64,000 nucleotides of DNA, from the NCBI RefSeq assembly GCF_003002055.1, contig NZ_PVZF01000006.1, forward strand, positions 124,001-188,000, read 5' to 3'. How positions within the stretch are numbered: the first letter of the stretch is position 1; every line of letters begins with the position of its first letter. This stretch comes from Kineococcus rhizosphaerae. Its GTDB lineage: Bacteria; Actinomycetota; Actinomycetes; Actinomycetales; Kineococcaceae. The notes under the pieces were generated by a model. That model worked only from the letters and a program-made list of their open reading frames with translations. It ran no database searches and was not told the origin of the DNA. The position numbers were made by a program, and so were the translations under genes. This document shows positions 1 through 64,000 of the stretch, one piece after another.

Positions 1-54
1 GTCCTCTACGACCGGCTGCTGCGGCCCGCCGCACCGCCCGCCGAGGCGGACTGA
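1..54 (+). CDS. C-terminal end of an unidentified protein (partial)
   Basis: An open frame enters from the left edge and ends at the TGA at 52-54. The last 17 codons read VLYDRLLRPAAPPAEAD. This is too short to identify a family. An alanine/proline-rich tail after an LYDRLL helix occurs in many regulators, but I do not assign one. It is probably a separate transcription unit from the small membrane protein at 102, which has its own ribosome binding site. Confidence 0.45.
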   Translation, partial: VLYDRLLRPAAPPAEAD

Positions 55-101
55 TCCGACCACCGCCCTGCCCGTCCCCGGTCCACGAGGAGGAACCCAC
101 C

Positions 102-503
102 GTGCACCGCTCCCGAGCGTCCGCGACCCGCTTCCCCGTCTCCCGCAGGCCGCGCGTCGTGCGCGCGTCGGTGGGCGCCGCCCTCGTCGACCTGACCCTC
201 CTGCTGGTCCTGGGTCCCGTCCTCGGCCTCGTGGGCACGGCGGCCGCCGTGGGCCCGGTCCTGCAGGTCCCGTACGCGGGCATCACCGTCGTCGTCGGCC
301 TGGCCCTGCTCCTCTCGGTCGCCTGCGTGGTCGGGGCGTACCGCACCCGCGTCGGCTGGCTCGGCTGGACCCTCGTCGCGGTCGGGGTGCTGCTCGCCCT
401 GCTGGCCTCGCTCTGGCCGCTCCTGGCCACGGCCGACGCAGCCGTCGACAGCGCCAGGGACGTCTGGCCCTGGATCTCCCGGCTCCTGCGCGACGTCACC
501 TGA
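102..503 (+). CDS. Small integral membrane protein, function unknown
   Basis: A 133-residue protein of unknown function. A basic N-terminus (residues 1-25) is followed by about three to four hydrophobic stretches (roughly residues 27-48, 50-65, 66-82 and 86-108) and a short amphipathic tail ending RLLRDVT. The GTG start at 102 is set by a strong GAGGAGGA ribosome binding site at 87-94. I recognise no conserved motif. Its neighbour upstream is only a fragment, so context gives no clue. It probably sits in the cytoplasmic membrane. Confidence 0.6.
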   Translation: MHRSRASATRFPVSRRPRVVRASVGAALVDLTLLLVLGPVLGLVGTAAAVGPVLQVPYAGITVVVGLALLLSVACVVGAYRTRVGWLGWTLVAVGVLLALLASLWPLLATADAAVDSARDVWPWISRLLRDVT

Positions 504-651
504 GCACCGGGGCGAGCGCCGGGGCACCGGTTCCTGCGCCTGGACCCGGCCCCGCCACGCCCCGAACGCCTCCCCCGCCATCGTCGTCCTGCCTGCGGTG
601 CAGGCGTGCTCGACGTGGAGCAGCGTCGGGACGGCGCGAGCCGGTGCGGGA

Positions 652-885
652 TCAGCGCGCCCCGCGCGGCGCGAGTTCGTAGCGGGTCCGGCGCCTGACC
701 GACTCGCCGAACAGGCACAGACCGGCGTTCACCAGCACCAGGCCCACGGTCCCCTGCCCTGTCCACCGCGACGTCGCGGCACCCGTCGTCCGGCGCTGGG
801 CGGCGTCGACGGCGGTGCTCAGACCGGCCCCCACGAGCAGCAACCCCGCCGGTGCCAGCCGCTTCCAGGCGGCGAGATCGTCCAC
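652..885 (-). CDS. Small two-helix membrane protein, function unknown
   Basis: A 77-residue protein beginning VDDLAAWKRLAPAG. Two hydrophobic segments are visible, LAPAGLLLVGAGLSTAVDAA and GTVGLVLVNAGLCLFGESV, separated by a short hydrophilic loop; the tail is basic (RRRTRYELAPRGAR). A much longer open frame runs upstream to 2136, but that part is the shadow of the dioxygenase gene on the other strand. The GTG at 885 is preceded by GGAGG about 12 bases away, so this short form is the likely gene. No family recognised. Confidence 0.5.
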   Translation of the reverse strand: MDDLAAWKRLAPAGLLLVGAGLSTAVDAAQRRTTGAATSRWTGQGTVGLVLVNAGLCLFGESVRRRTRYELAPRGAR

Positions 886-1203
886 GTGACCAGTCTGCCT
901 CCGATGACGTCCACCGCCCCTCGGAACCGTGTCGCGACGTGCACCCACTACCGCAGCACGGTTCGAACGAGAGCCCCTCACGCCCCGCGGGGCGTGCACG
1001 GAACGGAGTGCCCTGGTTGCGGGAGACGCTGGTGCAGGGACGGGGCCCTGAGGTGCGCGCGGTGAGGTCACGGGCCACCCGCTGACGCCGAACGGCTCGA
1101 CGACGGACATCCGCTCCGGCGAGCAGGTGGTCTCGGGGGATCGTGGACGGCGCCGTCGAGGGCTGAGACTCTCGTCGCACCACTCGTCACCCGGAGGACA
1201 CCC
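886..1203. other. Intergenic stretch with no recognisable gene
   Basis: About 320 bases between two divergently read genes. Short open frames on both strands give arginine/proline-rich translations typical of noncoding high-GC DNA. The only signal is the GGAGGA ribosome binding site at 1193-1198 for the next gene. It must contain promoters for both flanking genes, but I could not place them with confidence. Confidence 0.4.
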
Positions 1204-2070
1204 GTGAGCACCAGCACCAGCTCCACCGCGCCGCTCAGCGACGCGCAGGTCGAGCACTTCCTCGACAAGGGCTACGTCGTCCTGGAGCACTGCTTCGACG
1301 CCGAGCAGGCGGCCCCGATCGTGGACCGCGCCTGGGAGCGCCTCGGCGTGGACCGCGACGACCCCTCGACGTGGGACCGCCCGCGCGTGCACCTGCCCTC
1401 GGTCGAGCACGTCGACGCCGAGACGTTCGCCCCCACGGCCTTCACCGCCGCCTGCCAGCTGCTCGGCGGCCGCGACCGCGTCGAGACCCCCTGGCGCTGG
1501 AGCGACGGGATCATCGCCAACCTCGGCGTCGGGGCCGACCGCCCCTTCGAGGAACCCTCGTCCGCGGTGGGTGGCTGGCACAAGGACGGCGACTTCTTCC
1601 GCCACTTCCTGGACTCCCCCGAGCAGGGGCTCCTGACCATCGTGCTGTGGACCGACGTGGTGTCCCGGGGCGGGGGGACGTTCGTGGCGACCGACTCCGT
1701 CGGCGTGGTGGCCCGCTTCCTGGCCGAGCACCCCGAGGGCGTCCTGCCCGACGTGCTGCAGCAGACCCGGCTGATCGAGCAGTGCCACGAGTTCGTCGAG
1801 CTGACGGGCGAGGCGGGCGACGTGGTCCTCATGCACCCGTTCGTGCTGCACGCGACGTCGCAGAACGTCCTGCTCGCGCAGCGGCTCATCACCAACCCGC
1901 CGCTCAGCCTCAAGGAGCCCCTGGACTTCGACCGCCCCGACCCCGCGCAGTCCTCGCCGGTCGAGCAGGCCGTCCTGCGCGGGCTCGGCGTGGAGCGCTT
2001 CGCGTTCGCCCCGACCGCCCCCCGCGAGGACGTGGTGCCCCCGCGGCTGCGCGCGCAGCAGGCGGGCTGA
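1204..2070 (+). CDS. Phytanoyl-CoA dioxygenase (PhyH) family protein
   Basis: A 288-residue Fe(II)/2-oxoglutarate-dependent oxygenase of the PhyH family, which hydroxylates small molecules in the cytoplasm. The metal triad is visible as H126-x-D128 in GWHKDGD and the distal H216 in VLHATSQN. The neighbouring GDVVLMHPF and the RLITNPPLSL strand match the family's double-stranded beta-helix core. GTG at 1204 follows GGAGGA at 1193-1198. The gene stands alone, with a decayed aldehyde dehydrogenase end just downstream, so the substrate cannot be inferred. Length is normal for the family. Confidence 0.85.
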   Translation: MSTSTSSTAPLSDAQVEHFLDKGYVVLEHCFDAEQAAPIVDRAWERLGVDRDDPSTWDRPRVHLPSVEHVDAETFAPTAFTAACQLLGGRDRVETPWRWSDGIIANLGVGADRPFEEPSSAVGGWHKDGDFFRHFLDSPEQGLLTIVLWTDVVSRGGGTFVATDSVGVVARFLAEHPEGVLPDVLQQTRLIEQCHEFVELTGEAGDVVLMHPFVLHATSQNVLLAQRLITNPPLSLKEPLDFDRPDPAQSSPVEQAVLRGLGVERFAFAPTAPREDVVPPRLRAQQAG

Positions 2071-2220
2071 GCGGGGGCACGAGGCGAGGTGGCGTGGTCC
2101 GTCGCACGGCGGCTGGTGTCCAGGACCACGATGCACCCCGCCCCACGGGGCGGGCGAAACTCAGCTGGGCACACCGGGAGCAGCGATCGCTCGTCGAGAT
2201 CGCGAGACGTCCACGTGGTC

Positions 2221-2346
2221 GTCCTGGTGCCGGCCGACAGCCCGGAACCGCCGTTCGGCGGGGTGGAGCGTTCCGGCGGCGGCCGCGAGCCGGGGGCCTG
2301 AGGTGTTGACGGGTTCGTGGACGAGGAGCTCGTCCGCGCCCTGCAC
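2221..2346 (+). pseudogene. Remnant of an aldehyde dehydrogenase C-terminus
   Basis: Translated from 2221 the frame reads VLVPADSPEPPFGGVERSGGGREPGA, stop, GVDGFVDEELVRALH. The PFGGVxRSGxGRE block followed by GxxxFVxxxLV is the C-terminal signature of the NAD(P)-aldehyde dehydrogenase superfamily (succinate-semialdehyde dehydrogenases end this way). The TGA at 2299-2301 interrupts the block, and no upstream ALDH core (catalytic Cys or Glu regions) is seen. I read it as a decayed gene end left by a deletion. Part of the 370-base gap before the phosphatase gene. Confidence 0.55.
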
Positions 2347-2440
2347 ACCGCCCGCTGGTGGTGCACCGCGGTCGTCCCCGCGATCAGCGGCGGGGGCGAC
2401 GGCCCGGGACCGGCCACAGGTCGTTGCCTACCATCGGGTC

Positions 2441-3166
2441 GTGAGTGAGACCCCTGAACGCCGCCGGGACAGCCCGGTGAGCGAGCAGATCGCCAACCTG
2501 CGCGACCTCGCCCACGCCGACGAGCGGCTGCGCCCGGACGTGCTGTGGCGCAGCGCCCAGCCCCTCGCGGGGGACGGAGCCCCGCGTGAGGTGACGACCT
2601 GGCCGCCGGCCACCGTCGTCGACCTGCGCTCGGCGGCCGAGATCCCCGCCGGCCCGCACCCGCTGCCGGGGTCGAACGTCCACCACGTCGCCCTGCTCGA
2701 CCACGCGGGGGACCCCGGTGCGAACGCCCAGCGCCGACGCCCCCTGGTCGAGGTGTACCTCTCGATGCTGGAACCGGGCACGGGCCTGCTGCGGGCCGCG
2801 AGCCTCGTGGCCTCCGAGCCGGGGCCGGTCCTCGTGCACTGCGCCGCGGGCAAGGACCGCACCGGGCTGGTGGTCGCGCTGGTGCTGCGGTTGCTCGACG
2901 TCCCCCGCGAGGCCGTGCTGGCCGACTTCGCCCTCACCACCGAGGCCATGCCCGAGGTGATGCGGCGGTTGCTGGCCAGTTCCCCCCTGCCCGAGGGGGC
3001 CGACCTCTCGACGCTGCCGAAGGAGTACTTCACGGCTCCGGTGGAGGCGCTGGAGGCGATCCTCGACGTGTGGGACGCGCACGAGGGCGGGACGTCGGGC
3101 TGGGCCCTGGCCCACGGCGCCGACCCGGACCTCGTCGAGAGGCTCCGCGCCAGGTTGCTGGTCTGA
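2441..3166 (+). CDS. Tyrosine-protein phosphatase, cysteine-dependent (PTP/DSP-like)
   Basis: A 241-residue cytoplasmic phosphatase of the bacterial tyrosine/dual-specificity type (MptpB-like group). The P-loop HCAAGKDRTG holds the catalytic C134 and R140; the preceding VVDLRSAAEI and following LAxFALTTEAM segments fit the family. Many such enzymes act on phosphotyrosine or phosphoinositide; the substrate here is unknown. The start is GTG at 2441: a TACCAT -10-like box at 2429-2434 leaves 6 bases before it, so the transcript is probably leaderless. An ATG-less longer frame upstream overlaps the ALDH remnant and is unlikely to be used. Confidence 0.85.
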   Translation: MSETPERRRDSPVSEQIANLRDLAHADERLRPDVLWRSAQPLAGDGAPREVTTWPPATVVDLRSAAEIPAGPHPLPGSNVHHVALLDHAGDPGANAQRRRPLVEVYLSMLEPGTGLLRAASLVASEPGPVLVHCAAGKDRTGLVVALVLRLLDVPREAVLADFALTTEAMPEVMRRLLASSPLPEGADLSTLPKEYFTAPVEALEAILDVWDAHEGGTSGWALAHGADPDLVERLRARLLV

Positions 3167-3286
3167 TACGTCCGCGCTCGAGACGCGGGGCGGGCCGCCG
3201 GGAGGCCTCGTCACCCGGGGGGGCGTCCCACCGGTCGATCACGGCCGACCGGCTCCCCGGCCCCCGAGGTGGCGCTCACGACCCCG

Positions 3287-3751
3287 TCACCGCGGCGTGG
3301 GCTCGGCCGGTTCCCGGACGAGACGCCGCAGCACCCACACCGCCGGGAGCAGGGCGACCGCGGCGACGACCGCCGCCCAGCCGCTCGGGAAGTCGCCGTC
3401 CGAGACGTACGCCACGGCACCCGGGGCCGCGCCGCTGACGACCGCCGCCAGCACCGCCGCGCCGAGGGTGAGGCCCCACCCGCGTCGCCGGCGGCGCGGG
3501 ACCAGTGCCACCAGGCCGGAGGCGGCCATTGCGGCCAGCACCCCCACCAGCGCCCCGGCCGCGGCCGCCGGCAGCAGGCCCAGCACCACCGTGCCCACCT
3601 CGCCCGAGGCACCGTTGAGCGCGGCCAGCACGGCGGCGACGGGGAAGTACAGCCCACCCAGCACCGCGCCGCACCCGGCGCCCCACGCCACCCCGCGCCT
3701 CAGCACACCGGTCGCCGGGTCCTGCCGGAGCACCTGCGCAGCGTCGTCCAC
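3287..3751 (-). CDS. Four-helix membrane protein, function unknown
   Basis: A protein of about 154 residues with four hydrophobic segments: GVAWGAGCGAVLGGLYFPVA, GTVVLGLLPAAAAGALVGVL, WGLTLGAAVLAAVVSGAAPG and WAAVVAAVALLPAVWVLRRL. A basic loop (RRRRRGW) lies between the second and third. I placed the start at GTG 3751, just before VDDAAQVLRQDP; an upstream start at 3913 would add a poor-looking basic leader. No family recognised. It is divergent from the LacI gene at 3858. Confidence 0.5.
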   Translation of the reverse strand: MDDAAQVLRQDPATGVLRRGVAWGAGCGAVLGGLYFPVAAVLAALNGASGEVGTVVLGLLPAAAAGALVGVLAAMAASGLVALVPRRRRRGWGLTLGAAVLAAVVSGAAPGAVAYVSDGDFPSGWAAVVAAVALLPAVWVLRRLVREPAEPTPR

Positions 3752-3857
3752 CTCCGCACGATGGCACGTGCCGCGCCCGCGCCGGGGATCGGCCCCGATC
3801 ACGGCGTGGGACGGGGATGCCGCCCCACCGCACCGCCCCGCACGCCAGGATGGGGCC

Positions 3858-4826
3858 GTGCCCCGGGTGACCAGCGCGGACGTGGCCCGCGCCAGCGGTG
3901 TGTCGCGCACCACCGTCAGCTACGTGCTCAACGGTGCCGCCAAACCGATCTCCGCCACCACCCGCGAGCGCGTCCTCGCCGCGGCCCGGGACCTGGGCTA
4001 CGCCCCGTCGGCGGCCGCGCGGGCGTTGCGGTCCGGGCGCAGCGACCTCGTCCTGTGCGTCCTGCCGGACTGGCCGATCGGCGCGGTCCTCGACGCCCTC
4101 ATCGAGCACCTCACCGAGGAGCTGTGCGCACGGGGACTGCTCCTGCTGCTGCACCACGGCCGCGACCCCCGGCCGCTGGCCGACCTGTGGCGCAGCGTCC
4201 AGCCGCGGGTCGTGGTCGGGCTCACGCCGTTCTCGGCCGAGGACGAGCGGGCGATGGCCCGCGCGGAGGTCCAGGTGCTCACCACGGGCGAGCACAGCGG
4301 GCTCGTGGCCCTGCAGGAACGCACCGGCGCGCTGCAGGTGCACCACCTCGCCGCCACCGGTCACCGGCGAATCGGTTACGCCGCACCGGACGACGACCGC
4401 GTCGCCGGCTTCGCCGCCCAGCGCCTCGCCGGGGCCCGGGCCGCGTGCGCCGAACTGGGCCTGCCGGAACCGGTGGCGCTGGAGGTCCCCCTGGACGCCG
4501 CCGCCGCCGCACGCGCCGTGCGCACCTGGCACCCGGACGCCGCAGGCGCGGTCAGCGCCGTGGCGGCCTACAACGACGACGTCGCGCTCGCCGTCCTGGC
4601 CGGGTTGCGCGCCCACGGTCTGCGCGTGCCCGACGACGTCGCGGTCGTCGGGGTCGACGACACCGCGCTGGGCCGCCTCGCCGACCCCCCGCTGACCACG
4701 GTCTCGCAGTCCGTCGAGGTCCAGGCCCACCACCTCGCCGCCCAGGTGATCGCCGCGCTGGACGGGCAGGCGCCGCCCCCGCGCCCGGAGCAGGTCGTGC
4801 ACCTGGTGCGGCGCGCCTCGGCCTGA
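3858..4826 (+). CDS. LacI-family transcriptional regulator
   Basis: A 322-residue sugar-responsive regulator. The N-terminal helix-turn-helix is TSADVARASGVSRTTVSYVLNG, with the hinge helix region near residues 45-58 (YAPSAAARALRSGR), followed by a periplasmic-binding-protein-like effector domain ending in the VAVVGVDD and LTTVSQSV segments typical of the family. GTG at 3858 lies 6 bases after a CAGGAT box (3846-3851), suggesting a leaderless transcript. It converges on the secreted GH55-like gene, sharing a terminator; that gene is a plausible target, but the effector is unknown. Confidence 0.9.
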   Translation: MPRVTSADVARASGVSRTTVSYVLNGAAKPISATTRERVLAAARDLGYAPSAAARALRSGRSDLVLCVLPDWPIGAVLDALIEHLTEELCARGLLLLLHHGRDPRPLADLWRSVQPRVVVGLTPFSAEDERAMARAEVQVLTTGEHSGLVALQERTGALQVHHLAATGHRRIGYAAPDDDRVAGFAAQRLAGARAACAELGLPEPVALEVPLDAAAAARAVRTWHPDAAGAVSAVAAYNDDVALAVLAGLRAHGLRVPDDVAVVGVDDTALGRLADPPLTTVSQSVEVQAHHLAAQVIAALDGQAPPPRPEQVVHLVRRASA

Positions 4827-4849
4827 TGCGCCGCGGGGTACCGGCGCAC

Positions 4850-4888
4850 GCGCGGCCCGGGAGGGCGGGGAACCCTCCCGGGCCGCGC
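4850..4888. terminator. Bidirectional intrinsic terminator
   Basis: A perfect 16-bp inverted repeat, arms 4850-4865 and 4873-4888 with a 7-base loop (CGGGGAA), lies between the convergent LacI gene (ends 4826) and the GH55-like gene (ends 4903). No U-tract follows, as is common in high-GC Actinomycetota. It can serve both strands. Confidence 0.75.
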
Positions 4889-4902
4889 CGGGTACCCGGC
4901 CG

Positions 4903-6822
4903 TCAGCCCGCCGGGTAGGCGACCACGTACTGCGGCGTCCCGGTGTTGCTGTCGTCCACCTGCCCCCCGACGCCGTTCACGACGTGCCGGGTGGTGCCGG
5001 CGCCGAGGTTGACGGTCAGCAGGTGCTGCAGCTGCACGCCCGGCGTGGTGGGTGCCTCGAAACCGTTCTCGGTGACGATCGAGGGGTTGTTGCGGTTGTA
5101 GACGTAGGAACCGCCGCCGTAGAGGTGGTGGGTCTTCACCCCGCGGGCCACCGCGTACCCGGGGTAGCCGAGGGTGCCGTCCGGGCGGGTCCAGTCGGCC
5201 TGCGTGGGCGGGTCGTACGGCAGTTCGTTCTGGTACAGCACGGTGGTCCCGCGCTCGCCGTTCCAGGTGGTGTTGTAGCGCTGGAAGTGCTCGACGAACA
5301 GGCCGGTCGCCGTCACGTCGTCGCCGTTCACGACGACCCCGTCGCGCCCGGTGTTGGTCCTCCAGCGGTCGGTGTCGCCCTCGACGCCGGCGGTGAAACC
5401 CTCCTCGCCGTGGTCCGCGCGCCAGACCCAGGCGTGGTCGACGAGGACGCGGTCGGTGTTGATCTCCAGGGCGGTGTCGGCCTTGCCGACGTGCGGGCCC
5501 CCGACGCGGAAGAACACGTCGGACAGGGTCGTCGGGTTCGCCGGGTCGACCGTGCCCCTGCCGTGGTTGCCGTTCTTCGTGCCGACCTGCAGCAGCACCG
5601 GGGACGTCCGGGTGCCCGCGTCGATCGTGATCCCGGCGACCACGACCCCGGGGACGTCGGCGACGGTCATCGCCGCGTTCCCGGCGGTGGCGGTGAGCGT
5701 GGCCATGCCCAGGCCGAGGACCACGGTGCCGGCACGCTTGACCGCGACGGCCTTGTCGACGTCGTAGACGCCCGGGGTCAGCAGGAGGTTCTCCCCGCGG
5801 GCCAGCGCGTTGTTGATCTGCTGCACCGGCGTGGCGGGGGTGGCGGTGAAGAAGTCGCGCAGCGGGATGGTCCGGCCCTGCGTGCGGTCCTGGACCCAGG
5901 AGGTTCCGCGGGTCGCGGTGTGCGCGGCGGGCACCTGCACCTGGTAGGCGCCGGAGGCGTCGGTGAACAGGTACGGCTTCTCGCGGCTGACCGGGGTGGT
6001 GTCCAGCGTGGTGTACGGCGGGTCCGGGAAGGTGGCTCCGCTCGGGGCGCCCTCGACGCCGGAGAAGACCTGGTTCCACACGCCGTTGCTCCAGCTGCCG
6101 ACGGTGCTGTTGCGGATCAGCCACTGCTGCTGGGACCCGTTGACGACCGCGCCGGCCTGGGAGTCGGCGATGAAACCCCCGCTGGCGTACTGCGGGCCCG
6201 CGGTGCAGTAGTCCATCAGCGACAGGGTTCCCCCGGTGACGTGGACCCGGCGCATCGGGGAGGCCTGCGAGACGGCGAAGAAGTTCGCCCCGGCGCGGCA
6301 CCCGTCCTGGCCCGTGCCGTTGACGGCGAGGTGGAAGTTCGACACCGAACGCCAGAAGTTGTCCAGCGCGATGCAGTTCGCGGTGCCGCCGTCGGCGAGG
6401 CAGCGGTTGTAGACCTCGACCTTGCCGTTGATCGTGACGTCGTCCGGCGAGGCACCCAGTCCCGCGACCTCGGTGTAGTACCCGACCTTGATCTGCAACG
6501 GGTGCGCGTCGGTGCCGTAGGTGCCGGGTGCGAACAGCAACGCGTACCGCTGGGTGCCGAACTGGTTGTTCACCTGCCGGGCGTAGACCTCGTCGACCTT
6601 CGCCTGGATCTCGGCGAGCGGGGTCTGCGGGGTGAACACCGTGGTCGTGGTGCCGAGGTTCCCGGCCGCGGGAGGCGGGGGTGCCGGGCGCGGGGGTGCG
6701 GCGACGGCCACGCCACCGCCGACGACGGTGACCAGGGCGGCGCCCGCCGCGGCGACCTGCGCCGCACGACGCAGCCGCCACCGGGGACGGGGGGTGGGAC
6801 GGGGGGTGGGGAGTGCGGGCAC
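4903..6822 (-). CDS. Secreted right-handed beta-helix protein, GH55-like (often mislabelled adenylyl cyclase)
   Basis: A 639-residue secreted protein. After a basic start (RWRLRRAAQ) comes a hydrophobic signal segment ending GGVAVAAPP, a proline-rich linker, then a repeat-rich body with family hallmarks: FTPQTPLAEIQAKVDEVY, RYALLFAPGTY, VAGLGASPDDVTI, GGFIADSQ, LLTPGVYDVDKAV, GLGMATL and DHAWVWRADHG. I recognise this as the family resembling glycoside hydrolase 55 (exo-beta-1,3-glucanase fold) that databases often call adenylyl cyclase; no cyclase domain is present. The start is GTG 6822, 6 bases after GAGGAGG; upstream in-frame starts at 6867, 6846 and 6837 lack such a site. It converges on a LacI gene. 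Confidence 0.75.
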   Translation of the reverse strand: MPALPTPRPTPRPRWRLRRAAQVAAAGAALVTVVGGGVAVAAPPRPAPPPPAAGNLGTTTTVFTPQTPLAEIQAKVDEVYARQVNNQFGTQRYALLFAPGTYGTDAHPLQIKVGYYTEVAGLGASPDDVTINGKVEVYNRCLADGGTANCIALDNFWRSVSNFHLAVNGTGQDGCRAGANFFAVSQASPMRRVHVTGGTLSLMDYCTAGPQYASGGFIADSQAGAVVNGSQQQWLIRNSTVGSWSNGVWNQVFSGVEGAPSGATFPDPPYTTLDTTPVSREKPYLFTDASGAYQVQVPAAHTATRGTSWVQDRTQGRTIPLRDFFTATPATPVQQINNALARGENLLLTPGVYDVDKAVAVKRAGTVVLGLGMATLTATAGNAAMTVADVPGVVVAGITIDAGTRTSPVLLQVGTKNGNHGRGTVDPANPTTLSDVFFRVGGPHVGKADTALEINTDRVLVDHAWVWRADHGEEGFTAGVEGDTDRWRTNTGRDGVVVNGDDVTATGLFVEHFQRYNTTWNGERGTTVLYQNELPYDPPTQADWTRPDGTLGYPGYAVARGVKTHHLYGGGSYVYNRNNPSIVTENGFEAPTTPGVQLQHLLTVNLGAGTTRHVVNGVGGQVDDSNTGTPQYVVAYPAG

Positions 6823-6852
6823 GGTCAGCCTCCTCATCGAGGTCATCACGGT

Positions 6853-6910
6853 GGTGACTCGTGTCACCAGCGCCCGCCCACAGTAATCGGCGTGGAGCGT
6901 GCGGCGTCAA
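6853..6910 (-). promoter_or_regulatory. Promoter and palindrome upstream of the GH55-like gene
   Basis: On the minus strand TTGACG (6910-6905) and TACTGT (6885-6880) form a -35/-10 pair with a 19-base spacer, slightly long. Just downstream is the perfect palindrome GGTGAC-TCGT-GTCACC (6853-6868), placed between the -10 box and the GTG start, where a repressor would block transcription. The binding protein is unknown; the convergent LacI regulator is one candidate. Confidence 0.45.
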
Positions 6911-6989
6911 GACCCTCTCCTCCCACCACGCGACGGGCCGCGCACGGTGAGCGCGGGTGGGATCGGGACCGGCGGGTTAGCGTGACGGC

Positions 6990-8222
6990 GTGGCTCGCGA
7001 ACTGGACCGCGCAGTGGACGTCGTGCTGTTCGGCGCCTCGGGTTTCGTCGGGCGGCTGACCGCGGCGCACCTGGCCGCGCACGCCCCCGCCGGGACGCGG
7101 ATCGCCCTGGCCGGCCGCTCGCGCGAACGGCTGGCGGCGGTGGCCCGCGACCTGGGGCCGGTCGCGGCGGACTGGCCGCTCGTGGTGGCCGACGCCGCCG
7201 ACGAGGCGTCCCTGCGCACGCTCGCGGAGTCCACGCACGTCGTCGTCTCGACCGTCGGCCCCTACCTGCGCCACGGGCTGCCGCTGGTGCAGGCGTGCGC
7301 GCGCGCCGGAACCCACTACGCCGACCTGACCGGCGAGGTCCTGTTCGTGCGCCGCAGCATCGACACCGCCGAGGAGACGGCCCGCGCGAGCGGGGCCCGG
7401 ATCGTGCACTCGTGCGGTTTCGACTCGGTGCCCTCGGACCTGGCCGTGCTGCTCGCGCACGAGTGGGCGCGGGCGCAGGGCGCCGGTCCGCTCGCGAGCG
7501 CCACGCTGGAGGTCATGTCGGTGCGCGGCGGCTTCAGCGGCGGCACCGTGGACTCATTGCGCCTGCAGCTGGACACCGCCCGCCGCGACGAACGGGCGCG
7601 GGCGCTGGTGGCCGACCCGTACGCCCTGAGCCCCGACCGCGCGGGCGAACCGGACCTGGGCCGCCAGCCGGACGCGTTCGCCCCCCACCGGCGCGCCGCG
7701 ACGGGCGACTGGGTGGCGCCCTTCGTGATGGCCTCGTACAACACCCGGGTGGTGCGGCGCAGCAACGCCCTGCAGGGCCACGCCTACGGGCCGCGGCTGC
7801 GCTACACCGAGGTGATGGCGTTCTCCGGGCGCACCGCGGCCCTGCGGGCGGGCGCGGTCACGGGGGTCCTGGCCGGGCTCACCGGTCTGCTCGCGGTCGA
7901 ACCCCTGCGCCCGCTGCTGGACCGCCTGCTGCCCTCGCCCGGGACGGGCCCGGGCGAGCGGACCCGCCGCACGGGCCGTTTCCGGCTGCGCCTGGACGCG
8001 CGCACGGAGTCCGGCCGCCGGACCGGCGTGACCGTGGCCGCCCACGGCGACCCCGGGTACGCCGCGACCGCGGTGATGCTCGGTGAGAGCGCCCTGGCGC
8101 TCGCCCTCGACGAGGACCGCCTGCCCGCCGGCGCCGGTGTCCTGACCCCCGCCACGGGCATCGGGACCCCGCTCGTGGACCGTCTGCGCCGCAGGGGGTT
8201 CACGCTCGACGTCACCGACTGA
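6990..8222 (+). CDS. Saccharopine dehydrogenase-like NAD(P)-binding reductase (trans-acting enoyl reductase type)
   Basis: A 410-residue protein of the saccharopine-dehydrogenase-like oxidoreductase family. The Rossmann nucleotide-binding loop is GASGFVG (residues 15-21), followed by ALAGRSRERL; further family marks are VVSTVGPYLRHG, HYADLTGE and HSCGFDSVPSD. In mycobacteria, relatives act as trans-acting enoyl reductases in lipid synthesis, and others are of unknown role. A hydrophobic stretch near residues 280-310 may contact the membrane. GTG at 6990 lies 6 bases after TAGCGT (6978-6983), a probable leaderless promoter. No operon partner. Confidence 0.8.
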   Translation: MARELDRAVDVVLFGASGFVGRLTAAHLAAHAPAGTRIALAGRSRERLAAVARDLGPVAADWPLVVADAADEASLRTLAESTHVVVSTVGPYLRHGLPLVQACARAGTHYADLTGEVLFVRRSIDTAEETARASGARIVHSCGFDSVPSDLAVLLAHEWARAQGAGPLASATLEVMSVRGGFSGGTVDSLRLQLDTARRDERARALVADPYALSPDRAGEPDLGRQPDAFAPHRRAATGDWVAPFVMASYNTRVVRRSNALQGHAYGPRLRYTEVMAFSGRTAALRAGAVTGVLAGLTGLLAVEPLRPLLDRLLPSPGTGPGERTRRTGRFRLRLDARTESGRRTGVTVAAHGDPGYAATAVMLGESALALALDEDRLPAGAGVLTPATGIGTPLVDRLRRRGFTLDVTD

Positions 8223-8240
8223 ACCGCCCGGGCGCGAGCC

Positions 8241-8924
8241 TCACCAGGGCAGGGTCCCCGCCTCGTCCTGGAAGGTCCCGGTCGGGCCGGACGGGTCGGG
8301 GGTGGCCCACCGCACGACCACCCGTGCGCTCTCCTGCACCGGCCGTCCGATGCCGAACGCGGCGGTCATGTCGGTGGCGGTCGCGCCGGGTTCGACGGCG
8401 TTGAACCGGATGCCGGGGTTCGCCTTGGCGTACTGCAGGGTCAGCATGGTCGCCGCGGCCTTCGACGCGGCGTACAGGGCCAGCGGGAACCCGGCCTCGG
8501 GGCGGTCGGGGTTGGTGACGGCCCAGAACGATCCCATGCTGCTGGAGACGGTGACCACGGTGGGGTTCGCGGACCGGCGCAGCAGCGGCAGCGCGGCTTC
8601 CGTGACGAGCACGACGCCGACGGCGTTCGTGGCGAACGACCTGGTGGCGGCGGGGCCGTCGAGCCCGGTCTCCAGGACGCCCGCGTTGTGCACCAGGACG
8701 TCGAGACGGCCCTCGGCGGCGTCGATCGTCGCCAGGGCCCGGCGCACCGAGGCCTCGTCCGTGACGTCGAGCTGCACGGAGCGCGCCCCGATCCGCGCGG
8801 CGGCCTCCTGCCCGCGCCCGGCGTCGCGGGCGCCGATCCACACGTCGTGCCCGAGGTCCAGCAGCTGCCGGGCGGTCTCGTGGCCGAGGCCCTTGTTGCC
8901 CCCGGTGATCAGCGTGACGGTCAT
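8241..8924 (-). CDS. SDR-family NAD(P)-dependent oxidoreductase
   Basis: A 227-residue short-chain dehydrogenase/reductase. The cofactor loop TGGNKGLG (7-14), the NAG motif (80-82), the catalytic serine region SSS (127-129) and Y151-x3-K155 (YAASK) are all present, so it should be active. The ATG at 8924 follows GAGGAGAGG. It is divergently paired with an MmyB-type regulator, an arrangement seen many times in Actinomycetota, where the regulator usually controls the SDR. The substrate is unknown. Confidence 0.88.
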   Translation of the reverse strand: MTVTLITGGNKGLGHETARQLLDLGHDVWIGARDAGRGQEAAARIGARSVQLDVTDEASVRRALATIDAAEGRLDVLVHNAGVLETGLDGPAATRSFATNAVGVVLVTEAALPLLRRSANPTVVTVSSSMGSFWAVTNPDRPEAGFPLALYAASKAAATMLTLQYAKANPGIRFNAVEPGATATDMTAAFGIGRPVQESARVVVRWATPDPSGPTGTFQDEAGTLPW

Positions 8925-8952
8925 GCCTCTCCTCGTTCTCCCTGGTTCTCAC

Positions 8953-8981
8953 CGGTCCGGTCGGACCGCTGCGCAACGCTA
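8953..8981 (-). promoter_or_regulatory. SDR promoter with palindromic operator
   Basis: On the minus strand TAGCGT (8981-8976) is a likely -10 box. Directly downstream is a perfect inverted repeat CGGTCCG-GT-CGGACCG (8953-8968). It sits between the SDR start (8924) and the divergent regulator start (9074), so it is a good candidate operator for that regulator. Confidence 0.5.
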
Positions 8982-9073
8982 GGGAGGGCGCGCCGGACCA
9001 GCCAGAGCCCCGCCCGGACGGGGGTCTCGCAGGACCCTGCCTGCGCCGGCGCGGGCGTCCTACGCTCGAGCCC

Positions 9074-9964
9074 GTGAGCGAGTCGACGAACCCCCTCGGG
9101 GCCTTCCTGCGGGCCCGGCGCGAGCTGGTGACGACGGAGCAGGTGGGCCTGCCGAACGCCGGGGTGCGGCGCGTGCCGGGCCTGCGCCGGGAGGAGGTCG
9201 CGATGCTCGCCGGCATCAGCGCGGACTACTACCTGCGGCTGGAGCGCGGCCGCGACCGCCACCCCTCACCGCAGGTCCTGGAGTCGATCGCCGCCGTGCT
9301 GCAGCTCGACGACGAGCACGTCGCGCACCTGCTGGGAATGGTCGCGCAGGTGCCGCGCAGGCGCAGGCGCCGGGCGCGGCGGCAGACCCCTCCGGCGGGG
9401 GCGCTGAAGCTCCTGGGTTCCCTCGTGCAGCCCGCGTACATCGAGGACCGGTACTTCGACGTCCTCGCCGCGAACCGCCTGGCGACGGCGCTCTCACCGG
9501 GCACCGTCGTGGGGGGCAACCAGCTGCGGGACCTGTTCCTGGACGCCGCGACGCAGGCGCTGTACCCGGACTGGGAGGACGTGACGGAGTGCTTCGTCGC
9601 GAACCTGCGCCAGGCCGTCGGGACCGACGTCGACGACCCCCGGTTCATCGAGCTGACCGGTGAGCTGACGCTGGCCAGCCCCCGGTTCCGGACGCTGTGG
9701 GCCCGGCACGAGGTGCGCGGGCAGAGCGGGGGTCCGGTGCGCTTCCACCACCCCCAGGTCGGCGACCTGACCCTCAACCGGGAACGCCTGACCATCAACG
9801 GCAGCGACGACCTGATGCTGGTGGTCCACCACCCGGACGCGGGGTCGCGCGACGAGGAGACCCTCGGCCTGCTCGCCGCCACGAGCCTGCCCCCCGTCCC
9901 ACGTCGTCCCGGTGGGCGCGAGGACGCCGGGGGCCAGCGGGAGGCGGACGGGGTCCGGCGGTGA
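9074..9964 (+). CDS. XRE-type HTH regulator with MmyB-like ligand-binding domain
   Basis: A 296-residue regulator. The helix-turn-helix segment LRREEVAMLAGISADYYLRLERGRDRHPS lies within residues 35-65 and is typical of the MmyB group; the second half (FDVLAANRLATAL, LFLDAATQALYPDWE, RFRTLWARHEVR, FHHPQVGDLTLNRE) matches the MmyB-like ligand-binding domain, which may bind a fatty acid or similar ligand. GTG at 9074 follows TACGCT (9061-9066) by 7 bases, probably leaderless. It likely controls the divergent SDR gene. The last 4 bases overlap the acetyltransferase gene. Confidence 0.9.
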   Translation: MSESTNPLGAFLRARRELVTTEQVGLPNAGVRRVPGLRREEVAMLAGISADYYLRLERGRDRHPSPQVLESIAAVLQLDDEHVAHLLGMVAQVPRRRRRRARRQTPPAGALKLLGSLVQPAYIEDRYFDVLAANRLATALSPGTVVGGNQLRDLFLDAATQALYPDWEDVTECFVANLRQAVGTDVDDPRFIELTGELTLASPRFRTLWARHEVRGQSGGPVRFHHPQVGDLTLNRERLTINGSDDLMLVVHHPDAGSRDEETLGLLAATSLPPVPRRPGGREDAGGQREADGVRR

Positions 9965-10509
9965 CGGGTTTCGTCCTGGCCGTCGACGAGGACGTGGAAC
10001 TCGTCCTCACCGAACCCTGGCTGGTGCCCTCGGTGCACGCCCTGCTGCTGGCCGACCTCGAGCACCTGCAGCCGTGGGAGGAGCTGGCGCGCCCGGACCT
10101 GACGCTGGAGGAGTTCGCCGCACGGCTGCGCACCACCCGGCTGGCGTGGGTCGACGGCAAGGCCCTGCCGTGCACGCTGCGCTGGCGCGGCGAGGTCGTC
10201 GGGGCGCTGGGGGCCAGCCTGGACCCCGAACTCTCCCGGGCGGGACTCGGGTACTGGATCGACGCCGGTCACCAGGGCCGGGGCATCGTCACCCGCGCCG
10301 CCGCAACCCTGCGCGAGCACCTCGTCCGCGACCGCGGGGTGCAGCGGGTCGAGATCCGGTGCGCGGCGCAGAACCGGCCCAGCCGGGCCGTGGCCGAGCG
10401 GCTGGGGTTCACGCTGGAGGGCACCCTGCGCTCGGTGCTGCCCGCGGCGGGGGGCCGGCACGACGTCTGCGTCTGCGGTCGGCTGCCGGGGGACGACGCA
10501 CACCCGTGA
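9961..10509 (+). CDS. GNAT acetyltransferase, RimL/RimJ-like
   Basis: A 182-residue N-acetyltransferase. The order of motifs is that of ribosomal-protein serine acetyltransferases: VHALLLADLEHLQPWEEL, then the core strand AGLGYWIDAGHQGRGIVTRAA with the acetyl-CoA loop (Q/RxxGxG/A form HQGRGI), and VQRVEIRCAAQNRPSRAVAERLGFTLEG. The GTG at 9961 overlaps the preceding TGA (GTGA), so the two genes are translationally coupled. The true target, protein or small molecule, cannot be told from sequence. Confidence 0.85.
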   Translation: MTGFVLAVDEDVELVLTEPWLVPSVHALLLADLEHLQPWEELARPDLTLEEFAARLRTTRLAWVDGKALPCTLRWRGEVVGALGASLDPELSRAGLGYWIDAGHQGRGIVTRAAATLREHLVRDRGVQRVEIRCAAQNRPSRAVAERLGFTLEGTLRSVLPAAGGRHDVCVCGRLPGDDAHP

Positions 10510-10541
10510 CCGCAGACGTGCGGTGACCGCCTGAGCCGGGT

Positions 10542-12032
10542 TCAGCGGGTCGGCGCCTGCAGCTGCACCTGCACGGGAGCCGGCGCCGCGACCACCGCGT
10601 CCCGCCCGCCGCACTTCGCCGCGTACAGCGCGGTGTCGGCGGCGGCGAACAGTTCCGCCGCGCTCGACGTCCCGTCCCACTGGGCCACGCCGGCCGAGAA
10701 CGTCTGGCCCGCCGGGGTGACCGCGCGCAGGGAGTCCACCACCGCGACCGCCGACGCCAGGTCACGGCCCAGGACGAGCAGCAGGAACTCCTCCCCGCCC
10801 CAGCGGCCGAGCATGGCCGAGCGGCCGGCCCCGGCACCGACGCGGTCCACGACGAGACGTTCGCGCCAGGCCGCGGAGGCCTGCACCAGCAGCTGGTCAC
10901 CCGCCTGGTGGCCGTAGGTGTCGTTGAACGCCTTGAAGCGGTCGAGGTCCAGGACCGCCACGCACAGCGGCAGCCCCTCCTCGAGCGCCCGGACCTGCAT
11001 CCGGGCCAGTTCGGCGTCGCCCGTGCGGCGGTTCGGCAGACCGGTCAGCGCATCGGTGCGCGCCAGTTCCGACAGCTTCGCCGCCTGCTGGTCCAGCCGG
11101 CGCAACAACCCCGACATGCGCTGGACCACCAGGGCGAACAGCACCACCGAGGAGACGCCCACGGCCCACCCCTCCAGCCGCAGGCCCAGCGCCAGTTCGA
11201 CCAGCAGCGTCCCGGGGGCGACGAGGCTCGCCAGGGTCAGCGCCGCCAGCCTGCGGCGCGTGAACCGGGTCCCGGCCTGCCGCCCGTCGCCGTCGGTCAG
11301 CGCCCGCATCGACGGGTGCAGCGCCGCGGTGGCGAAGCAGACGTAGCCCAGCAACCAGGGCAGGGTGATGAGGCCACCGGAGTACCCGGTCGTCATCTCG
11401 ACGTACTGGTAGGCGCAGTCGGCCACCAGCAGCAGCGTGTTCCCCGCGACCAGCCACCGGAACGACGCGGTGCGCGCCCCGCTCGTAGTCAGCAACCGCA
11501 CCAGGAACGCGAGCAGCAGCACGTCGCCCAGCGGGTAGGCGGCCGCCAGCACCCGCGCGACCGACGACTCCCCCGCCGACTCCAGCCCCGGCCGCATGAG
11601 CAGCACCCAGCTCAGCAGGACGAAACCCACGGTGAAGATCAGCGAGTCGACGAACCCCTCGGGGTCGCCCTGCCCGCGGCGGGCCCGCACGAACCGCCAG
11701 AACCCGCACGCGATGAGCGCGTAGCTCGTCAGGTACAGCGCGTCGGCCGGGGACGGGAACGGCGAGACGTGCAGGACCCACGTGTACACGGCCCACAGCA
11801 GGTCGGCCGCGGCCCAGGCCGCCACCCCGCACGTCGTCAGCCACCACCCGGCCACCGCGCGCGGACGGTGCCGGCGGACGCCCACGACCATGAGCGCCAC
11901 GCACCCGCAGCTGATGACGCTGTACAGCGCGTCGTGGACGGGACCCGCGGGCAGGCACACGCACAGCACGGACAACGCGACACCGACGGTAAGGTGCGCG
12001 CGGACGAGGACCCCCGTTCCAGGACTGGGCAT
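10542..12032 (-). CDS. Membrane-bound GGDEF protein (diguanylate cyclase)
   Basis: A protein of about 496 residues. The N-terminal two-thirds hold roughly nine to ten hydrophobic segments (from LTVGVALSVLCVCL to WAVGVSSVVLFALVV). A GGDEF domain follows: ARTDALTGLPNRR, DLDRFKAFNDTYGHQAGDQLL and the active-site variant GGEEF, which is catalytically competent in this family. It should make cyclic di-GMP in response to a membrane-sensed signal. I start at ATG 12032, next to GGGAGAGG; a GTG at 12077 is possible but has no ribosome binding site. It converges on the acetyltransferase gene. Confidence 0.85.
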   Translation of the reverse strand: MPSPGTGVLVRAHLTVGVALSVLCVCLPAGPVHDALYSVISCGCVALMVVGVRRHRPRAVAGWWLTTCGVAAWAAADLLWAVYTWVLHVSPFPSPADALYLTSYALIACGFWRFVRARRGQGDPEGFVDSLIFTVGFVLLSWVLLMRPGLESAGESSVARVLAAAYPLGDVLLLAFLVRLLTTSGARTASFRWLVAGNTLLLVADCAYQYVEMTTGYSGGLITLPWLLGYVCFATAALHPSMRALTDGDGRQAGTRFTRRRLAALTLASLVAPGTLLVELALGLRLEGWAVGVSSVVLFALVVQRMSGLLRRLDQQAAKLSELARTDALTGLPNRRTGDAELARMQVRALEEGLPLCVAVLDLDRFKAFNDTYGHQAGDQLLVQASAAWRERLVVDRVGAGAGRSAMLGRWGGEEFLLLVLGRDLASAVAVVDSLRAVTPAGQTFSAGVAQWDGTSSAAELFAAADTALYAAKCGGRDAVVAAPAPVQVQLQAPTR

Positions 12033-12217
12033 CCTCTCCCATCGCCACGTCCGGCCCCGGACTGTCGCCCGGTTCACCCGAACGGCGGCCGCCGCGGCCG
12101 CCGGCCGTCAGACGGTCCTCTAGACGGTCCTCGTGACGCGGACACCCGTCCGGGTGACACCGGTGAGGTCGGACCCCGGGGGTTCCCCCGCGCCCAGCGT
12201 CTCGGCGCGGGCGGGGT

Positions 12218-13108
12218 TCACTTCAGCCCGCTGCGGGCGATGCCGGCGACGAACTGCCGCTGCGCGATCCCGAACAGCACGAGCACCGGCAGCACGGACA
12301 CCAGCGCGCCGGCCATGAGCGCCGGGTAGTCCGTCGTGTACTGGCTCTGCAGGAACGACAACCCGACGGGCAGGGTGTAGAGGGCCGGGTCGCGCAGGGC
12401 CACCAGCGGCCACGCGAACTCGTTCCAGCGGTACATGAACGTCATCACCAGCAGGACCGCGATCAACGGCCGCGACAACGGCAGCACGACCGACCACAGC
12501 GTGCGCAGCTGCCCGGCCCCGTCGAGCTGGGCGGCTTCGAGCAGTTCGTCGGGCAGCGAGAGGAAGTACTGCCGGGCCAGGAACACCCCGAACGCCTCGG
12601 CCGAGCGGGGGACGATGACCGCCCAGTAGGAGTTGATCCAGCCCAGGGAGTTCACGAGGTCGAACTGCGGCACCAGCAGGACCTGCACGGGGATCATGAG
12701 GGTCGCGACGATGAGCAGGAAGACGACCGACCGCCCGGGGAAGCGGTGCTTGGCCAGCACGTAGCCGGCCGTCACGTCCACCACGACCGTCAGGGCCACC
12801 GCGACCACGGCGATCGCGAAGGAGTTCTGCGCCCACTGCAGCACCGGGAACTGCGTCAGGGCCCGGGTGAAACCGCCGGCGTGCAGCGTGGTCGGGAGCA
12901 GGCCGATGCGCCCGGAGGCCAGGTCGTCGCGCGGGGAGACGGCCGTGACGACCATCCAGTAGAGCGGGAACAACCAGAGCAGGCTGAGCACGACCAGGAC
13001 GACGTACCGCCCCCGGCGGGTGCCCCGAGAGCTCCCCCGGGCGGAGCGGCGGGAGTGCTGCACGGCGAGCCGGTCCCGCGGGCGGGTCGCCCCCTCGACG
13101 CGGCTCAC
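12218..13108 (-). CDS. Carbohydrate ABC transporter permease (importer 1, MalG-type)
   Basis: A 296-residue inner-membrane subunit of a sugar importer. Six hydrophobic segments are visible, with the cytoplasmic EAA loop EAAQLDGAGQLRTLWSVVLP that docks the ATPase, and the MalG-type ending FVAGIARSGLK. The GTG start at 13108 overlaps the previous stop (GTGA). It is the third gene of a binding protein-permease-permease operon. No ATPase gene is nearby; such importers usually share one MsiK-type ATPase encoded elsewhere. Confidence 0.9.
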   Translation of the reverse strand: MSRVEGATRPRDRLAVQHSRRSARGSSRGTRRGRYVVLVVLSLLWLFPLYWMVVTAVSPRDDLASGRIGLLPTTLHAGGFTRALTQFPVLQWAQNSFAIAVVAVALTVVVDVTAGYVLAKHRFPGRSVVFLLIVATLMIPVQVLLVPQFDLVNSLGWINSYWAVIVPRSAEAFGVFLARQYFLSLPDELLEAAQLDGAGQLRTLWSVVLPLSRPLIAVLLVMTFMYRWNEFAWPLVALRDPALYTLPVGLSFLQSQYTTDYPALMAGALVSVLPVLVLFGIAQRQFVAGIARSGLK

Positions 13109-13974
13109 AGCTCGTCCTCGCTGGCCCGCTGGACCCGCCACCACACGGCGGTGGCCGCCAGCACCACGACGAACACGACGACCCCGATCGCCGAGCCGTA
13201 CCCCTCGCGCCGGGCGGCGAAGCCCTGGTTGTAGGCGTAGGTGACCAGGAGCTCGGTCGACCCCGCGGGGCCGCCCTTGGTCATGACCCAGACGATGTCG
13301 AACACCTGGAAGGTCTCGATGACGAGCATCACCGTGAGGAAGAAGGTCGTGGGCCGCAGCAGCGGCCAGACGACGCCCTTCAGGCGCTGCCACGCCGAGG
13401 CGCCGTCCAGTTCGGCGGCCTCCAGGACGTCACCGTCGATCCCCTGCAGCGCCGACAGGTAGAGGATCACCGCCAGGCCCGTGCGCGCCCACAGCAGGAC
13501 CAGGACGACGGAGACCGCGGCCGCGGTCCCGTCGGACTGCCAGTCCGGTTGCGGCAGGCCCGTCCCGGCCAGGACCCGGTCGACGATCCCGACGTTCTGG
13601 TCGAAGATCCACCGTCCCGCCATGGCCACGACGACCCCGGAGATCACGTAGGGCGCGAGGAACACGGCACGGAACAACCCGCCCCCCGGGATGCGGTCGC
13701 GCAGCAGCAGGGCGATGCCCAGCCCGAGGCCGAGGCTGACCGGGACGGAGACGACGGCCAGCAGCGCGGTGTTCCCGGCGGCCTGCCAGAAGGTCGGGTC
13801 CGAGGCCATCGCGGTGTAGTTCGCCAGTCCCACGAACTTCGCCTGCCCGATGCCCGTGGAGTTCGTCAGGGAGATCCGCACGGCGCCGACGAGGGGGTAG
13901 AGCACGAAGACGCCGAACAGCGCGAGCGCCGGGGCCAGCATCGCGTAGGAGGTGGCCCACCGCCTGACCCTCAC
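13105..13974 (-). CDS. Carbohydrate ABC transporter permease (importer 1, MalF-type)
   Basis: A 289-residue permease with six hydrophobic segments starting at YAMLAPALALFGVFVLYPLVG. The EAA loop is EAAELDGASAWQRLKGVVWP. The MalF-type signature WVMTKGGPAGSTELLVTYAYNQGF precedes the last helix. The GTG start at 13974 overlaps the binding-protein stop by 4 bases, and its own stop overlaps the next permease by 4 bases. The two permeases should form the heterodimeric channel. Confidence 0.9.
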   Translation of the reverse strand: MRVRRWATSYAMLAPALALFGVFVLYPLVGAVRISLTNSTGIGQAKFVGLANYTAMASDPTFWQAAGNTALLAVVSVPVSLGLGLGIALLLRDRIPGGGLFRAVFLAPYVISGVVVAMAGRWIFDQNVGIVDRVLAGTGLPQPDWQSDGTAAAVSVVLVLLWARTGLAVILYLSALQGIDGDVLEAAELDGASAWQRLKGVVWPLLRPTTFFLTVMLVIETFQVFDIVWVMTKGGPAGSTELLVTYAYNQGFAARREGYGSAIGVVVFVVVLAATAVWWRVQRASEDEL

Positions 13975-15320
13975 GACTGCTTCAGCACCGAGGCGACGCC
14001 GTCGGTGATCCGCTTCAGCGCCGCGGCGTCGTCGTCGCCACCGAGGAACACCTCGTCGAGCCGGTCGCGCAACTGGGCGTTGATGGCGCTGAAGCTCGGC
14101 ACGACGACCTGCTGGACGAGGGGTTCGCGGATCGCCTTGGCCTGCTCGACGTACAGCTCCATGAGGTCCGGGCGCACGGGGTACTTCAGCGTCGCGGGGT
14201 CCACGTCGCTGCGGGTGGGCAGGACGCTGGCCGCGGCGCAGAAGGTGCCCATCTGCTCGGCCTGCGCGCAGAAGGTCAGGAACTTCAGCGCCTGCTCCTT
14301 CTTCTCGCTCGCCTCGACCGCCACGAGGGCGTTGCCGCCGAGGTCCGCGGAGGCGTTGACGTCGCGCGGCAGGAACGTGGCGGAGTACTCGAACCCGCCG
14401 CCGTCGATCTCGGCGAGCAGGAAGTCACCCGCGAAGGCCGTCGCCACCGTCTGGTTGAGGAACAGGTCGCTCGCGGCCTGCCCGCGCGCGGAGGCGTTCT
14501 GCGGGGTGAGCTGCTTGCGGAACAGGTCGCGCGTGTAGGTCAGCGCCTTCAGCGCCCCGGGGTCGTCGGCGGCGACCGAGGTGAGGTCGTCGCTGAGCAG
14601 CCTCCCCCCGGCCTGGTCGACGAAGTTCAGCCAGCGGTAGGCGCCGGCGTTCTGCCAGTTGGCCGCGAAGGCGTAGCTGTCGGCGCGCGAGGGCTTGATC
14701 CGGCCGAGGGCGGCGGCGAAGTCCTCCCAGCTCCAGGCGGCGTCCAGCGTGGCCGGCAGGGTGCCGAGCCCGGCCGAGGCGACCGCCGCGGTGTTCAGGA
14801 CGACCATGGACGTGTCGGTGTGGTGCGGGATCCCGAAGGTCCCCTGCTCGTCGGTCACAGCCGACCAGAACGCCGGCAGGAACGAGGCCTTCAGGGTGTC
14901 GGCGTCGGGCAGGGAGGCCAGGACGTTCTGCCCGCGGTAGGCCGCGACGTCGGTGTAGCTGACGCGGAACAGGTCCGGCGGGGTGTCGGTGCGCAGGCCG
15001 GTGTCGACGGCCGTCAGGACCTCCGAGTAGGGCACGACCTGCAGCTTCACGGTCGTCCCGGTCTGCTCCTTGAACCCGTCGGCCAGGGCCTTGAACGCCG
15101 CGGCCTCGGCGTCGGAGGCCCACGTGATCATCGTCAGGGAGCCGTCGTCGGAGGAGCCGCCGTCCTCCTTCGACCCCCCGGTGGAGAAGCCGCCGCAGGC
15201 GCTGAGGGCCCCGGTGGTCGCGACCGCGGCGCCGGCGCCGAGGAACCGGCGGCGGGACGTCCGCTGCCCCGTGACGGTGGTGTGAGTGTTCTGGGCACTG
15301 CTCCGGTCAGGGTGGACCAT
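13971..15320 (-). CDS. Sugar-binding lipoprotein of ABC importer 1
   Basis: A 449-residue extracellular solute-binding protein (family 1). A twin-arginine signal RRRFLGAGAAV (from residue 23) and a lipobox LSAC with C42 as the lipidated cysteine anchor it outside the membrane. A Gly/Ser/Asp linker leads to the mature domain (MITWASDAEAAAFKALADGFKEQTG). ATG 15320 follows GGAG by about 8 bases; a longer frame to 15416 has no site. The sugar is not predictable: there is no hydrolase or regulator next to this operon. Confidence 0.9.
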   Translation of the reverse strand: MVHPDRSSAQNTHTTVTGQRTSRRRFLGAGAAVATTGALSACGGFSTGGSKEDGGSSDDGSLTMITWASDAEAAAFKALADGFKEQTGTTVKLQVVPYSEVLTAVDTGLRTDTPPDLFRVSYTDVAAYRGQNVLASLPDADTLKASFLPAFWSAVTDEQGTFGIPHHTDTSMVVLNTAAVASAGLGTLPATLDAAWSWEDFAAALGRIKPSRADSYAFAANWQNAGAYRWLNFVDQAGGRLLSDDLTSVAADDPGALKALTYTRDLFRKQLTPQNASARGQAASDLFLNQTVATAFAGDFLLAEIDGGGFEYSATFLPRDVNASADLGGNALVAVEASEKKEQALKFLTFCAQAEQMGTFCAAASVLPTRSDVDPATLKYPVRPDLMELYVEQAKAIREPLVQQVVVPSFSAINAQLRDRLDEVFLGGDDDAAALKRITDGVASVLKQS

Positions 15321-15433
15321 GGGGAAAGCTCCGTTTGTCCGTGCAGGCGTTGGCTTCACCTGCTGGAGGTCGCGCGGGACGGGCACCTCTGGGAAAGGTG
15401 CGCCCAACGTAGCCACGTTCGCCGGGCGCAGCG

Positions 15434-15450
15434 CGCCGGAACGTCCGGCG
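15434..15450 (-). terminator. Hairpin after the anti-sigma-like ATPase gene
   Basis: CGCCGGA-ACG-TCCGGCG (15434-15450) is a perfect 7-bp stem 33 bases past the ATPase stop (15483) on the minus strand; an alternative stem AACGTCC/GGACGTT (15440-15457) overlaps it. It probably ends the phosphatase-ATPase transcript before the ABC operon. No U-tract is present. Confidence 0.4.
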
Positions 15451-15482
15451 GGACGTTGCGCCAGGGCGGCGCGCGGGACGGC

Positions 15483-15929
15483 TCAGGCGTCGTCGACGAG
15501 CCGGCTCCAGACCGTCTTGCCGTCGGCGCGCACGTCGACGCCCCAGTCCGCGCTGACGACGTCGACGAGGGCGATGCCCCGCCCGCCCACGGCGTCGGGG
15601 TCGGCGTGCCGCAGCGTCGGGGCGTGCGGGTCGGCGTCGGAGACCTCGATGGTCACCCCCGCGTCCGCGGCGCAGTCCAGGGACAGCCGTGCGGGCGGTG
15701 CACCGTGCCGGACGGCGTTCGTCACGAGCTCGGTGACGACGAGATCGGCCCGTGGACGGACCCCGGCGGCGTGGACCGTGCACCAGTGCGCGTCCAGGAA
15801 GCGCCGCGCCCGCCGGCTGGCGGTGGCGTCCATGACCACGTCGAGCGCGGCGGGCGGGGTCTGGGAGCACATCGTGGTGGAACCGTCTCCCGGAACCGCC
15901 CGCTCCGCGACCGGAAGCGCTTCCCTCAC
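15483..15929 (-). CDS. RsbW/SpoIIAB-like ATP-binding protein (anti-sigma factor-type kinase)
   Basis: A 148-residue GHKL ATPase of the anti-sigma-factor serine kinase type. The N-box VTELVTNAVRHG and the G-box region DADPHAPTLRHADPDAVGGRGIALVDVV are present. In the family these bind a sigma factor and phosphorylate an anti-anti-sigma factor. The GTG at 15929 overlaps the stop of the LOV phosphatase gene (GTGA), which argues for coupled synthesis; an ATG at 15872 is an alternative start. The operon context makes it the likely partner in the phosphatase's switch. Confidence 0.85.
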   Translation of the reverse strand: MREALPVAERAVPGDGSTTMCSQTPPAALDVVMDATASRRARRFLDAHWCTVHAAGVRPRADLVVTELVTNAVRHGAPPARLSLDCAADAGVTIEVSDADPHAPTLRHADPDAVGGRGIALVDVVSADWGVDVRADGKTVWSRLVDDA

Positions 15930-18064
15930 GGGCCGAGGTGGACGGCGAGCAGCGCGATGTCGTCCTGGCTGTCGCCGAGCTCGGCCAGCAGGTGGTCGCA
16001 CAGGGCGTGCACGTCGCGGGGGGCGGCGGCCACGACGTCCGCCAGCCGCTGCAGCCCCGTGGTGAGGACCTCGCCCCGGCGTTCGACGAGCCCGTCGGTG
16101 TAGGCGAGCACGGTGCTGCCGGCCGGCAGCCGTTCGGAACGGTCCCGCCGGGACAGCTCGGGGGCGACCCCCAGCGGGATCCCGCCCGTGTCGTCCAGGT
16201 ACCGCACCGTGCCGTCGGGGTGGCGCACCAGCAGCGGCGGGTGGCCGGCGGAGCTGTGCGTCAGCGCCCAGTCCCCCGTCTCCTCCCGGGTGAGCCGTGC
16301 GTACCCGACGGTCGCCATGGTGGACATCCCCAGGGCCGCGGTGAGCTCGTCGACGCGGCTGAGGACCGCCGCGGGGGTGTCGAGCGTCGCGTCCCACGCG
16401 CACGCCCGCAGCAGCCCCTTGAGGTGGCCCATGGCGGCGGCCGCGTAGACGTCGTGCCCCATGACGTCGCCGATGGCGAGCGCGACGCCGTCCCCGGGGC
16501 CGTCGATGAGCTCGTAGAAGTCCCCGCCGACGTCGCTGCCGTCCGCCCCGGCGTGGTAGCGGGCGGCGACGGTCAGGCCCGCGACCTGCGGGAGGTCGGG
16601 CAGCAGGCTGCGCTGCAGCGCCGAGGCGATGAGGTGCTGCTCCTCGTAGAGGCGGGCGTTGTCGAGCAGCAGCCCGGCCCGGCGGCCCAGGTCGACGGCG
16701 ATCCCCAGGTCGTCGTCGGTGTGCCCGGTGGACCCCGGCTCGCGCACCAGGACCATGACGTCGTTGTCGCGGTGGCGTCCCGGCAGCGGCACGATGAGCA
16801 CCGACGCGGCGCCGAGGTCGTCGGACAGGGTGAGGACCTCGTCCTCGGCGGTCCAGCTGCTCCGTTCGGCCCGCACCGCCTCCGACTGGTAGTCGGCGAT
16901 CCGGCGGGCCGGCCGGCCGCCGAGCAGCAGCTCCTGCAACGGGCCGGTCAGGGTCGTGCGGCGCACGCCGTCGAGGTACTCCTCCAGCAGGGGGGCGCGG
17001 GCCGGGTCGCGGTGCAGGGCGGAGGCCGCGGCGACCTGCCTGCGGGGGCCGGGGGTCAGGACGACGGCCCAGTCGGCCAGCCGCGGGACGACGAGCTCGA
17101 GGAGGCGCCGGCGGCACTCGGTGGAGTCGAGGGTCCCCGACAGGCGGTGGGTGGCGTCGGCGAGCAGGTCCAGCCGGGCCCGGTGCTCCTCGGCGCGGTG
17201 CCGGGCCTCCTCGGCCTCCCGGCGGGCGGCCTGCTCGGCGGCCAGGGCCTCGTCGCGGGCCCGGTCCGCCGCCACTCGCCCGGTGACGTCGGTCTGGATC
17301 CCGACGTAGTGGGTGACGTCCCCCTCGGGCCCGAACACGGGGCTCATGGAGACCTGGTTCCAGAACGCGAGCCCGTCCTTGCGGTAGTTCAGCACCGTGA
17401 CGGTGAGGGCTTCGCCGGCCGTCAGGGCCGCGCGCATGCGCTCGCGGACCGCCGGGTCGCTGGCCGGGCCCTGCAGGAACCGGCAGTTGCGCCCGACGGA
17501 CTCCTCCAGCGTGTAGCCGGTGGTGGCCGTGAAGGCGGGGTTCACCCACACGAGGGGGAACTCCTCGTCGCGGGCGTCGGCGACGGTGAAGGACAGCCCG
17601 GTGGCCAGCACGGCCCGGTCGCGCAGGTCGGCTTGCTCGGTGGCGGCGTCCATCGCGGCGCGGGCGGCGCGGGCGTCGCGCAGCGGCAGGAAGACGACGA
17701 GGGCGTGGTCGTCGAGCATGGGGGCCCCGGCCATCGGCAGCGCCACCACCCACAGCGGTTCGCGCTGCCGGCCGAGGTCGCTGACCTGCGCGGCCGAGAC
17801 GGCCTGGCCCACGACGGGTTCGGAGCGGGCGACCTTGGACAGCGGGTGCTCGGTCTCGGACAGCTCGGCGCCCTCGAGGTCGCGCAGCTGGGCCGCGTCG
17901 GACCACTCGTCGACGGTCATCGGCAGCACCGCGTCGGGGGCGAGCTGGCGCGCGACGGGGTTGACGTGGACGACGGCGCGTTCGGACAGGTGCACGAGCA
18001 GGACGGCCGCGGGGGCCTCACCCGTGATCGAGCTGACGTCGTCCATCGCCGAGTGCGTCGACAC
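15926..18064 (-). CDS. PAS-LOV-GAF-PP2C phosphatase (blue-light sensor, RsbU/SpoIIE-type output)
   Basis: A 712-residue cytoplasmic signalling protein. Residues 8-130 resemble a PAS domain. Residues 152-255 are a canonical LOV domain: GRNCRFLQ with the photoactive C194, plus NYRKDG, FWNQV and IQTDVT carrying the flavin-contact Asn and Gln residues. A long Ala/Glu/Arg helix (about 255-300) leads to a GAF domain (about 320-470) and a PP2C/SpoIIE phosphatase (about 480-712) with the metal motif DGSDVGGDFYEL. Blue light should form a flavin-cysteine adduct and alter dephosphorylation of an anti-anti-sigma factor. GTG 18064 follows GGAGG; a longer frame reaches 18136. Confidence 0.88.
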   Translation of the reverse strand: MSTHSAMDDVSSITGEAPAAVLLVHLSERAVVHVNPVARQLAPDAVLPMTVDEWSDAAQLRDLEGAELSETEHPLSKVARSEPVVGQAVSAAQVSDLGRQREPLWVVALPMAGAPMLDDHALVVFLPLRDARAARAAMDAATEQADLRDRAVLATGLSFTVADARDEEFPLVWVNPAFTATTGYTLEESVGRNCRFLQGPASDPAVRERMRAALTAGEALTVTVLNYRKDGLAFWNQVSMSPVFGPEGDVTHYVGIQTDVTGRVAADRARDEALAAEQAARREAEEARHRAEEHRARLDLLADATHRLSGTLDSTECRRRLLELVVPRLADWAVVLTPGPRRQVAAASALHRDPARAPLLEEYLDGVRRTTLTGPLQELLLGGRPARRIADYQSEAVRAERSSWTAEDEVLTLSDDLGAASVLIVPLPGRHRDNDVMVLVREPGSTGHTDDDLGIAVDLGRRAGLLLDNARLYEEQHLIASALQRSLLPDLPQVAGLTVAARYHAGADGSDVGGDFYELIDGPGDGVALAIGDVMGHDVYAAAAMGHLKGLLRACAWDATLDTPAAVLSRVDELTAALGMSTMATVGYARLTREETGDWALTHSSAGHPPLLVRHPDGTVRYLDDTGGIPLGVAPELSRRDRSERLPAGSTVLAYTDGLVERRGEVLTTGLQRLADVVAAAPRDVHALCDHLLAELGDSQDDIALLAVHLGP

Positions 18065-18252
18065 GGTGCCTCCGGTCCGCCGGCCCTGCCCCTCCGGACA
18101 GGGTTCGGCCCGGCAGCGCCGTGGACTCGACACCACCGGCAGCCTAGGTGATCGGGGGAGATGGTGTTCGAACGGCGTTCAGACGGTCAGCGCGGCCGTG
18201 ACGGCCGCGCTCCCCGCCGTCGCAACCGCGCAGACCGCGCAGCGTCGCCACC

Positions 18253-19194
18253 TCAGGACGGGGACGGCCGGCGGTCCAGCAGGCCGTGCAGGACCCCCAG
18301 GTTGTGCACCTGGTCGGTGGTGAAGTCGGCCAGCTGCGGTCCGCCGTGCGGGGCGACGTCCTGCTCCACCACCAGCCAGCCCGCGTAGCCGTCGCGCCGC
18401 AGGACGTCCAGGACGCCGGCGAGGTCCACGTCGCCCTCCCCCAACCGGACGTTCGCCTCGGACCACCACTGCCGCAACGGCACCGGGCCCCCCCGGCGGG
18501 CCCGGCGGCACACCGAGGTCCGGACGTCCTTGAGGTGGACGTGGTCGATGCGCCCGGCCCACCGGCCCGCGGCCCGCACCGGGTCGGTCCCGGCGAGCAT
18601 CGCGTGGCCGGTGTCGAGGGTGAGGGTCAGCGGCGTGCTGTCGAGCAGCCGGTCGACCTCCCAGGCGGACTCCACGTAGGTGCCGAGGTGGGGGTGGAAC
18701 GTCGTCGGCAGCCCGTACCCGGCGGCGACCGCGACGGCCTCAGCGAGCACGTCCACCGCCTCCAGCCAGGCCGCGTGGTCCAGACCGGAGGTGACGTCCG
18801 CCGGGTCGCGCGGGGCGTCGAGACCCGGGGCCCCGTCGTCGGCCAGCACGACGCGCGCCGGCGGGGCCCCGGGTGCGCTCGCCTCCAGGGCGCACCGGTC
18901 GACGACGGCGCGCAGCGTCCGGCAGGTCAGCTCGAAACCCTCCCGGTCCCGGGCCTCGCGGCGACCCCGGGCCAGCGGCAGACCCACGTAGACCCCGGCC
19001 GGGGCCAGCGCGTGGGCCGCGAACAGGTCCGCGGTGCGGCTCGGGTCGCCCAGGAACCCGGGGTCCCCCAGTTCGCTGCCCCGGTACCCGGCACCCGCCA
19101 GCGCCCCGAGGACGGAGTTCCCGTCGCCGTCGGGCGCCCCGGAGTGCGGCCCCCACACGCCGAAGCTGACGGGTGCCCCCGCGATCCACCTCAT
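18253..19194 (-). CDS. Sugar phosphate isomerase/epimerase family protein (IolE-like TIM barrel)
   Basis: A 313-residue AP-endonuclease-2-type TIM barrel. Family marks are GAPVSFGVWGPH at the start, TFHPHLGTYVES, LTLDTGHAMLAGTDP and IDHVHLKDV, the last two carrying expected metal ligands, and a terminal WLVVEQD. The fold includes inosose dehydratase and sugar epimerases; the N-terminus and VEQD ending are IolE-like. The ATG at 19194 overlaps the oxidoreductase stop (ATGA). As the last gene of the importer 2 operon, it probably acts on a product of the oxidoreductase. Confidence 0.82.
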   Translation of the reverse strand: MRWIAGAPVSFGVWGPHSGAPDGDGNSVLGALAGAGYRGSELGDPGFLGDPSRTADLFAAHALAPAGVYVGLPLARGRREARDREGFELTCRTLRAVVDRCALEASAPGAPPARVVLADDGAPGLDAPRDPADVTSGLDHAAWLEAVDVLAEAVAVAAGYGLPTTFHPHLGTYVESAWEVDRLLDSTPLTLTLDTGHAMLAGTDPVRAAGRWAGRIDHVHLKDVRTSVCRRARRGGPVPLRQWWSEANVRLGEGDVDLAGVLDVLRRDGYAGWLVVEQDVAPHGGPQLADFTTDQVHNLGVLHGLLDRRPSPS

Positions 19195-20264
19195 CGGACC
19201 AGCTCCACGACCCGGCGCAGGGCCAGCAGGTCGGCCTCGGCCCCGGCCGGCCCGGACTCCGGGTGCGGTGCAGCGCCCGCGAGCACCGCCGCGAACGCCT
19301 CGAGCTGGCGCTGGAAGGCGCCGTCGGCCGGCGACGGCGGGCGGTGGGTGCCGTCCGGGTTCGTGACCGTCACCGCGCTCACCGCGTCGAGCCGGTACGG
19401 CGGGGCGACGTCGACGACGACCTCGCCGGCCGCGCCCGTGATGCGGACGGTCTCGGTGTAGTCGGGCCGCTGCGGCGTCCACGCCCAGTCCAGGACGAAC
19501 CGGGCGCCGCCGGCCAGGCGCCCGGTGGCGAAGACGGTCGGCGGCGCGTCGTCGCCGGCGGCGACGAGGTCGGCGTGGTCGAACTCCGGGGACCCGAACC
19601 CCAGGCCGCGCAGCAGTGCGAGCTCGTGGACGACCGACCCGCACAGCACGGACCGGAACAGGCGCCGCAGCGCCGGTGGGGTCTGCGCCCCGAGGGAGGC
19701 GTCCAGGGCGCGTTCCTCCGCGGCGTCGTCGGCGGCGACCGCCGGCGCGGCCGCAGCGGGCAGCGGCCCGGGCGCGGCCAGGCGCAGGTGGTCGACCTGC
19801 GGGGCGTCGAGGGGGTGCCGCACGCTGATCTGCACGAGCCGCACCTGCCCGATCGAGGGCAGTGCCGACCGCACGGCCTCCACGGCGCGGTCGTGCACCT
19901 TCATGTACCCGACCTGCAGGTGCAGCCCCGTCTCCCGCGCCACCGCGGCCGCCTCCTGCACCTCCGCCGCGGACAGGGCGAACGGTTTCTCCGCCAGGAC
20001 GTGCTTGCCGGCGCGCAGGGCCGACACGGCGTGGGCGGCGTGCCGGCCCGGGGTGGCGACCAGGACGGCGTCGACGTCGGCGGCGGCGAGCAGCTCGGCC
20101 GGTCCGAGCGCCCGGGCCCCGTAGGCGGCGGCGAGTTCGGCGCTGCGGACGGGGTCGAGGTCGGCCACCGCCGCGACGGCGTGCCCGGGCAGCCGGGCGA
20201 TGAGCGGCAGGTGGACGGCGCGGCTGATGGTGCCGAGCCCGAGGACTCCCCAGCGCAGGGTCAC
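19191..20264 (-). CDS. Gfo/Idh/MocA-family oxidoreductase (importer 2 operon)
   Basis: A 357-residue NAD(P)-dependent dehydrogenase of sugars or inositols. The Rossmann loop is GVLGLGTISRAVH (residues 6-18), VLVATPGRHA marks the cofactor strand, and the catalytic lysine is in AGKHVLAEKPF. The substrate domain is shorter and less typical in the middle (PLPAAAAPAVAADDAAEE). GTG at 20264 follows GAGGAGAG. It lies 25 bases after the acetyltransferase gene and overlaps the isomerase gene by 4 bases. Sugar oxidation followed by isomerisation is the likely pathway. Confidence 0.88.
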   Translation of the reverse strand: MTLRWGVLGLGTISRAVHLPLIARLPGHAVAAVADLDPVRSAELAAAYGARALGPAELLAAADVDAVLVATPGRHAAHAVSALRAGKHVLAEKPFALSAAEVQEAAAVARETGLHLQVGYMKVHDRAVEAVRSALPSIGQVRLVQISVRHPLDAPQVDHLRLAAPGPLPAAAAPAVAADDAAEERALDASLGAQTPPALRRLFRSVLCGSVVHELALLRGLGFGSPEFDHADLVAAGDDAPPTVFATGRLAGGARFVLDWAWTPQRPDYTETVRITGAAGEVVVDVAPPYRLDAVSAVTVTNPDGTHRPPSPADGAFQRQLEAFAAVLAGAAPHPESGPAGAEADLLALRRVVELVR

Positions 20265-20289
20265 GGTCGTTCTCTCCTCAGGGAGCAGG

Positions 20290-21456
20290 TCAGAAGGGAC
20301 GGTCGAGGACGGCCGGTGGTCCGGCGAACAGGCTGCGCAGCAACGCGATCGCGTCGGCGTCCCCCTCGAGGAACCCCAGGTGGTGGGCGGTGACCGGGTC
20401 GAGGTGCCCGGCGTAGACGGAGGCCAGGTCGGCGGCGCCGAGCCGGACGGTCCCGGCGCCGGCCGGGGCGGTCCCGGAGCCGACCGTCGCCCGTCCGCCG
20501 GCCACGTCGAGGGTCAGGACGTCGGTGCGCCCGCTGCCCTGCACGGCCAGCGCCAGGGTGCCGCGGACCCCCGCCGGGTACCCGCGGGCGCCGAGCGCGC
20601 CGGGGACGTCGAGCAGCCCCAGCATCCACGTCGCGTCCTCGACGACCTCGGTCTGACGGGGCAGGTGGTGCTCCAGCAGGCCACCCGGGGACACGAGGGC
20701 GTGCACCTCCCGGGCGCTGGGTTCGTCGGCGGCCAGGTCGCGCCACAACCCGAGCTCGGCGGCCGGGTCCGCGCCGACGAGGTCGTGCACGACGACGGCG
20801 TAGTTCCCGCCGGCCCCGGGCCGCGCGGGGCGCCGGCCCAGGGCGCACCAGCCGACGACGGCCCCCGCGCGCAGGGCGACGTAGGGCACCGCGGACCCGG
20901 TCCGCTCGTCGTGGTCGAGGACGCCGTCGGTGCGGGCGCCGCGGGCGGCGACGAGCCCCGCGACGGCGTCGGCGTCGCCGGGCCCCGCCGGCCGGTAGGT
21001 CAGGGAGGGGTCGCGGGGCAGCGTGCGCAAGTCGTGCGTGCCGACGGCGTAGACCGACCGGCGCCCGGCGATCCCGCACCCCCCCTTCCGGTAGAAGGCG
21101 TGGGTCGAGGGGACGAGCGCGACGAGCAGGGCCCCGGACTCGCGGGCCGCGGCGAAGGTGCCGGCGACCAGCGCCAGCCCCACCCCGCGGCCGCGGGCGG
21201 TCAGGTCGACGGCCACCCCGGCCAGCGCCGCGGCGGGCACCCGGCGCCCGCCCCACCACTGCCCGCACAGGCGCGCCGAGGCCGTGGCGAGCAGCCGGCC
21301 CGAGGCGCCGTCCTCGACGACGCGGCGCACCACCGCCTCGCGGTCGGGGGAGGTCACCTGCGGCCGGTGCAGGGGTTCGGCGGAGAACGCCGCCCCGACG
21401 AGCGCCGCGACGGCGTCGGACTCGTCGTCGCGGGCGGACCGCAAGACCGTGGTCAT
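20290..21456 (-). CDS. Eis-like GNAT acetyltransferase with C-terminal SCP2-like domain
   Basis: A 388-residue protein of the Eis (enhanced intracellular survival) group. It has an N-terminal GNAT domain (LAGVAVDLTARGRGVGLALVAGTF with the acetyl-CoA loop; VPSTHAFYRKGGCG), a second degenerate GNAT half, and a C-terminal SCP2-like domain (GTLALAVQGSGRTDVLTLDV). In mycobacterial Eis the C-terminal phenylalanine carboxylate and a tyrosine act in catalysis; this protein also ends in Phe (DRPF) and has the Tyr in AFYRKGG. Eis proteins acetylate amine substrates such as aminoglycosides. The start overlaps the permease stop (TGATG). Its place in a sugar operon suggests an amino-sugar or regulatory role, unproven. 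Confidence 0.78.
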   Translation of the reverse strand: MTTVLRSARDDESDAVAALVGAAFSAEPLHRPQVTSPDREAVVRRVVEDGASGRLLATASARLCGQWWGGRRVPAAALAGVAVDLTARGRGVGLALVAGTFAAARESGALLVALVPSTHAFYRKGGCGIAGRRSVYAVGTHDLRTLPRDPSLTYRPAGPGDADAVAGLVAARGARTDGVLDHDERTGSAVPYVALRAGAVVGWCALGRRPARPGAGGNYAVVVHDLVGADPAAELGLWRDLAADEPSAREVHALVSPGGLLEHHLPRQTEVVEDATWMLGLLDVPGALGARGYPAGVRGTLALAVQGSGRTDVLTLDVAGGRATVGSGTAPAGAGTVRLGAADLASVYAGHLDPVTAHHLGFLEGDADAIALLRSLFAGPPAVLDRPF

Positions 21457-22343
21457 CAGCGCACCGCGCCCTTGACGGAGTCGGCGACGAACTGCTTGGA
21501 GAAGAGCAGGAAGACGACGATGAGCGGCACGATCGCGAGCAGGGCCCCGGCCATGACCACGGCGTAGTCGGTGTTCCGGGTCGCGTTGAGCTGCGACAGC
21601 GCCACCTGCAGCGTCAGCATGTCCGGGTTGATGAGGACGATGAGAGGCCACACGTAGTCGTTCCACGCCGCGACGAAGGTGTAGATCCCGAGGAACGCCA
21701 GACCGGGCCGGATGACCGGCAGGACGATGAGGACGTACTGGCGGAAGAAGCCGCACCCGTCGACGACGGCGGCGTCCAGGATCTCGTCCGGGATGGCCGT
21801 GGAGATGTACTGACGCATCCAGAAGATGCCGAAGGCGTTGGCCGCGGCGGGCACGATGAGCGCCTGCAGGGTCCCGACCCACCCGATGTGGGTCATGGTG
21901 ATGTACTGCGGCACCGTCGAGAGCTGGGCGGGAACCATGAAGAACGCCAGCATCAGGCCGAACAGGAACTTCTTGGCCGGGAAGTCGTACTTCGCGAAGG
22001 CGAACGCCGCCATCGAGTCCAGGAACAGCACCAGCACCGTGACCGAGACGGCGACGATGGCGGTGTTGGCCATCGAACCGAAGAAGTTGATGCTCGTCAG
22101 GACCGAGGAGATGTTCTCCAGCAGGTGCGTGCCGGGGACCACCTTGGGCGGGGTGAGGTAGTAGTCGGCGTTGGTGTTCGTGGCCATGACCACGGTCCAG
22201 TAGAACGGGAAGATCAGCAGCAGCGTCGTCAGGACCAGCGGCAGGTGGGCCCACTTGGCCGAGTTCCTGACCCCCTTGTTCCGGCGGGCGGGGGTACCGC
22301 CGGCGGCCTGACCGCGGACCGTGAGGGTGTTCTGCGCAGCCAT
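21456..22343 (-). CDS. Carbohydrate ABC transporter permease (importer 2, MalG-type)
   Basis: A 295-residue permease with six hydrophobic segments and the EAA loop DAAVVDGCGFFRQYVLIVLP. The ending FSKQFVADSVKGAVR is typical of sugar permeases of the MalG group. ATG 22343 starts 5 bases after the preceding stop. With the next permease it forms the channel of importer 2; the ATPase must be encoded elsewhere. Confidence 0.9.
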   Translation of the reverse strand: MAAQNTLTVRGQAAGGTPARRNKGVRNSAKWAHLPLVLTTLLLIFPFYWTVVMATNTNADYYLTPPKVVPGTHLLENISSVLTSINFFGSMANTAIVAVSVTVLVLFLDSMAAFAFAKYDFPAKKFLFGLMLAFFMVPAQLSTVPQYITMTHIGWVGTLQALIVPAAANAFGIFWMRQYISTAIPDEILDAAVVDGCGFFRQYVLIVLPVIRPGLAFLGIYTFVAAWNDYVWPLIVLINPDMLTLQVALSQLNATRNTDYAVVMAGALLAIVPLIVVFLLFSKQFVADSVKGAVR

Positions 22344-22348
22344 CTCGA

Positions 22349-23320
22349 TCACTTCTCCGAACGGGCGGTGAGGCGCCAGTTGAGCAGGGCGAAGACGGCG
22401 ATGACGGCGAACACCCCGTAGGCGATGGCGGCGCCGTAGCCGTAGTTGTTGTTGTTGAAGGCCTGCTGGTAGAAGTACAGGACCATCGTCAGACCGGCCT
22501 GGCCGGGACCACCGCTGTTCGGGTTGATGGAGGCGTTGGAGCCGAAGAGGACCTGCGGCTCGGCGAAGGTCTGCATCCCCCCGATCGTCGAGACGACCAC
22601 GGTGAACAGGATGATCGGGCGCAGCAGCGGGACGGTGATCGACACGAAGGTGCGCAACGCCCCGGCCCCGTCGAGCTTGGCCGCCTCGTAGACCTCGGTG
22701 GAGATGGCCTGCAGGCCGGCGAAGTAGATGATGGCGTTGTACCCGACCCACTGCCAGGTCATGAGGGTGGCCAGGACGATCTTGATCGTCCAGTAGCCGT
22801 TGAGCCACTCGACGCCCGGCAGGCCGATGCCCTCGAGCACCTGGTTCACGACGCCGACCTGGTTGTTGAAGATCGCCTTGAAGAAGATGGCGATGGCGAC
22901 GATCGAGGTCACGGAGGGCAGGAAGAGGACGACCTGGTAGAAGGTCCGGAACCGCCTGACCGCGTTCAGCATGGCCGCGATGGCCAGGCTCATCGCGAGC
23001 ATGGGCACCGTCGCCATGATCCAGATGATGATCGTGTTGACGACGGCCTTGCGGAACGTCGCGTCCTCCAGCAGGAACCGGAACTGGTCCAGACCGGCGA
23101 AGGTGACCGGGTTGACCCCGTCCCAGCGGTGGAACGCCAGCCACGCCGAGAACCCCAGCGGGAAGAGCCCGAACGCCGCGAAGATCAGGAAGAACGGGCT
23201 CACCGCGACGTACTGCGGCCAGAAGCGCAGGGGGCTGCGCCGGTTCCCGGCCGCCGGCGTCGTGCCCGGCGGACGGGACCTGCTGCGCCGGAACCCCCGG
23301 TCGAGGCTGGCGGAACTCAC
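22349..23320 (-). CDS. Carbohydrate ABC transporter permease (importer 2, MalF-type)
   Basis: A 323-residue permease. A basic cytoplasmic N-terminus (about 30 residues) precedes six hydrophobic segments beginning YVAVSPFFLIFAAFGLFPL. The EAA loop is EAAKLDGAGALRTFVSITVP. The extracytoplasmic stretch NASINPNSGGPGQAGLTMVLY is MalF-like. The GTG start overlaps the binding-protein stop (GTGA). Confidence 0.9.
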   Translation of the reverse strand: MSSASLDRGFRRSRSRPPGTTPAAGNRRSPLRFWPQYVAVSPFFLIFAAFGLFPLGFSAWLAFHRWDGVNPVTFAGLDQFRFLLEDATFRKAVVNTIIIWIMATVPMLAMSLAIAAMLNAVRRFRTFYQVVLFLPSVTSIVAIAIFFKAIFNNQVGVVNQVLEGIGLPGVEWLNGYWTIKIVLATLMTWQWVGYNAIIYFAGLQAISTEVYEAAKLDGAGALRTFVSITVPLLRPIILFTVVVSTIGGMQTFAEPQVLFGSNASINPNSGGPGQAGLTMVLYFYQQAFNNNNYGYGAAIAYGVFAVIAVFALLNWRLTARSEK

Positions 23321-24594
23321 TTCACGCCCTGCCGCGCGGCGATGTCCTTCGCCGCCGAGACGGCGTCGGCCCAGGCCTGGGCCGGGTCCTTGCCGTTGGC
23401 CTCGACGTTGGTCAGCTCGTTCAGGTAGGCGGCCTGGATGGCCGAGTCGGACGCCGCCACGTACTGGGAGGGGACCTGCTTGCCCGCCGGGCCGAAGACG
23501 TCGATGGTCTTCTGGCCACCGAAGAAGGCGTCGCCGCCGGTGAGGGCGGGCAGCTCCCAGGCGGCCGGGTCGGCGGGGAAGATGCTCGCGTCGGTGAAGG
23601 CCTGGCCCTGGTTGTCGGTGCCCAGGATCCACGTGATGACGTCGTAGGCGGCCTGCTTGTCCTCGGTCGCCGCCGGGATCGTGAGGAACGACCCGCCGAA
23701 GTTCGTGGGCTTGACGGGGTTGTTCGCCACCATCCACTTGCCGCTGGTGTCCGGGGCGGCGAGCTTGATGTCCAGGGCGTGCCAGGCGGCGCCGAGGTCC
23801 ACGGCCACGACGCCCGAGGCGGTGGACGCCTCCAGGCTCTGCGCGACGTTGGCGTTGAGGCCCAGCGTCTGCGCCTTGACCGTGGTGTCCCAGGCCTGCT
23901 TCATCTCGTCGGAGTCGCCGACGAAGGCGTTCTCCTCGCTCACGAAGCGCTGGGACAACTGGCCGACGACGATCTGGAAGACGTTCGCCAGCTGCGGGAC
24001 CGGGAAGCTGGCCGGGACCTTGCCGTGCAGCTCCTGGCCGAAGGCGTAGAAGTCGTCCCACGTCGAGGTGGCCGCGGCGACCGCGGCCGGGTCCGTCGGC
24101 AGGCCGGCCTGGGCCAGGATGTCGGCGCGGTAGAACATGGCCGTCGGGCCGATGTCGATGGGGAACCCGAGCTGCTTGCCGTCCTGGGTCTGCGCCTCGG
24201 CCCACTTCCAGGCCAGCTGCTTCGAGGCGACGTCCTTGGCCCCGAACTGGTTCAGGTCGGTGAACTTGTCGGCCACGGAGCGGAAGTAGGGCATGTCCTC
24301 GCCCTTGACGCCCGTGACCTGCGGGATGAACGACCCGCCGGCGAGGGTGGTCTGCAGCTTCTGCTTGAAGTCGCCCCCCACCTTGTTGGGCTTGATGTCG
24401 TCCTTCGGGAACTGCGTCTTGGACGCCTCGACGACCTTGTCGCTCAGGCCGCCGTTCCAGTACCAGAGGGCGAGGCCGCTGGAGGAACCGCCGGCGCCCG
24501 AGCCGCCGGCACTGGTGGAGCAGGCGGACAGCGCGCCGGCCCCCAGAGCGGCCAGCCCCGAGCCGAGGAGGAGGTTGCGACGGGACAGGTTCAT
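23317..24594 (-). CDS. Sugar-binding lipoprotein of ABC importer 2
   Basis: A 425-residue solute-binding protein and first gene of a six-gene operon (24594 down to 18253). Its signal has a twin arginine (SRRNLLLGSGLAALG) and lipobox LSAC with C25. The mature part opens with LALWYWNGGLSDKVVEASKTQFP. ATG 24594 follows GAGAAGGG by about 9 bases. The promoter region carries repeated CGAACGC sites next to a divergent DeoR gene, so DeoR control is likely. The sugar is unknown, but the operon's oxidoreductase and isomerase suggest a polyol, inositol-like or keto-sugar substrate. Confidence 0.9.
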   Translation of the reverse strand: MNLSRRNLLLGSGLAALGAGALSACSTSAGGSGAGGSSSGLALWYWNGGLSDKVVEASKTQFPKDDIKPNKVGGDFKQKLQTTLAGGSFIPQVTGVKGEDMPYFRSVADKFTDLNQFGAKDVASKQLAWKWAEAQTQDGKQLGFPIDIGPTAMFYRADILAQAGLPTDPAAVAAATSTWDDFYAFGQELHGKVPASFPVPQLANVFQIVVGQLSQRFVSEENAFVGDSDEMKQAWDTTVKAQTLGLNANVAQSLEASTASGVVAVDLGAAWHALDIKLAAPDTSGKWMVANNPVKPTNFGGSFLTIPAATEDKQAAYDVITWILGTDNQGQAFTDASIFPADPAAWELPALTGGDAFFGGQKTIDVFGPAGKQVPSQYVAASDSAIQAAYLNELTNVEANGKDPAQAWADAVSAAKDIAARQGVK

Positions 24595-24623
24595 GGCGAG
24601 ACCCTTCTCGACATCCGACGCCG

Positions 24624-24708
24624 TGACCGAACGCTCACAACGAGCCGTTCTGAGTGGCGATGTTGCGCGAACGCTACTTGCTTTCTGCGCGAACGCGCAA
24701 GGTATTCT
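24624..24708. promoter_or_regulatory. Divergent promoter region with three CGAACGC repeats (DeoR operator candidates)
   Basis: Three direct copies of CGAACGC lie at 24628-24634 (within TGACCGAACGC), 24668-24674 (within TGTTGCGCGAACGC) and 24690-24696 (within CTGCGCGAACGC). The second and third are 22 bases apart, about two helical turns. They overlap a minus-strand promoter (TTGCGC 24700-24695, TAGCGT 24676-24671, 18-base spacer) for the importer 2 operon and a plus-strand TATTCT box (24703-24708) 7 bases before the DeoR start. Direct repeats of this size suit DeoR-family repressors. Confidence 0.6.
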
Positions 24709-24715
24709 GTCGAAC

Positions 24716-25492
24716 GTGCACGCCAAAGAACGTCGCGACGCCATCGTCGAGGTCGTCCGCCTCCAGGGGCCGGCGACGGTCTCCGAGCTGGTCGAACGGC
24801 TCGGGCTGTCCGAGGCCACGATCCGCCGGGACCTCGTCAAGCTCGACGACGCCGGTCTGCTCAAACGCGTCCACGGCGGCGCCCGCCCCGTCGACGTGCG
24901 CGACGACGTGTACGCCGACCTCGTCGACCGCCAGGCCGCCCCCAAGGAGGAGATCGCGCGCGCCGCCGCGGGGCGGTTGCGCGACGGCCAGTCGGTGCTG
25001 CTGGACATCGGCACGACCGTCGGCCGGGTCGCCCGGTACCTGCACGGCCGCCCCCTGACGGTCATCACCCGCAACCTGGCCGTCTACACCGAGCTGTGCG
25101 AGGACCCGGTCGTCGACCTGGTGCTGCTCGGCGGCCAGGTCCGCCCCGCCCACCGGTCCCTCGTGGGCTACCTGACCGAGGAGAGCCTGCGCCAGCTGCG
25201 CGCCGACGTGCTGCTGCTGGGCACCAGCGGCATCCGCCGCAGCGGGCACTCGGTGGACACCGTGGCCGACGAGGTGCCCGTGAAGCGGGCCATGATCTCG
25301 GCCGCCGACGAGGTCGTCCTGCTCGCCGACGCCTCCAAGTTCCCCGGCAGCGGCACGGCGACCGTGTGCGACGTCGGCGCCTACCGGCACCTCATCACCG
25401 ACGTGCACCCCGACGCCGAGACGAGCTCGGTCCTGGAGCACGCCGGGGTCGGGGTGGAACTCGCCCGCACGGGGGCGCACCCCGCGCCCTGA
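24716..25492 (+). CDS. DeoR-family transcriptional regulator
   Basis: A 258-residue repressor. The N-terminal DeoR winged helix reads VRLQGPATVSELVERLGLSEATIRRDLVKLDDAGLLKRVHGGA within residues 14-58; the C-terminal sugar-phosphate sensor domain has LLDIGTTVGRVARYL, TRNLAVYTEL, LLGGQVRP, LLGTSGIRR and LLADASKF, all typical. Sugar phosphates release such proteins from DNA. The transcript is probably leaderless (TATTCT ends 7 bases before GTG). It sits between importer 2 (divergent) and the glycosidase operon (convergent); shared DNA sites suggest it controls both. Confidence 0.93.
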   Translation: MHAKERRDAIVEVVRLQGPATVSELVERLGLSEATIRRDLVKLDDAGLLKRVHGGARPVDVRDDVYADLVDRQAAPKEEIARAAAGRLRDGQSVLLDIGTTVGRVARYLHGRPLTVITRNLAVYTELCEDPVVDLVLLGGQVRPAHRSLVGYLTEESLRQLRADVLLLGTSGIRRSGHSVDTVADEVPVKRAMISAADEVVLLADASKFPGSGTATVCDVGAYRHLITDVHPDAETSSVLEHAGVGVELARTGAHPAP

Positions 25493-25535
25493 GGCACCGC
25501 CGGACCGGGGCACCGCCGGACGGTCGCCCTCCTGG

Positions 25536-26558
25536 TCACCACTCGTGGCGCAGGTCCCGGGTCGGGCCCGCGGACGGCACGTCGCGCACCTGCCCGACGG
25601 GGTGGTCGGCCACGAGGGAACCGGGCCGGACCCCGACGGCCGCCAGCAGCAGCGGGCTCACCTCGTGGCTGCGCAGCGTCGCCGGTTCCCGCAACCCGGC
25701 CGGCAGCGGGCCGCCGATCCGGTGCACCAGGAGGAAGGACCGCCGGACGACCACCTCGTCCTCCCCGTGACCACCCTCCGGCTTGTGGCCGTGGTCGGTC
25801 GTGACGGCCACGAGCCAGTCCTCCCCCAGCCGCTCGAAGCGCTCCGCGACCGCCTTGACGAGGTGCCGCACGTCCTCGTCGGCCGCCGTCAGCGCGGCCC
25901 GGTACTCCGGGCCCTGCGACCCGTGCCGGTGCGCCGCCTCGTCGGGCCCCTCCAGGTGCACGAACGCCGCGTCGGGCCCCTCGTGGTTGAGCACCCACGC
26001 CGCCCGGGTCCGCACCTGGCGGTCCGCCGAGCGGCACCCGTCGCTGAAGTCGGTCGCCGCGAAGAGCTGGTGCTGGCCGCCGACCTGCTGGTCGGGACGG
26101 GAGTGGACGACCGGGCCGGGCCCGGTCGCCGCGACCAGCGCCGGCCACGTCGTGGCCGCGAACGTCCGGGCGCGCGGGTCGGCGAAGAACACACGGGACA
26201 GCAGGTCCGGGCAGCGCGCGAGCCGGTGGCCGACGAACTCGTTCCACCAGACGTTGTTCTCCTCGTGGGTCGTCCCCGTCAGCAGCGACGCCCAGCCGGG
26301 TCCGGAGTCCGTCGGGGGCGTCATCCACACGGGGACCACCCGTCCCCCGGCGGCCAGCCGGCTCAGCGTCGGCGCGAGGCGCCCGGTGGTCCCCTCCCCG
26401 CGTTCCCGGGGCGCGTCCCGGGGCACGTCCCGTGGTGCGGCGGCGAAGCGGGGGTCCGCCGGGTGGTCGGGCACCGCGAAACCCTCGTCGGCGGCCACGA
26501 CCTCCGGCAGCGCCAGGTCCACGCGGACCCCGTCGAGCCCGATGAGCAGGAGCTTCAC
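25536..26558 (-). CDS. Alkaline phosphatase-superfamily hydrolase
   Basis: A 340-residue hydrolase of the type I phosphodiesterase/nucleotide pyrophosphatase and sulfatase-like fold. LLLIGLDGVRVD at the N-terminus holds the first metal aspartate; MTPPTDSGPGWASLLTGTTHEENNVWWNEF fits the nucleophile region; FVHLEGPDEAAHRHG and VTTDHGHKPEGGHGEDE hold the other metal ligands. No signal peptide is seen, so it acts in the cytoplasm. The GTG at 26558 overlaps the beta-galactosidase stop. As the last gene of a glycosidase operon it may remove phosphate or sulfate from a glycan-derived sugar. Confidence 0.82.
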   Translation of the reverse strand: MKLLLIGLDGVRVDLALPEVVAADEGFAVPDHPADPRFAAAPRDVPRDAPRERGEGTTGRLAPTLSRLAAGGRVVPVWMTPPTDSGPGWASLLTGTTHEENNVWWNEFVGHRLARCPDLLSRVFFADPRARTFAATTWPALVAATGPGPVVHSRPDQQVGGQHQLFAATDFSDGCRSADRQVRTRAAWVLNHEGPDAAFVHLEGPDEAAHRHGSQGPEYRAALTAADEDVRHLVKAVAERFERLGEDWLVAVTTDHGHKPEGGHGEDEVVVRRSFLLVHRIGGPLPAGLREPATLRSHEVSPLLLAAVGVRPGSLVADHPVGQVRDVPSAGPTRDLRHEW

Positions 26559-29458
26559 GACACCCGGACCCCGGGGGCGAGCGACCAGGACCAGGTGTGG
26601 GTCCCGGCACCGGTGCGGTGCTGCGGCAACGCGTTCGGTCCGCAGGAGGCCGTCCCCAGGCCGCGGTGCCGCACGTCGAGCACCACGGCGTCCTCGTGGA
26701 CGGTGACGGTCACCGGCCGGTCGAAGGAGAACCGCGACTCCCCCTCGGACGTCCTGACCCTCAGCTCGCGCACACGGGTCCGGGCGCCGTTCTCCTGCGG
26801 GCGGACGTACGGCACGGCCAGGGCGCGCACGGGGAGGTCGTGCCAGCCGACGGGGGCCGTGCAGCGGTCCGGGTACGTCTCCCACGGGCCCGTCCCGAAC
26901 CACGTCGCGTTCACGGCGGTGGCCGTCAGCGGCACCCGGACGCCGATCCGCGGGAGGTCGTCCAGCCCCTCGGGCAGCTCGACGGTCTCCTCGCAGTGCA
27001 GCCCGCGGGCGTCCCGGCGGAACCGCTGGGTGTGCCGGACCTGCCCGGCGCTGGTCCCCAGGACCGACACCACGGTGGAACCCTCCACGCGCACGACGAC
27101 GGGGTGGGCGTCCCGCAGGCCGGCGGCGACCCAGCGGTCCGCGTCGCCGGCGATGTCGTCGTTGTCGGTGGGGTCTCGCCACAGCGTCAGCTCCGGGCGC
27201 ACCAGCCCCGGGAGGTCGAGGGCGCCGTCCCCGGTGAGCACCACCGGGAACTCCGCACCCGGTTCCCCGCCCGGTTCCCCGCCGGTTCCCTCGTCCCGCG
27301 CGCGGTCGGGCAGCCGGACGCACGGCCGGCTGACCTCGGCGCCGGCGGGGTTCCACGCCGTGCCCTCGGCCTGGGTCACGACGAGCTGCAGCCACCGTTC
27401 ACCGGCCCCGGCCTCGGCGAGCTCTGCGGGGACCTCGACGGTCGCGGTGCACCCCGGCCCCAGGTCGGGCAGCCGGGCGGGCACGGAGCACGACGTGCCG
27501 TCGCTGGCCTCGAGCACCCACCGACCGCGCAGGTGCCCCCACCCGGAGAAGTCGTAGGCGTTGCGCACGCGCAGGACCCCGTCGGTGAAGGACAGCCGCA
27601 CGGGTGAGGCGAGTTCGCGGTGCTCGAACATCACGGGTTTCGGGGTGCCGTCGGGCAGCACGACGCCGTCGAGGCAGAAGGCGCCGTCGTGCGGCGTGTC
27701 GCCGAAGTCGCCGCCGTGGGCCCAGCGGAACCCCTCGTCCGGCACGCCGTCGGTGAACCGGCCGGTACCGGCCCGGCCGGCGGGCAGCCCGTCCGCCGTC
27801 CGCTGCAGGAGGCCGTGGTCGGCGAACTCCCAGATGAACCCGCCCTGCAGGCCGGGCAGCGACTCGATCGCCGCCCAGTAGTCCGACAGCGACCCGTTGG
27901 AGTTGCCCATGGCGTGGGAGTACTCGCACTGGATGACGGGCCGGATCGGCGGGTTCCGCGTGACGTGCTCGACCACCTGGTCGAGGGAGGCGTACATGGG
28001 GCAGACGATGTCGCTGGCCGCGAACCCGGAGTTCCAGTCGTCCTTGATCGCCCCCTCGTACTGCACCGGCCGGGTGGGGTCGTCTCGGCGGACCCAGGCC
28101 GCGACGGCGTCGTGGTTCGCGCCGTAGTCGCTCTCGTTGCCCAGCGACCAGATGATCACGCTCGGGTGGTTGCGGTCGCGGCGGACCATCCGGGCCACGC
28201 GCTGGGTGAACGCGGGCAGGTAGGCGGGGTCGTCGCACAGCTCGTGCGCCCAGGCGTGCGACTCGATGTTCGCCTCGTCGACGACGTAGAACCCCAGCTC
28301 GTCGGTGAGGTCGTAGAACGAGGGGTCGTTCGGGTAGTGCGAGGTGCGCACGGCGTTGAAGCCGAACCGCTTGAACGTCAGGAGTTCCTGCCGCACCTGC
28401 TCGGTCGTCACGACCCGGCCGGTCAGGGGGTCGCGGTCGTGCCGGTTCACCCCGCGGACGAAGATGCGCCGGCCGTTGACGAGCAGGTCGGGCCCGACGA
28501 CCTCGACGGTGCGGAAGCCGACGCGCTGGACCTGCGAGTCCACCAGCGCGCCGTCCGCGTCGCGCAGGTCGACGGTGACGTCGTGGAGCACGGGCGTCTC
28601 GGCCGTCCACGTCGCGATCCCCGGGAACCACCCGCCGAACCGCACCCGTCCGCGGTACAGCGAGAGGCGCTCGTCGGCGAGGTCGCGGGCGTGCGCCTCG
28701 GCGTCGAACGCCAACGCGGTCCGCCCGAGGCGGACGTCGACGCGCCAGCCCGCCGGCAGGTAGCCGCGCTGAGCGCCCTCCCCCGCGTCGCAGCCGACGC
28801 GGACGTCGACGGACAGTCGACCGCCGGCGTCGGCGACGGTCCGCACGTCGGACAGGTGCAGCACCGGCCGGGTGAACAGGCGGACCGAGCGGGTGATCCC
28901 GCCGTGCCACCACTGGTCCTGGTCCTCGACGAACGTGGCCGCGGACCACTTCACGACGGTCAGCTCGACCCGCACGGTCGACCCGGGCGGGGCCCAGGGG
29001 GTGATGTCGAACTCGGCCGCGAGGTGGGAGTCGGTGCTGGAACCGACGGGCTGCCCGTCGACGCGCACGAGCAGCAGGGACTCGGCGGCGCCCACGTGCA
29101 GCAGCACGCGCCGGCCCGACCAGTCCGCCGGGACGGTGACGTCGCGGCGGTGGACGCCCGTGGGGTTGTGCGCGGTGGGCGGCGTCGGCGGCAGGTCCGG
29201 CCAGGGCATCCGGTCGTTCGTGTACCAGGGCGGGTCGGCGACCTCCCCCCACAGGGAGGGTTCGGTCGTCCAGCAGCCGGGGACCTGCGCGGTCCGCCAG
29301 GCCGGCAGCTCCGCGGCCTCGGGGTGCGGCCGGAGCTGGAACTCCCAGTCCCCGTCCAGGTCGAGGCAGGTGGCCCCGTCGTCGGGGACGGCCCGCCGGA
29401 GCGTGCCGACGGGTTCGCGGCGCCGTCCGACGTGCTCGGGTTCCGCCCACTCCCTCAC
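26555..29458 (-). CDS. lacZ: Glycoside hydrolase family 2, LacZ-type beta-galactosidase
   Basis: A 967-residue enzyme with the LacZ layout: N-terminal sugar-binding domain, two immunoglobulin-like domains, TIM barrel and C-terminal beta-galactosidase small-chain domain. The acid/base E442 is in SLGNESDYG and the nucleophile E512 in CEYSHAMGNS; GVNRHDRDP (336-344) and RTSHYPNDP are family signatures. There is no signal peptide, so imported oligosaccharides are cut in the cytoplasm. The GTG start overlaps the GH38 stop. It hydrolyses terminal beta-galactosides by homology; a related beta-glycoside specificity cannot be excluded. Confidence 0.9.
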   Translation of the reverse strand: MREWAEPEHVGRRREPVGTLRRAVPDDGATCLDLDGDWEFQLRPHPEAAELPAWRTAQVPGCWTTEPSLWGEVADPPWYTNDRMPWPDLPPTPPTAHNPTGVHRRDVTVPADWSGRRVLLHVGAAESLLLVRVDGQPVGSSTDSHLAAEFDITPWAPPGSTVRVELTVVKWSAATFVEDQDQWWHGGITRSVRLFTRPVLHLSDVRTVADAGGRLSVDVRVGCDAGEGAQRGYLPAGWRVDVRLGRTALAFDAEAHARDLADERLSLYRGRVRFGGWFPGIATWTAETPVLHDVTVDLRDADGALVDSQVQRVGFRTVEVVGPDLLVNGRRIFVRGVNRHDRDPLTGRVVTTEQVRQELLTFKRFGFNAVRTSHYPNDPSFYDLTDELGFYVVDEANIESHAWAHELCDDPAYLPAFTQRVARMVRRDRNHPSVIIWSLGNESDYGANHDAVAAWVRRDDPTRPVQYEGAIKDDWNSGFAASDIVCPMYASLDQVVEHVTRNPPIRPVIQCEYSHAMGNSNGSLSDYWAAIESLPGLQGGFIWEFADHGLLQRTADGLPAGRAGTGRFTDGVPDEGFRWAHGGDFGDTPHDGAFCLDGVVLPDGTPKPVMFEHRELASPVRLSFTDGVLRVRNAYDFSGWGHLRGRWVLEASDGTSCSVPARLPDLGPGCTATVEVPAELAEAGAGERWLQLVVTQAEGTAWNPAGAEVSRPCVRLPDRARDEGTGGEPGGEPGAEFPVVLTGDGALDLPGLVRPELTLWRDPTDNDDIAGDADRWVAAGLRDAHPVVVRVEGSTVVSVLGTSAGQVRHTQRFRRDARGLHCEETVELPEGLDDLPRIGVRVPLTATAVNATWFGTGPWETYPDRCTAPVGWHDLPVRALAVPYVRPQENGARTRVRELRVRTSEGESRFSFDRPVTVTVHEDAVVLDVRHRGLGTASCGPNALPQHRTGAGTHTWSWSLAPGVRVS

Positions 29459-32400
29459 GCGCGGGCCAACCGCAGGCTGAGCACCTCGAACGGGCGCAGC
29501 GCGAAACCCACGGAACCGTCGTCGAGCAGCGAGGCGACGCCCCGCGCCGCCGCGGTGCCCTCCCGCGCCGGGTCCTCGAGGAGGTCGACGACGGTGGCCT
29601 CGGCGACGGGGAACGACGTCCGCAGGACGCCCTTCGCCCGGGCGCCCCACGCCTCGTAGACCCGGACGACGACGTCGCCCGAGCCGTCCTGGGCGAGCTT
29701 CACCGCCTCCAGCGTCGCGCCGGAACCGGTCACGGTCACCGGCGCCTGCGGCAGCTCGGCCGGGCCGTCGACCTCGCGCAGCGGCAGGTTCACGTCGTAG
29801 CCGGTGCGGACGGCGTCGGCGATCCGCGCGCCGGGCACGAGGGAGTACGACAGGACGTGCCGGCCCTGGTCGGCCTGCGGGTCGGGCATCCTCGGGCCCC
29901 GGACCAGCGACAGGCGCACGGTCGTGGTCGACCCGCCGTCCTCGCGCGCGGCGCGGGTCGTGTCGTGGCCGTAGGTGGAGTCGTTGGCCACCGCGACGCC
30001 GTAGCCGGGTTCGGCGACGTGCACCCAGCGGTGCATCGCCGTCTCGAAGCGGGCGTGGTCCCAGCTCGTGTTCGTGTGCGTCGCGCGCTGCACGTGGCCG
30101 AACTGGATCTCCGAGGAGCTGACGGCGGCGTGCAGGTCGAGGCCGAACGCGGCCTTGAGGAACTTCTCCTGCTCGTGCCAGTCGATCTCGGTGCGCACGT
30201 CGAGGCGGTCCGACCCGGCGGCGAGCACGTACTCCTGGACGATCCGGGACGCCCGGAACGAGCGCACGACGCGGACGCGGGCCCGCAGCGGCCCCTCCTC
30301 GACCGCGGTGACCTCGTCGGCCGCCACGAGGTCCACGACGCGGTTGCGGTAGTGCAGGTCGACGTCCCAGGCGTCCCAGGAGTTCGGGAAGTCGCTGTGC
30401 AGCTGCAGCAGGTTGCCGCGGGCGCCGGGGGCGAGGACCTCGCGGTCGTTCACCTCGTCGACGACGGAGGCCAGCAGCCCGTCGGCGTCGACGACGACCG
30501 TGAGCACGCCGTTGGCGAGGACGAGCATCCCGTCGGCGCGGGTGAGCGTCACGGGCGTCGGGTCCTCCCGCGCCGCGTCGGCCAGGACGACGGCACCGGA
30601 CGCCGGCACGCGGACGAGCTGGTCGCCCACGACCTCGGTGCGCTCGTGCGGGGCGGTGTTGAGCAGGACGCGCGACCCGCTGCCGAGCGCGTGCACGGCC
30701 TCGGTGACGAGCGCCTCGAGGTCGGCGCGGACCCGGCCGTACGTCTGCTCGGCCTCGCGGTGCACCCACGCGATCGAGGAGCCGGGCAGGATGTCGTGGA
30801 ACTGGTGCAGCAGCACGACCTTCCACAGCCGGTCGAGCTCGGCGTGCGGGTAGGCGTACGACGGGACGTTCAAGGCGGCGGTCGTCGCCCACAGCTCGGC
30901 CTCGCGCAGCAGGTGCTCGCTGCGGCGGTTGCCGGCCTTGGTGCGCGCCTGGCTCGTGTACGTCGCGCGGTGCAGTTCCAGGTACAGCTCACCGGCCCAC
31001 ACCGGCGGGGCGGGGTACTCCGCCCGGGCGTCGGCGAAGAACCGGTTCGGGTCCTGGACGACGACCTTCGGCGCCCCCTCCAGGTCGGCGAACCGGCGGG
31101 CCCGCTCGAGCATCTCGCGGGTGGGTCCGCCCCCGCCGTCGCCGTGCCCGAACGGGGCGAGCGAGCGGGTGCCGCGGCCCTTCTCGGAGTAGTTCGCGAC
31201 GGCGTGCGTCAGCTCCTCAGCGGAGAAGATCGCGTTGTAGGTGTCGACGGGCGGGAAGTGCGTGAAGATCTGCGACCCGTCGATGCCCTCCCAGCGGAAC
31301 GTGTGGTGCGGGAACTTGTTGGTCTGGTTCCAGGAGATCTTCTGGGTGAGGAACCAGTCCATCCCGGCCAGCCGCGCGATCTGCGGGTAGGCGCCGGAGT
31401 AGCCGAAGGAGTCCGGCAGCCAGACACCCTGGCAGTCGACGCCGAACTCCTCGCGGAAGAACGCCTTGCCCGTGACGAACTGCCGGACGAGCGCCTCCCC
31501 GCCGGGCAGGTTGCCGTCGGCCTCGACCCACATGCCGCCGACGGGCACCCACTGGCCGGCCTTCGCGGCGGCCTGCATGCGGGCGTAGACCTCGGGCGAG
31601 CGTTCCTTGACCCACGCGTACTGCTGCGCCTGGGAGCAGGCGAAGACGAACTCGGGGTACTCCTGCGCGAGCGCCGTGACGTTGGCGAAGGTGCGCGAGG
31701 TCTTGCGCTGCGTCTCGCGCAGCGGCCACAGCCACGCCGAGTCGATGTGGGCGTGCCCGACGGAGGACAGGGTGTGCGCGCTGCCGACGGCCGGGGAGGC
31801 GAGGACGCCGGCGAGTTCGGCGCGCGCGGCGGTGGCCGTGCCGGAGACGTCGTCGAGGTCGAGGGCGTCCAGGGCGCGGTCGAGGGCGCGGGCGATCTCG
31901 TACCGGCGGGGTTCGGACTCGGGCAGGTGCCGCATGAGGTCGTCGAGGCACTCCACGTCCACCGCCAGCATCCACACCTCCTCGTCGAGGACCACGAGGT
32001 CGGCGACCTTCATGGTGTAGAGGTGCGCTTCACCTGCGGTCGACTTGTCGCCCAACGGGGTCGGCCGCATGTCGTCGGCCATGACGTCGGGGTTGGCCGC
32101 CATCTCCAGCAGCCAGTCGACGGTCTCCCCGCCCTGCGCGTCGCGGACGACGGGCACGATCTTGTTGTCCGGTGCGACACCCTTGACCGGTACCCCGTCG
32201 AGGGTGTGCACGAGGGCCTCGGCCTGGTTGCCCGGCCAGTCGCCGACGAACCCGAGGTCGAACTGCGCCTCGACGCGCTTGCCCGCCCACTCGGCCGGGA
32301 CCTGCGCCCGGGCGCGCACCCACGTCGTGGACCAGGGCCGGCCCCACGTGGTGCCGACGGAGAACTCGCCGAACCGGCCCTCCGCCAGCGCGGCGACGGC

Positions 32401-32541
32401 GTCGCGCGCGGGGACCGGTTCGTCCGGGACGAGCCACGCCGACAGGGTCATGGGGACGCGCTGCGGGTGGACCGCGGGGCGGATGCGGTGGTTCAGGACG
32501 CGCTGGACGCGACCTTCGACCAGGGAACGGTCGTCGTGCAC
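29455..32541 (-). CDS. Glycoside hydrolase family 38 alpha-mannosidase
   Basis: A 1028-residue zinc alpha-mannosidase, a normal length for the family. The zinc motif HAHIDSAWLWP (263-273; H265 and D267) and the nucleophile D377 in WLPDSFGYSG are intact, as is LHQFHDILPGSSI. No signal peptide is present, so it is cytoplasmic. GTG 32541 follows GAGGAG. It is second in the operon, 48 bases after the GH4 gene, and overlaps the GH2 gene by 4 bases. With GH2 it could strip mannose and galactose from imported glycan fragments. Confidence 0.93.
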   Translation of the reverse strand: MHDDRSLVEGRVQRVLNHRIRPAVHPQRVPMTLSAWLVPDEPVPARDAVAALAEGRFGEFSVGTTWGRPWSTTWVRARAQVPAEWAGKRVEAQFDLGFVGDWPGNQAEALVHTLDGVPVKGVAPDNKIVPVVRDAQGGETVDWLLEMAANPDVMADDMRPTPLGDKSTAGEAHLYTMKVADLVVLDEEVWMLAVDVECLDDLMRHLPESEPRRYEIARALDRALDALDLDDVSGTATAARAELAGVLASPAVGSAHTLSSVGHAHIDSAWLWPLRETQRKTSRTFANVTALAQEYPEFVFACSQAQQYAWVKERSPEVYARMQAAAKAGQWVPVGGMWVEADGNLPGGEALVRQFVTGKAFFREEFGVDCQGVWLPDSFGYSGAYPQIARLAGMDWFLTQKISWNQTNKFPHHTFRWEGIDGSQIFTHFPPVDTYNAIFSAEELTHAVANYSEKGRGTRSLAPFGHGDGGGGPTREMLERARRFADLEGAPKVVVQDPNRFFADARAEYPAPPVWAGELYLELHRATYTSQARTKAGNRRSEHLLREAELWATTAALNVPSYAYPHAELDRLWKVVLLHQFHDILPGSSIAWVHREAEQTYGRVRADLEALVTEAVHALGSGSRVLLNTAPHERTEVVGDQLVRVPASGAVVLADAAREDPTPVTLTRADGMLVLANGVLTVVVDADGLLASVVDEVNDREVLAPGARGNLLQLHSDFPNSWDAWDVDLHYRNRVVDLVAADEVTAVEEGPLRARVRVVRSFRASRIVQEYVLAAGSDRLDVRTEIDWHEQEKFLKAAFGLDLHAAVSSSEIQFGHVQRATHTNTSWDHARFETAMHRWVHVAEPGYGVAVANDSTYGHDTTRAAREDGGSTTTVRLSLVRGPRMPDPQADQGRHVLSYSLVPGARIADAVRTGYDVNLPLREVDGPAELPQAPVTVTGSGATLEAVKLAQDGSGDVVVRVYEAWGARAKGVLRTSFPVAEATVVDLLEDPAREGTAAARGVASLLDDGSVGFALRPFEVLSLRLARA

Positions 32542-32589
32542 GGGGACTCCTCGTCGAGGGGGTTCTGCGTTCGGGGGGGCGGGCTGGGG

Positions 32590-33951
32590 TCAGGACCGGC
32601 CGAAGACGGCGGCGACCTCGGGGATCTTCTCGACGTACCCGGCGAGCAGCTTCTCGGCGACGTCGACGGAACGCACCAGCGGGTGCGTCGCGAAGGCCAG
32701 GAGCGCCTCGGTCTCGTCGCCGTGCAGGGCCGCGGCGATGACGTGCCGCTCGACGGCCTTCACCTGCTGCATGAGCCCGAGCTGGTGCAGGTCCGGTGCG
32801 GGCGTCGCGAACGGGCGGACCCCGGACCCGTCGACGGCCACGGGGACCTCGACGACCGCGTCGGAGGGCAGCCCGGCGATCGTCGCGCCGTTGCGGACGT
32901 TGAGGATCGCCGTCGACGGCTCGTCGCGGCTGATGGCGGCCATGACGGCGAGCGCCACCCCGGCGTAGCCCTGCTGGGAGGGGTCGGTCTCCGGCGGCTC
33001 GGGGTTCTCCGGCGCACCCTGTTCGCCGCCCTTGGCCTCGGCCATGTAGCTGGCGCTGCGGTCCAGGACCGTCTCGCGCCACAGCTGCGCGGCGCGCGAG
33101 CCGGCCCGGGGCAGCTGGTCGAAGAAGTCGCCCTGCGTCTTGAGCAGGAACTCCCCGCGGGTCAGGGAGGACTCGCGGATGCGGGCGACGGCTTCGGCGT
33201 TGCGGTACCAGTAGTAGAGGTACTCGTTGGGGATCGCGCCGAGCGCCTTGAGCCAGGGGGCGCCGAAGACGTGCTGCTCCTCGAGGTGGGCCAGCAGCCC
33301 GTCGTCACCGAGCAGGTCGGGCAGGACGTCGCGGCCGTGGACCTCGACGCGGCGCAGCCAGCCGAGGTGGTTGAGCCCGACGTAGTCGAGACGGGCGTGG
33401 TCGGGGTCGTGCCCGAGCAGCGTCGCGACGCGGCGCCCGAGCCCGGAGGGGGTGTCGCAGATGCCGAGGACCTTGTCGCCCAGCACGCCCTGCATGGCCT
33501 CGGTGATGATGCCCGCGGGGTTGGTGAAGTTCAGGACGTACGCGTCGGGAGCCAGGCGCGCGACCCGCTCGGCGACGTCGACCATGAACGGCACGGTGCG
33601 CAGCGCGTACGCGAGCCCGCCGGGGCCGGTCGTCTCCTGGCCGAGGACGCCCAGGTCGAGGGCGACGCGCTCGTCGGCGCAGCGGCCGGCGAGGCCGCCG
33701 ACGCGGACGGCCGAGAACACGAAGTCGCTGCCCTCGAGCGCGACGTCGAGGTTCGTGGTGGTCTGCAGGGCAGGGGGTTCGGGGAACCCCTCGGCGAGCT
33801 GCTCGAGCACGGCCCGCATGCCGGCGAGGCGGGACGCGTCGGCGTCCTGGAGGGTCACCGCGGTGATCCGCGGCTCGCCCTGGTCGCGCAACAGCGCCTG
33901 CCACACGAAGGGGGTGCGGAAACCGCCACCCCCGAGGATCGCCAGCTTCAC
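32590..33951 (-). CDS. Glycoside hydrolase family 4 (6-phospho-beta-glucosidase-like)
   Basis: A 453-residue NAD+ and Mn2+-dependent GH4 enzyme. Seen are the dinucleotide loop ILGGGGFRTP, the NFTNPAGIITEA stretch, the metal-binding cysteine in GICDTPSGLG, and the substrate-phosphate-side segment GLNHLGWLRRV. GH4 enzymes open glycosides by a C3 oxidation-elimination route. The 6-phospho-beta-glucosidase label assumes a phosphorylated substrate, yet no PTS gene is in the window; the PfkB kinase divergent at 34069 could supply the phosphate. GTG 33951 starts the four-gene operon. Confidence 0.88.
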   Translation of the reverse strand: MKLAILGGGGFRTPFVWQALLRDQGEPRITAVTLQDADASRLAGMRAVLEQLAEGFPEPPALQTTTNLDVALEGSDFVFSAVRVGGLAGRCADERVALDLGVLGQETTGPGGLAYALRTVPFMVDVAERVARLAPDAYVLNFTNPAGIITEAMQGVLGDKVLGICDTPSGLGRRVATLLGHDPDHARLDYVGLNHLGWLRRVEVHGRDVLPDLLGDDGLLAHLEEQHVFGAPWLKALGAIPNEYLYYWYRNAEAVARIRESSLTRGEFLLKTQGDFFDQLPRAGSRAAQLWRETVLDRSASYMAEAKGGEQGAPENPEPPETDPSQQGYAGVALAVMAAISRDEPSTAILNVRNGATIAGLPSDAVVEVPVAVDGSGVRPFATPAPDLHQLGLMQQVKAVERHVIAAALHGDETEALLAFATHPLVRSVDVAEKLLAGYVEKIPEVAAVFGRS

Positions 33952-33970
33952 GCGCCCACCCCTCGCTGCT

Positions 33971-34030
33971 CGTTCACGCAGGCAGACTATGACCGAACGC
34001 GCATCCTTGACTAGAGTGTTGCCCGAACCC
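33971..34030. promoter_or_regulatory. Divergent promoter region sharing DeoR-type sites
   Basis: Between the GH4 and PfkB starts lie CGTTCACGCA (33971-33980, inverted form), TGACCGAACGC (33990-34000, identical 11-mer to 24624-24634) and TGTTGCCCGAACCC (34017-34030, 12 of 14 bases as in 24661-24674). A plus-strand promoter ATGACC (33989-33994), 17-base spacer, TAGAGT (34012-34017) overlaps them and could drive the PfkB gene. A minus-strand TAGTCT (33989-33984) is a possible -10 for the GH4 operon. Confidence 0.55.
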
Positions 34031-34068
34031 CTGCGCGATCGATCACCTGTTCTCCGAGGAGTCCGCCC

Positions 34069-35031
34069 GTGTCCGACCTCGACCTCGTCTTCGGCGGGCG
34101 CGTGTTCTGCGACCTCGTCCTGTCCGGCGTCCGCGCACCCGTCCCGGGGGCCGAGGTGTTCGCCGACGGCTTCACCCTCACCCCCGGCGGGACGGCCACG
34201 CGCGCCGTCGCCGGGGCCCGGCTGGGGTTCCGCACCGCCCTCGTGGGCGCCACGGGAGCCGACGAGCTCGGCGCGGTGGTCCGCTCCGCGCTCGCCCGCG
34301 AGGACGGGCTCGACCTGACCTGGCTCGCCGAGGTGCCCGGGGCCCGCACCGCGGTGACCGTCGCGCTGACCAGCGCCGACGAACGCAGCTTCGTCACCTA
34401 CGAGGAGCGCGCCACGTGGCTGCCCGACGCGCTGCCCCGGCCGCTGCCGGCGGTCGGCGCGTGCCACGTGGGGCTCGCCGAGGGGGTGCCGCCGTGGGTG
34501 GCGGGCCTGCGCAGCCGGGGGACGTTCGTCGTCGGGGGCGTGGGGTGGGACGAGACCGGGGCCTGGGACCCGGCCGTGCTGGACCGGCTCGCCGGCGTCG
34601 ACGCCTTCGTCCCCAACGAGGACGAGGCGCGGGCGTACACGCGCACCCCGGACGCCGTGCACGCCCTGGACGCCCTGGCGCGGCGGACGGGCGTGGTCGT
34701 GGTCACCCGGGGCGCGGACGGCGCGGTCGCGCTCGACGCAGGCACGGGTGAGCGGTGCGACGTGCCGGCACCGCGGGTGCGGGCCGTCGACCCGACCGGC
34801 GCCGGGGACTGCTTCGTCGCGGCGTTCTGCGCAGGACGCACGGCGGGGTGGTCGTTGCGGACGGCGGTCTCCTTCGCCGTGCTCGCGGCCTCGGTGTCCG
34901 TGCAGCGCCTCGGCGGCGCCTCGGCGGCACCCAGCCGCGCCGAACTCCTCACGGCCCTGGCGTGGCACCGCGAGCACGACAGCCTGCCGGCCGCGGACTG
35001 GCACCTGGTGCAGGACCACCTGTCCGCCTGA
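34069..35031 (+). CDS. PfkB-family carbohydrate kinase
   Basis: A 320-residue ribokinase-fold kinase. The first signature appears as GGTATRAVAGARLGFRTALVGATGADELG (residues 40-68) and the second as DPTGAGDCFVAAF (241-253) with the catalytic base D247 in the GAGD anion hole. It phosphorylates a sugar or nucleoside with ATP in the cytoplasm. GTG 34069 follows CGAGGAG by 7 bases. Divergent from the GH4-GH38-GH2 operon, sharing its control region, it probably phosphorylates a sugar those enzymes release or feed on. Confidence 0.9.
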   Translation: MSDLDLVFGGRVFCDLVLSGVRAPVPGAEVFADGFTLTPGGTATRAVAGARLGFRTALVGATGADELGAVVRSALAREDGLDLTWLAEVPGARTAVTVALTSADERSFVTYEERATWLPDALPRPLPAVGACHVGLAEGVPPWVAGLRSRGTFVVGGVGWDETGAWDPAVLDRLAGVDAFVPNEDEARAYTRTPDAVHALDALARRTGVVVVTRGADGAVALDAGTGERCDVPAPRVRAVDPTGAGDCFVAAFCAGRTAGWSLRTAVSFAVLAASVSVQRLGGASAAPSRAELLTALAWHREHDSLPAADWHLVQDHLSA

Positions 35032-35087
35032 GCGGCGGGCCGGCCGCGCGGGCCGGTTCCTCCGACCGCCCCCCGTCCCGACGTCGA

Positions 35088-35118
35088 GGGGCCGCCCCAC
35101 CAGCGGTGGGGCGGCCCC
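35088..35118. terminator. Bidirectional intrinsic terminator
   Basis: GGGGCCGCCCCACC (35088-35101), loop AGC, GGTGGGGCGGCCCC (35105-35118): a perfect 14-bp stem between the convergent PfkB gene and the importer 3 operon. It can stop transcription on both strands. Confidence 0.8.
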
Positions 35119-35134
35119 TGGGCTCAGGCAGCCG

Positions 35135-36478
35135 TCACACCATGCCCTTGGCCGTCGTCAGAGCGTTCTTGGCCGCGTCGGCGGGCTTGGTCCGGCCGAA
35201 CAGCTGGTCGGTGCCGATCGTGGTGAACTCGGTGTTCCACGCCGAGGCACCCGAGGGCGTCACCTGCGGCGGGTCGACGACCTCGGACGCGATCGCCTGC
35301 GAGAACGCCAGCACGATCTTCGACTGGGGGCTCAGCACCGGCTCGATGTCCTTCTGCACCGACGGGATCGCCGGGACACCGCGCTCGGTCGTGAGGATCT
35401 TCGTGGCGGCGGGGTCGGTGAGCATGAAGTCGACGAACTTCGCCGCGTTCTCGCTCTGCTTCGTCCGGGCCGAGATGGACCAGTACATGGAGGCCTTGTT
35501 CACCATCCGCGGCGACTCGCCCGTCTTCTGCGCGGGCAGGCGCAGCAGCTTCAGCTCGTTGCCGCTGGCGGCGGCGAAGGCCGAGATCTGGGTGTGGAAC
35601 TGCAGGTGGAAGGCCGCCTTGTTCGTCGCGAACAGCGACGCGTCGAGCGCGGCCGTGGAGTTCTCGCTCTGCACCGAGGCCTGGGGGGTCGCCCCGGAGG
35701 CCACGAGCGCGTCGGCGTACTCGAAGTAGCTGGTCACCGTGGCCTCGTCGGCCGCGGTCTGCTCCTTCGTCGGAAAGATCTCCTGCTTGAACTGGCGCAC
35801 CCACGCCCCGACCTCAGCGGTGCCCGTCCCGTAGCCGTCGAACCCGACGACGCCCTGGGCGCCGAGCTTGGCGGAGACCTGGGTGGCCAGGGCGGCGAAC
35901 TCCTCCCACGTCCACTTCGTGTCGTCGGGCATCTCGACGCCGGCCTGCTGCAGGACCGTCGGGTTCACCCCGACGGAGAAGTTGCCGACGCCGATGGGGG
36001 CGCCGACGAGCTTGTCCTCGACCTTGCCGGTGTCCAGGACCTTGGAGTCCATCTCGGACAGGTCGAGCTGGCTCTTGACCGTGTCCAGGTCCAGGAGCGC
36101 GCCCCGGGTGCCGTAGGCCGCGATGTACGCCTCGTCCATCTGGATCACGTCGGGCGAGTCGTTGGCGGCGGTGCTGGTGGCCAGCTTGTCCCAGTAGTTG
36201 GTCCACTCGGAGTTCTCGACCGTGACCTTGATGCCGGGGTTGGCCTTCTCGAACTCGGCCGCCGCCTGCTGGGTCAGCTTCAGGCGCGAGTCGTTGCCCC
36301 AGGTGGACACGCGCAGGGTGCCCCCGCTGTCGCCGGAGGCCTTCGAGCCCCCCGAGCTGCCGGGGGCGCAGGCGGCGAGGGCCGCGACGGAACCGGTCGC
36401 GGCGAAGGCCGCCACGACGGACCGCCGGGACAGGCCGTGCGGGAAGGAGGAGCGGTGGGTGCGGGGCGCGTCAGTCAT
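35135..36478 (-). CDS. Sugar-binding lipoprotein of ABC importer 3
   Basis: A 447-residue solute-binding protein. Signal: GLSRRSVVAAFAATGSVAALAAC with twin arginine at 18-19 and lipidated C37. Mature part begins GGTLRVSTWGNDSRLKLTQQ; QMDEAYIAAYGTRGALLDL and NKASMYWSISARTKQ fit family 1 binding proteins. It is the last gene of a five-gene operon, unlike importers 1 and 2 where it comes first. It lies 67 bases after the permease stop and ends 16 bases from a strong terminator. Confidence 0.9.
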   Translation of the reverse strand: MTDAPRTHRSSFPHGLSRRSVVAAFAATGSVAALAACAPGSSGGSKASGDSGGTLRVSTWGNDSRLKLTQQAAAEFEKANPGIKVTVENSEWTNYWDKLATSTAANDSPDVIQMDEAYIAAYGTRGALLDLDTVKSQLDLSEMDSKVLDTGKVEDKLVGAPIGVGNFSVGVNPTVLQQAGVEMPDDTKWTWEEFAALATQVSAKLGAQGVVGFDGYGTGTAEVGAWVRQFKQEIFPTKEQTAADEATVTSYFEYADALVASGATPQASVQSENSTAALDASLFATNKAAFHLQFHTQISAFAAASGNELKLLRLPAQKTGESPRMVNKASMYWSISARTKQSENAAKFVDFMLTDPAATKILTTERGVPAIPSVQKDIEPVLSPQSKIVLAFSQAIASEVVDPPQVTPSGASAWNTEFTTIGTDQLFGRTKPADAAKNALTTAKGMV

Positions 36479-36545
36479 GTCAGCGAGGCCGTTCTCGTCG
36501 AGGGGGCGCGGGTGGAGTGGTGGTGCGGTGCGGTGGTGCGGGTGG

Positions 36546-37451
36546 TCACTTGCCGCCGGTGGTCGCGATCCCCTTGACGAGGAAGCGCTGGCCGAAGAGG
36601 AAGACCAGGAACAACGGGACGAGCGTGACGATGGACATCGCGAACATCGCTCCCCAGTTGCTGCCGCTGGTCGCGTCGAGGAAGCTCTTCAGGGCCACCG
36701 GGACGGTGTAGGCGTTGGGGTCGGTGAGGTAGATCAGCGGGGTGAAGAAGTCCGACCAGGTCCAGATGAAGGTGAAGATCGCCGTGGTGGCCAGCGCCGG
36801 CCCCATGAGCGGCAGCATCACCCGCAGGAAGATCCGGCCGTGGCCGCAGCCGTCGATGCGGGCCGCCTCGTCCAGTTCACGCGGGATGCCGCGGATGAAC
36901 TGCACCATGAGGAAGATGAAGAACGAGTCCGTCGCCAGGAACTTGGGCAGGATCAGCGGGACGAACGTGTTCACCCACCCCAGGTGGTTGAACAGGATGT
37001 ACTGCGGCACCAGGACCACGTGGATCGGGACCATGACCGTGATGAGCATGATCGCGAACCACATGTTGCGGAACCGGAACCGGCAGCGGGCGAAGGCGTA
37101 CGCCGCCAGCGAGCAGGCGAACAGGTTCCCCGCCACCGCACCGACGACGACGATCGCGGAGTTCACGATGTAGTGCCCGAACGGTTGGGCCAGCGCCGTC
37201 CAGCCGCCCGTGTAGTTCGAGGTCACCAGGTCGTTGATCCACAGCCCGGGGGTGCGGAAGATGACGTTGGTGGGCCGGAACGAGGAGACCAGCAGCCACA
37301 GCAGCGGGTAGACCATGACGATGCTGACGACGATCAGCACCGCGTGCTTGACCACCGAGCGGGCCCTGGAGGACGCCGAGCGGCCGCCGACCGCGGACCT
37401 CGCCGACGCGCGCGTGGTGGTGACCGGGGCACTTTCCTGGAGATCAGTCAT
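36546..37451 (-). CDS. Carbohydrate ABC transporter permease (importer 3, MalG-type)
   Basis: A 301-residue permease with a 30-residue basic N-terminus, six hydrophobic segments and EAA loop EAARIDGCGHGRIFLRVMLP. The ending FGQRFLVKGIATTGGK is MalG-like. ATG 37451 overlaps the upstream permease stop by 8 bases. The partner ATPase is not in the window. Confidence 0.9.
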   Translation of the reverse strand: MTDLQESAPVTTTRASARSAVGGRSASSRARSVVKHAVLIVVSIVMVYPLLWLLVSSFRPTNVIFRTPGLWINDLVTSNYTGGWTALAQPFGHYIVNSAIVVVGAVAGNLFACSLAAYAFARCRFRFRNMWFAIMLITVMVPIHVVLVPQYILFNHLGWVNTFVPLILPKFLATDSFFIFLMVQFIRGIPRELDEAARIDGCGHGRIFLRVMLPLMGPALATTAIFTFIWTWSDFFTPLIYLTDPNAYTVPVALKSFLDATSGSNWGAMFAMSIVTLVPLFLVFLFGQRFLVKGIATTGGK

Positions 37452-38409
37452 CGTAGAACACCCAGTACTTCGACAGGAGGAAGTTGAGAGCGGTCAGGAC
37501 ACCGACGATGAGCACGAGCAGCCACGCCATCGCGGCCGCGTAGCCCATCTCCAGCTGCCCGAAACCCTTCTGGTACAGGTAGAGCGAGTAGAACATCGTC
37601 GAGTCCGCGGGCCCGCCGGTCCCCCCGGAGACCACGAAGGCCTGGGTGAAGGACTGGAAGGCGTTGATGAGCTGCAGCACGAGGTTGAAGAAGATGATCG
37701 GCGACAGCAGCGGCAACGTGATCTTCGAGAACCGCGTCCACCGGGAGGCGCCGTCGACGGCGGCGGCCTCGTGGTACATCGCCGGGATCTGACGCAGCCC
37801 GGCCAGGAAGATCACCATCGGCGACCCGAACGTCCAGACGTGCAGGACGATGATCGTCCACAGGGCGTACCGCGGGTCCGACACCCACCCCGTCGTGGAG
37901 TGGATGCCCACGAGCCCGAGGAGCTGGTTCACCAGCCCCTGCGTGCCGAAGATCTGCCGCCACAGCAGCGCGATGGCGACCGACCCGCCGAGCATGGAGG
38001 GCAGGTAGAAGATCGAGCGGTACAGCGCCAGGCCCCGCATGCCGCGGTCCAAGACGATCGCCACCGCCAGCGCGAAGCCCAGCTGGAGCGGGACACCCAC
38101 CACGACGTAGATGAAGGTCACCTTGAGCGAGTGGTGCAGGCGGGCGTCGCCGAGCATGTCCAGGTAGTTCTGGACGCCGATCCACGTCGGCGGCTGGAGC
38201 AGGCTGTACTGGGTGAACGACAGGTACAGGCTGGCCAGCATCGGGCCGATGGTGATGACCGCCAGCCCCAGGAACCAGGGCGTGAGGAACAGGTAGGCGG
38301 TCTTGTTGTCGCGGTTGTTCTCCCGGCGCCGGGCGGCCTTCTCCTCCGGCGTCAGCGGCCGCCGGGCCCGGTCGGCGCGCAGGGACGACAGTTCGCCGAT
38401 GGCGCTCAT
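37444..38409 (-). CDS. Carbohydrate ABC transporter permease (importer 3, MalF-type)
   Basis: A 321-residue permease. A charged N-terminus (LTPEEKAARRRENNRDNK) precedes six hydrophobic segments starting AYLFLTPWFLGLAVITIGPM. The EAA loop is EAAAVDGASRWTRFSKITLP. ATG 38409 follows GGGAGGT by 7 bases; the much longer frame to 39168 upstream is the shadow of the oxidoreductase gene. A gap of about 90 bases separates it from that gene, with no clear promoter. Confidence 0.9.
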   Translation of the reverse strand: MSAIGELSSLRADRARRPLTPEEKAARRRENNRDNKTAYLFLTPWFLGLAVITIGPMLASLYLSFTQYSLLQPPTWIGVQNYLDMLGDARLHHSLKVTFIYVVVGVPLQLGFALAVAIVLDRGMRGLALYRSIFYLPSMLGGSVAIALLWRQIFGTQGLVNQLLGLVGIHSTTGWVSDPRYALWTIIVLHVWTFGSPMVIFLAGLRQIPAMYHEAAAVDGASRWTRFSKITLPLLSPIIFFNLVLQLINAFQSFTQAFVVSGGTGGPADSTMFYSLYLYQKGFGQLEMGYAAAMAWLLVLIVGVLTALNFLLSKYWVFYDD

Positions 38410-38498
38410 CGCGTCGACCTCCCGTCGTGCTGCGGGTCGATCATCGGATCCACCTCTCCGTTCGTCATCGATGCGGGGGTGCGGGTGCGGGGTGGGTG

Positions 38499-39686
38499 CT
38501 AGGAGAGCGTGAACCGGGCCGAGACCCGGTCCGCCGGGTGACCGCCGTCGAGCCGACAGTAGAAGGCGCTGTCCGGGGTGAGGTCGCCGCGGGCGATCGT
38601 CGTCCCCTCCAGGGCGGAGGCGTAGAGCCCGGTGACGAACTCCATCGTCGGCCGGGTGCTGGTCAGCGTCGTGGCGTGCCGGCGCCCGGCGAGGAGGTCG
38701 TCGACGAGTTCGTCGATCTGCGCGGCGTGGTTGGACGGCAGGTCGGTCCCCGCCGAGGCCTGCCACACGTCGAGGCCAGTGCCCGCGGCCGTCGAGTCCC
38801 CCCGGGCGGTGCCCGGGTCGACCCCGTTGGCCGCCAGCGTCCCGGCGTCGGGCAGCGGGAACCAGGACCAGTCGGCGTCGGAGTAGCCGTAGAGGTGGTT
38901 GACCTCCAGGGTCCCGCCGGTGGTGTCGACGCGGATCCGGCTGACCTCGCGCGGGGAGAGCAGGCTCGTGACCACGGAGGCGACGGCACCGCTCTCGAGG
39001 GCGACCGACGCCGTGGCGACGTCCTCGAACTCGACCGGGCGCGCGATCCGCGAGGCCTTGGCGTCGACGGTGGACCAGTTGCCCAGCAGGTGCAGCATCA
39101 GGTCGATCTGGTGGATGGCGTGGCCGAGGGTCGGGCCCCCGCCCTCCCCCGCCCAGTTCCCGCGCCACGCCGGGTCGAAGTAGCTCTCGGGCCGGTACCA
39201 GAGGGTTTCGCAGACCGCGATCTGCGGGGCGCCGAGCGCGCCCTCGGCGAGCAGCCGGTGGGCGCGCTTGGCGCCGGACCCGTGCCGGTGCTGGAAGACG
39301 ACGTACACCGACCCGGTGCTGGCGGCCTCGGCCTCGGCGATGACGTCGAGCTCGGCGAGGGTGACGGCCGGCGGCTTCTCCAGCAGCACCGAGATGCCGA
39401 GTTCGAGCAGGGCGACCGTGGTCGCGGTGTGGCTGCCCGGGGGCGTGCAGACGGAGGCGAGCTGCACGCCATGGGCGGCGAGGTCGGCGAGGCTGTCGGC
39501 CGCGGCGGTGTCGAACTCCTCGGCGAACTTCTTCGTGGCCGCGGGGTCCACGTCGTGGGCGGCGACGATCCGCGCCCGCGGGTTGCCGGCGTAGGCCCGC
39601 CCGTGCGAGCGGGCGATGCCCCCGCAGCCGACGATGCCGACCCGCAGTTCCTGTTCCGTGCCGGGAGTGCTGTCGGAGGTGCTCAC
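38499..39686 (-). CDS. Gfo/Idh/MocA-family oxidoreductase (importer 3 operon, second)
   Basis: A 395-residue NAD(P)-dependent dehydrogenase. Rossmann loop GIVGCGGIARSHGRAYA (17-33), VCTPPGSHTAT, and the catalytic lysine in VLLEKPPAVT. The substrate-side helix GPTLGHAIHQIDLMLHLLG supplies the conserved Asp and His. GTG 39686 overlaps the stop of the first oxidoreductase by 4 bases. The pair of different oxidoreductases in one operon suggests oxidation at one carbon and reduction at another, a common route for epimerising or degrading unusual sugars. Confidence 0.9.
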   Translation of the reverse strand: MSTSDSTPGTEQELRVGIVGCGGIARSHGRAYAGNPRARIVAAHDVDPAATKKFAEEFDTAAADSLADLAAHGVQLASVCTPPGSHTATTVALLELGISVLLEKPPAVTLAELDVIAEAEAASTGSVYVVFQHRHGSGAKRAHRLLAEGALGAPQIAVCETLWYRPESYFDPAWRGNWAGEGGGPTLGHAIHQIDLMLHLLGNWSTVDAKASRIARPVEFEDVATASVALESGAVASVVTSLLSPREVSRIRVDTTGGTLEVNHLYGYSDADWSWFPLPDAGTLAANGVDPGTARGDSTAAGTGLDVWQASAGTDLPSNHAAQIDELVDDLLAGRRHATTLTSTRPTMEFVTGLYASALEGTTIARGDLTPDSAFYCRLDGGHPADRVSARFTLS

Positions 39687-40750
39687 GCGGCGAAACCTCT
39701 CTTCGTGGCGTTCTGCTGGGCGGTGATCGCCAGGCGCATCACCTCGAAGGTGTGGCTCTGCGGGCAGGCGGTCTCGGTGCGGTGGCGCACGTCGTGGACG
39801 AGCGCCGGGTAGTACGGGAGCTCCACGTCGGAGCAGTCGACGCGTTCGGTGGTGCTGTCGTCGACGACGAACAGGTGGTCGCCGCCCTCGCGGCCGGCGA
39901 GGTCGACGTACTTGCGCAGCTCGATGAACCCTTCGGTGCCGAGGATCGTCGTGCGCCCGTCGCCCCAGGTCGGCAGCCCCTTGGGGGTGTACCAGTCGAC
40001 GCGCACGTACCCGTGGGCGCGGTCGGACACCAGCGTCAGGTCACCGAAGTCCTGCATGCGCGGGGAGTCGGGGTGGGTGTAGTTCGCGACGGCGCTGGAG
40101 ACGACGTCGGCCGTCGTCGAACCGGTGTAGAAGAGGAACTGGTCGATCTGGTGGCTGGCGATGTCGGTGAGGATCCCGCCGGTGCGGCCGCGGTCGTAGA
40201 ACCAGTCCGGACGGCCCTCGCCGCCGGCCAGGTGGGCCCGGTCGCCCTCGCGGTGCGGCCCGAGCCCGATGGTCTGCACGACGCGCCCGATCCGGCCGGA
40301 CTGCACGATCTCCCCGGCCTTGACGGCGCTGCGGACCTCGAAGCGCTCGGAGAAGGTGACCGACCAGAACCGCCCCGACTCCGCGACGGCCTTCTCGACG
40401 TCCTCGAGCTGCTCGAGGCTGATGCACCCGGGCTTGTCGGCGACGACGTCCTTGCCGTGGCGCAGGGCCTGGACGGCGATCGGGCCGCGCCGGTCGGGCA
40501 CGGCGGCGGTGACGACCAGGTCGATCGTCGGGTCGGTCAGGAGGTCGTCGGGGTGCTCGGCCCACGCGACGTCGGGCCAGCGCTGCGCGACGGCCCTGGC
40601 CACCGCGGCGTCGCGGTCGTCGCTGGCCAGCCCGACCAGTTCGCAGCCCTGCCCGAGCAGTCCGGCGATCTGCCCGAACGCGTGGGCGTGGTCGAGACCC
40701 ACGGCGGCGAACCGCACGGGCGGGGCCGAGGTGTCCTGGTCGGTGCTCAT
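39683..40750 (-). CDS. Gfo/Idh/MocA-family oxidoreductase (importer 3 operon, first)
   Basis: A 355-residue member of the family with a variant cofactor loop (FAAVGLDHAHAFGQIAGL instead of GxGxxG), as in the subgroup that begins AAVGLDHxH. The lysine motif is DVVADKPGCISLEQLE, and GGILTDIASHQIDQFLFYTG is the catalytic helix. ATG 40750 follows GGAG; a frame to 40813 gives an upstream ATG-less extension. It is the first gene of the five-gene operon, under a well-formed promoter with a LacI-type palindrome. Confidence 0.88.
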   Translation of the reverse strand: MSTDQDTSAPPVRFAAVGLDHAHAFGQIAGLLGQGCELVGLASDDRDAAVARAVAQRWPDVAWAEHPDDLLTDPTIDLVVTAAVPDRRGPIAVQALRHGKDVVADKPGCISLEQLEDVEKAVAESGRFWSVTFSERFEVRSAVKAGEIVQSGRIGRVVQTIGLGPHREGDRAHLAGGEGRPDWFYDRGRTGGILTDIASHQIDQFLFYTGSTTADVVSSAVANYTHPDSPRMQDFGDLTLVSDRAHGYVRVDWYTPKGLPTWGDGRTTILGTEGFIELRKYVDLAGREGGDHLFVVDDSTTERVDCSDVELPYYPALVHDVRHRTETACPQSHTFEVMRLAITAQQNATKRGFAA

Positions 40751-40787
40751 CGCGTGCGCTCCATCGTCCACTCCGTCGTCGTTGTCT

Positions 40788-40832
40788 GGAATGCGCTTTC
40801 CGAACTGTTGCACAACCCTTCCCGACGGTCAA
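40788..40832 (-). promoter_or_regulatory. Promoter and LacI-type operator of the importer 3 operon
   Basis: On the minus strand TTGACC (40832-40827), 17-base spacer and AACAGT (40809-40804) form a good promoter. The palindrome GGAATGCGCTTTCC (40788-40801), centred on GCGC, covers the expected transcription start; this form is typical of actinobacterial LacI-family operators. The divergent LacI regulator at 40981 is the obvious candidate repressor. Confidence 0.65.
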
Positions 40833-40886
40833 CGCTCTTGCGCTCGTGCGGGTGACGGGCACGGGGAGCGGTGGGGGGAGGTCGGA

Positions 40887-40936
40887 AAGTGATCGATAAT
40901 CTTCGTTGACTCGGGTACCTTAGTTATCGATCACTT
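40887..40936. promoter_or_regulatory. Paired ATCGAT inverted repeats upstream of the LacI gene
   Basis: AAGTGATCGATAA (40887-40899) and its exact complement TTATCGATCACTT (40924-40936) flank a 24-base spacer holding TTGACT. Each arm is itself nearly palindromic around ATCGAT, so this may be two operator sites whose centres are 34 bases apart. The position just before the LacI ribosome binding site suggests autoregulation. The motif differs from the GGAATGCGCTTTCC site nearer the sugar operon. Confidence 0.65.
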
Positions 40937-40980
40937 CGGGTGTCAACGATGAGACCCGACCAGTCCGGGGAGGGCACCGC

Positions 40981-42015
40981 ATGGCGCAGAAGCGCGCGAC
41001 CATCTACGAGGTGGCCACCCTGGCCGGCGTCTCGCACCAGACCGTGTCGCGCTACCTGCGCCACAACGGCGGCCTCAAACCGGCCACCACGGCCAAGGTG
41101 GAGGCGGCCATCGCGGAGCTGAACTACCGGCCCAACCTCGTGGCCCGGTCCATGCGCACCCGCCGCAGCGGACGGCTCGCGTTCCTCGTCCCGGCCGTGA
41201 AGCTGAACGTGCTGCCCCTGCGGCTGGTCTCCGAGGCCGTGACCGTGGGCCACGCGGCGGGGTACGCGATCGACCTCACCGGCTTGGAAGGCTCCGCGGC
41301 CGAACGCGCCGAGCGCGTGCGCGAGCTCGCCGAGTGCGGCGAGTACGAAGGCGTCCTCTCCCTGGGCACCCACGCACCGGGGCCGGAGGTCTCCCCCTCC
41401 GCCACGCCGGTCGTCACCATCGCGAACTACGACGACGAGCTGCGCGGCACCGGCGCCCTGGCCGACAGCGCCGCGGGGGTGCAGATCGTGCGGACCCTGG
41501 CCGAGCTGGGCCACGAGCACTTCCTGCACGTCAGCGGCCCGCCGGGGTGGGCCTCGGCCCGCAACCGCCTGGAGACGTTCCTGAAGACGACGGCCGACCT
41601 CGGCGTGCGGGGCACCGTCGCCGAGGGCGACTGGCACGGGCAGTCGGGGTTCGACGCCGTCGCGGCGCTGCCCCGGGACACCCCCGTCACGGCCGTCGTC
41701 GCCGCCAACGACCACGTCGCCGTCGGAGCCATGCGGGCCCTGACCCAGCGCGGCTGGCGGGTCCCGCGCGACGTGAGCGTCTTCGGCTGGGACGGCCACG
41801 ACTTCGGGCGGTTCTGCACGCCCACCCTGTCGACCGTCGTGATCGACGTCGAACGCCAGGGACGTGAGGCCATGGAGCGGCTCGTGGCCCTGGCCCGCGG
41901 GCTGGAACCGCCGGCACCCGACGCGCGGTCCCTGCACACGTTCCTGCCCCGGGAGTCGATCGGGCCCGCTCCCACCCGGCGCGCGCGGCTGAAACCCCTG
42001 CCCGCCCCGCGGTGA
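40981..42015 (+). CDS. LacI-family transcriptional regulator
   Basis: A 344-residue regulator. HTH: ATIYEVATLAGVSHQTVSRYLRH, then hinge NYRPNLVARSMRTRRSGRLAF; the sensor domain carries VAANDHVAVGAMRALTQRG and FGWDGHDFGRFCTPTLSTV. ATG 40981 follows GGGGAGGGC by about 6 bases. It is divergent from the importer 3/oxidoreductase operon and probably represses it in the absence of the sugar. Confidence 0.92.
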   Translation: MAQKRATIYEVATLAGVSHQTVSRYLRHNGGLKPATTAKVEAAIAELNYRPNLVARSMRTRRSGRLAFLVPAVKLNVLPLRLVSEAVTVGHAAGYAIDLTGLEGSAAERAERVRELAECGEYEGVLSLGTHAPGPEVSPSATPVVTIANYDDELRGTGALADSAAGVQIVRTLAELGHEHFLHVSGPPGWASARNRLETFLKTTADLGVRGTVAEGDWHGQSGFDAVAALPRDTPVTAVVAANDHVAVGAMRALTQRGWRVPRDVSVFGWDGHDFGRFCTPTLSTVVIDVERQGREAMERLVALARGLEPPAPDARSLHTFLPRESIGPAPTRRARLKPLPAPR

Positions 42016-42177
42016 CGCCACCCCGCGGGACCTGTCCTCCGCACGGACCGGGACGACTGCGTCCGGACGGGCGGGGACCTCACCTCGCGGCGGGTGTGCG
42101 AAACGGTGGTGCGGGTCGGTGCTGCCTGTCTCCTCGACGTCGGGGAACGGACCGCGACCGCTGACCGTGCGCGCACG

Positions 42178-44112
42178 CTACCACCGCCCGGTCGACACCT
42201 GTCGAGGGTCGAGGCGGCGGCTGGTCAGGGCCGCCAGCGGCGCCCGCAGCTTCAGCAGCACCTCGGCGACCTCGGCGTCGGGGTCGGAGTCCAGCACGAC
42301 CGCTCCCCCCGCCCCGACCCGCCACTCGTCCCCGACGCGCACCGCGGTGCGGATGACGACGGACAGGTCCGCGGCGCCGGAGACGGAGAACCAGCCGATC
42401 GTCCCGGAGTAGACCCCGCGGGGCCGCTGCTCCAGCGCGTCGACGATCTCCGTGGTGCGCAGCTTGGGCGCTCCCGTCATCGACCCCGGCGGGAAGCACG
42501 CGCGCAGGCAGTCCACGGCGGAGGTGCCCGGCCGGAGCCGGCCCCGCACGGTCGTCACGAGCTGGTGGACCGTCGGCAGGGTCTCCACGCTCATGAGGTG
42601 CGGGACGGTGACCGAGCCCGGCACGCACACGCGCCCGAGGTCGTTGCGCAGCAGGTCGACGACCATGAGGTTCTCCGCGCGCGTCTTCGGGTCCGCCTGC
42701 AGCGCCGCGGGATCGGTGTCCACGGGGGCCGTCCCCTTGATCGGGCGCGTCTCCACTGCCCCCGCGCCGTCCACGTGCAGGAAGCGTTCGGGCGAACTGC
42801 TGACGACCTCGGTCCCGGCCGTGCGCAGGAAGGCGGCGTAGGGCGCCGGGTTCGCCGCGCGCAGCCGCCGGTGCACCGTGAACGCGTCGCCGCCCGCACC
42901 GTCGTCGACCGGGACGCGGGCCTGCGTCGTGAGGCAGATCTCGTAGCTCTGCCCCGCCCGCAACTGCTCCTGCGCGGCGAGGACGTCGCGCCGGTAGTCC
43001 GCCGGTGCGGTGTCGAGCGTGACGGGCAGGTCACCCGGGGGCGGGGGGTCGGCGAGCGCGGGCGGGTCCGCGAGCGCGGCGACGGTCCGCGCGACCCAGG
43101 CGGGTTCTTCCGGCCCGCCCAGGGCCACGACCCAGGTGCTGCCCTCCCCGTGGTCGAGGGCGACGAAGCGGTCGACGAAGACCCAGTGCGCGGCCGGGGT
43201 GCCGTCGTCGCGCGCGGTCGGGAAACCGCACTCGTCGCGCGCCTCGTACCCGGCCCAGCCCACGAAACCGCCGTGGAACTCGAAGGGCACCTGCTCGGCC
43301 CCGTCGACGCCCAGCGCGGCGAGTTCGGCGGCCAACCCCGCCAGCGACGACACCCGGTGCCCCGCGAGCGGACCGAGGAAGGAGAACCGGCCCGACCCGG
43401 CGCCGCGCGCGGCGGAGTCCAGCCAGAAGACGTCCTGGCCCGAGGTCGCCCCGAACGTCGCGGCGAGGACCCGGTCGCCCTCGCGCACCCCGTCCAGCCG
43501 GCGGGCGTGCAGCCGGTACCGCCGGGGGTGCTGGGCCCGGCGGCACCACCGGACGAAGTTCTCGACGATCCGCGCCCCCGTCGTGCTGGCGATCGACTCG
43601 GGGTGGAACTGCACCCCCACCTGGGGGCGGTGCCGGTGCCGCAGCGCCATGAGGACGCCGTCCCCGGCCCAGGCCAGCGGTTCGAGGTCGTCCGGCAGCG
43701 GCTCGGCGACCCGGAAGGAGTGGTAGCGCGTCGCGGCGAACCCCTGCGGCAGGCCCGCCAGGACGGAGGTGCCGGTGTGCCGGACCCGGTCGACGAACCC
43801 GTGCCGGGGGACGGGGGCGGCGTCGACGACGGCGCCGGCCGCGAGCGCCATGCCCTGCATGCCGAGGCAGACGCCGAGGACGGGGACCTGCGCGCGGGCC
43901 AGCACGTCGGCCGACAGCGCGAAGTCGCGGGCCTCGGCGGGGTGGCCGGGACCGGGTGAGACGACGATGCCCGCGTACCCGCCCAGGTCGAGCTCACCCG
44001 GCGCCACGTCGTCGTCGCTGACGACCTCGGGGTCGGTGCCCGTGGCGACGGCGAGCAGCTGGACGAGGTTGTGGGTGTAGGAGTCGTGGTTGTCCACGAC
44101 GAGCCAGCGCAC
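42178..44112 (-). CDS. pabAB: Aminodeoxychorismate synthase, fused PabA-PabB
   Basis: A 644-residue fusion. Residues 1-200 form a glutamine amidotransferase: DNHDSYTHNLVQLL, VVSPGPGHP, nucleophile C82 in LGVCLGMQ, and VQFHPESIAS. Residues 220-644 form the chorismate-binding component: RFSFLGPL, SPERFLHVDG, PIKGTAP (the PabB-type lysine), ENLMVVDLLRNDLGR and SMTGAPKLR. It makes 4-amino-4-deoxychorismate for p-aminobenzoate and folate. PIKG favours PabB over TrpE. GTG 44112 follows GGAGGG. It lies 93 bases after soxG, in the same direction; sarcosine oxidase uses tetrahydrofolate, so the link is functional. Confidence 0.9.
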   Translation of the reverse strand: MRWLVVDNHDSYTHNLVQLLAVATGTDPEVVSDDDVAPGELDLGGYAGIVVSPGPGHPAEARDFALSADVLARAQVPVLGVCLGMQGMALAAGAVVDAAPVPRHGFVDRVRHTGTSVLAGLPQGFAATRYHSFRVAEPLPDDLEPLAWAGDGVLMALRHRHRPQVGVQFHPESIASTTGARIVENFVRWCRRAQHPRRYRLHARRLDGVREGDRVLAATFGATSGQDVFWLDSAARGAGSGRFSFLGPLAGHRVSSLAGLAAELAALGVDGAEQVPFEFHGGFVGWAGYEARDECGFPTARDDGTPAAHWVFVDRFVALDHGEGSTWVVALGGPEEPAWVARTVAALADPPALADPPPPGDLPVTLDTAPADYRRDVLAAQEQLRAGQSYEICLTTQARVPVDDGAGGDAFTVHRRLRAANPAPYAAFLRTAGTEVVSSSPERFLHVDGAGAVETRPIKGTAPVDTDPAALQADPKTRAENLMVVDLLRNDLGRVCVPGSVTVPHLMSVETLPTVHQLVTTVRGRLRPGTSAVDCLRACFPPGSMTGAPKLRTTEIVDALEQRPRGVYSGTIGWFSVSGAADLSVVIRTAVRVGDEWRVGAGGAVVLDSDPDAEVAEVLLKLRAPLAALTSRRLDPRQVSTGRW

Positions 44113-44205
44113 GCGGGCTCCCTCCTTCGCGGCGACGGGTCCGGGGTCACCAGGATGCCGTGCCGCGGGCGGGGGCGCGGGCGGGGTCGCCACCGGCCCG
44201 CGAGC

Positions 44206-44781
44206 TCAGGGCACCGGGACGAACTCCAGGGCCGCGTCCAGCAACCAGTCGGCCAGGTGCCGGGCGAACGACGACCGCACGAGGACGGCGATCCCGTCCT
44301 CCCCCAGCCCCAGCAGCACGACGCCGCAGTGGGCCAGCGTCGTCGCGACGGCGGCTCCGGCGCCGAACGCGCGGGGGTGCAGGTCCACCGGGCACCCGCC
44401 GGACAGCAGTTCCCGCGCGTGCGCGCCCCCCACACGGATCTCGACCCGGTTCGCGGAGACGTCGACGGCGGCCCCGCCGTGCGGGGCCACGACCTCGGCC
44501 AGTTCGGCCTCCAGGCCCCACGGCGTGCGCGAGGGGCTCGTGACGAGCCACTCGTCCGGGCCGAGCCAGACGACCCGGCCGTCGAGGGCGGGGACCCACC
44601 GGCCGGCCGGGGGCAGCTGCGCGCCCAGGAACCCGGCGACGGCGGCGAACCCTTCCGGCCCCGTGCGCAGGTCGGCCGCCGCGTGCAGGGGGGCCGACCC
44701 GAGCTCGACCCCGGTGGGCAGTTCCGCGAACGCCGCCCGCCACCGCTCCAGGGGGTGGGCGCTCACCAGTGCGTCAGCCAT
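44206..44781 (-). CDS. soxG: Sarcosine oxidase gamma subunit
   Basis: A 191-residue subunit of heterotetrameric sarcosine oxidase. It has the SoxG/GcvT-like shape: ELGSAPLHAAADLR, ALDGRVVWLGPDEWLVTSP, AAVDVSANRVEIRVGGAHARELLSGGCPVDLHPRAF and a C-terminal RSFARHLADWLLDAALEF. The gamma subunit is structural, packing against alpha. ATG 44781 overlaps the soxA stop by 8 bases. Confidence 0.9.
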   Translation of the reverse strand: MADALVSAHPLERWRAAFAELPTGVELGSAPLHAAADLRTGPEGFAAVAGFLGAQLPPAGRWVPALDGRVVWLGPDEWLVTSPSRTPWGLEAELAEVVAPHGGAAVDVSANRVEIRVGGAHARELLSGGCPVDLHPRAFGAGAAVATTLAHCGVVLLGLGEDGIAVLVRSSFARHLADWLLDAALEFVPVP

Positions 44782-47635
44782 CGCGGCGGGCTCCTTCGGG
44801 GTCGACGAGGACGGGACCGGTGATCTCCACGGCCACGAGCCGGTCCCCGACGGGGACGTGCAGCCTCTGGCCGTGCCGCTGTTCCCCGCCCTGGACCAGG
44901 GCCAGGGCGAAGGGACGCTCGAGGAACGCGCTGCGGTAGCTGGACGTCACGTGGCCGAGCATCGGCACCGGCGGCGGGGGCAGCTGACCGTCGGCGCGGA
45001 AGTCGATGACCTGCGAGCCCTCCGGCAGCACCGTCGCGCGGTCGACGGGCAGCAACCCGACGAGCTGCTTGCGGTCGGGGCGCTGGTTGTCGGCGCGGGC
45101 GAAGGATCGCTTGCCGACGAAGTCGGCCTTCTTCCCCGACACGACCCACGACATGCCCAGGTCCTGCGGGGTGACGGTGCCGTCGGTGTCCTGCCCGATG
45201 ATCGGGTAACCCTTCTCGGCGCGCAGGACGTGCATCGTCTCGGTGCCGTACGGGGTGATCCCGTGCTCCCGACCGGCCGCGATCAGCCGCTGCCAGACGT
45301 CGGCGGCGAACCAGGAGTTCACGTGGACCTCCCAGGCGAGTTCGCCCGAGAAGCTGATCCGGGCCAGCCGGACGGGGACCCCGTCGAGTTCGGTGTCCTG
45401 CCAGGTCATGAACCCGAACGCGTCGCTGCTCACGTCGACACCACCGGGGCCGCCGAACACCGCACCGACGACGTCGCGCGAACGCGGCCCCACGACGGGG
45501 AACGCGGCCCACTGCTCGGTGGTGGAGGTGAGGTGGACGCGCAGACCGGGCCACTCGGTCTGCAGCCACTCCTCCATCCAGTCCAGGACCTTCGCCGCGC
45601 CGCCGGTCGTCGTCATGACGGTGAAGCGGTGCTCCCCCGTCCGCAGGACGGTGCCGTCGTCGAGGACCGTGCCGTCGGGCGAGCACATCACCCCGTAGCG
45701 GACGCGGCCGACCTTCAGCGAGCTCATGACGTTGGTGTACAGCCGGTCGAGGAACTCCCCCGCGTCCGGGCCCTGGACGTCGATCTTGCCCAGGGTGGAC
45801 CCGTCGAGGACCCCCACGCGGGAACGTGCGGCTGCGCACTCGCGCAGCACGGCCGCCTCCATGTCCTCCCCCGGTCGCGGGTAGTACCGCGGGCGCTTCC
45901 ACTGCCCGACGTCCTCCCAGACCGCGCCGTGGGCCTCGTGCCAGTCGTGCAGGGCGGTGAACCGTTCGGGGTCGAACCGGCGCCCGCGGTCGCGGCCGGC
46001 CAGCGCCGCGAACGCGACGGGCGTGTAGGGCGGGCGGAACGTGGTGACCCCGACGTCGCGGACCGGGACGCCGGACAGTTCGGCGGTAATGCCGGCCGCG
46101 ACGACGCCGGAGGTCTTGCCCTGGTCGTGCGCGGTCCCGATCGTCGTGTACCGCTTGACGTGCTGCGCGGACCGCAGTCCGGCCCCGACGGCGCGGGCGA
46201 TGTCGGCGACGGTGGCGTCGCGCTGCAGGTCGACGAACTGCACCGACGGGTCGCTGCCGTCGCGCTGCGGGACCCGCCACAGGACGACCGGGTCGGTGCC
46301 CGCAGCGGCGGGCGCGGTCGCGGGCAGCGCGATCTCCGGGGCGCTGAACCCGAGCTCCTCCACGACGTCGCGGCCGTCGCCCGCACCGTGGTCCAGGCAC
46401 CCCTCGAGGTCCAGGACCCCGGCCGCGGCCCCCGTGACGGTCAGGCCCTCGACGGGACCGGCCGGGACGAACGCCCCGAGCACGTCGTCGAAGCGCAGCT
46501 TCCCGCCGGCCTGGCTGAACAGGTGGACGGCCGGGTTCCAGCCCCCGGACACGAGCAGCGCGTCGCAGGCCAGGACGCGCTCGTCGTCCAGGACCGCCGC
46601 GCTGACGCGCCCCGTCCCCGGCGTTCCCCGCGTCCCGGTGACGATGGCCCCGGCGAGCACCTCGACGCCGCGGCGCTCGCACTCCCGGACCCGGTGCGCG
46701 GGCGGTCGGGGACGCGCGTCGACGACGGCCCGCACGCGGACCCCGGCGCCGGCCAGGTCCGTCGCGACGTCGTAGGCGCTGTCGTTGGTCGTGAAGACGA
46801 CGGCCTCCCGCCCGACGAGCACGCCGTAGCGGTGCAGGAACGTGCGGGCACCGTGGGCGAGCAGGATCCCGGGGCGGTCGTTGTCGTCGAAGACGACGGG
46901 ACGTTCGTGCGCCCCGGTGGCGACGACGACGTGGCGGGCCCGCAGCCGCCACACGCGCTGGCGGGACCGGGTCTGCGGGGCGTCGGCGCCGAGGTGGTCG
47001 GTGCGCCGTTCCAGGGCGAGGACGAAACCGTCGTCGTAGGCGCCGAAGGCGGTGGTGCGCTGCAGGTGCGTGACGTCGGGGTTCGCCCGCAGCTCGGCGA
47101 CGGCGGCGGCGACCCACTCCAGCGCCGGGCGGCCGTCGAGCAGGTCGGCCGAGCCCAGCAGGGCACCGCCGGCCTCGGACTGCTCGTCGACGAGCGCGAC
47201 GCGGGCCCCGGCCCGGGAGGCGGTCAGGGCGGCGGCGAGCCCGGCGGGACCGGCGCCGACGACGAGGACGTCGACGTGCCGGTGGCGCGAGTCGTAGCGC
47301 GCTTCGTCGCCGATCTCGGCGAGCCGGCCCTGCCCGGGGATCCCGTGGGCCACGAGGCCGTCGAAGAGTTCGACGGTGGTGGCCAGCAGCATCGGCTCGG
47401 GGAAGGGTTCTTCGATCTGCACGAGACTGCTGGGGTCCTCGGCCCACGCGGCGCCGATCCCCCGGGGGCGGCCCAGCTTGATGCTGGTCGTCACCCGGTG
47501 GCGGCCGTGGGCGAGCAGCGCCGAGGCGAGGGTGTCGCCGGGGTGGCCGGTGAGGGGTTCGCCGTCGAACGTGAACGACAGGGTCGTCGAGCGGTCGACG
47601 CGGCCCCCGTCCGGGGTGCGGAACGCGTCGCTCAC
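44774..47635 (-). CDS. soxA: Sarcosine oxidase alpha subunit
   Basis: A 953-residue subunit. An N-terminal plant-type-ferredoxin-like segment (LSFTFDGEPLTGHPGDTLASALLA) lacks Fe-S cysteines, as usual for SoxA. A dinucleotide-binding domain follows (VDVLVVGAGPAGLAAALTASRAG; LVSGGWNPAVHLFSQAGGKLRF), then a C-terminal GcvT-like tetrahydrofolate domain (LDGSTLGKIDVQGPDAGEFLDRLYTNVM; YGTETMHVLRAEKGYPIIGQDTDG). It channels the iminium intermediate to tetrahydrofolate, giving methylene-tetrahydrofolate. GTG 47635 overlaps soxD by 4 bases. Confidence 0.95.
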   Translation of the reverse strand: MSDAFRTPDGGRVDRSTTLSFTFDGEPLTGHPGDTLASALLAHGRHRVTTSIKLGRPRGIGAAWAEDPSSLVQIEEPFPEPMLLATTVELFDGLVAHGIPGQGRLAEIGDEARYDSRHRHVDVLVVGAGPAGLAAALTASRAGARVALVDEQSEAGGALLGSADLLDGRPALEWVAAAVAELRANPDVTHLQRTTAFGAYDDGFVLALERRTDHLGADAPQTRSRQRVWRLRARHVVVATGAHERPVVFDDNDRPGILLAHGARTFLHRYGVLVGREAVVFTTNDSAYDVATDLAGAGVRVRAVVDARPRPPAHRVRECERRGVEVLAGAIVTGTRGTPGTGRVSAAVLDDERVLACDALLVSGGWNPAVHLFSQAGGKLRFDDVLGAFVPAGPVEGLTVTGAAAGVLDLEGCLDHGAGDGRDVVEELGFSAPEIALPATAPAAAGTDPVVLWRVPQRDGSDPSVQFVDLQRDATVADIARAVGAGLRSAQHVKRYTTIGTAHDQGKTSGVVAAGITAELSGVPVRDVGVTTFRPPYTPVAFAALAGRDRGRRFDPERFTALHDWHEAHGAVWEDVGQWKRPRYYPRPGEDMEAAVLRECAAARSRVGVLDGSTLGKIDVQGPDAGEFLDRLYTNVMSSLKVGRVRYGVMCSPDGTVLDDGTVLRTGEHRFTVMTTTGGAAKVLDWMEEWLQTEWPGLRVHLTSTTEQWAAFPVVGPRSRDVVGAVFGGPGGVDVSSDAFGFMTWQDTELDGVPVRLARISFSGELAWEVHVNSWFAADVWQRLIAAGREHGITPYGTETMHVLRAEKGYPIIGQDTDGTVTPQDLGMSWVVSGKKADFVGKRSFARADNQRPDRKQLVGLLPVDRATVLPEGSQVIDFRADGQLPPPPVPMLGHVTSSYRSAFLERPFALALVQGGEQRHGQRLHVPVGDRLVAVEITGPVLVDPEGARRDG

Positions 47636-47922
47636 GAGGGCACCGGTCCTTCCTGGGGGCGGGGTTCACCGGGTCGGTAGACGGTGTGGAACCGGTAGGT
47701 CACGGTGTCGCGGACGGCGTTGAACCACCGCCGGCACCCGGCGCTGTGCGACCAGCGTTCGGCGAACAGCCCCTTGGGGTTGTCGCGGAAGAACAGGTAG
47801 TGCGCCCACTGCTCGTCGTCGAGGTCGGCGGGGTTCTCGGGGTGGGCGACGTGCGCCTGACCGCCGTAGTGGAACTCCACCTCCTCGCGCGGTCCGCACC
47901 ACGGGCACTCGATGAGCTGCAT
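47632..47922 (-). CDS. soxD: Sarcosine oxidase delta subunit
   Basis: A 96-residue zinc-binding subunit. CPWCG near the N-terminus (C6, C9) and HSAGCRRWF supply the zinc ligands; FRDNPKGLFAERWSH is strongly conserved in the family. ATG 47922 follows GAGGGG by about 9 bases and lies 14 bases after soxB. Zinc helps hold the tetramer together. Confidence 0.93.
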   Translation of the reverse strand: MQLIECPWCGPREEVEFHYGGQAHVAHPENPADLDDEQWAHYLFFRDNPKGLFAERWSHSAGCRRWFNAVRDTVTYRFHTVYRPGEPRPQEGPVPS

Positions 47923-47936
47923 CTGCCGGAACCCCC

Positions 47937-49250
47937 TCAGTGCGCCACGGCGGCGGCGCCGTGCTCGTCGACGAGCCGGCCGGTCACGAACCGGTCCAGC
48001 GTGAACGGCGCGTTGTACGTGTGCGGTTCGTCGTGGGCGATGGTGTGCGCGAACGTCCACCCCACCCCTGGCGTGGCCTTGAAACCGCCCGTGCCCCACC
48101 CGCAGTTCAGGTAGACGTTGTCGTAGGGGGTCTTCCCGACGATCGGCGAGGCGTCCGGGGTGACGTCCACGATCCCGCCCCAGGTGCGCAGCAGGTGCGC
48201 CCGGGCGAAGACGGGGAACAGTTCGACGGCCGCGGCCATCTGCCGCTCGATGATGTGGAACGCCCCCCGCTGGCCGTACCCGTTGTAGGAGTCGACCCCC
48301 GCACCCATGACGAGTTCGCCCTTGTGCGCCTGCGAGACGTACACGTGGACGGCGTTGCTCATGACGATCGTGGGGTGCACCGGTTCCAGCAGTTCGGAGA
48401 CCAGCGCCTGCAACGGGTGCGACTGGATCGGGACCCGCAGGCCCAGCTTGTCGGTGAGGACCGAGGTGCTGCCGGCCGAGGCGAGCGCGACCTTCCCGCA
48501 CGCGATGTCACCGCGGGTGGTCCGGACCCCGACGACCCGGTTCCCCTCGCGCAGGAAGTCGACGACCTCGCAGTCCTGGATGAGGTCGATCCCGGCCGCG
48601 GAGGCGCGGCGGGCGAAACCCCACGCGACGTAGTCGTGCTTGGCGATGCCGGCGCGCGGCTGGTACGTGGCGCCCAGCACGGGGTAGCGGATGTCGTCGG
48701 AGGTGTTGACGATCGGGCAGAGCTTCTTCACCTCGTCCGGTTCGACCCACTCGGCGTCGATGCCGTTGAGGCGGTTGGCCTCGACCCGGCGCACGGAGTC
48801 GCGCACGTCCTGCAGCGTGTGCGCCAGGTTCAGCACGCCGCGCTGGGAGAACAGGATCGGGTACCCGAGGTCCTCCTCCAGCCCCTCCCACAGCTTCAGG
48901 GAGTGCTCGTAGATCCCGGCCGACTCGTCCCACAGGTAGTTCGACCGGATGAGGGTGGTGTTGCGGGCCATGTTCCCGCCGGCCAGCCAGCCCTTCTCCA
49001 GGACCGCGACGTTCGTGATGCCGTGGTTCTTCGCCAGGTAGTGCGCCGTCGCCAGCCCGTGCCCACCGCCGCCGACGATCACGACGTCGTAGGCCTTCTG
49101 CGGGTCGGGGTTGCGCCACAGGAAGTCGGGGTGCTCGGGCAGGTCCGCGCCCGGCGTGCGGGGCGAGGCGGTCCCGGCCGTCGGGGTGGTCGCGGGGGTG
49201 TGCGGGACGGCGTTGTCGGGGTCCGTCGAGAAGGCGTCGACGGTGGTCAC
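47937..49250 (-). CDS. soxB: Sarcosine oxidase beta subunit
   Basis: A 437-residue flavoprotein that oxidises sarcosine. The FAD loop is [22 protein letters not shown] (from residue 56), and [29 protein letters not shown] is diagnostic. H205 in [13 protein letters not shown] aligns with the histidine that carries covalent FMN in characterised enzymes. About 35 low-complexity residues ([17 protein letters not shown]) precede the usual start EHPDFLWR, an unusual extension. GTG 49250 follows GGGAGGG and overlaps the end of a 19-codon leader frame. Confidence 0.95.
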
Positions 49251-49306
49251 CGGTCGGCCCTCCCGGCGGGGGCGGGCGCGGCGGGGGTGTCCAGGTCGGC
49301 GACCAC
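49247..49306 (-). CDS. Possible 19-residue leader peptide before soxB
   Basis: From GTG 49306 a short frame reads [19 protein letters not shown] and stops in the GTGA that starts soxB. It is preceded by GGAGG with 4 bases spacing, stronger than many gene starts here, and lies downstream of the mapped promoter. It could be a translated coupling leader. It contains no run of one amino acid that would suggest attenuation. Whether it is translated is unknown. Confidence 0.4.
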
Positions 49307-49317
49307 GTGTCCTCCAG

Positions 49318-49368
49318 ACTGATATGTCAGTTGAAGGTGACTGTAGGTTCAGGTCCGCGCCGGGTCAA
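49318..49368 (-). promoter_or_regulatory. Promoter and operator of the sarcosine oxidase operon
   Basis: Minus strand: TTGACC (49368-49363), exactly 17 bases, TACAGT (49345-49340). Just downstream is the imperfect palindrome ACTGATATGTCAGT (49318-49331, arms ACTGA/TCAGT), covering the expected start of transcription. An A/T-rich palindrome of this kind is typical of GntR-family repressors. No GntR gene is in the window. Confidence 0.7.
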
Positions 49369-49598
49369 GGCGCGGCGGCATCGCCAGGCCGCGCGCCGGA
49401 CGGCCACCGCAGGCGTCATCTCGTGATCTCGGAAGCTGACCCCACCCGGACCCGAGGTCAGGTGGCGTGGGCCACACCGCGGCCTGGTGCGGTGCGGGCA
49501 TGGACGCGGTGCTGACGTGGTTGAGTACGGCGCTCTCGTGCTCAGACAGGACCGTCTGAGCACCGGGCAGACCGCGCAGAACACCAGGAGAGGCACTG

Positions 49599-49910
49599 AT
49601 GGCGACCGACTACGACGCTCCCCGCAAGACCGATGAGGACCTCGAGGCCGACTCGATCGAGGAACTGAAGACCCAGCGCAGCGACAAGACGTCGTCCTCG
49701 CGCGTGGACGAGGACGAGAACGAGGCCGCTGAGGGCTTCGAGCTCCCCGGGGCGGACCTGTCGGGTGAAGAGCTGACGGTGCAGGTGCTGCCGCGCCAGC
49801 AGGACGAGTTCACCTGCACGAGCTGCTTCCTGGTCAAGCACCGCAGCCAGCTGCACACCGCCCGGAGCAACAACGACGGACAGCTGATCTGCGACGACTG
49901 CGCCGACTGA
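49599..49910 (+). CDS. DUF4193-family zinc-ribbon-like protein
   Basis: A 103-residue acidic protein of the DUF4193 family, conserved in Actinomycetota and of unknown function. MATDYDAPRKTDEDLEADSIEEL and the second half with paired cysteines (FTCTSCFLVKHRSQL and LICDDCAD) are diagnostic; CxxC pairs suggest one zinc site. ATG 49599 follows AGGAGAGG. It stands alone here; whether it is the only genomic copy cannot be judged. Confidence 0.88.
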   Translation: MATDYDAPRKTDEDLEADSIEELKTQRSDKTSSSRVDEDENEAAEGFELPGADLSGEELTVQVLPRQQDEFTCTSCFLVKHRSQLHTARSNNDGQLICDDCAD

Positions 49911-50052
49911 CGTCTCATCCCAGCCGGGTGACCTCCTTGGTCTTCGTTGCGCGATCAGTTTCCCGGACGTGAAGACCAGGAGCTCGTGCCGGGACGGTTG
50001 GCGGCGTCGTCAGTAGTCGATCTCCAGGGCGGAGGCGGCGCGAGGAGCGGGA

Positions 50053-50301
50053 GTGGCGATCGGCGATCTCACCTCCACTCCCGTCGTCACCTCCGCAGTG
50101 GCGTACGACGTCGTGGGTGGACGAGACGGCCGGTGGCCCCTCTTCCGCAGCGGGTGCACTCGCGAAGAAGCCCAGCTCGAACTGGAGGCGGCACAGCTGG
50201 GTGGCCCGTCGGCCACCTGGCGTCTGGTGCGTCGCACGACCGCGGTGACGGAGGAGCTCCTGCCTCGCGGCGAGGAGCAAGCACACAACGATCCGCGCTG
50301 A
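50053..50301 (+). CDS. Small hypothetical protein
   Basis: An 82-residue protein, VAIGDLTSTPVVTSAVAYDV at the start, then GRDGRWPLFRSGCTREEAQLELEAAQLG and a polar tail. GTG 50053 follows GCGAGGAGC. Codon third positions are GC-rich, as in real genes here. I recognise no family. A short hydrophilic cytoplasmic protein is likely. Confidence 0.5.
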   Translation: MAIGDLTSTPVVTSAVAYDVVGGRDGRWPLFRSGCTREEAQLELEAAQLGGPSATWRLVRRTTAVTEELLPRGEEQAHNDPR

Positions 50302-50395
50302 TCACCGCTGCGTCAGGTCAACGCGTGCAGCTGCAACGCCGGAACGCTGACCCCGCGGGGGCCCCGCGAGGTGAGGGCAACGGCCGGGAGGAGGC

Positions 50396-50656
50396 GTGTC
50401 AGGGCCTGCAGGGAGGCGGTGCGCCGCGCGCAGCCAGCGCCGGGGGCGCGAGAACGTCCGCTGCCGGGTGACCTCGCAGAACGAGACGACGGTGGAGGGC
50501 GGCTACGTGGTCTCCACGACGTTGGTGCGCTCGCACGGTGAAGGGGATGACCCGTTCGCCGGGCCGGCCGGTGCGGTGGCCGAGCGGCACCACCTGCAGG
50601 AAGCTCCAGCCCGGGAGAACCCGCGCACCGTCGGAATCGAGGCGGTGACCCGCTGA
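50396..50656 (+). CDS. Possible small protein, weakly supported
   Basis: An 86-residue frame. The first 25 residues are arginine-rich and look noncoding; the rest (RVTSQNETTVEGGYVVSTTL, FAGPAGAVAERHHLQEAP) has GC-rich third positions. GTG 50396 has GGGAGG only 4 bases upstream. It may be a real gene with a later start or chance. The surrounding 50302-50819 stretch shows nothing else I can support. Confidence 0.25.
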   Translation: MSGPAGRRCAARSQRRGRENVRCRVTSQNETTVEGGYVVSTTLVRSHGEGDDPFAGPAGAVAERHHLQEAPARENPRTVGIEAVTR

Positions 50657-50819
50657 CCACCGGCTCGTCGTGACCTGCCCGATCGCACACCGACCAGACC
50701 GGCGACGACACCGGACCCGTCGTCCTCCTCCGCACCGTGGACCGCGACTGACGCGGTGCCCGAGCGGGCCTGCGGTGGCAGACCGCTCCCTGGCCCACTG
50801 CACCCGACGTCGGTCGGTC

Positions 50820-51710
50820 TCAGTCGATGTGTTCCAGTTCCCACGTCCGGGCGTGCCGATCGTCGATGGCCGAGCAGGTCAGCCGGTGGGCGGGCGCCGA
50901 TCCGACGCGCAAGTGCACCCCGAACACCCGACCTCCGTGTTCGAGGTCGACGCGCCAGCGTCCCCCTTCCTCGTCGACGACGGCCCGAGGACGCAGCGCC
51001 TCGATCCCGTCGATCCCCCGTTGCAGCCGGACGTGGCCCTCGGCGGCTTGGACCACCCCGGGATCGCAGGAGCGTCCCCGCAGCAGGTGCGGCAGGACGC
51101 GGTCGTCCTGCAGCGCGGCCAGCAGGGCGGGTGCGTCGTCCGGTGACAGCCGACCGTGCGTGATCCCCGACGGCAGGGACAGCGCGGTCGCCGCGAACCG
51201 GTCACCGCCCAGGTGGGAGCACTCCCAGACGGGGTCGGGGTCGAGGGCGGCCAAGGCAGCGACGACGGGACGTCCCCGCAGGGCGCAGCACCAGTCCTTC
51301 TTCCCGTGCGTGCAGACCAGCAGCAGCTGGTCACCGTGCGGCGACCACCCCTCCGCGGCAGCTGCGGCGTGGGCGATGCTCGTGGCCGGGGTCGTCCTCG
51401 TGAGGGTTCGGGCGTGACCGCGGCGGACGTCGACGAGGAACAGGCGTCTGGGTCCGTGCGGGTCGAGGTCGCGCGTCCCGTGGCGGCGGATCAACAGGAG
51501 TTTCAGGCCGCGTCCCTGAGCCGTCCGCCGGACTGCGTCGGTCGTCTCGGCCCCCAGCCGCGACGCGGGAACGGCCCCGGGCCCCCACGCGCCCGGCTCT
51601 TCGATCAGGAGGTAGCCGCGCACCGCGGTGGCGGTCCCGAGCAAGGCGTCGCCCCGCTCGTCCGCCGCCGCGGCGCACGAGAACCTCCGCGCGATGGCCT
51701 GCGTGCTCAG
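50820..51710 (-). CDS. Sucrase/ferredoxin-like family protein (thioredoxin-fold 2Fe-2S)
   Basis: About 296 residues. The family motif CTHGKKDWCCALRGRPV (C133, C141, C142) and WECSHLGGDRFAAT (C164) supply four cysteines expected to hold a 2Fe-2S cluster. Conventional starts begin only at TTG 51644, which would cut off the family's N-terminal segment (RRFSCAAAADERGDALLGTA). The frame reaches a CTG at 51710 whose CTGA overlaps the JmjC stop, mirroring the GTGA overlaps elsewhere, so a CTG start is my preference. It is third in the peptide-JmjC-ferredoxin operon and may deliver electrons. Confidence 0.75.
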   Translation of the reverse strand: MSTQAIARRFSCAAAADERGDALLGTATAVRGYLLIEEPGAWGPGAVPASRLGAETTDAVRRTAQGRGLKLLLIRRHGTRDLDPHGPRRLFLVDVRRGHARTLTRTTPATSIAHAAAAAEGWSPHGDQLLLVCTHGKKDWCCALRGRPVVAALAALDPDPVWECSHLGGDRFAATALSLPSGITHGRLSPDDAPALLAALQDDRVLPHLLRGRSCDPGVVQAAEGHVRLQRGIDGIEALRPRAVVDEEGGRWRVDLEHGGRVFGVHLRVGSAPAHRLTCSAIDDRHARTWELEHID

Positions 51711-52960
51711 ACCTGCTCCCCCGCCGGCAGGAGCACGCTCTCGCGCAGCAGACGACGCAGGACCACCAGGGCATCGTCGGGGTCGAGCCCCACCGCAGCC
51801 AACTCCGACGCCGAGGTCCGTTCCGCGGCCAGGACGTGCTCCAGAGCCGGACGCAGCCAGCCGGGGAACGTGATCCGGCGGTCCGGCAGGACGACGTCCA
51901 CCGTCTCCCCGCCCCCCGTCAGCCGAGCACGGGTGCCGCGGCGCGGCCTCAACGGACGCTGCGCGGTGAGGGTGCGGACCGCTTCGTCCTGCGCGAGGAC
52001 CGGAACGGGTTCCGGCGGCACGGCACCGGCCTGGCGACGGGCGGCGAGGCGGTGGACCGCGTCGTCGTCGAGGGTGTCCAGCCAGCGCTGGGCGGCGGCG
52101 CGGAACTCCTTGACCTCCTCCGGGGACAGCGCGCCGGGCAGCGGGAGAGCCCGTCGCAGGGCCACGTCCTCAGCCCCCGCCGAGGCGACCGCGTCACCGA
52201 GGACGTCGGCCCACGTCGTCGCCAGGAGACCGACCGTCAGGTGGATGGAGCGGTCCTCGGTCGTGCGGGCCGAGTGCAGCCAGCCTCTGGGGAGGTAGAG
52301 GGCGTCACCGGGTTCGAGCACCGTGTCGATGACCGGGGCGCGCCCACCCACGGGATCCGGGCCCAGGCGGGTGGAGGGCTGCGACTTCGACGGCAGCTCG
52401 ACCACGGGCGGGTGGATCGTCCAGTGCTTGCGCCCGTCGACCTGCAGCACCACGACGTCGTGGGTGTCGTGGTGGGGTTTGAAACCCTGCGCACCCGGCG
52501 GGGTGATGTAGACGTTGACCTGGCACTGGTGGCCCAGGTCCTCGGCGAGCTGGGAGCAGAACGTCTGCAGCGGCGGCCAGGTGCGGTGCAACGCCTGCAG
52601 GACGATGGTCGCCCCGGCCGCGTGGGCCGCCGCGATGCGTTCGGAGTCGGGCAGGTCGGCCAACTGCTGGTTGCCGGCCACCGCGCGCCGGGTGTAGCCC
52701 GAACGCGGCAGCGGTGTGCCGTTCTGCACCAGGGAGAAGAAGGGGGTGCGCAGCGCGCGTGGGCCCAGCAGCTCGTCCACGTCGACCGGTGAGAGCAGGT
52801 CGTGCACGGACGCCCGGCCGCCCTCGGCGGCGCGCTCGGCTGCGCGCACGAGCAGCGGGCGGGCGTTCCAGTGCTCCTCGGCGAGGCGGTCTGCGGCGGC
52901 GCCGAAGCACCGCCGCAGCGCCGGGCCGGCTGCGACCACGTCAGGCCCCAGCGGGGTCAC
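51707..52960 (-). CDS. JmjC-domain (cupin-like) oxygenase, ribosomal-oxygenase type
   Basis: A 417-residue Fe(II)/2-oxoglutarate oxygenase of the RoxA/NO66-like group. The metal motif is in FKPHHDTHDVVVLQVDGRKHW (H163, D165) and the distal H229 in YLPRGWLHSA. A C-terminal helical/winged-helix part (about 300-417) follows, as in ribosomal oxygenases, which hydroxylate protein side chains. GTG 52960 lies inside the last 20 bases of the repeat-peptide gene, so the two are coupled; a longer frame to 53158 is only the shadow of that gene. Its likely substrate is a peptide or protein. Confidence 0.82.
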   Translation of the reverse strand: MTPLGPDVVAAGPALRRCFGAAADRLAEEHWNARPLLVRAAERAAEGGRASVHDLLSPVDVDELLGPRALRTPFFSLVQNGTPLPRSGYTRRAVAGNQQLADLPDSERIAAAHAAGATIVLQALHRTWPPLQTFCSQLAEDLGHQCQVNVYITPPGAQGFKPHHDTHDVVVLQVDGRKHWTIHPPVVELPSKSQPSTRLGPDPVGGRAPVIDTVLEPGDALYLPRGWLHSARTTEDRSIHLTVGLLATTWADVLGDAVASAGAEDVALRRALPLPGALSPEEVKEFRAAAQRWLDTLDDDAVHRLAARRQAGAVPPEPVPVLAQDEAVRTLTAQRPLRPRRGTRARLTGGGETVDVVLPDRRITFPGWLRPALEHVLAAERTSASELAAVGLDPDDALVVLRRLLRESVLLPAGEQV

Positions 52961-53171
52961 TGCCCGCCGGGTCGCTGCCGGAGGGGTCGACCTGGGTGGA
53001 GTCGGAGTCGCCGGAGTCGGCGTCCCCACCCTCACCTCCGTCGGGGTCGACACCTGCCGGGTCGCTGCCGGAGGGGTCGACCTGGGTGGCGTCGCTGTCG
53101 CCGGAGTCGGAATCCCCCTCGGTCGGGGTCGTGGCGGTGGTGGTGATGTCGTCGTCACTGAGGTTGCTCAT
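52941..53171 (-). CDS. Acidic tandem-repeat peptide, candidate precursor peptide
   Basis: A 76-residue peptide: leader-like MSNLSDDDITTTATTPTEGD (1-20), then two 30-residue-period repeats built on DSGDSDATQVDPSGSDPAG and DSGDSDSTQVDPSGSDPAG, ending SDPAGA. It has 18 Asp and 2 Glu but no Lys, Arg, His, Cys or aromatic residue. The DNA repeats exactly for 34 bases with a 90-base period. The ATG at 53171 lacks a strong ribosome binding site. Overlap with the JmjC oxygenase gene suggests it is that enzyme's substrate, as in modified-peptide (RiPP) loci. A Ca2+-binding or disordered linker protein is the main alternative. Confidence 0.6.
   Translation of the reverse strand: MSNLSDDDITTTATTPTEGDSDSGDSDATQVDPSGSDPAGVDPDGGEGGDADSGDSDSTQVDPSGSDPAGSDPAGA
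52966..53110. repeat. 90-bp-period tandem repeat inside the peptide gene
   Basis: The 34 bases at 52966-52999 recur identically at 53056-53089; 53000-53020 and 53090-53110 continue the match with three mismatches. The unit length of 90 bases keeps the reading frame (30 codons). Confidence 0.8.
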
Positions 53172-53314
53172 GCGCGGAGCGTTGCACCGCTCACCCCGCC
53201 CAGCCACCCGGGGCGACGTGCCCCCGCCCTCCGGGGGGACCGTCCGGGACCGGCGGAGGAGGACGCCGCACGGGGGACGGCCCACCTCGTCGCAGGAGGT
53301 CGGACGACTGGCGA

Positions 53315-53485
53315 GACACCCGCCAGGACACCCCTCGTCGTTCGACGAGGCGGGTCGAGCTCCGACGCGCGCCTCCCTTCGAGAACCCGCACGTGCGACC
53401 CGTCGACCACCGCGGTCCGGAGGTCCAGCGGGCCGGCCGCGCTCAGCGCCTCCCGGACCCGCGGCGGCCACTGCGAGCAGGTCGT
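53315..53485 (-). pseudogene. Decayed IS5-family transposase fragment
   Basis: On the minus strand the frame reads TTCSQWPPRVREALSAAG, PLDLRTAVVDGSHVRVLEG, then RRASELDPPRRTTRGVLAGV. This matches the IS5-type DDE block in which the first catalytic Asp lies in AVVDGSHVRALKGG followed by PVDRGKxGSKHH; here the conserved second part is degraded and no catalytic remainder or terminal repeats are seen. It is a relic between the two arms of the peptide cassette. Confidence 0.65.
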
Positions 53486-53802
53486 GTCCTCCGGACCAGC
53501 TCGGGCCCGACGCCGACGGAGGGCCCGACCTCCTGGGACGACCCGGCGGCCACGGGCCGTGTCGAGGTCCGCGGGAAGACGCGGGGCGAGCAGGTGCGGC
53601 ACCCGCTCGAGCCACCCGGACCAGCGTCCCGATCGACGAGTTCCGACACGGGCACGGCACGGAGGGCGCGATCAGCAGACCCGGGGTCGTGGAGACGTGG
53701 TGCGCGCCGTCGCGGCGACCAGCACGAAACCCCTGCCTCCCCGGCCGTGGAGCCTGTGCTCGCCACCGGGCCGGACGTGGAACCCGGTGGTATGACATCA
53801 GC
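53486..53802. other. Intergenic stretch upstream of the hydrolase fusion gene
   Basis: About 320 bases with no supportable gene; open frames on both strands give arginine-rich translations. It may hold further degraded insertion-sequence DNA. At its right end TATGAC (53791-53796) is a -10-like box 6 bases before the next GTG. Confidence 0.4.
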
Positions 53803-55251
53803 GTGCCCACCCCGATCTTCTGCCTGCACGCCCTGGGCTCCAGCTCCCGGGAGTTCGACCTCCTGCGCGACCTGCTCGCCGACCGCCTGGAACTCATCGG
53901 TCTCGACCTGCCGGGTTTCGGCGGTTCCGCGGCCCTGCCCGGGTTCACCGTCGAGGAGATGAGCGCCCACGTCGAGGACGCGATCCGCTCGCACGGAGCC
54001 ACCGAGTGGGCGTTGCTGGGGCATTCCCTGGGCGGCAAGGTCGCCTCGGTCGTGGCGGGGCGGACCATGGACGGCAGCAACGGCCTGTTCGGGTTGCGGG
54101 CGGTCGTCCTGCTGGCCGCCTCCCCGCTGTCCCCCGAACCCATGTCCGACGAACGGCGGCAGTCGATGCTGGCCTGGGCCCAGGACGTCACCCCGTTCCG
54201 GGAGGTGGCGTCGAACGACGCGCGTGCTGCGGGCATCGGCCTCGCGCACGCGCACGAGTTCATCACGGCCAACACCGCCGCACCGCTGTCCCCCGACCGC
54301 GACGCGACGGCCGTCGACGACGTCCTGCGCACCTCCGCGCGGGCCTGGGCCGCGTGGCTGCGCCACGGCAGCAGGGAGGACTGGTCCCGGCAGTTCGCCC
54401 CCAACCCCGTTCCCGCCCTCGTACTGGCCGGTGCGCAGGACGGTGACCTCGACGCCGACGCGCAGCGGGAACTCACCCTGCCGCGCTGGACGGCGGCAGA
54501 GCTGCACGAGGTGCCCGGCGCCGCGCACCTCCTGCCCTGGGAGCGTCCCGATGAGGTCGCGAGCCTCGTCCGGGACTTCTGGGACCGCCGGGTCCGTACC
54601 GGCCCGAGCGTGCCGCCCGCCTGGGCGCGGCTCATCGCCTCCGAGCGCGTCAGTTCCCGCACGCGCCGGGAACTGGCCGCGCGGGCCCTGCCGGACGACC
54701 CCGCGAGGTCCCCCCGGGCGTTGGACGACACCCAGCTGGAGACGTTGCGCGTCCTGGCCGCGCACGCGGTCCCGCAACCGGGTCCGGACGCGGTCGACCT
54801 GGCGCTGCGCGTCGACGACCAGCTCGCCCGTGGTTCCGGTGACGGGTGGCGACCCGACGGATCGCCCGCCGACGTCGTCGCCTACCGGGCCGCCCTCGAC
54901 GAGCTGCGCGCCGCAGCGGACGGTGCCCCCGAGGACGTCGCCGCCGTGCTGGACCGGGTCGCGGCGGGGACCTTCCCGACGGTGGGCGCGATGGGCCCCG
55001 AGCAGCTGCGCGCCTGGTGGGAGGACGCCACCGTGGACCTGGTGCGGCAGTGGATCGGCCACCCGGCGACCATGGCCGCTCTCGACTACGACGGGTTCGC
55101 GACCGGCGGTGACCGGACCCTCGTGACCGGGTTCGGCGCGCTGGGCGGCGCCGCCCGCGAGGAGTGGGAACCGCCGCCGCCCCGGCGTCCGCTCCCCGTG
55201 GTGAGTGGTGCCGAGGACCGGGTACGCCCGACCTGCGGAGGGACCCGGTGA
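53803..55251 (+). CDS. Alpha/beta hydrolase fused to a gluconate 2-dehydrogenase subunit 3-like domain
   Basis: A 482-residue two-part protein. Residues 1-265 are an alpha/beta hydrolase: oxyanion segment CLHALGSSSREFD, nucleophile S75 in LLGHSLGGK, acid D213 in AGAQDGD and H242 in VPGAAHLL. Residues 275-460 are helical (LDDTQLETLRVLAAHAVPQP, LRAWWEDATVDLVRQWIG, HPATMAALDYDGF) and resemble the gluconate 2-dehydrogenase subunit 3 family, whose members help assemble or export the GMC subunit. The next gene, overlapping by GTGA, is exactly such a GMC enzyme, which supports the assignment. No signal peptide is seen. Transcript probably leaderless (TATGAC, 6 bases, GTG). Confidence 0.75.
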   Translation: MPTPIFCLHALGSSSREFDLLRDLLADRLELIGLDLPGFGGSAALPGFTVEEMSAHVEDAIRSHGATEWALLGHSLGGKVASVVAGRTMDGSNGLFGLRAVVLLAASPLSPEPMSDERRQSMLAWAQDVTPFREVASNDARAAGIGLAHAHEFITANTAAPLSPDRDATAVDDVLRTSARAWAAWLRHGSREDWSRQFAPNPVPALVLAGAQDGDLDADAQRELTLPRWTAAELHEVPGAAHLLPWERPDEVASLVRDFWDRRVRTGPSVPPAWARLIASERVSSRTRRELAARALPDDPARSPRALDDTQLETLRVLAAHAVPQPGPDAVDLALRVDDQLARGSGDGWRPDGSPADVVAYRAALDELRAAADGAPEDVAAVLDRVAAGTFPTVGAMGPEQLRAWWEDATVDLVRQWIGHPATMAALDYDGFATGGDRTLVTGFGALGGAAREEWEPPPPRRPLPVVSGAEDRVRPTCGGTR

Positions 55252-56843
55252 AGCTCGACGGGCAACGCCGCTTCGACGGCGAGGACGTCGTCGACGTCGT
55301 CGTGGTGGGCACCGGCGCGGGCGGTGCGCCCCTGCTGTCCGAACTGGCGCGCAGGGGTCTGCGCGTGGTGGCCCTCGAAGCCGGCCCGAACCTCGAACCC
55401 GGGGACCACTCCCCCGACGAGACCGTGGCCGCCGGCCAGATCAACTGGATGCGCGAACGTCTCAGCGGCGGGAGCGCGCCCACGGCCTTCGGCCCCAACA
55501 ACAGCGGTACCGGCGTGGGGGGTTCGACCCTGCACTGGGGGGCGTTCACCCCTCGTCCCAGCGTCCACGACCTGCGGTTGCGCACCGAGACCGGCCTCGG
55601 ACAGGACTGGCCCATCGGGTACGACGACCTGGTCGGCTGGATCGAGCGCGTCGAACGCGAGGTCGGGGTCGCCGGTCCTGAGCACTACCCGTGGGACCCC
55701 TCGCGCCGCTACCTGCTGCCCCCGCCCCCTCGCAACGCCTCGGCCAGCGCCATGCTGCGCGGGTGCGCCGAGGTGGGGATCACGGCCGTCGACGCACCCG
55801 CCGCGCTGACGACGCGTGACCGCCAGCAGCCCGGGTTCGGCCTGCGCCGGGCCTGCGTCTCGTGCGGGGGGTGCCACCAGGGGTGCCGCAACGGGTCGAA
55901 GGTGTCGATGGACACCACGTACCTGCCGGCGGCGGTCGCCGCAGGAGCCGAGATCCGGCCCGACTCCTTCGTGCACACCATCGACGTCGACAGCAGCGGT
56001 GCCGTCTCCTCGGTCGTCTACCACCAGGACGGGCGCGATCACCGCCAGCGCTGCCGGGCCCTGGTGCTCGCCGCCGGAGGCGTGGAGACACCGCGTCTGC
56101 TCCTGAACACCGGGTTGGCCAACGCCAGCGGTCAGGTGGGCCGCAACTTCACCGCCCACGGCGCGACGCAGGTGTGGGGCCGGTTCGAGGACCCCGTGCG
56201 TTCCTACCGCGGCTACCCCTCCTCAATCATCACCGAGGACACCGCACGGCCCGCCGACGCCGACTTCGCCGGTGGCTACCTGATCCAGAGCCTGGGCGTC
56301 CAACCCTCGACGTACGCGACGTCCCTGGTGCGTGGCGGTGGGCTGCGCGGCGCCGAACTCGTGGCTGCGCTGCAGGACTACCCGCACGTGGCCGGGGTCG
56401 GGATCAACGCCGAGTGCCTGCCGTCCGAGGCCAACCGCCTTGAACTGGCCGACGAGACCGACGACCTCGGAATCCCCCTGACCCGGGTCAGCTTCTCCCC
56501 CGGCGCCAACGAGACCGCACTGCGACAGCACGCGGTCCAGACCATGACCGCGATCGTCGAAGCGGCGGGTGGTCGCGATCTGCGGGTCCTGGAACGCACC
56601 GCCCACACCGTCGGCACGGCCCGGATGGGGACCGACCCGGCGTCCTCCGTGGTCGACCCGGACGGGCGGTCCTGGCAGGTGCCGAACCTCTGGATCTGCG
56701 ACAACTCGATCTTCCCCAGTTCCCTCATCGCCAACCCGGCCCTGACGATCATGGCTCTGTCGCTGCGCACCGCCGAAGCCGTGGCCCGCAGCACCGACCC
56801 GCAGCACCGACCCGCAGGAAGGCGAACGCACGTGGAGGACTGA
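55248..56843 (+). CDS. GMC-family oxidoreductase with Fe-S cysteine motif
   Basis: A 531-residue FAD enzyme of the gluconate/glucose dehydrogenase group. FAD loop VVVVGTGAGGAPLLSELARRG (17-37), GVGGSTLHWGAF, and C-terminal HTVGTARMGTDPASSVVDPDGR with the active-site His region, then NPALTIMALSLRTAE. C203, C206, C209 and C213 (CVSCGGCHQGC) match the cluster motif of relatives such as the FAD glucose dehydrogenase catalytic subunit, which carries a 3Fe-4S cluster. It oxidises an alcohol group and passes electrons on. GTG 55248 follows GGAGGG and overlaps the fusion gene stop. Confidence 0.88.
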   Translation: MKLDGQRRFDGEDVVDVVVVGTGAGGAPLLSELARRGLRVVALEAGPNLEPGDHSPDETVAAGQINWMRERLSGGSAPTAFGPNNSGTGVGGSTLHWGAFTPRPSVHDLRLRTETGLGQDWPIGYDDLVGWIERVEREVGVAGPEHYPWDPSRRYLLPPPPRNASASAMLRGCAEVGITAVDAPAALTTRDRQQPGFGLRRACVSCGGCHQGCRNGSKVSMDTTYLPAAVAAGAEIRPDSFVHTIDVDSSGAVSSVVYHQDGRDHRQRCRALVLAAGGVETPRLLLNTGLANASGQVGRNFTAHGATQVWGRFEDPVRSYRGYPSSIITEDTARPADADFAGGYLIQSLGVQPSTYATSLVRGGGLRGAELVAALQDYPHVAGVGINAECLPSEANRLELADETDDLGIPLTRVSFSPGANETALRQHAVQTMTAIVEAAGGRDLRVLERTAHTVGTARMGTDPASSVVDPDGRSWQVPNLWICDNSIFPSSLIANPALTIMALSLRTAEAVARSTDPQHRPAGRRTHVED

Positions 56844-57070
56844 CCACGAGGCGCGGACGCGGGGGACGACGACGAGGAACGCGTTCCCGACGTAGTCTCC
56901 TGCGTTCCACACCCTGGCCGTCGGTCCTGGACCGAGAGCCGCACAGGAGGTCGTCGACGTCGGTCCCGGCCACCCGTCCCTGTCGCTGCCCGACACCGCG
57001 GCTCTCGACGCCCTGGATCGAGTGAGCACGGTGCGCGGGGCGCTGCGCCGGATCGGCGCCACCGGTGGAC

Positions 57071-57748
57071 TCAGCTGTCGATGACCTCGCGAACCCGATC
57101 CCAGCCCCACGTCAGATCCCCGACCAGCGCACGGACCACGCACGAACCCTCGTGCCCCGACCGGCGCCCGCACTGGACGCGGAAACCGTCCACCCCAGCC
57201 CCGGTCTCGCCGCGCAACCACGCTGCCTGGGTCACGACCACCGGGGAGCCGATGATCACCTCACGCTGGATGCTCAGCTGGGGCAGGGCGTCCAAGGCGT
57301 GCAGCACGCGCAGAGCGGCCACCAGCTCGCCCGTCGCGCTGCCGGGTCTGTCGGCGACCCAGCGGGTGGCCGTGCACACCGCCCCCTCGGGCGAACCCGC
57401 CACGCCCGCGCCTGTTCCACGGCCCGATCCAGAACCCGTTCCAGGACCGGCGACCGTCCAGGTGGGGGTGTGCAGAACCGGGTGACGGTCGGGGGCCAGG
57501 TGAGTTGCGATCACCGTCGTCCCCGTGGCCCAACCACCGCGGGCCGAACGCACCAGCTCCTCGAAGGTGGCCGCGGTGTCCAGCAGCTGACCGTGACGAA
57601 CCTTGGCGTAGAAGCACGGGTAGTCCTCGAAGCCCTCGACGTCGGCCGTGGAAGGAGCCGGAGGGCCTGCGGCGGTGATCCGGCGCTGCTGGCGCGTTCC
57701 CTGCTCCTGGGTCGGGTCCCAACGCCGCACCACTCCAGGATGACTCAC
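57071..57748 (-). CDS. Hypothetical protein
   Basis: About 225 residues, start uncertain (GTG 57748 chosen; the open frame runs to 57850). Visible stretches: ADVEGFEDYPCFYAKVRHGQ, LLDTAATFEELVRSARGGW, TTVIATHLAPDRHPVLHTP, a Gly/Ser-rich linker, then GELVAALRVLHALDALPQL and FRVQCGRRSGHEGSCVVRAL. I recognise no family. No signal peptide or membrane helix. It lies just past the GMC gene on the opposite strand and may or may not belong to the peptide cassette. Confidence 0.5.
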   Translation of the reverse strand: MSHPGVVRRWDPTQEQGTRQQRRITAAGPPAPSTADVEGFEDYPCFYAKVRHGQLLDTAATFEELVRSARGGWATGTTVIATHLAPDRHPVLHTPTWTVAGPGTGSGSGRGTGAGVAGSPEGAVCTATRWVADRPGSATGELVAALRVLHALDALPQLSIQREVIIGSPVVVTQAAWLRGETGAGVDGFRVQCGRRSGHEGSCVVRALVGDLTWGWDRVREVIDS

Positions 57749-57976
57749 CACCCACCGGGACACCCCGCGGGGCACCACACCCACGTGGGTACTGCACCTG
57801 CGTGGAGCATCCCGCCTGCACCCGACCGGTACCCGCTGACCTCGCGGCACTGGTCCGGCCCACTGGCGGGGCGGGTCTCCTCAGCTCTGACACCGGCTCA
57901 GCTCCGCGGCTGTCACCGGCGTCCTGGTGCAGAACCGTCACCCGTGTCCTGGTGCACCACGGCGCGAGCCCGTCCG

Positions 57977-59677
57977 TCACCCCGCGCGCGCCGCCGACTG
58001 CAGCCGCGCCACGGCCTCACCGAGCCGGGCCAGCAGCGGCGGCACGTCGTCGGCGTCGACGTGGACCTGCACGATCGCGGCCCGGTCCGGGTCGCCCAGC
58101 GCGGTGTCGAGCGCCCGGGCGAGCTCGGCGGGCGTGCGCACGTCGGCGGTGAACACGTCGACGCCGGGGGCGAACATCGCGGGTGCCGCCAGCCAGTTCC
58201 ACGCGGTCACGTCCTGGTAGACGGCCTTCGGGCTCTGCAGGACGCGCTCGATGGTGTAGCCGGAGTTGTCGACGACGACCACGACGGGGCGCAGGCCCCG
58301 GTGCAGGACGGTGGCGATCTCCTGGGCCGTGAGCTGGGCCGCGCCGTCGCCGATGAACAGGATCGAGCGGCGCTCGGGGGCGGCCAGGCAGGTCCCCAGC
58401 ACGGCCGGCAGCGTGTACCCGATCGAGGACCAGATGGGTTGCACGAGGAGTTCGGCCCCGGCGGGCAGCCGGAGTTCGAGGCTGCCGTACAGCGACGTCC
58501 CTGCATCGGCCACGACCACGGCGTGCTCGGGCACCCGGCTCTGGACGGTGCTCCACAAGGCGTTCTGCGTCAACGGTTCGTCGGGGCTGCACGCCGGGGC
58601 GGCGACGTGCGGCCACGACCCCGCGACGGGCGGCAGCGGGTCGAACCCCCGGGCGAGGACGACGTCGCCCAGGACGCGCAGCGAGTCCTCCAGCCGCACG
58701 TCGTGGAACGTCACGCCGTCGACCACGGCGTGCCGGATCCCGAGCTGCACGGCGCCGGACGGGTCGAAGCCGTGGCTGAACAACCCCGTCATGACGTCGC
58801 TGAGGACGGTCCCGGCCAGGACGAGCAGCTCGGCCTCGTCGACGGCGTGACGGGTGTCGTCGGCGATGGTCATGGCGCCCTGGTAGGTGCCCAGGCTGGC
58901 GGGGTGCTCCTCGGCGAGCATCGCCTTGGCCCCCACCAGGGAGGCGACCCGGACCCCCGGCCGGTCCGCGAGCGCCGCGAGCTCACCCTCGGCGCGGCGG
59001 CGGTGGACCTGGGTCCCGGCCAGCACGGTGAGGTGGGCGGCGTCGGCGACGGTCTCGGCGAGGGCGGCGCGCAGGTCGTCGAGGGCGACGGGGTCGCTGG
59101 GTGCGGGGTGCAGCGGGCGGCGCAGGGGGGCGGAGTTGACGCGGGCGACGGCGACGTCGGCGGGCACGGCGAGGTAGACGGGTTTGGAGGTCTCCAGGGC
59201 GACGCGCAGGACGCGGTCGATCTCCAGGGCGGCGTCGGCGGCGCGCAGAACGGCGCCGGTGGCGGTGACCTCGCGGTAGGCGCGGGCGAAGTGGTCGTGG
59301 TCGCCGTCGGCGAGGGAGTGGTGCAGCAGGGCGCCGCGGGCGCGGGCGGCGCTGTCGGGCATCCCGGTGATCTGCACGACGGGGACGTCCTCGGCGCAGC
59401 TGCCGGCGATGCCGTTGACGGCGGACAGCTCACCGACGCCGTAGGTGGTGACCAGGGCCGCGACGCCGCGGGTGGTGCGCGCGTAGGCGTCGGCGGCGTA
59501 GGCGGCGTTGAGCTCGTTGGTGTTCCCGACCCACTCGATCCCCGGGACCTCGAGCATCTCGTCGAGCAGGGAGAGGTTGAAGTCGCCGGGCAGGCCGAAG
59601 AGGTGGGTCCCCCCGAGCTCGACGAGTCGGCGGGCCAGGTACTGGCCGACGGTGACGGTGGTGGCGGGGACGGTCAT
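57977..59677 (-). CDS. Thiamine-diphosphate decarboxylase, pyruvate/indolepyruvate decarboxylase type
   Basis: A 566-residue ThDP enzyme. The N-terminal catalytic Glu is E55 in GNTNELNAAYAADAYAR; LLHHSLADGDHDHF holds the His-His pair of 2-oxoacid decarboxylases; GDGAAQLTAQEIATVLHRG to VVDNSGYTIE is the ThDP/Mg site; PIWSSIGYTLPAVLG is conserved. It turns a 2-oxoacid into an aldehyde in the cytoplasm. ATG 59677 is preceded by only a weak ribosome binding site; a frame to 59725 exists. No pathway neighbour is present, so pyruvate, indolepyruvate or branched-chain oxoacids are all possible. Confidence 0.88.
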   Translation of the reverse strand: MTVPATTVTVGQYLARRLVELGGTHLFGLPGDFNLSLLDEMLEVPGIEWVGNTNELNAAYAADAYARTTRGVAALVTTYGVGELSAVNGIAGSCAEDVPVVQITGMPDSAARARGALLHHSLADGDHDHFARAYREVTATGAVLRAADAALEIDRVLRVALETSKPVYLAVPADVAVARVNSAPLRRPLHPAPSDPVALDDLRAALAETVADAAHLTVLAGTQVHRRRAEGELAALADRPGVRVASLVGAKAMLAEEHPASLGTYQGAMTIADDTRHAVDEAELLVLAGTVLSDVMTGLFSHGFDPSGAVQLGIRHAVVDGVTFHDVRLEDSLRVLGDVVLARGFDPLPPVAGSWPHVAAPACSPDEPLTQNALWSTVQSRVPEHAVVVADAGTSLYGSLELRLPAGAELLVQPIWSSIGYTLPAVLGTCLAAPERRSILFIGDGAAQLTAQEIATVLHRGLRPVVVVVDNSGYTIERVLQSPKAVYQDVTAWNWLAAPAMFAPGVDVFTADVRTPAELARALDTALGDPDRAAIVQVHVDADDVPPLLARLGEAVARLQSAARAG

Positions 59678-59862
59678 GGGTCCATGACGCCCGAGGCTCG
59701 GCATCCTGTCCAGAGAGCCGTCCACGAGTGGTCACACTGCCTGTTTCAAGAGCCAGAACTGGACACAATGCCCATCGGGCGAGCTGACGAGGGGGTGGTG
59801 GCGCTCCGCTCCCCCGGCCGTCTCGCGGGATCGGCCCTGCGCCGAGCCCGTACCCTCCCGGG

Positions 59863-61110
59863 GTGACCAGCGCGCTCATCCACCTCGAGGCCGCCGACGA
59901 CCACGTCGAACGTCTCGCCCACGAGCAGGACCCCGTGCGCGCGGTCCTGGAGCTCGTCTGGAACGGCCTGGACGCCGACGCCCACCGGGTCGAGGTGGAA
60001 CTGCTGCGCAACGAGGCCGGCGGCGTCGACGGGGTCGTCGTCACCGACGACGGGCACGGCATGGGCCCGCAGGACGTCGAGGACGACTTCCGCTGGATCG
60101 GGGGGTCCTGGAAGCGCCGCAGCGTCCGCAGCCGCGGCGAGGGCCGCCCCCTGCACGGCCGCTCCGGTCAGGGCCGGCTGCGGGTCTTCGCCCTCGGGCA
60201 CGAGGTGCGCTGGACGACGACGGCCGCCGACGCGGCGGGCCGGCTCACCGAGTCGACCGTCACCGCCTCCAGCGCCCGGCGCAGCGACTTCAGCGTCACC
60301 TCCCGGCAGGTCGAGCGGGGTGCGCCCGGCACCCGCGTGGAGGCCCGTGGGCGGCAGGGCCTGAACCGCCTGGAGACGGACACCGCCCGTGCCGCCGTGA
60401 CGGCCGCCCTGGCGCCGTACCTGATGTCGCAGGGGCACGTCGACGTCGTCTACGACGGGACGCGCCTCGTCGTGGCCGACACCGTGGCCCGGGACGAGAC
60501 GATCGCCCTGCGCTGGGAGTTCGGCGGGCAGCCGCACGAGGCCGTCCTGCAGGTCATCGAGTGGAAGGGCAGGCACCGCTCCCTGCAGCTGTGCGACGAC
60601 GAGGGCGTCGTGGTCGAGGAGGTCGAGACCCCGGTCGGCCGGGACTTCTCGTACTCCGCGTACGTGCAGTGGGAGCACATGCCCGAGCACGCGGGCGAGT
60701 CCGTCCTGGCGGCCCTCGGCGGCCAGGACACGCCGCTGACCCCGCTGCTGGCCCGCGTCGAGGCCGAGCTCGAACGGCACTTCGAGGGCCGGCGCGCCCA
60801 GGGCCGCGAGGAGGCCGTGCAGGAGTGGCACCAGCGGGGCACCCACCCCTACCCCGGGCCCGCGCGCACCGCCGAGGAGGAGCGCGCCCGGGCGAGGTTC
60901 GACGCGGTCGCCGCGACGGTCCGCCAGCACGTCCCCCGCGCGCTCAAGCAGCAGCGACTCGTGCTGGGGCTGCTGGCGGACGCCCTGGCGCGCGACCCGT
61001 CCGGTGCGGCCCGGGTGGTGTCCGAACTGCTGGACCTGCCCCCCGCCGAACGGCAGGCCGTGCAAGACGCCGCGAGCGCGACCGGCCAGGAGCAGTCGCG
61101 TCCGACCTGA
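59863..61110 (+). CDS. GHKL ATPase (HATPase_c_3, MORC/Hsp90-like), apparently lacking a C-terminal effector
   Basis: A 415-residue ATP-binding protein. ELVWNGLDADA (N34) is the N-box, TDDGHGMGPQDV the first G-box, and LHGRSGQGRLRVFALG the second; a transducer-like domain (FSVTSRQVERGAPGTRVEARG) follows, then a helical C-terminus. Longer relatives I recall, some in defence contexts, continue after the segment equivalent to LLADALARDPSGAARVVSELLDLPPAERQ into a nuclease-like domain; this one stops within 20 residues of it, close to a tRNA gene. TACCCT ends 6 bases before GTG, probably leaderless. The role is unknown; defence is a guess. Confidence 0.75.
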   Translation: MTSALIHLEAADDHVERLAHEQDPVRAVLELVWNGLDADAHRVEVELLRNEAGGVDGVVVTDDGHGMGPQDVEDDFRWIGGSWKRRSVRSRGEGRPLHGRSGQGRLRVFALGHEVRWTTTAADAAGRLTESTVTASSARRSDFSVTSRQVERGAPGTRVEARGRQGLNRLETDTARAAVTAALAPYLMSQGHVDVVYDGTRLVVADTVARDETIALRWEFGGQPHEAVLQVIEWKGRHRSLQLCDDEGVVVEEVETPVGRDFSYSAYVQWEHMPEHAGESVLAALGGQDTPLTPLLARVEAELERHFEGRRAQGREEAVQEWHQRGTHPYPGPARTAEEERARARFDAVAATVRQHVPRALKQQRLVLGLLADALARDPSGAARVVSELLDLPPAERQAVQDAASATGQEQSRPT

Positions 61111-61229
61111 CCGGCCCCGGGACGGGGACCGGGCGCCCGGGCCGCGAACTCCCTTGCACGCACGTCCCACCCCTCTGCGTCCTCCCCGGACGGCGAAGAG
61201 CCCTGTGGCAGACTCAGCGAGCAGGTCCC

Positions 61230-61302
61230 GCCCCAGTAGCTCAGAGGCCAGAGCGCCCGCCTTGTAAGCGGATGGTCGCCGGTTCGACTCCGGCCTGGGG
61301 CT
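61230..61302 (+). tRNA. tRNA-Thr (anticodon TGT)
   Basis: A 73-base cloverleaf. The acceptor arms GCCCCAG/CTGGGGC pair over 7 bp with discriminator T61302. The D-arm is GCTC/GAGC, the anticodon stem CCCGC/GCGGA (one C-A mismatch at the base), loop CTTGTAA with anticodon TGT reading ACA and ACG threonine codons, and the T-arm GCCGG-TTCGACT-CCGGC. The 3' CCA is not encoded. Confidence 0.93.
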
Positions 61303-61326
61303 CCCCCGCACCCCGCAGCGGTGCCC

Positions 61327-62433
61327 TCAGCCGAACGTGACGACGGTCCGCAGGCCGCGTGCGGCCCGCAGGTCGTCCAGGGCGCTGCCGAGGTCGTCCA
61401 GCGGGACGGTGCGGCCCACGAGGTCGCCCAGCGGCAGGTTCCCCGCCAGGTGCGCGCGGGCCAGCCGGGGGAAGTCGACCTGCGCGATCGAGGACCCGTA
61501 GTTGCAGCCGAGCAGGCGCTTGCCGGCGTCGGCCAGGTCGAAGGGCCGGATGGTCACGGTCGCGTCGTAGGAGGTCATCCCGACGAGCACGCCCGCCCCG
61601 CCGGGGGCGACGAGCTCGGGCAGCAGTTCGATGGTGCGCGGCCGGCCGATGGCCTCGAAGGCGAAGTCCGCACCGCGCCCGGTCAGTGCGTGGACCCTCG
61701 CCACCAGGTCGGGGTCGTCGCCCCGCAGCACGTGGCTCGCCCCGAAACCGCGGGCCGCCTCGAGCCGTTCGTCCGACAGGTCGACGGCGACGACGGGGTT
61801 CGCGCCCACGAGGCGCAGCCCCATGACGACCGCCAGACCGACTCCGCCGCAGCCGACGACGACGGCCGAGTCGCCCGGGCGCACGGCGGCGGTGTTCGTC
61901 ACCGCCCCGACGCCGGTGGCCACCGAGCAGCCGATGAGCGCGGCGACCTCGAACGGCACCTCCGGCGGCAGGGGCACGACCGCGGACTCGGCGACGACGA
62001 CCTCGGCCGCGAAGGCCCCGAGCCCGAGGAACGGCGCGACGGGGGTCCCGTCCGCGGCCCGCACCGACGGCACGGTCCCGTCCGGCAGCCGGTTGTCCAG
62101 GGACCGGGTGCCCGAGCACGTCCACGGGCGCCCTCGCGCGCAGTCGGCGCAGCGGCGGCAGGGGGCGAACCACGACAGCACGACGTGGTCGCCCACGGCG
62201 ACGTCCCGCACGCCGGCGCCGGTCCCGGTGACGACCCCGGCGCCCTCGTGCCCGAGCACGAGGGGTTCGGTGGCGGGCCAGTCCCCGTCCAGGACGTGCA
62301 GGTCGGAGTGGCAGACCCCGGCGGCCTTCACGGCCACCCGGACCAGTCCCGGTCCGAGGTCGTCCGGGGTGGCGATCTCCTCGACGCGCAGTCCGGCGGC
62401 CGGGTCGAGGACGGCGGCGGGGACCAGGCTCAC
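61327..62433 (-). CDS. Zinc-dependent alcohol dehydrogenase (class III-like MDR family)
   Basis: A 368-residue medium-chain dehydrogenase. Catalytic zinc ligands in AAGVCHSDLHV and GHEGAG; structural zinc cysteines in APCRRCADCARGRPWTC; the ATGVGAV and VVGCGGVGLAVVMGL stretches bind NAD. It interconverts an alcohol and an aldehyde. The GTG at 62433 overlaps the permease stop (GTGA), so it probably acts on what that permease brings in or on a product of it. Confidence 0.9.
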   Translation of the reverse strand: MSLVPAAVLDPAAGLRVEEIATPDDLGPGLVRVAVKAAGVCHSDLHVLDGDWPATEPLVLGHEGAGVVTGTGAGVRDVAVGDHVVLSWFAPCRRCADCARGRPWTCSGTRSLDNRLPDGTVPSVRAADGTPVAPFLGLGAFAAEVVVAESAVVPLPPEVPFEVAALIGCSVATGVGAVTNTAAVRPGDSAVVVGCGGVGLAVVMGLRLVGANPVVAVDLSDERLEAARGFGASHVLRGDDPDLVARVHALTGRGADFAFEAIGRPRTIELLPELVAPGGAGVLVGMTSYDATVTIRPFDLADAGKRLLGCNYGSSIAQVDFPRLARAHLAGNLPLGDLVGRTVPLDDLGSALDDLRAARGLRTVVTFG

Positions 62434-63860
62434 CGGGCACCGTCGAGCTCGTCGAGGGTCTGCTCGCTGCGGGTGATCGCGGCGCGTTCGCGGCGGTCGT
62501 CGATGCTCCGGCTGAGCACGAGGTACAGCACGGCCGGGACGGCCAGGCCGACGAAGGGTGCGAGGTCGACGCCGCCGAGGGCACCGGCGACGGGACCGGA
62601 GATCACCCCCTCGACGTGGGCGAAGGGCAGTTCGGCGAGGATCCCGACCCCGTAGGCGATCAGGCCGCGTCGGCCCCAGCGGCCGTACACCCCGTCGGGG
62701 TCGAGCAGGTCGGCGATCGCGTAGTGGCTGCGCCGCACGAAGAAGTAGTCGACGAGGTTGACCGCGGTCCAGGGCGCGAGCAGGTAGAGCATGATGAGCA
62801 GGGCGTTGTTCACGGCCTCGCTGGCGTCGGACAACCCGACCCCGACGACCGTCCACACGACGGCCAGCGCCAGGATCGCGACGACCCGCACGCTGCGGGT
62901 GCGGGGCAGCGTGCGGACGGAGTCGATGCCGGTGACGAGGGACAGCATCCCGCTGTAGGCGTTCAGGCCCATGGTGGCGACGAGGACGAGGACCCCGAGC
63001 ACGGTCAGCAGGGCGCCGAGACCGCCGAACACCTGGTCGCCCGCGGCGTGGATGCCGGCGAGGGCGTCCTCGGCGCCGAGGCGGGTCGCGAACCAGGCGC
63101 CGAGCGGGATGAGCCAGGCCGGGGACGCGGCCGCGCCGACGAACACCGACAGGACGATCCTCACCGGGGAGGTGTCCTCGGGCAGGTAGCGGGAGTAGTC
63201 GGACACGTAGGGCGCGTAGGTGATGTTGTAGCTGGCGGCCACCGTGAACATCACGAGGAAACCGGTCCCGGAGAAACCGCCGGAACCCGTCGCCGTGACG
63301 GTGGGGTGGACGGCGCCGGCCAGCACGCCGACGGTCAGGACCACCCAGAACGGCAGCGAGATCCAGATGAGGACCTTGAAGGCCAGGTGCAGCCAGTCGT
63401 GGCCGAAGATCGCCAGGACGGTGGCGACGACGCTCACCGCGATGCCGACGACGACGGCGTTCCACCCGAAGATGCCCTGCAGGCCGGACCCGATGATGAC
63501 GGTGTCGACGATGTTGAACGCGACGAAGGTGACGAGGGACCCCACGAGGGGCACGAGGACCCCGCGGTAGCCGAACTGGGCGCGGGACTGGATCATCTGC
63601 GGCAACCCGAGCCGGGCCCCCTGGGTGGCGTGGAAGGCCATGAAGAGGGTGCCGAAGAGGATCCCGGCGATGCCGGCGATCGACGTCCACAGCAGCGAGA
63701 GACCGACGGTGGGCCCGATGAGGCCGATCGCGAGGGTGAACGGCTGGAAGTTCCCCATGAACCAGAAGGGGCCCTGCATCCCGACCCGGCCGTGCCGTTC
63801 GGACGTGGGGACCCAGTCGAGGGACCGTGCCTCGACGAGGGTGCTGCTGGTGGGGGGCAT
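62430..63860 (-). CDS. NCS1-family purine/cytosine-type permease
   Basis: A 476-residue membrane transporter with about 12 hydrophobic segments. WFMGNFQPFTLAIGLIGPTVGLSL at the first helix, AQFGYRGVLVPLVG, ASYNITYAPYVSDYSRYLP and PWTAVNLVDYFFVRRSHYAIADL are NCS1 marks. Such proteins import nucleobases, allantoin, hydantoins or related compounds with H+ or Na+. ATG 63860 follows CAGGAG by 7 bases. The unusual partner, an alcohol dehydrogenase, argues against a simple nucleobase role. Confidence 0.9.
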   Translation of the reverse strand: MPPTSSTLVEARSLDWVPTSERHGRVGMQGPFWFMGNFQPFTLAIGLIGPTVGLSLLWTSIAGIAGILFGTLFMAFHATQGARLGLPQMIQSRAQFGYRGVLVPLVGSLVTFVAFNIVDTVIIGSGLQGIFGWNAVVVGIAVSVVATVLAIFGHDWLHLAFKVLIWISLPFWVVLTVGVLAGAVHPTVTATGSGGFSGTGFLVMFTVAASYNITYAPYVSDYSRYLPEDTSPVRIVLSVFVGAAASPAWLIPLGAWFATRLGAEDALAGIHAAGDQVFGGLGALLTVLGVLVLVATMGLNAYSGMLSLVTGIDSVRTLPRTRSVRVVAILALAVVWTVVGVGLSDASEAVNNALLIMLYLLAPWTAVNLVDYFFVRRSHYAIADLLDPDGVYGRWGRRGLIAYGVGILAELPFAHVEGVISGPVAGALGGVDLAPFVGLAVPAVLYLVLSRSIDDRRERAAITRSEQTLDELDGAR

Positions 63861-63933
63861 GCTGCACTCCTGTGTGGGTGACCCGGTGCGTTCCTGCGAC
63901 GTGGCGACCACGGTGCCCGAGCCGTCCCACTCC

Positions 63934-63973
63934 GGTCAACGGGTGTTTACCGAAAAGTTCCCGTGTTGACCGG
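63934..63973 (-). promoter_or_regulatory. Operator-like repeats upstream of the NCS1 permease
   Basis: GGTCAAC-GGGT-GTTTACC (63934-63951) is a near-palindrome with one mismatched pair, and CCGGTCAAC (63932-63940) is matched exactly by GTTGACCGG (63965-63973). The three half-sites within 42 bases lie 70-110 bases upstream of the permease start, where a regulator would act. The regulator gene may lie just beyond the window. Confidence 0.45.
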
Positions 63974-64000
63974 GACGCGCCAGCGGTAGCCTCCCGGGAC

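What the first reader, a model, noticed from the sequence alone, without database searches (positions are those of the whole stretch)
50820..56843. Peptide-oxygenase-ferredoxin arm facing a hydrolase fusion-GMC arm: possible undescribed peptide-modification system
Seen: a 76-residue acidic repeat peptide gene overlaps a JmjC oxygenase gene, which overlaps a 2Fe-2S sucrase/ferredoxin-like gene; divergently, an alpha/beta hydrolase fused to a GMC-assembly-like domain overlaps a GMC oxidoreductase with an Fe-S motif. Known: JmjC ribosomal-oxygenase relatives hydroxylate protein side chains; GMC enzymes oxidise hydroxyls; overlap implies co-production. Inference: the peptide is hydroxylated (Asp, Val, Pro, Thr or Ser, since Lys, Arg and His are absent), then oxidised, with the hydrolase for release or cyclisation. 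I know of no described system with this set.
Basis: partly seen in the sequence, partly recalled or inferred. Interest (0 to 1): 0.88.

Follow-up and report, generated by a model that had tools for sequence, protein, structure and literature searches.

The report
Widespread aspartate-repeat peptide with its oxygenase

Summary
The five genes are there. Three form a recurrent module: a 76-aa Asp-rich repeat peptide, a NO66/ROX-type JmjC oxygenase and a sucrase/ferredoxin-like [2Fe-2S] protein. The hydrolase fusion and GMC gene do not belong to it. In 65 JmjC loci (60 from a 394-genome class sample, 5 Kineococcus), 65 have an Asp-rich low-complexity frame just before the JmjC start, against 0 of 444 other gene starts in the same loci. 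All 17 loci examined from a phylum search show the same (one repeats an earlier genome). The peptide evolves under purifying selection (pairwise dN/dS 0.14-0.42). Peptides mostly carry an LSDDDITT-like N-terminal motif, then repeats in which only Asp, Gly and Ala are universal. The JmjC protein keeps the HxD...H triad and ends in a beta3-alpha3 winged helix resembling both NO66/YcfD and RiPP recognition elements. Best reading: a RiPP-like system whose JmjC enzyme binds the leader and hydroxylates repeat residues, most likely Asp C-beta; the ferredoxin probably supplies electrons. Product and role are unknown. The listings of ten literature searches showed no description; a 2025 paper hints at JmjC proteins with RRE-like domains.

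The parts
52941..53171 (-). precursor-like peptide, 76 aa
   Evidence: conserved in 5 further Kineococcus loci with dN/dS 0.14-0.42
53136..53171 (-). leader-like N-terminus MSNLSDDDITTT
   Evidence: similar motif in most relatives; position
53031..53117 (-). repeat 1, GDSDSGDSDATQVDPSGSDPAGVDPDGGE
52944..53030 (-). repeat 2, GGDADSGDSDSTQVDPSGSDPAGSDPAGA
51707..52960 (-). JmjC (ROX/NO66-type) 2-oxoglutarate oxygenase; GTG start 52960 or 52939
   Evidence: PF08007 E 2.6e-29; H163, D165, H229 invariant in 48 rows; model pLDDT 92.9, best fold match NO66 4ccn E 3.4e-25
51710..51961 (-). C-terminal winged-helix (beta3-alpha3) domain of the JmjC protein, RRE-like
   Evidence: strands 346-366, helices 367-406; domain model pLDDT 92.9; Foldseek matches to cyanobactin heterocyclases, YcfD, NO66, McbBCD, PqqD, TbiB1, PbtF (none at E<=0.001)
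50820..51710 (-). sucrase/ferredoxin-like [2Fe-2S] protein; likely CTG start at 51710 overlapping the JmjC stop (TTG at 51644 in the ORF list)
   Evidence: PF06999 E 3.9e-16; C111, C119, C120, H144 in 62 of 62 rows and D148 in 61 of 62 (TTG numbering); upstream extension conserved

Best explanation
A three-gene, RiPP-like post-translational modification system. The peptide is the substrate: its N-terminal LSDDDITT-like motif acts as a leader recognised by the winged-helix domain at the C-terminus of the JmjC protein, and its Asp/Gly/Ala-rich repeats are the core. The JmjC enzyme (Fe(II), 2-oxoglutarate, O2) hydroxylates repeat residues several times per chain, most probably at C-beta of Asp to give 3-hydroxyaspartate. 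The [2Fe-2S] sucrase/ferredoxin-like protein is the redox partner, most simply keeping the JmjC iron, or iron held by the product, reduced. The product would be a polyanionic, hydroxyaspartate-rich polypeptide, plausibly a metal binder; it may stay in the cytosol, since no other gene family recurs widely beside the module. Shown: the module, its breadth, the conservation, the catalytic triad and the (predicted) domain fold. Inferred: that the JmjC acts on this peptide, the Asp/C-beta chemistry, the electron role, the metal role.
For: Pairing: an Asp-rich open frame ends within -160..+120 nt of the JmjC start in 65 of 65 loci against 0 of 444 other gene starts, and a similar frame lies there in 17 of 17 loci examined from the phylum search (L148 repeats L101's genome). 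Conservation: dN/dS 0.14-0.42. Ferredoxin-like gene directly downstream in 49 of 60 class loci and 6 of 6 Kineococcus loci; some PF06999 gene elsewhere in 8 of the 11 genomes lacking it there; present in exactly the same 7 of 12 genomes of the window's family as the JmjC. Apart from JmjC (72 loci) and ferredoxin (36 by this approximate gene caller) the commonest neighbour cluster is in 14 of 80 loci, on both strands. Chemistry: H163, D165, H229, K178 invariant in 48 rows; NO66, MINA53 and YcfD are the best fold matches, and I recall these as C-beta hydroxylases of His, His and Arg. Target: in the last 60 residues only D, G and A occur in 65 of 65, C/F/W/Y never, and one core (L051) is only G/A/D. 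Leader recognition: the C-terminal beta3-alpha3 domain matches RRE-bearing RiPP proteins (TruD and other heterocyclase entries, McbBCD, PqqD, TbiB1, PbtF) as well as ROX enzymes; in one clade of 18 rows the motif is missing in 17 and the end of the domain looks shorter by eye. Precedent: BipG is a JmjC ornithine hydroxylase in biphenomycin biosynthesis (passages).
Against: No biochemical evidence. The winged helix is a general feature of ROX enzymes (NO66 and YcfD match it about as well as RREs do), and no match of the isolated domain reached E 0.001. Loss of the leader motif and change of the domain sit mainly in one clade (the label needs 4 changes on the tree), so it is weak as covariation, and 19 of 72 rows have no motif by my pattern. 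No other neighbour family recurs widely, whereas many RiPP clusters hold a protease or exporter (recalled); I did not annotate the minor clusters. 45 of 65 cores hold His, 82 times directly before Asp, a natural target for a NO66-like enzyme. Two loci (L075, L087) have an acidic, non-repeat peptide. 11 of 60 class loci lack the adjacent ferredoxin and three of those genomes have no PF06999 gene at all. Of 14 more distant JmjC loci fetched, 6 show this peptide type (L108, L111-L115), 2 another peptide (L117, L121) and 6 none that I recognised (L109, L110, L116, L118-L120).
Confidence: 0.6

Rival explanations
1. Same substrate-enzyme pair, but the chemistry is not Asp C-beta hydroxylation: His hydroxylation in the HDGG repeats, Ser/Thr/Pro/Ala hydroxylation, oxidative cleavage at Gly, desaturation or cross-linking.
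For: 45 of 65 cores hold His, 82 times directly before Asp; NO66 is the best fold match and its PDB titles name it a histidine hydroxylase. Asp-Gly steps are common: Asp is followed by Gly 472 times.
Against: 20 of 65 cores have no His, nor has the window's own peptide, and one core is only G/A/D, so His, Ser, Thr and Pro cannot be the common target.
Confidence: 0.22
2. The JmjC protein is a true ribosomal (or other protein) oxygenase, and the acidic peptide is its regulator, pseudo-substrate or chaperone rather than its substrate.
For: NO66, MINA53 and YcfD are the closest solved structures; an acidic repeat peptide could mimic a nucleic acid or bind a basic partner.
Against: The module is patchy (JmjC in 7 of 12 genomes of the window's family), unlike a conserved ribosome modifier; the repeats are conserved and multi-copy; in another JmjC group a 35-aa peptide lies before the JmjC gene in 18 of 24 loci, with a recurrent gene before it that in the one case checked is a prolyl oligopeptidase, a RiPP-type layout.
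Confidence: 0.12
3. One reading: hydroxylation, then GMC oxidation, then hydrolase release.
For: The two arms are adjacent and divergent in the window.
Against: Neither gene in any of 80 JmjC loci (5 reach less than 2 kb upstream); GMC gene in 1 of 12 genomes of the window's family at E<=1e-30; the fusion-GMC arrangement (whole fusion in L154, its C-terminal part in L155) is in two genomes, G393 and G332, that are not among the JmjC hits.
Confidence: 0.02
4. The peptide frame is not a substrate but a hydrophilic protective protein or a coupling/attenuating upstream reading frame.
For: Low complexity, very acidic, abuts or overlaps the JmjC start.
Against: N-terminal motif and repeat architecture recur from Kineococcus to other classes, dN/dS well below 1; tens to well over a hundred residues is long for an attenuator.
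Confidence: 0.04

Closest known systems
ROX ribosomal oxygenases (NO66, MINA53, YcfD/RoxA), PF08007
   Same: JmjC fold with HxD...H triad and C-terminal winged helix; best structural matches
   Different: about 24% aligned identity to NO66; encoded directly after an Asp-rich repeat peptide and usually before a [2Fe-2S] protein, which is not known for ROX (recalled)
BipG / PbsQ, JmjC-type hydroxylases of biphenomycin-like RiPPs
   Same: JmjC or cupin-like oxygenase acting on a ribosomal precursor peptide (passages)
   Different: they act in larger clusters (MNIO, B12-radical SAM, arginase-type enzyme, TldD-type peptidase or transporter); BipG is described as an ornithine hydroxylase; the window's repeats contain no Arg
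JmjC proteins with RRE-like domains noted in PMC12710340
   Same: PF08007 fused to a beta3-alpha3 RRE-like domain; bacterial homologues said to lie in RiPP-like contexts (section 6)
   Different: that section names no precursor family, repeats, ferredoxin partner or product for them
MNIO-type Asp hydroxylation, PesHI of nitrilobacillins
   Same: Asp in a precursor peptide becomes 3-hydroxyaspartate (PMC13060819 passages)
   Different: different enzyme family and a single Asp, followed by nitrile formation
Apd1/Aim32 sucrase/ferredoxin-like [2Fe-2S] proteins
   Same: PF06999; CX8C spacing C111/C120
   Different: the HX3H of Aim32 (passages) reads HX3D (H144, D148) in 61 of 62 rows here

Membership tests
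RiPP biosynthetic system | short ribosomal precursor encoded next to the modifying enzyme, recurrent across taxa | tested here: met
   65 of 65 against 0 of 444; 17 of 17 examined in the phylum search
RiPP biosynthetic system | precursor divided into a conserved leader and a core/repeat region | tested here: met
   leader-like motif by regular expression in 53 of 72 rows, so not universal; repeats. Seen in sequence only; no cleavage shown
RiPP biosynthetic system | leader-binding domain (RRE) in the enzyme | tested here: inconclusive
   beta3-alpha3 domain matches RREs and ROX winged helices alike, no E<=0.001
RiPP biosynthetic system | recurrent protease and export genes (common, not needed in every RiPP) | tested here: not met
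   no neighbour cluster besides JmjC and ferredoxin in more than 14 of 80 loci; minor clusters not annotated
RiPP biosynthetic system | chemical modification of the peptide | not testable with these tools
   needs mass spectrometry
ROX / PF08007 JmjC oxygenases | Pfam match, HxD...H metal triad | tested here: met
   E 2.6e-29; H163, D165, H229 invariant in 48 rows
ROX / PF08007 JmjC oxygenases | ribosomal protein substrate | not testable with these tools
   needs mass spectrometry
Sucrase/ferredoxin-like (Apd1/Aim32) | CX8C-Xn-HX3H cluster motif | tested here: inconclusive
   CX8C and first His in 62 of 62 rows; second His is Asp in 61 and Cys in 1
   0 of 80 loci; GMC in 1 of 12 genomes

The most novel reading that the evidence does not exclude
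A phylum-wide, undescribed class of ribosomal peptide in which a single NO66-type JmjC oxygenase, guided by its winged-helix domain, hydroxylates tandem Asp/Gly/Ala repeats many times to build a genetically encoded poly-(3-hydroxyaspartate) metal ligand in the cytosol, with a dedicated [2Fe-2S] protein (Asp in place of the usual second His) as electron donor. Eukaryotic NO66/MINA53 would then share their architecture with a bacterial peptide-maturation machine.
Probability: 0.3. Interest if true: 0.88.

Novelty: new variant of a known kind. Interest (0 to 1): 0.73.

Why it matters
If true, it adds a large, simple RiPP-like family (63 of 394 sampled genomes of the class besides the window's own, at E<=1.4e-55) whose main enzyme is a JmjC oxygenase, and gives bacterial NO66-like proteins a peptide substrate. 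It would be directly testable by expressing two or three genes, would offer a genetically encoded route to hydroxyaspartate-rich polymers, and would bear on how ROX winged helices and RiPP recognition elements are related. Neither the window's peptide, JmjC and ferredoxin-like protein nor the nine other peptides tried reach an NCBIfam cut-off, so annotation by that library would miss the pairing.

Tried and rejected
Hydrolase/GMC as part of the system: rejected. Random low-complexity frame in high-GC DNA: rejected by the 65/65 against 0/444 control and by dN/dS. Metal-regulator control: no good match to IdeR, Zur or Fur boxes before the peptides (best 6 of 19, 5 of 15 and 7 of 19 mismatches; box letters recalled). 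Known family names: for five peptides Pfam gives nothing and NCBIfam only MSCRAMM low-complexity matches far below their cut-offs, for one of the five; four more peptides get no NCBIfam match. Plasmid records: only relatives under 60% identity, not followed. All-against-all of raw ORFs timed out and was redone with a simple GC3 gene caller, so neighbour counts there and the 444 control starts are approximate genes. Row L047 was misread and dropped from the 48-row alignment. Of 63 class genomes at E<=1.4e-55 (a line drawn after seeing the list) I fetched 60 and left out G095, G299 and G285. L107 begins at the JmjC gene and was left out of the 65. In the phylum search I examined 16 of the 36 genomes of other classes that hit, the best-scoring ones with a locus. 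A first count of ferredoxin ligands (57 rows) used a motif to pick rows; it was repeated without any motif (62 rows) and the latter is cited. The JACS 2025 paper on dioxygenase macrocyclisation in RiPPs is not held, so it was not read. Of the literature searches I saw listings, several of them cut (30 of 164, 6 of 33, 10 of 30).
Full report
What is there. The window lies in a Kineococcus genome or close kin (G000, 5.6 Mb; the four named relatives found are Kineococcus indalonis, K. siccus, K. rubinsiae and K. sp. TRM81007, 73-74% identical in the JmjC protein). On the minus strand a 76-residue peptide (52941-53171) is followed by a JmjC gene (51707-52960) and a sucrase/ferredoxin-like gene (50820 to 51644, or to 51710 with a CTG start). 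On the plus strand lie an alpha/beta hydrolase with a C-terminal extension (53803-55251) and a GMC oxidoreductase (55164-56843).

Is the pairing real? The JmjC protein occurs in 7 of 12 genomes of the window's family. The five other Kineococcus loci whose upstream DNA is held (L102-L106) have the peptide with the same two-repeat architecture; pairwise dN/dS over the six sequences is 0.14-0.42 (15 pairs; pooled pN/pS 0.32). A profile of seven Kineococcus JmjC proteins matched 120 of 394 genomes of the class at E<=1e-20, the window's own included; besides it, 63 match at E<=1.4e-55. I fetched 60 of those 63 with flanks. In all 60 I find an acidic, low-complexity frame next to the JmjC start; two of them (L075, L087) are not repetitive. 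A formal test on these 60 plus five Kineococcus loci (an open frame of 30 or more residues, at least 75% G/A/D/S/T/E/N/Q and at least 10% Asp in its last 50 residues, ending within -160 to +120 nt of the start) gives 65 of 65; the same test at other predicted gene starts in the same loci gives 0 of 444, and 1 of 444 at a 70% threshold. Of 14 more distant JmjC loci (L108-L121), 6 have this type of peptide, 2 a different one (see below) and 6 none that I recognised. A profile of 48 rows then reached other classes of the phylum: 53 of 396 genomes at E<=1e-60, 36 of them from other classes. The 17 loci examined (L136-L152: 16 of those 36 genomes, plus L148, which repeats L101's genome) all have an Asp-rich frame there with an N-terminal motif like LSDEDIETV, and 15 of 17 have the ferredoxin-like gene downstream.

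Anatomy of the peptides. Most begin with a motif such as LSDDDITTT, LDDDDITTS or LSDEDIETV (53 of 72 class rows by my regular expression), followed by tandem repeats of several kinds: GEGPADGGSNPEGHDGGADGTA, EGPADGGAEGTPGVHDGGADGGA, plain (GGAD)n, DADGTDGDATD, and in Kineococcus GDSDATQVDPSGSDPAG. In the last 60 residues of 65 peptides only D, G and A are universal; C, F, W and Y never occur; His occurs in 45; one core is G/A/D alone. This is the reason for naming Asp as the common target. It is an inference.

The enzyme. H163, D165, H229 and K178 are invariant in 48 rows. The AlphaFold2 model has mean pLDDT 92.9, and its best matches in the PDB are NO66, MINA53 and YcfD, as in the sequence search. 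The C-terminal domain has strands 346-350, 353-357, 362-366 and helices 367-378, 384-389, 394-406, the beta3-alpha3 order that PMC12710340 requires of RREs (section 6 read whole). Folded alone, it matches heterocyclase entries including TruD, then YcfD, McbBCD, NO66, TigE, ThcOx, PqqD, TbiB1 and PbtF, none below E 0.001 (which of these bear RREs is recalled, except PbtF, whose title says so). So the domain is as much a ROX winged helix as an RRE; leader binding is plausible, not shown. In one clade (18 rows, SH-aLRT 98, quick tree) 17 rows lack the leader motif by my pattern, and by eye the end of the domain is shorter. Two single rows (L094, L095) also lack it; the label needs 4 changes on the tree, so this is suggestive only.

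The third gene. The sucrase/ferredoxin-like gene lies directly downstream in 49 of 60 class loci, 6 of 6 Kineococcus loci and 6 of the 14 more distant loci. Of the 11 genomes without it there, 8 have some PF06999 gene elsewhere and 3 have none. Within the window's family it is present in exactly the same 7 of 12 genomes as the JmjC. In 62 rows chosen by similarity alone, C111, C119, C120 and H144 are in all and D148 in 61; relative to the CX8C-Xn-HX3H motif of Aim32 (PMC8482512 passages) the second His is Asp.

What does not belong. The window's hydrolase and GMC proteins have no match at E<=1e-6 in any of 80 JmjC loci; 5 of these reach less than 2 kb upstream and could hide a divergent neighbour. 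The GMC gene is in 1 of 12 genomes of the window's family at E<=1e-30. Hydrolase relatives in four other genomes of the family match only the catalytic half; two of those genomes have no JmjC and in the other two the genes lie over 600 kb apart. In the class sample two genomes (G393, G332) have GMC relatives at 63-65% identity with, just upstream, a relative of the whole fusion (L154) or of its C-terminal part (L155); neither genome is among the JmjC hits. Clustering predicted neighbours found the JmjC in 72 loci and the ferredoxin in 36 (this caller is approximate); the next cluster is in 14 of 80 loci, on both strands, and the minor clusters were not annotated.

How it most likely works. Shown here: a conserved peptide-oxygenase-[2Fe-2S] module. 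Inferred: the winged helix captures the leader motif; the JmjC enzyme uses Fe(II), 2-oxoglutarate and O2 to hydroxylate the repeats, most likely Asp C-beta, by analogy to ROX enzymes (C-beta hydroxylation recalled) and to JmjC RiPP hydroxylases such as BipG (PMC12707348 passages) and PbsQ (PMC12257519 passages); the [2Fe-2S] protein supplies electrons. A hydroxyaspartate-rich polyanion would suit metal binding; I found no good IdeR, Zur or Fur-like site to support that.

Known or not. Ten literature searches, seen as listings and several of them cut, showed no paper describing this family; three of its repeat strings occur in no held paper. The nearest hint is the statement in PMC12710340 that bacterial JmjC homologues of proteins with RRE-like domains appear in RiPP-like contexts. 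The library lacks most subscription journals, so absence there is not absence from print. I rate it a new variant of a known kind: RiPP-like logic and a known enzyme fold, with a new substrate family, partner and probable chemistry.

Noticed in passing
Looks like a second JmjC RiPP-type cluster: peptidase, precursor, oxygenase.
   Followed up: partly
upstream of the peptide in L059, L060, L063, L065, L066, L070, L073, L074, L076 (family code f12): Promoter-like motif GTTT(C/G)-spacer-GG(C/T)AA(C/A) before 9 of 14 f12 peptide genes against 3 of 184 other genes in the same loci. The pattern was chosen after seeing these sequences, so the contrast is inflated.
   Followed up: partly
53803-56843, and L154, L155: Hydrolase fused to a domain that Pfam does not recognise, directly before a GMC oxidoreductase with a CxxCGxCxxGC stretch; the arrangement recurs in two genomes of the same order (only the fusion's C-terminal part matched in L155) and is a separate unit worth its own look.
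   Followed up: partly
51644-51710: The ferredoxin-like gene probably starts at CTG 51710, overlapping the JmjC stop codon; a conserved Cys-containing N-terminus would be cut off by the TTG start.
   Followed up: partly
L111 (G230): A second sucrase/ferredoxin-like frame about 1.2 kb upstream of the JmjC as well as the one downstream, perhaps two modules side by side.
   Followed up: no
L075, L087 (family code f4): JmjC relatives whose upstream peptide is acidic but not repetitive, both ending in GPT(I/V)EPGA.
   Followed up: no
L142 (G659): Repeat type with Arg and Tyr (ADGTDQGVxGGTYGPRDA), and no ferredoxin-like match in the stretch held.
   Followed up: no
49599-49910: DUF4193 protein (PF13834 E 5.4e-42), unrelated neighbour.
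   Followed up: yes
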